This document shows, in pieces, positions 1-11,331 of a DNA stretch of 11,331 nt. Source of the DNA: a bacterium. Its GTDB lineage: Bacteria > SZUA-182 > DTGQ01. The notes under the pieces are model-generated. The model did not search any database, was not told where the DNA came from, and was given only the letters and a program-made list of their open reading frames with translations. How positions within the stretch are numbered: position 1 is the first letter of the stretch; each line of letters opens with the position of its first letter. Where the stretch lies: the NCBI GenBank assembly GCA_023512255.1, contig JAILZY010000106.1, positions 1-11,331 on the forward strand, given 5' to 3'. A program made the position numbers and the translations under genes.

Positions 1-150
1 CTGGGGCTTGAGCTAAAGTTTGGTAAGGAAGGCTTACAACTTTATAATCAGATCAGCCTGATAGATTCTATTGAGCAGTTAAAGAAGATCAAGGAGGCTA
101 TAAGAGCGGCCACAAGCCCCAAGGATATTGAAAAGCTGGCTTTAGAGTAA
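1..150 (+). CDS. C-terminal end of an Rpn/transposase-like (PD-(D/E)XK-associated) protein, 5' truncated by window edge
   Basis: An open frame runs from base 1 to a TAA at 148-150 and gives 49 residues, beginning LGLELKFGKEGLQLYNQ and ending in a helical stretch with EQLKKIKEAIRAA. A 'KFG.EGL.L...I..I..IEQL..I..AI..A.S..DIEKL' tail is typical of the C-terminal helical region of Rpn-family putative transposase/nuclease proteins and their DUF4351-like relatives, by recollection of the family rather than by search. The nuclease domain would lie upstream of the window, so activity cannot be judged. A related, clearly broken remnant follows 80 nt downstream, so this may be part of a decaying accessory patch. 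It could also be the tail of some other coiled-coil protein. Confidence 0.45.
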   Translation: MGLELKFGKEGLQLYNQISLIDSIEQLKKIKEAIRAATSPKDIEKLALE

Positions 151-230
151 AAACTGGCTCTGAACTAATTGATTAACCAATGACTTTTATTAAGACCATT
201 ATTGGCTGACTAGCTTAAAAGGAAATAAAA

Positions 231-467
231 GTGGCGCATATCACTACAACAATAGAAGGATTAGGCATCGAAAAGGGACTACAGAAGGGATTACAGGGGG
301 GATGCAAAAAGGACTACAGGAAGGGAAAGGCTTAGGCTTTATATGACCTATACAGTGAAGGAGTCCTTACCTTATAGCAGGCGAAAGCACAGTTAGAGAA
401 GCTGTATGCCAATAAATCCCTGAGTGAAGAGATATATCGGGAGTTCATGAGTAAGATGCAGAAATAA
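231..467 (+). pseudogene. Frameshifted remnant of an Rpn/transposase-like gene (C-terminal part)
   Basis: From GTG 231 the frame reads IEGLGIEKGLQKGLQ, then is lost inside a G-run near 294-301. The next frame (from 302) continues with MQKGLQEGKG, and the original frame resumes at 345 with LYSEGVLTL. An in-frame TAG at 375-377 interrupts it before QAKAQLEKLYANKSLSEEIY and a TAA at 465-467. Two compensating frameshifts plus a stop show a decayed gene. The GLQKG repeats followed by a 'LYxEG.LTLEQAKAQLEKLY' helix resemble the C-terminal regions of Rpn-type putative transposase proteins that often end in GxEKGxQKG repeats. No catalytic domain remains. The AAGGA at 220-224 before the GTG is probably coincidental. 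Confidence 0.5.
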
Positions 468-576
468 GTTGCAGAGTAATTCCTAAAGTGCTATCCCGAT
501 AGTAAGGGAGAAAAACGTCGAACTTGGAGTGGAATTTTTTGACTAACCCTAGCCGTGCGACTCAATAATTTAATTT

Positions 577-603
577 GCTTCTTAACGAACGCTTCTTAAC
601 GAA
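577..603. repeat. Tandem duplication, 14-bp period
   Basis: GCTTCTTAACGAA occurs at 577-589 and again at 591-603, identical over 13 bases with one base between. The second copy also forms a small palindrome (GCTTC-TTAAC-GAAGC). Confidence 0.8.
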
Positions 604-699
604 GCTCGATCTTCTGGACTTTAGCGAATCTCAAAAGATCGACTTCCTGTAAGAATTCATCACTGTTGAGATTATTTATAGTTTTTTGATATAGTTTCT

Positions 700-728
700 T
701 TGACAGCATCTCTTCCCTCTGGTATTCT
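700..728 (+). promoter_or_regulatory. Sigma-70-like extended -10 promoter for the 815 gene
   Basis: TTGACA (700-705, full consensus -35) is followed after 17 nt by TATTCT (723-728), with TGG at 720-722 giving an extended -10. It points at the methyltransferase-like gene and leaves a leader of about 80 nt. No other good promoter lies between it and the start codon. Confidence 0.55.
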
Positions 729-814
729 TAAGATCAGACTTTTGTTTTTCTGATCGAACATACCCAAGTTTAGATACGCGGGGACATTCTTGCCCGGATC
801 ATTAGGAGAAAAAG

Positions 815-1330
815 ATGGTCTCATCGCACAGATCGCCAGAGGAAAACATCCTGTTGTCAGAGACTGATAGGGCTAAGCTGGAAGAGGCTTACAACCGATT
901 GATAAAGGAGATGCCGATAGTTGATGGGCAAAGGGTGCTGAGCCTCTGTCGCGGCACTTGGGATTCGATCCGGCATATTATAGAGCGAAACCGCAATGGT
1001 CATCTGTATGTGGTTCTGGGGCCAGATGTCCTGGTGGCAGGTAAAAGAGAAAGTAAGCGGCTCGCGGGCTTGAGGCAAGATGGCAATCTGACTTTTCTTT
1101 GCTGCCCTATGACTAAGTTGCCTCTGCCTGATGCTTTTTTTGATCGGGTGGTGGCTGTCTATTCACCTGTGCTGTTTCAGTGTAAGCAGGCTATTGTCAA
1201 GGAGGTATGCAGGGTGTTGAAGCCGGGAGGCATATTCTCGGTATTATATTTTGAGGTGAAAGAGCTTGCCAACGCCCACTGTTTTGAGATCAGGAAGGAT
1301 TATTATCTATCTTGCCCACGAGAAAAATAA
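815..1330 (+). CDS. Small methyltransferase-fold protein (Methyltransf_11/UbiE-like) with degenerate SAM-binding loop
   Basis: This 171-residue protein has the layout of a class I SAM-dependent methyltransferase: motif I region at 40-49 (RVLSLCRGTW), acidic strand 2 region at 66-73 (VVLGPDVL), a motif II/III region at 97-115 (LPLPDAFFDRVVAV) and the hallmark RVLKPGG at 133-139. The glycine loop is abnormal. Where the family has V-L-D-L-G-C-G-T-G, this protein has V-L-S-L-C-R-G-T-W, so the acidic residue and two glycines are lost. It also has seven cysteines (45, 96, 97, 123, 132, 156, 167), unusual for its size, and is shorter than the usual 200-250 residues because little follows strand 5. 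The start is supported by AGGAG at 804-808, six bases from the ATG. It has its own promoter and no co-transcribed partner. It may be a pseudoenzyme, a recently decaying gene, or a diverged enzyme; the substrate is unknown. Confidence 0.6.
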   Translation: MVSSHRSPEENILLSETDRAKLEEAYNRLIKEMPIVDGQRVLSLCRGTWDSIRHIIERNRNGHLYVVLGPDVLVAGKRESKRLAGLRQDGNLTFLCCPMTKLPLPDAFFDRVVAVYSPVLFQCKQAIVKEVCRVLKPGGIFSVLYFEVKELANAHCFEIRKDYYLSCPREK

Positions 1331-1372
1331 CTCCTGGAAATTTCTGATCATAACTTTTATAATTCCTACCGA

Positions 1373-1378
1373 TATAAT
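1373..1378 (+). promoter_or_regulatory. Possible -10 element (TATAAT)
   Basis: A consensus TATAAT lies upstream of the hairpin-rich spacer. No good -35 is seen at 16-18 nt (the best position reads ATAACT), so this is only a candidate start point for the spacer RNA and the downstream YciO-like gene. Confidence 0.25.
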
Positions 1379-1404
1379 AGACATATAGAAACAGTAACAG
1401 GGGG

Positions 1405-1440
1405 TTAGATGTTTCTCAACAAAAGAGAGGGAACATCTGA
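1405..1440 (+). repeat. Inverted repeat/hairpin in the leader
   Basis: AGATGTT (1407-1413) pairs with AACATCT (1432-1438). The stem extends on both sides by A-T and G-U pairs, and CTC (1415-1417) pairs with GAG (1427-1429) inside. No T-run follows, so it is not a standard terminator. Confidence 0.55.
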
Positions 1441-1452
1441 CATGGGATCGTT

Positions 1453-1552
1453 TACCGGCAGGTTTAGTAAGTGCCCGACCATAAAGACTTTAGCTTACTT
1501 CGGTAGTGCAAGCGTCCAGCCTGTGCTGGATGAGCTGGGCGCTTATCCTACC
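1453..1552 (+). ncRNA. Candidate structured leader RNA with competing hairpins
   Basis: Three pairings can be read by eye. AGTAAG (1466-1471) pairs with CTTACT (1494-1499), enclosed by TACCG (1453-1457) with CGGTA (1501-1505). A long hairpin pairs GGTAG (1502-1506) with CTACC (1548-1552) and AAGCGTCCAGC (1510-1520) with GCTGGGCGCTT (1534-1544, one G-U), around a 13-nt loop. The outer pair of the first structure and the base of the second share 1502-1505, so they are mutually exclusive. Inside the second, TCCAGC-CTGT-GCTGGA is a further alternative. The segment matches no riboswitch class I can recall. It lies about 90 nt before the YciO-like start. It could be a cis-regulatory leader, a small RNA, or just an inverted repeat. 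Confidence 0.3.
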
Positions 1553-1643
1553 ACAAGGTGTAAGGTTATAATTTATTGATGGTTGGATACTTATGGTAGA
1601 ACCAATAATTGAGCTTCCCACTCTCAATGGGAGAAACACCGTA

Positions 1644-2297
1644 ATGGATATCATGGTGGATGGCGCGATGATCGTTAAAATACATCCGGTGAATCCGCAA
1701 CCGAGGTTGATTAAGCAGGCTGCACAGGTAATTCGAGATGGCAATATTCTTCTCTTTCCTACTGACACCAAGTATGACATCGGCTGTGACCTATTCAACA
1801 AGAAGGCTGTGGATAAGCTTTACCGCATAACCCGTGCGGATAAAAAGAAGCTGTTTAGCGTAATCTGCACTGATTTTCATGAGCTCAGCAAATATGCTCA
1901 GATCAGCAATCTAGCTTACAAGGTCATGCGGCGGCTTCTGCCTGGCCCCTACACCTTTATTTTGCCTGGAACCAGGATTCTACCTAAGATTACCCTATCT
2001 AAGCGGAAAACCATCGGCATTCGCATTCCTGACAACCGGATCCTGCTCGCCTTGGGGAAAGAGTATGGCGGTCCCATCTTGAGTGCTGCACTTCCAGACA
2101 CCAAAGAGGGTGAGCCACTCGACCTCTATGAAGTAGAGAAAAATTTTGGTCATGAGATCGACTTAATTATTGACGGCGGCCCAATTTTTCCCCGTGACTC
2201 AACGGTAGTTGAGGTAATTGACGATCAGATCGAAATTATCCGCAAGGGAGCGGGAGATATAAGCTGGTTCGAGCAGCGAGGAGTGCTGGTTGAGTAA
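1644..2297 (+). CDS. YrdC/Sua5/YciO-family protein, YciO branch (L-threonylcarbamoyladenylate synthase-like)
   Basis: The family makes threonylcarbamoyl-AMP from threonine, bicarbonate and ATP for the tRNA modification t6A; the role of the YciO branch is less settled. The 217 residues cover one YrdC domain: IHPVNPQPRLIKQA at 13-26 (very like the N-terminus of E. coli YciO), FPTDTKYDIGCD at 38-49, GPYTFIL at 101-107, KRKTIGIRIP at 120-129, DSTVVEV at 185-191 and RKGAGD at 200-205. The classical KxR nucleotide motif of TsaC after the first strand is replaced by RADKKKLFSV, as in YciO-type proteins. The frame is open from an ATG at 1593, but that start has no good ribosome site. ATG 1644 has GGGAGAA at 1629-1635, and homologues begin near here; ATG 1668 is also possible. 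The gene stands alone and converges with rnhA. Confidence 0.85.
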   Translation: MDIMVDGAMIVKIHPVNPQPRLIKQAAQVIRDGNILLFPTDTKYDIGCDLFNKKAVDKLYRITRADKKKLFSVICTDFHELSKYAQISNLAYKVMRRLLPGPYTFILPGTRILPKITLSKRKTIGIRIPDNRILLALGKEYGGPILSAALPDTKEGEPLDLYEVEKNFGHEIDLIIDGGPIFPRDSTVVEVIDDQIEIIRKGAGDISWFEQRGVLVE

Positions 2298-2343
2298 TTT
2301 GCTGGATAGTGGGGGCAAGTGATGTAGTGGACTAGTGATAGGG

Positions 2344-2403
2344 AAAAAATCGGGTAGATTTTTTGCAGATTTTTTAGGGCAGCTCAAGGAGCTCTAATTT
2401 TTC
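2344..2403 (+). terminator. Convergent-gene terminator region (AT stem plus short hairpin)
   Basis: AAAAAATC (2344-2351) pairs with GATTTTTT (2357-2364) around GGGTA. A second stem, AGCTC (2381-2385) with GAGCT (2389-2393), is followed by CTAATTTTT. Both lie between the converging YciO-like gene and rnhA. The stems are weak or AT-rich, so termination strength is uncertain; the first could work in both directions. Confidence 0.4.
2356..2377. repeat. Imperfect tandem duplication, 11-bp period
   Basis: AGATTTTTT occurs at 2356-2364 and 2367-2375, separated by GC. Confidence 0.55.
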
Positions 2404-2441
2404 CCCTAGCAGGGGGTGAGTGGCTGTTAAGAGTTTGCGAA

Positions 2442-2933
2442 TTATGTTTTCCCCCCTGGCAGGGTAGCGACTGTATAGCCGGGGTCTTCAGGTAAATCCT
2501 GTCCTCTAGCCGCAGCCGCAGTGGCTAATTGATCGCAGCGCTCATTTTCCGCTTGGCCATTATGCCCTCGAACCCAGCGAAACTCCACCGAATGGAGCTG
2601 AAGTAATTTCAATAGCCGCTCCCAAAGGTCGGCATTGGGTACCCGCTCCTTTTTGTCCCGCATCCAGCCGTTAGCTTTCCAGCGAAAGACCCATCGTTTG
2701 TTTATACTATCTACCAGGTAGCGGGAATCGCTATAGAGTATGACCTGACACCTTTCCCGCAGAGCCTCAAGACCGACGATCGCGGCCAGAATCTCCATCC
2801 GATTATTAGTGGTCAGGCGAAATCCTCCGGAAAGCTCCTTGCGGTGCTCACCGTAACGCAGGATTACTCCGTATCCCCCTGGTCCAGGATTGCCGGTGCA
2901 GGCTCCATCAGTGTAAATTTCCACCTGTTTCAT
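2442..2933 (-). CDS. rnhA: Ribonuclease HI
   Basis: Cytoplasmic endonuclease that cuts the RNA strand of RNA-DNA hybrids with two metal ions, removing R-loops and primers. The 163-residue length fits bacterial RNase HI (155 in E. coli). The catalytic set is complete and almost in E. coli register: D9 (YTDGACTGNPGPGG), E47 (NNRMEILA), D69 (YSDSRY), H124 (VRGHNG) and D134 (NERCDQLA). The basic Trp-rich handle used for substrate binding is present at about 79-99 (KRWVFRWKANGWMRDKK). The C-terminal 20 residues beyond the fold look disordered. It is the last gene of the minus-strand group, 104 nt after the WbqC-like gene. The ribosome site is poor (an A-rich leader with only AGAG), and a separate promoter is proposed at 3010-3038. 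Confidence 0.97.
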   Translation of the reverse strand: MKQVEIYTDGACTGNPGPGGYGVILRYGEHRKELSGGFRLTTNNRMEILAAIVGLEALRERCQVILYSDSRYLVDSINKRWVFRWKANGWMRDKKERVPNADLWERLLKLLQLHSVEFRWVRGHNGQAENERCDQLATAAAARGQDLPEDPGYTVATLPGGKT

Positions 2934-3009
2934 GCTGTATTTTTTCTCTTTTTTGCTTTTGCCTTTAATCTTTTTTTGTTTTTGTCTTTAACCTTCTGTT
3001 TTTGCCCTC
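2934..3009 (-). other. A-rich, pyrimidine-poor leader of rnhA
   Basis: Read on the minus strand, the stretch before rnhA is almost entirely A and G with runs of five to seven A. It contains an imperfect 23-nt duplication on the plus strand (GCCTTTAATC at 2961 and GTCTTTAACC at 2984). It has no stable hairpin and could act as an unstructured A-rich translation enhancer; this is inference. Confidence 0.35.
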
Positions 3010-3038
3010 ATTATATACAAGCCTGAAGTTTTTGTCTT
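3010..3038 (-). promoter_or_regulatory. rnhA: Candidate sigma-70 promoter for rnhA
   Basis: On the minus strand AAGACA (3033-3038, 4 of 6 to TTGACA) is followed after 17 nt by a perfect TATAAT (3010-3015). It lies in the wbqC-rnhA junction, and its -35 falls within the hairpin at 3022-3042. Confidence 0.4.
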
Positions 3039-3042
3039 CAGG
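3022..3042 (-). repeat. Perfect 7-bp hairpin over the wbqC stop codon
   Basis: CCTGAAG (3022-3028) and CTTCAGG (3036-3042) flank a 7-nt loop and include the stop codon of the WbqC-like gene. No T-run follows in the minus direction, so it is at best a weak terminator or an mRNA 3'-end stabiliser. Confidence 0.5.
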
Positions 3043-3787
3043 TCTGAGGCGGTGAAATCACCTTGAAGGGTGATCGAGCCAAGATATTATAACTGCGGGG
3101 GCCACAGGTAAACAAGAGGTCCCAAGCTGAAAGATTGCTGATAAACTCACCCCAAAGTTGAGGATACACCGGATGATGAAACCGGAAATACCGCACCTCA
3201 ACTCCTGCCTGGGCAAAGGTCTCTTCTTGGATAAATTTTCGGGCCTCATACTGGGCAAGGTAGGTGGTAGCCTTGAGCCGGCGGCAGATTTCGACCAGCC
3301 GCTCGCTACCGCTAGCTTCTATGGCTAGGGAGGAGCTAAGCTGAATATTTACCGGGATAGCCAGCAACGAGGTTTTAAGATAGTCAATAATCTTAAGATT
3401 GAGGTCAAGGAGTTTGGTGGGCCTTTGTCGGTAGAGTTCTTCCCAAAAGGGCCTGTGATCCTCCCAGTAGGGAGCATGAGCATAGGCTGTGCTCAGGCTG
3501 GCCAGGTGCTTTCTCGGCCAATCATCTTGCTGGTAGCAGATCTCTACCTGATTGATTTTTTGTAATCCCCTTCCCTTTTTCCAAACCGGTATGGTGAGCC
3601 ACAGCATCCCCTGGTGGAATTTGAAGCGGTTTCTGCTGACCCAGGTTGTGCCGAGGGGAAACTGGACATCATCCAAAAGGATGAGCAGGTCGCAGTGCAT
3701 GGCCTTGAAAAAGAACCCTAACCAGGGAGAAAAGATCGGCTGATGGGTAGCGATGATCATAGGCGTTTTATCCTTATTTTTCTTCAT
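3038..3787 (-). CDS. WbqC-like family protein
   Basis: WbqC-family proteins (PF08889) occur in surface-polysaccharide loci; their exact reaction is not firmly established. The 249 residues show the family signature at the N-terminus, HQPIFSPWLGFFFKAMHCDL at 15-34, with DDVQFP at 39-44, RNRFK at 52-56 and WLTIPVWKKGRG at 63-74. The C-terminal signature is also present: TYLAQYEARKF at 175-185, FAQAGVEVRYFRF at 191-203, HPVYPQ at 205-210 and LSAWDLLFTCGP at 219-230. There is no signal peptide or membrane segment. The start overlaps the end of ptsI by 14 nt with GGAAG three bases upstream, suggesting translational coupling. A second ATG at 3758-3760, preceded by AAGGA, would start directly at MIIATHQP. 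Its neighbours (GT9, Mur ligase) fit a cell-surface role. Confidence 0.85.
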   Translation of the reverse strand: MKKNKDKTPMIIATHQPIFSPWLGFFFKAMHCDLLILLDDVQFPLGTTWVSRNRFKFHQGMLWLTIPVWKKGRGLQKINQVEICYQQDDWPRKHLASLSTAYAHAPYWEDHRPFWEELYRQRPTKLLDLNLKIIDYLKTSLLAIPVNIQLSSSLAIEASGSERLVEICRRLKATTYLAQYEARKFIQEETFAQAGVEVRYFRFHHPVYPQLWGEFISNLSAWDLLFTCGPRSYNILARSPFKVISPPQT

Positions 3788-5513
3788 GTTCTTCCAATGG
3801 GTGGCGGGCAGCTAGGCCAGCAATAAGTTTATGGACATCTTGGGCTGATTCACTTGCTAGAGCCTCTTGAGCCAAGCGCTCAAGCTCCCGATAAGATACA
3901 TGGCGCAGGGCATGCCGCACCCGAGAAGAGGAAACCGGGCTCATACTCAGCTCACGAATCCCTAAGCCAACCAGCAAACAGGCGGTCCAGGGGTCCGCGG
4001 CTGCCTCTCCACATACACTCACTGGCCGCGTCTTTCGGTCCGCAACCTCGATCACCTGCCTAATTGCTCGAAGTACCGCGGGATGGAGCACCGAGTAGTC
4101 TTCGATCACCTCCAAGGCATTGCGATCGGCAGCCAGGATGAATTGGGTAAGGTCATTGGTGCCAAGGCTTACAAAATCGGCCAGATTCAGGATGCCTTCA
4201 ATGGTGAAAACCGCCGCTGGGGTCTCAACAAGAGCACCAACGGGAGGGATTTTTTCTATTTTCATTACCTTGGCCTCTTCATTGAGGATGTTAAGGGCCT
4301 GTTTAAAATCAGCAACCCCCATAACCATCGGGAAGATGATCTTGAGCAGTGGGGAGAGAGAGGCAGCTTGGAGAAGGGCTCTTAATTGGGTTCGGAAAAG
4401 ATCAATAGCCGCGCTTAGGGAAAACCGCAGACCACGCATTCCAAGGTTTGGATTTAGTTCAAAGTGGTGGGACAAAAAGGCGGGTTGCTTATCCCCGCCA
4501 AGATCAAAGGTACGGATGACTATTGGTCGTGGACCAAGAATTTGGATCGTTTGCTTATATACTTCAAACTGTCGATCAAAGCTTGGTGGGGTCATCTCAT
4601 CCAAACACATATATTCAGTTCGGAAAAGACCGACTCCCTCAAGTTGATGCCGCTCAACCTGGGCTGCTTCGTGTGGCCGGCCGATATTAGCCAAAAGATG
4701 GATACGTACACCATCCTGAGTAATACATTCCCGGCTTTCTTCAGCCACTGTAAGCAAGGAAACATGATCGTAGTATTGTTTATGCTGCATGAAGCCCTCA
4801 ATTTCCTGAGGGGTTGGATCGATCCAGACCTCGCCTGTTTGGCCATCGACCAGAAGCCTGGTGCCTGTTTTGATCCTTTGGGTTAGTCCCTTGATTCCAG
4901 TTACTAAAGGGATGCCTAATGATCGGCCAAGAATAGCTACATGGCTAGCCTCGCCACCTTGCTCGGTAACAATACCTACTGTATGCTCACGGTCGATGCC
5001 AAGAAGATCTGAAGGCAAAAGTTCTCTAGCAATGACGATTGATTGGGGAGGTAGATTAGACATAGGAAAGCCTGGGTGTCGGATAAGATAGCGCAAGATT
5101 CTCTTTCCTATATCCCGGATATCCTGCTCTCGTTCCCGAAGATAATCATTATCCATTCTGGCCAGCATCTCGGCCAGTTCGGTTATGGTTTTCTCAACAG
5201 CCTGCTCCACATTGATCTGCTGAGAGCGCACGTACTCTTCTACTCTGGTAATGTACTTAGGGTCATTCAGTAAGGCAATGTGGGCGGAGAAGATCTCTGC
5301 CTCCTCTTCTCCTACTTCAGCATGGACATAGGCTTTAACTCTCTCTAGCTCTTTTTTGGCTTGAGATATGGCATTGTAAAATCGGCGGCATTCAGCCTCG
5401 ACCTTATCTGGCGGGAGGCGATAGCGAGGAATATCAATGGTATCCGCACCATACACGAAGGCTTGCCCAACAGCATAGCCGGGTGAGATCGGTCTGCCTT
5501 TCAATAGACTCAT
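3774..5513 (-). CDS. ptsI: Phosphoenolpyruvate-protein phosphotransferase (PTS enzyme I)
   Basis: Enzyme I takes phosphate from phosphoenolpyruvate onto a histidine and passes it to HPr, starting the sugar phosphotransferase chain or a regulatory version of it in the cytoplasm. At 579 residues it is full length (575 in E. coli). The N-terminal HPr-binding/swivel region (1-225) carries the phosphohistidine H191 in GGEASHVAILGRSLGIP; the usual sequence is GGRTSHTAIMARSLGIP. The PEP barrel shows GLFRTEYM at 294-301, RTFDLGGDK at 334-342, NPNLGMRG at 354-361, GALVETPAA at 426-434, SLGTNDLTQF at 449-458 and the catalytic C501 in VSVCGEAA. There is no GAF domain, so it is EI, not EI-Ntr (PtsP). GAGGGATG precedes the start by about 7 nt. 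No ptsH or EIIA gene is in the window, which hints at a split or regulatory PTS. Confidence 0.95.
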   Translation of the reverse strand: MSLLKGRPISPGYAVGQAFVYGADTIDIPRYRLPPDKVEAECRRFYNAISQAKKELERVKAYVHAEVGEEEAEIFSAHIALLNDPKYITRVEEYVRSQQINVEQAVEKTITELAEMLARMDNDYLREREQDIRDIGKRILRYLIRHPGFPMSNLPPQSIVIARELLPSDLLGIDREHTVGIVTEQGGEASHVAILGRSLGIPLVTGIKGLTQRIKTGTRLLVDGQTGEVWIDPTPQEIEGFMQHKQYYDHVSLLTVAEESRECITQDGVRIHLLANIGRPHEAAQVERHQLEGVGLFRTEYMCLDEMTPPSFDRQFEVYKQTIQILGPRPIVIRTFDLGGDKQPAFLSHHFELNPNLGMRGLRFSLSAAIDLFRTQLRALLQAASLSPLLKIIFPMVMGVADFKQALNILNEEAKVMKIEKIPPVGALVETPAAVFTIEGILNLADFVSLGTNDLTQFILAADRNALEVIEDYSVLHPAVLRAIRQVIEVADRKTRPVSVCGEAAADPWTACLLVGLGIRELSMSPVSSSRVRHALRHVSYRELERLAQEALASESAQDVHKLIAGLAARHPLEEHEEK

Positions 5514-5595
5514 GGCTCACATCCCTCGATATTTTGGCAATATTCTTGGAGATGATGTTTAGTAACGATCTTGCCTCTATTTTCCAATATCTTTG

Positions 5596-5614
5596 AGTAT
5601 ATCAAAGTATATCA
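5596..5614. repeat. Short tandem duplication, 10-bp period
   Basis: AGTATATCA occurs at 5596-5604 and 5606-5614 in the Mur ligase-ptsI gap, overlapping the Mur ligase stop. On the minus strand it also gives CTTTGA-TATAC-TCAAAG, a 6-bp hairpin; no T-run follows. Confidence 0.6.
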
Positions 5615-7018
5615 CACTTCCCCATATTTTTCCTCTAATAACCTGAGCACCTGCTGACAGAATAAAGTCAGGGTATCATCGCGAGCCCCCATGACCAGCA
5701 CCGTATCACCGGGTCTGGTTTCTTCGATCATCAAGGGCAAAAGCTCCTGCCGGCTTTCTCCATACCAGGCTCTTCTTCCCCTGGCCTGAATGGCTTGGAC
5801 CAGGTCCTTTGAGGAAATATCGCGGATCACACTGCCGCCAGCGTAAAAGATTTCGGGCAGAAAGATTAGATCCTGCTCTGATGTTCCGGCAGTGAGAGAA
5901 TCGATCAACTCCTTTTGGAAGAGCCTGAGCGGGCCGAAGCCGTGAGGCTGAAACAGGACGATGAGTCGTGAGCCAAGCAGACTTGCGGCCTCTAGGGTAG
6001 CCGCAATTTTATCGGGATTATGGGCGAAATCATCAATCACTCGGATGCCTTGTACTTGGCCGATCAGATCAAATCGGCGACTAATTCCCTGAAACTCGGC
6101 CAGCCCCTCGGCTATGGTCGCCAGCGGCACCCCAAGGTAGCTGGCTGCGGCTGTGGCTGCCAGCGCATTGGCGATATTATGGAGCCCTATTACCTTCAGG
6201 CGAAAGGGATGCTCCCCGCACTCAAAACTGCTCCCATCAGGCTTAAGGCTAATCTTATCAGCCCGATATGATGATCCGCTGGATATCGGGCCGCCTGATA
6301 GATCTTTTTCCAGAGAGAAGGAAATGGTGCGGTTTTGATCCAGATGCAATGAGGAGATATGCTGACAGTCTTCATTGACCACTATCTTTTCTTTGGTCTG
6401 GTCAGCAAAGGTTTGGAAAAGGCTTTTTAGTTCAGGGATATCCTTATGGTCTTTGGAGATATTGGTGATGATGGCTACTTTAGGGTGGTAGTTGACAATT
6501 GAGCCGTCGCTTTCATCGACCTCAGCCACAATTATAGAGGATGAGCCGTAGCGCATATTGTTCGGCCGTCCTCTGAGCAGAAAGTTTTTCATGGCCCCGC
6601 CGCTTATGATTGTCGGATCCAAGCCAGCCCAGGTCAGGATGTAGCCTAGCATGCCGGTTACTGTACTCTTGCCACTTGTTCCAGCCACGGCGATCCCATA
6701 GCTATTGTTCAGCAATTCAGCCAGGACCTCAGCTCGTTTTCTGATAGGAATATTGAGCTGATGAGCCTTGACTACATCAGCAATGCTCTCTTCCACGGCC
6801 GCTGAGACTACTACGGCCTCAACCTCTTGAGTAACTCCGCTGCCGTTTTGCGGAAAAAGCTGAATGCCGCCCGAGGATAGCCAATCGAACAGGGGAGTAT
6901 TCACTCCGAGATCAAAATTGCGGTCTGACCCACTGACCTTGTTTCCCCTGCCGATCAGAACCTGAGCCAGAGCGCTCATGCCGCTTCCTCCAACGCCGAC
7001 CAAATGATACCAAGCCAT
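5612..7018 (-). CDS. MurC-like Mur ligase family protein (UDP-N-acetylmuramate-alanine ligase relative)
   Basis: Mur ligases join an amino acid or peptide to a UDP-sugar acid with ATP, in the cytoplasm, for peptidoglycan synthesis or recycling. All three domains are present in 468 residues: the N-terminal Rossmann signature GVGGSGMSALA (8-18), the ATP loop GTSGKST (113-119), DESDGS (168-173), TNISKDH (185-191), HNIANAL (280-286), SRRFD (313-317), DDFAHNP (329-335) and FQPH (356-359). The order and the N-terminus are MurC/Mpl-like. Several residues are atypical: GTHGKTT is the usual ATP loop, AHHP the usual form of AHNP, and FQPHRYSR the usual form of FQPHGFGP. The true substrate is therefore open (MurC, Mpl-like recycling, or another). 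ATG 7018 is chosen because AGGAG lies 9 nt upstream; the earlier in-frame ATG at 7027 abuts that AGGAG directly. It stands outside any dcw cluster, between GT9 and ptsI. Confidence 0.85.
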   Translation of the reverse strand: MAWYHLVGVGGSGMSALAQVLIGRGNKVSGSDRNFDLGVNTPLFDWLSSGGIQLFPQNGSGVTQEVEAVVVSAAVEESIADVVKAHQLNIPIRKRAEVLAELLNNSYGIAVAGTSGKSTVTGMLGYILTWAGLDPTIISGGAMKNFLLRGRPNNMRYGSSSIIVAEVDESDGSIVNYHPKVAIITNISKDHKDIPELKSLFQTFADQTKEKIVVNEDCQHISSLHLDQNRTISFSLEKDLSGGPISSGSSYRADKISLKPDGSSFECGEHPFRLKVIGLHNIANALAATAAASYLGVPLATIAEGLAEFQGISRRFDLIGQVQGIRVIDDFAHNPDKIAATLEAASLLGSRLIVLFQPHGFGPLRLFQKELIDSLTAGTSEQDLIFLPEIFYAGGSVIRDISSKDLVQAIQARGRRAWYGESRQELLPLMIEETRPGDTVLVMGARDDTLTLFCQQVLRLLEEKYGEV

Positions 7019-7038
7019 GATTGTCATCTCCTAATATC

Positions 7039-7056
7039 CAATATTCTCAATATTCT
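7039..7056. repeat. Perfect 9-bp tandem duplication
   Basis: CAATATTCT at 7039-7047 is repeated exactly at 7048-7056 in the GT9-Mur ligase gap, directly upstream of the Mur ligase ribosome site. Confidence 0.75.
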
Positions 7057-7068
7057 CATTCGAAAATC

Positions 7069-7965
7069 TTAATCTGAGAGAATGATTTGTTTCCGCATAA
7101 GTATATCCCGAATAGCCAAAAGAGCCTGCCCCTCGCTCTGAGCTTGCAGGTTTACGGCCCTGTGGCCGATAACGCCCCAGATGTCAGGATCGGTGGTTTT
7201 ATACAGGGCTATAGTTGGTGTGCCTAGAATGGCAGCCAGGTGGCTGGCTCCTGAATCATTGCCGATGTAGAGTGCGGCTTTGGCTTGCAATTGGGCCAGA
7301 GCTTCCACATCGGGTGGCCGCTCGATCAGCTCCCCGCTCAAATGTTGCTCTAGCTTCTCATCTTCTGCTGGTCCCAGGAGGAACCTGATCTCAGAATAAC
7401 CCTGCTGCCGCAATTGGCGAGCCAGCTCACAGTATAGCCACAGGGAGTAATTTTTAGCTGGGCTGCCGCTGCCAGGATGAATCAGGGCATACTCACCCCT
7501 ACTCATTGAGCCGCCAAGAGAAAAACTGGGGAGAGGAGGGGTAGAAAGCCCAAGGGGTAAAAAAGAGCGAGCCATCGGAAAGTGCGAGCCGACAGCCAGA
7601 TAGTGATAGGTGGCAACATGTAGTCGCTTTTGGGGAAAAGGAGGAATGAGAGCCACAGGCAAAGAGGCCGATTTTTTGAGGAGCTCAGATACTGCCTGGC
7701 CTTGGGCAAGCCAGAGGACAGCTCCCTTGGGAGAGCCAAGAGCAGGAGGGAGGCTGTGGCCGGAGAAAAATTCGATCAACTCGGATGATTCGCCGTCACA
7801 GCAGGTGTCAATTAGTCCTAGTCTGATAGCCAATCGGAGATATTCAGGACGGCCAAGCCCTATGAACTGAAGGTCTGGGAAACTTTCTCTTAGGGCGTAC
7901 AGTGCAGGCCAGGTGAGAATGAAATCACCCAAGGCCCCACGATGGCAAATCAGGAATTGCTCCAT
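7069..7965 (-). CDS. Glycosyltransferase family 9 protein (LPS heptosyltransferase-like)
   Basis: GT9 enzymes transfer heptose from ADP-heptose to the lipopolysaccharide inner core on the cytoplasmic face of the inner membrane. The 298 residues have the two Rossmann halves. The N-terminal acceptor-side motif is HRGALGDFILTWPAL at 8-22. The nucleotide-sugar half starts at IHPGSGSPAKNYS (162-174), and the donor-site signature YIGNDSGASHLAA lies at 233-245, followed by LGTPTIALY (247-255). It is about 50 residues shorter than RfaC/RfaF, mainly in the central part, so its precise acceptor (heptosyltransferase I, II, III or another sugar) cannot be told. No strong ribosome site is seen; GAAGGA lies about 15 nt upstream. 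It is the first gene of the minus-strand group and implies an outer membrane with LPS-type glycolipid. Confidence 0.9.
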   Translation of the reverse strand: MEQFLICHRGALGDFILTWPALYALRESFPDLQFIGLGRPEYLRLAIRLGLIDTCCDGESSELIEFFSGHSLPPALGSPKGAVLWLAQGQAVSELLKKSASLPVALIPPFPQKRLHVATYHYLAVGSHFPMARSFLPLGLSTPPLPSFSLGGSMSRGEYALIHPGSGSPAKNYSLWLYCELARQLRQQGYSEIRFLLGPAEDEKLEQHLSGELIERPPDVEALAQLQAKAALYIGNDSGASHLAAILGTPTIALYKTTDPDIWGVIGHRAVNLQAQSEGQALLAIRDILMRKQIILSD

Positions 7966-8235
7966 AAGCCGATGCCGTATTCCTTCGTCAAGAAAATGAA
8001 AAATCTAAAATTTTAGCTCTTTTAATAGCTCAAGCCGTAGAGATAGCTTAACTATAGCAGAAAGGTAGTGTGAAGTATAGCCAAATTTCTGACGATACTC
8101 TAAATATAGGCTATTTTCCCAGTGAAATTGTGAAAATCATACTTGACAAATTTCTTCAAATATTTTTATAGTATGAAAGCATAAGGGCTTTAAAGCAGCG
8201 CTTAGCATATTTAATACCAACCATAAGGAAAGTTG
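7966..8235. other. Divergent intergenic region between GT9 gene and trpB
   Basis: This 270-nt AT-rich spacer separates the two gene groups. The plus side has a clear promoter (8143-8172). On the minus side no convincing promoter for the GT9 gene is visible; the best guess is TTGAGC followed after 17 nt by TTTTAG, which is weak. No tryptophan-codon leader peptide or attenuator hairpin is seen before trpB. Confidence 0.5.
8143..8172 (+). promoter_or_regulatory. Strong sigma-70-like promoter of trpBA
   Basis: TTGACA (8143-8148) is followed after 18 nt by TATAGT (8167-8172), with an AT-rich spacer and upstream region. The transcript would start near 8179 and have a leader of about 57 nt without Trp codons, so control, if any, would be at initiation or by an unseen factor. 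Confidence 0.7.
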
Positions 8236-9471
8236 ATGACCCGGAAAAGTGGATATTACGGTCGCTTTGGCGGTGCGTTTGTGCCAGAAATTCTGATAGC
8301 CACGCTGAGGCAATTAGAGAAAGAATTCTATGAGGCCAAGAGCGATCCTAATTTTTGGTCTGAATACACATCTTTGATGTCAACTTACTCCTGTCGCCCT
8401 ACGCCTCTGACCCTGGCTGAAAATTTGACTCACTATTTTGGGGGAGCCAAAATCTACATTAAACGGGAAGACCTAAATCACACTGGGGCTCATAAAGCCA
8501 ATAATGTCATGGGGCAGGGGCTTTTAGTCAGGCGAATGGGCAAAAAGCGGGTCATTGCTGAGACTGGTGCAGGCCAGCATGGAGTGGCCGTAGCCACTAT
8601 GGCCGCCCGATTCGGTCTTGAGTGCACGATATATATGGGAGAGGTTGATGTTGAGCGTCAGCGGCCCAATGTTTTCTGGATGGAGCAGTTAGGGGCGACA
8701 GTAGTTCCGGTGAAGGATGGCTCCCGTACCCTGAAGGATGCGATCAATGAAGCCATGCGGGATTGGAGTGCCAGTATGGAGACCACTCACTATGTCCTGG
8801 GCACAGCCTGCGGTCCTCATCCCTTCCCTGAGATGGTTACCTATTTTCAATCTATTATCGGCCAGGAGCTAAAAGAGCAGATGCTTCAGCGGGAAGGGCG
8901 GCTGCCAGATCGAATCTATGCCTGTGTTGGTGGAGGGTCTAATGCCCTTGGCATATTTTCTGCATTTTTTGATGATCAGCAGGTAGAGCTGCACGGTGTC
9001 GAAGCCGGGGGAAAAGGACTTGAGAGCGGACACCATGCTGCCAGGCTCTCTTCTGCTGATGCTCGAGTGGGAGTTGCTCAAGGATATAAGACCTTCTTTT
9101 TGCAAGATGAGGAAGGACAAATGAAAGAGACTTATTCCGTAGCTGCCGGGCTGGATTATATAGGAGTGTCCCCGATATTGGCCAATTTGCGAGAGACTGG
9201 CCGAGTCCAGTTCCACGCAGCTACGGACCATGAGGTTATTGAAGCCGTAAGGCTAACCATGAAAAAAGAGGGGATTATTCCCGCTCTTGAATCCGCCCAT
9301 GCTTTTGCCTACGCTTTCCGTGAGGCCCCGACCTTGAGCAAGGATACCATTGTGGTTATCAATCAATCTGGCCGCGGAGACAAAGATATTTTCACCATTG
9401 CCGATGCCCTGGAAGATAAGCAGTGGAAAGAGTTTATCATCAAAAAGGCCAGGGGGTATGAATCTCACTGA
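8236..9471 (+). CDS. trpB: Tryptophan synthase beta chain
   Basis: PLP enzyme of the alpha2-beta2 tryptophan synthase that condenses indole with serine. From ATG 8236 the protein has 411 residues, close to the usual 397. The PLP lysine is K87 in HTGAHKANN, E109 lies in AETGAGQHG, the phosphate loop GGGSN is at 232-236, and NQSGRGDKD near the C-terminus holds the serine that binds the pyridine nitrogen; K87, E109 and 232-236 match Salmonella numbering. It is the TrpB1 type that partners TrpA. The usual SAGLDYPGVGPEH is changed to AAGLDYIGVSPIL followed by ANLRETGR, a variation close to the subgroup with GIGPMHANL. A TTG just before the ATG could extend it by one residue, but AAGGAAAG (8225-8232) fits the ATG. 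The 3' end overlaps trpA by 14 nt. Confidence 0.97.
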   Translation: MTRKSGYYGRFGGAFVPEILIATLRQLEKEFYEAKSDPNFWSEYTSLMSTYSCRPTPLTLAENLTHYFGGAKIYIKREDLNHTGAHKANNVMGQGLLVRRMGKKRVIAETGAGQHGVAVATMAARFGLECTIYMGEVDVERQRPNVFWMEQLGATVVPVKDGSRTLKDAINEAMRDWSASMETTHYVLGTACGPHPFPEMVTYFQSIIGQELKEQMLQREGRLPDRIYACVGGGSNALGIFSAFFDDQQVELHGVEAGGKGLESGHHAARLSSADARVGVAQGYKTFFLQDEEGQMKETYSVAAGLDYIGVSPILANLRETGRVQFHAATDHEVIEAVRLTMKKEGIIPALESAHAFAYAFREAPTLSKDTIVVINQSGRGDKDIFTIADALEDKQWKEFIIKKARGYESH

Positions 9472-10234
9472 GTATATCCGAGAAAAAAGAAAAACCAAAG
9501 ACCTTCTCTGTATGGCTCATCTGGTATGTGGCTATCCAGATCTGGCAACCAATAGAGAAGTCATCAGGATAATGGTCGAGAGGGGGGTAGACCTGATTGA
9601 GCTACAGATCCCCTTCAGTGAACCAATTGCTGATGGACCGACAATTTTGGCCGCTAATCAACTTTCTCTTCAGCGCGGAACCAGGATCAGGGATTGCCTA
9701 TCCCTGATGGAGGAAGTATCGAGTCAATATCCCATCCCCTTTTTGTTCATGACCTATTACAATATTCTCTTCAGTCGCGGGGTGGACACCTTCGTTAAAC
9801 AGGCTCAACAAACCGGAGGGGTGGGATTGATTATTCCAGACGTTCCCCCTGAGGAGGGTGAAGAATACCTCACCGCCTGTCGCACCTATCACCTTTCTCC
9901 TATCCTGCTGATGACCCCCACCAGCAGTTTAGAGCGACTTCGGCTAATTGCCGAGGCTGGTGACGGCTTTTTCTACTGCGTAGCTCGCAAGGGAGTTACC
10001 GGAGCAAAAACTTATCTATCAAAGGAAACCGATGAGTTCATCCAACGCTGTCGAAAGGTAACTGATCTACCCCTGGCTATGGGGCTTGGCATCTCCAGTC
10101 GGGAAGATTTCGACTACCTGGCCGGTAAGGTGGACATTGCCGTTATCGGGAGCGCTATTATCCGTATTTTTGAACAAGGAGGATACCAGGCATTGACGAG
10201 TTTTTTAGAAAAATTGATCATCGGGATCTCTTGA
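9458..10234 (+). CDS. trpA: Tryptophan synthase alpha chain
   Basis: Cleaves indole-3-glycerol phosphate to indole and glyceraldehyde 3-phosphate; indole is channelled to TrpB. The 258-residue TIM barrel keeps both catalytic acids: E48 (LIELQIPFSEP) and D59 (IADGPTI), equivalent to E49 and D60 of Salmonella. Other family blocks are CGYPD (24-28), GLIIPDVPPEE, a VARKGVTGAKT loop in place of VSLTGVTGA, and GLGISSREDF with GSAIIRIFE for phosphate binding. Substitutions such as HLVCGYPD for the usual TAGYPD and ELQIPFSEP for ELGIPFSDP place it in a divergent TrpA subgroup, not a broken gene. The frame is open upstream, but ATG 9458, with AGGGGG one base away and the 14-nt overlap with trpB, gives a normal N-terminus (MNLTEYIREKRK). 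Coupled translation with trpB is likely. Confidence 0.95.
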   Translation: MNLTEYIREKRKTKDLLCMAHLVCGYPDLATNREVIRIMVERGVDLIELQIPFSEPIADGPTILAANQLSLQRGTRIRDCLSLMEEVSSQYPIPFLFMTYYNILFSRGVDTFVKQAQQTGGVGLIIPDVPPEEGEEYLTACRTYHLSPILLMTPTSSLERLRLIAEAGDGFFYCVARKGVTGAKTYLSKETDEFIQRCRKVTDLPLAMGLGISSREDFDYLAGKVDIAVIGSAIIRIFEQGGYQALTSFLEKLIIGIS

Positions 10235-10257
10235 GAGCAGGGAAAATGTTTACCCTA

Positions 10258-10279
10258 AAGTTTTCCATAAGTTTTCCAT
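10258..10279. repeat. Perfect 11-bp tandem duplication
   Basis: AAGTTTTCCAT at 10258-10268 is repeated exactly at 10269-10279, downstream of trpA. Confidence 0.85.
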
Positions 10280-10321
10280 GGGGCCCTGTGTGTTGTAGGC
10301 AGCTGGCAAGCCTTCTGGTGA

Positions 10322-10351
10322 GAAGTCAATAGTATGGAAGTCAATAGTATG
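10322..10351. repeat. Perfect 15-bp tandem duplication
   Basis: GAAGTCAATAGTATG at 10322-10336 is repeated exactly at 10337-10351, in the same gap as the 11-bp duplication and 45 nt before the next start codon. Confidence 0.9.
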
Positions 10352-10396
10352 TATGATTGTGTGTTTTAAGATAATCCCATAAAGAGAGTTTGGAGA

Positions 10397-10870
10397 ATGA
10401 TCAGAAACGAAAGAAACAATTTTGTGACTGCGATAGAAAAATTCAGCATGAGAGAAGAACTAAGGCAGAACCTTGAATCCTCCAGTCAACGAATCCTGTC
10501 TGAGCTGCCCTCCGAATTGCTATGGGAGTGGGATGACCGGTTTGATCTCCCCTTACTGGTCTTTCCCAAAGATATGGAGGAAGAAATTGTGGCTGTGATT
10601 AAGCGCCACTTTCCCAATCAGTGGGATCTTAATTCTATTAAAACGGCACCGCCGGTTATTCGAAAATTAGTGGATAAGTCCTTCGGCATCAGGATCGGGC
10701 AGACAGTGTTTGCTACGGACATGAACCAGGAGGCTTTTATGTTTGCCTTGTATTGGCCTTGGGAAGATAAGGTTACTGTTTCTTTGCGAATCGGTCTGAC
10801 CGGGAAAGGAATTATGGGAGCCGATCAGGAAAAGATCGGAGAGTATCTTCGGGAGTGGTTTCAGCTTTAG
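10397..10870 (+). CDS. Hypothetical protein, 157 aa, family not recognised
   Basis: I do not recognise this protein. It is soluble, with no signal peptide or membrane segment. The N-terminal third is helical and charged (IEKFSMREELRQNLESSSQR, about 13-32), followed by a Trp/acid-rich block LLWEWDDRFDLPLLVFPKD (41-59). After EEIVAVIKRHFPNQWD (62-77), the C-terminal half alternates hydrophobic strands (FGIRIGQTVFATD; FALYWPWEDKVTVSLRIGL). The ATG has GGAGA just upstream with short spacing (TTTGGAGAATG). It lies 162 nt after trpA on the same strand, beyond two tandem duplications, and no promoter or terminator is clear between them, so it may be read through from trpBA. Regular codon use and the long open frame support a real gene; the function cannot be inferred. 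Confidence 0.7.
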   Translation: MIRNERNNFVTAIEKFSMREELRQNLESSSQRILSELPSELLWEWDDRFDLPLLVFPKDMEEEIVAVIKRHFPNQWDLNSIKTAPPVIRKLVDKSFGIRIGQTVFATDMNQEAFMFALYWPWEDKVTVSLRIGLTGKGIMGADQEKIGEYLREWFQL

Positions 10871-10950
10871 TGGTTCTATCGCCTAAGTAAGGGCACTGGT
10901 TCAGTTTAATTGGCTCCCCGATCAGGGTAGTTGAATTTGGAATATTTCAT

Positions 10951-11066
10951 CGCTCATGGCCATTTTCAGTTAAAAGTCAGCTAAATCACCATTCCATTAT
11001 TTTCGCGAAAAGCGGGAATCGAAAATTCCTTGGATTCCGGCTCCTCACGAATGGTAGCCATGAGCG
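10951..11066. repeat. Inner inverted repeat nested in the MITE-like element
   Basis: CGCTCATGGC (10951-10960) is the exact reverse complement of GCCATGAGCG (11057-11066). CATT and AATGG just inside add partial pairing. TTTTCGCGAAAA (11000-11011), a perfect palindrome, lies between the arms, along with ATTCC (10991-10995)/GGAAT (11015-11019) and GGAATC (11015-11020)/GATTCC (11033-11038) pairings. Confidence 0.65.
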
Positions 11067-11075
11067 TATTTTATT

Positions 11076-11104
11076 TTTGGAATATTTCATTTGGAATATT
11101 TCAT
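11076..11104. repeat. Tandem 14-mer, third copy at 10936-10950
   Basis: TTGGAATATTTCAT occurs at 11077-11090 and 11091-11104 in tandem, and once more at 10937-10950 directly abutting the left arm of the inner inverted repeat. Confidence 0.9.
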
Positions 11105-11144
11105 TATGGTAACAGACCTCTTTTGATTATTCCCAAAGATATCT

Positions 11145-11170
11145 CATGGATTCCTGCTTTCGCAGGAGTT
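11145..11170 (+). repeat. Dispersed-type palindromic repeat
   Basis: GGATTCCTGCTTTCGCAGGA forms the hairpin TCCTGC-TTTC-GCAGGA (11152-11167). The motif 'TGGATTCC-GC-TTTC-GC-GGAATGACA' is a common dispersed bacterial repeat by recollection. A degenerate copy lies at about 11031-11053 (TGGATTCCGGCT) and a reverse-oriented fragment at 11003-11020. Confidence 0.5.
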
Positions 11171-11214
11171 ACAAAAAAGACAAAAGTAGAGGTAATTAAA
11201 CTAAACCAGTGCCC

Positions 11215-11331
11215 CCAAAGCCTGTGTGCTTAAGGCGATCATTTCGAGTGGGCATTGCAGATGTTCCCCATGTTGAAAAAATAATGTTGAAAATATAAAG
11301 GGGAGGAGAGAAAATAAAGAGAGAAGAAAGT
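11215..11331. other. Right-end spacer with a 14-bp-period duplication and purine-rich tail
   Basis: ATGTTGAAAA occurs at 11270-11279 and 11284-11293. AAGGGGAGGAG at 11299-11309 looks like a ribosome site, but no start codon follows before the window ends, so whether a gene begins just beyond is unknown. Confidence 0.4.

Follow-up and report, generated by a model that had tools for sequence, protein, structure and literature searches.

What kind of element occupies positions 10891 to 11214 of the window (the whole stretch of 11,331 nucleotides that was analysed), and how did it arise? The initial annotation had proposed a possible new MITE-like, non-autonomous element, bounded by 21-bp inverted repeats and enclosing non-coding, palindrome-rich DNA. 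The arms (10891–10911 and 11194–11214) are identical at 20 of 21 positions and can be extended to 26 nt at 88% identity (10891–10916 and 11189–11214). The window has no other pair of this kind (21 nt, one mismatch or fewer, within 400 bp), and 50 mononucleotide shuffles yielded no comparable pair; the repeats are thus real. The limits need a slight adjustment: the terminal G/C pair (10891 and 11214) lies outside the repeat, because the base preceding GGCACTGG varies freely among the other copies, and the outer MITE proper is a 322-bp composite (Table 1).

Table 1. Coordinates of the two nested elements and of their parts in the window
Feature	Positions	Strand	Basis or remark
Outer MITE	10892..11213	.	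Own-genome family of terminal inverted repeats with 22 end matches; element lengths and the alignment to copies L024/L026
Left terminal inverted repeat, GGCACTGGTTCAGTTTAATT	10892..10911	+	
Right terminal inverted repeat, GGCACTGGTTTAGTTTAATT	11194..11213	-	One change relative to the left repeat
Short palindrome in the outer element, TCCTGCTTTCGCAGGA	11152..11167	.	Similar stretch in L024/L026; matches in G002/G004
Inner MITE, CGCTCATGGC...GCCATGAGCG, 116 bp, palindromic	10951..11066	+	About 18 own-genome copies with a sharp boundary
Inner target duplication, left copy, TATTTCAT	10943..10950	+	7/8 match to the right copy
Inner target duplication, right copy, TATTTTAT	11067..11074	+	7/8 match to the left copy

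The interior had been described correctly in that 10891–11214 contains no ORF of at least 80 aa, and in that the strand folds over the 324-bp interval far more strongly than shuffled sequences (z = -7.65); it is not, however, one element, since 10951–11066 belongs to a separate family. When the own genome was searched with the 324 bp, the matches fell into two groups, many being confined to positions 61–177 and others to the two ends. The interval is a MITE within a MITE, and this nesting had been missed. Members of the inner family have the ends CGCTCATGGCCATTTT, a length of about 116–124 bp and 8-bp target duplications, which match at 6 or more of the 8 positions in 12 of the 15 delimited own-genome copies (mean with shuffled flanks, 1.2); as DNA, the inner MITE of the window folds with z = -4.09. 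The inner family is unrelated to the outer MITE and was presumably moved by a different transposase. No partner for it was found in plasmids, viral contigs, eight relatives or the unpaired ends of the own genome.

For the outer ends, GGCACTGGTTCAGTTTRATT, there are 22 matches in the own genome (three mismatches or fewer), against none for a reversed-pattern control. Eight complete pairs of 126–322 bp, the window copy included, are present there, four of them with 8- or 9-bp duplications containing no more than two mismatches. Examples of the duplications around outer pairs are cacctcct (8/8), atatgccc/gtatgccc (7/8) and tctgctgtc/tctgttgtc (8/9), and target duplications were found at L034, L028, L032, L097 and other copies. 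Among 29 outer pairs from many genomes, a few of which represent the same site in related strains, ten showed a TSD-like match, compared with a shuffled mean of 0.5. The initial annotation had looked for support to further copies that share these ends and carry short flanking duplications; such copies exist in the source genome, but the outer copy in the window has no target duplication of its own (1/8 match), and is therefore probably old, or its flank has been rearranged.

A full-length transposon bearing these ends, also named beforehand as a source of support, was located in another genome by a protein search. It is an intact 1163-bp insertion sequence (L190) on plasmid pTs417 of Candidatus Thiodictyon syntrophicum, with the ends GGCACTGGTTCAGTTTAATT and GGCACTGGTTCAGTTTGGTT, a perfect 8-bp target duplication (ACCGCAGC) and one transposase frame of 336 residues (WP_100917404.1), which RefSeq names IS1 family transposase. 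At a second locus, L116, the left outer end precedes a transposase of 334 aa, which matches the NCBIfam IS1 transposase and is 55% identical to that of pTs417. Either the front or the back part of such a transposase adjoins the same outer ends in two family-level relatives (G002 and G003). With NF033558, the transposases of L116 and pTs417 gave E-values of 5.8e-15 and 1.4e-11, respectively, with scores of 55.8 and 44.7 bits, below the cut-off of 100; Pfam DDE_Tnp_IS1 matched neither the partner transposase nor anything in five genomes carrying the ends. IS1 target duplications are 8–9 bp long. Those found here measure 8 bp in L190 and 8–9 bp in the MITE copies, and the outer tip, GGCACTG, fits the form GGnnnTG, a feature of IS1 ends (PMC6807381). 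On these sequence grounds, the outer ends are assigned to an IS1-like insertion sequence.

Three other candidates were rejected. IS6/IS26 (IS240) had been suggested by the look of the ends, and a DDE_Tnp_IS240 transposase occurs in none of the five genomes carrying them. An IS1595-type transposase pseudogene of the own genome (L069; G000:C83:20925-21410) has no outer ends in its surroundings; it contains an internal stop and is accompanied by CGCTCTCA on one side and the inverse, TGAGAGCG, on the other. A verrucomicrobial 1140-bp pair (L112) has the same ends and no transposase frame. The window's own genome gave no match when searched for a transposase of the type matching the outer ends.

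The lack of an autonomous copy in the own genome, together with the lack of a target duplication around the window copy, would also suit a solo remnant, namely, one decayed IS1-like copy whose gene was lost by internal deletion and which never belonged to a MITE family mobile as such. We regard this as very unlikely, and for the family it is refuted by three own-genome copies of 126–127 bp, which have a common interior, different flanks and a separate target duplication each. Moreover, when the inner MITE and one 8-bp duplication are subtracted from the outer element, exactly 198 bp remain, which is the size of copy L024 (L026 is close, at 195 bp), and alignment showed that the interiors of these two copies and of the window copy are partly alike, mostly in the right third. 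Because interiors and sizes are shared at different sites, the short forms must themselves have been copied. The left end of the window copy is most like yet another copy, L023, and the window copy is thus a mosaic or a member of a distant subfamily. Outer-family copies contain the palindrome TCCTGCTTTCGCAGGA flanked by ATGGATT, and stretches matching it are repeated on their own in relatives (G002 and G004), perhaps as a third small repeat family.

The strong fold noted above and the position of the interval just downstream of an ORF might instead point to a structured RNA or a regulatory or terminator element, with a hairpin under selection, rather than to a transposon. This reading seems to us extremely improbable: an Rfam search of the 324-bp interval gave no match, no terminator-like site was found there, the terminal inverted repeats suffice to explain the fold, and the existence of target duplications, and of an element that shares these ends and carries a gene, speaks against it. 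Nor was the outer element found to follow the orthologous ORF in a same-genus genome (G001), where the upstream ORF aligns and the intergenic DNA does not, so that no empty site can be read. A single-copy sequence present at the same place in all relatives, the finding that was to have overturned the proposal, is accordingly not what we see, the ends being multi-copy. The upstream ORF (10397–10870; 157 aa) has no Pfam match, is 83% identical at the DNA level in the same-genus genome, and comes after a tryptophan-synthase-like gene pair (PLP enzyme at 8233–9471). In the flanks of the outer element, ATCGCCTAAG (left, 10878–10887) and CTTAAGGCGAT (right, 11231–11241) make up an inverted near-repeat; the insertion may have split a hairpin here, or the similarity may be due to chance. 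A 14-bp tandem repeat (ATGTTGAAAAAATA/ATGTTGAAAATATA) follows the element closely, at 11270–11297, not far from the end of the contig.

We therefore consider it very probable that the interval is a MITE that arose from an IS1-like insertion sequence and was later split by a second MITE. An IS1-like transposase would recognize the 20-bp outer ends in trans, and gene-less copies of 126–198 bp would have spread in this way, leaving 8–9-bp target duplications; a member of the second family (about 116–124 bp, with 8-bp duplications and another transposase) would then have been inserted in the middle of one copy, giving the 322-bp composite. Mobilization in trans by an IS1-like transposase is the most likely route for the outer copies. 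Because no transposase for the outer ends is detectable in the window's genome, the outer family probably no longer moves there. In short, the description as a MITE-like non-autonomous element holds: it is short and gene-less, with terminal inverted repeats, multi-copy ends, target duplications in its family and the ends of a full insertion sequence.

The outer ends are present in two of the three same-family relatives searched and were not found in the other species of the genus. They were also recognized in genomes assigned to Desulfobacteraceae, Parabeggiatoa, Hormoscilla and Betaproteobacteria, where the pairs are likewise mostly 76–236 bp apart. A tentative extension, which we think somewhat less probable than its opposite, is that the GGCACTGGTTCAGTTT ends constitute one MITE superfamily across unrelated phyla (Desulfobacterota, Beggiatoa relatives, Hormoscilla cyanobacteria and Betaproteobacteria), through cross-mobilization with a distinct long IS1-like group, which might deserve a family of its own.

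No report of the end sequences of either element was found in the literature available to the search, and both MITE families are apparently undescribed. The composite is an ordinary kind of parasitic DNA, and the general view is unchanged by it. Two small repeat families are now named, one of them tied to its insertion sequence, which should improve the annotation of the genomes of these uncultured bacteria, and the locus provides a clear example of transposon nesting and of MITEs persisting where a matching transposase is not found.

Among known systems, the closest is the long, single-ORF type of IS1-family insertion sequence on pTs417, with which the window element shares identical or near-identical ends of 19–20 bp and GGnnnTG tips and its family the 8-bp duplication, whereas the window element is gene-less. 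The classical IS1 transposase is two-frame; that of pTs417 differs in having 336 aa in one frame and in scoring under the NCBIfam IS1 cut-off. Compared with the 187-nt ISL3-linked MITE of Microcystis (PMC11448079), the ends and the transposase family are different and the genome carrying the MITE here lacks its partner, but both are gene-less, multi-copy stem-loop elements with the ends and duplication length of a full insertion sequence.
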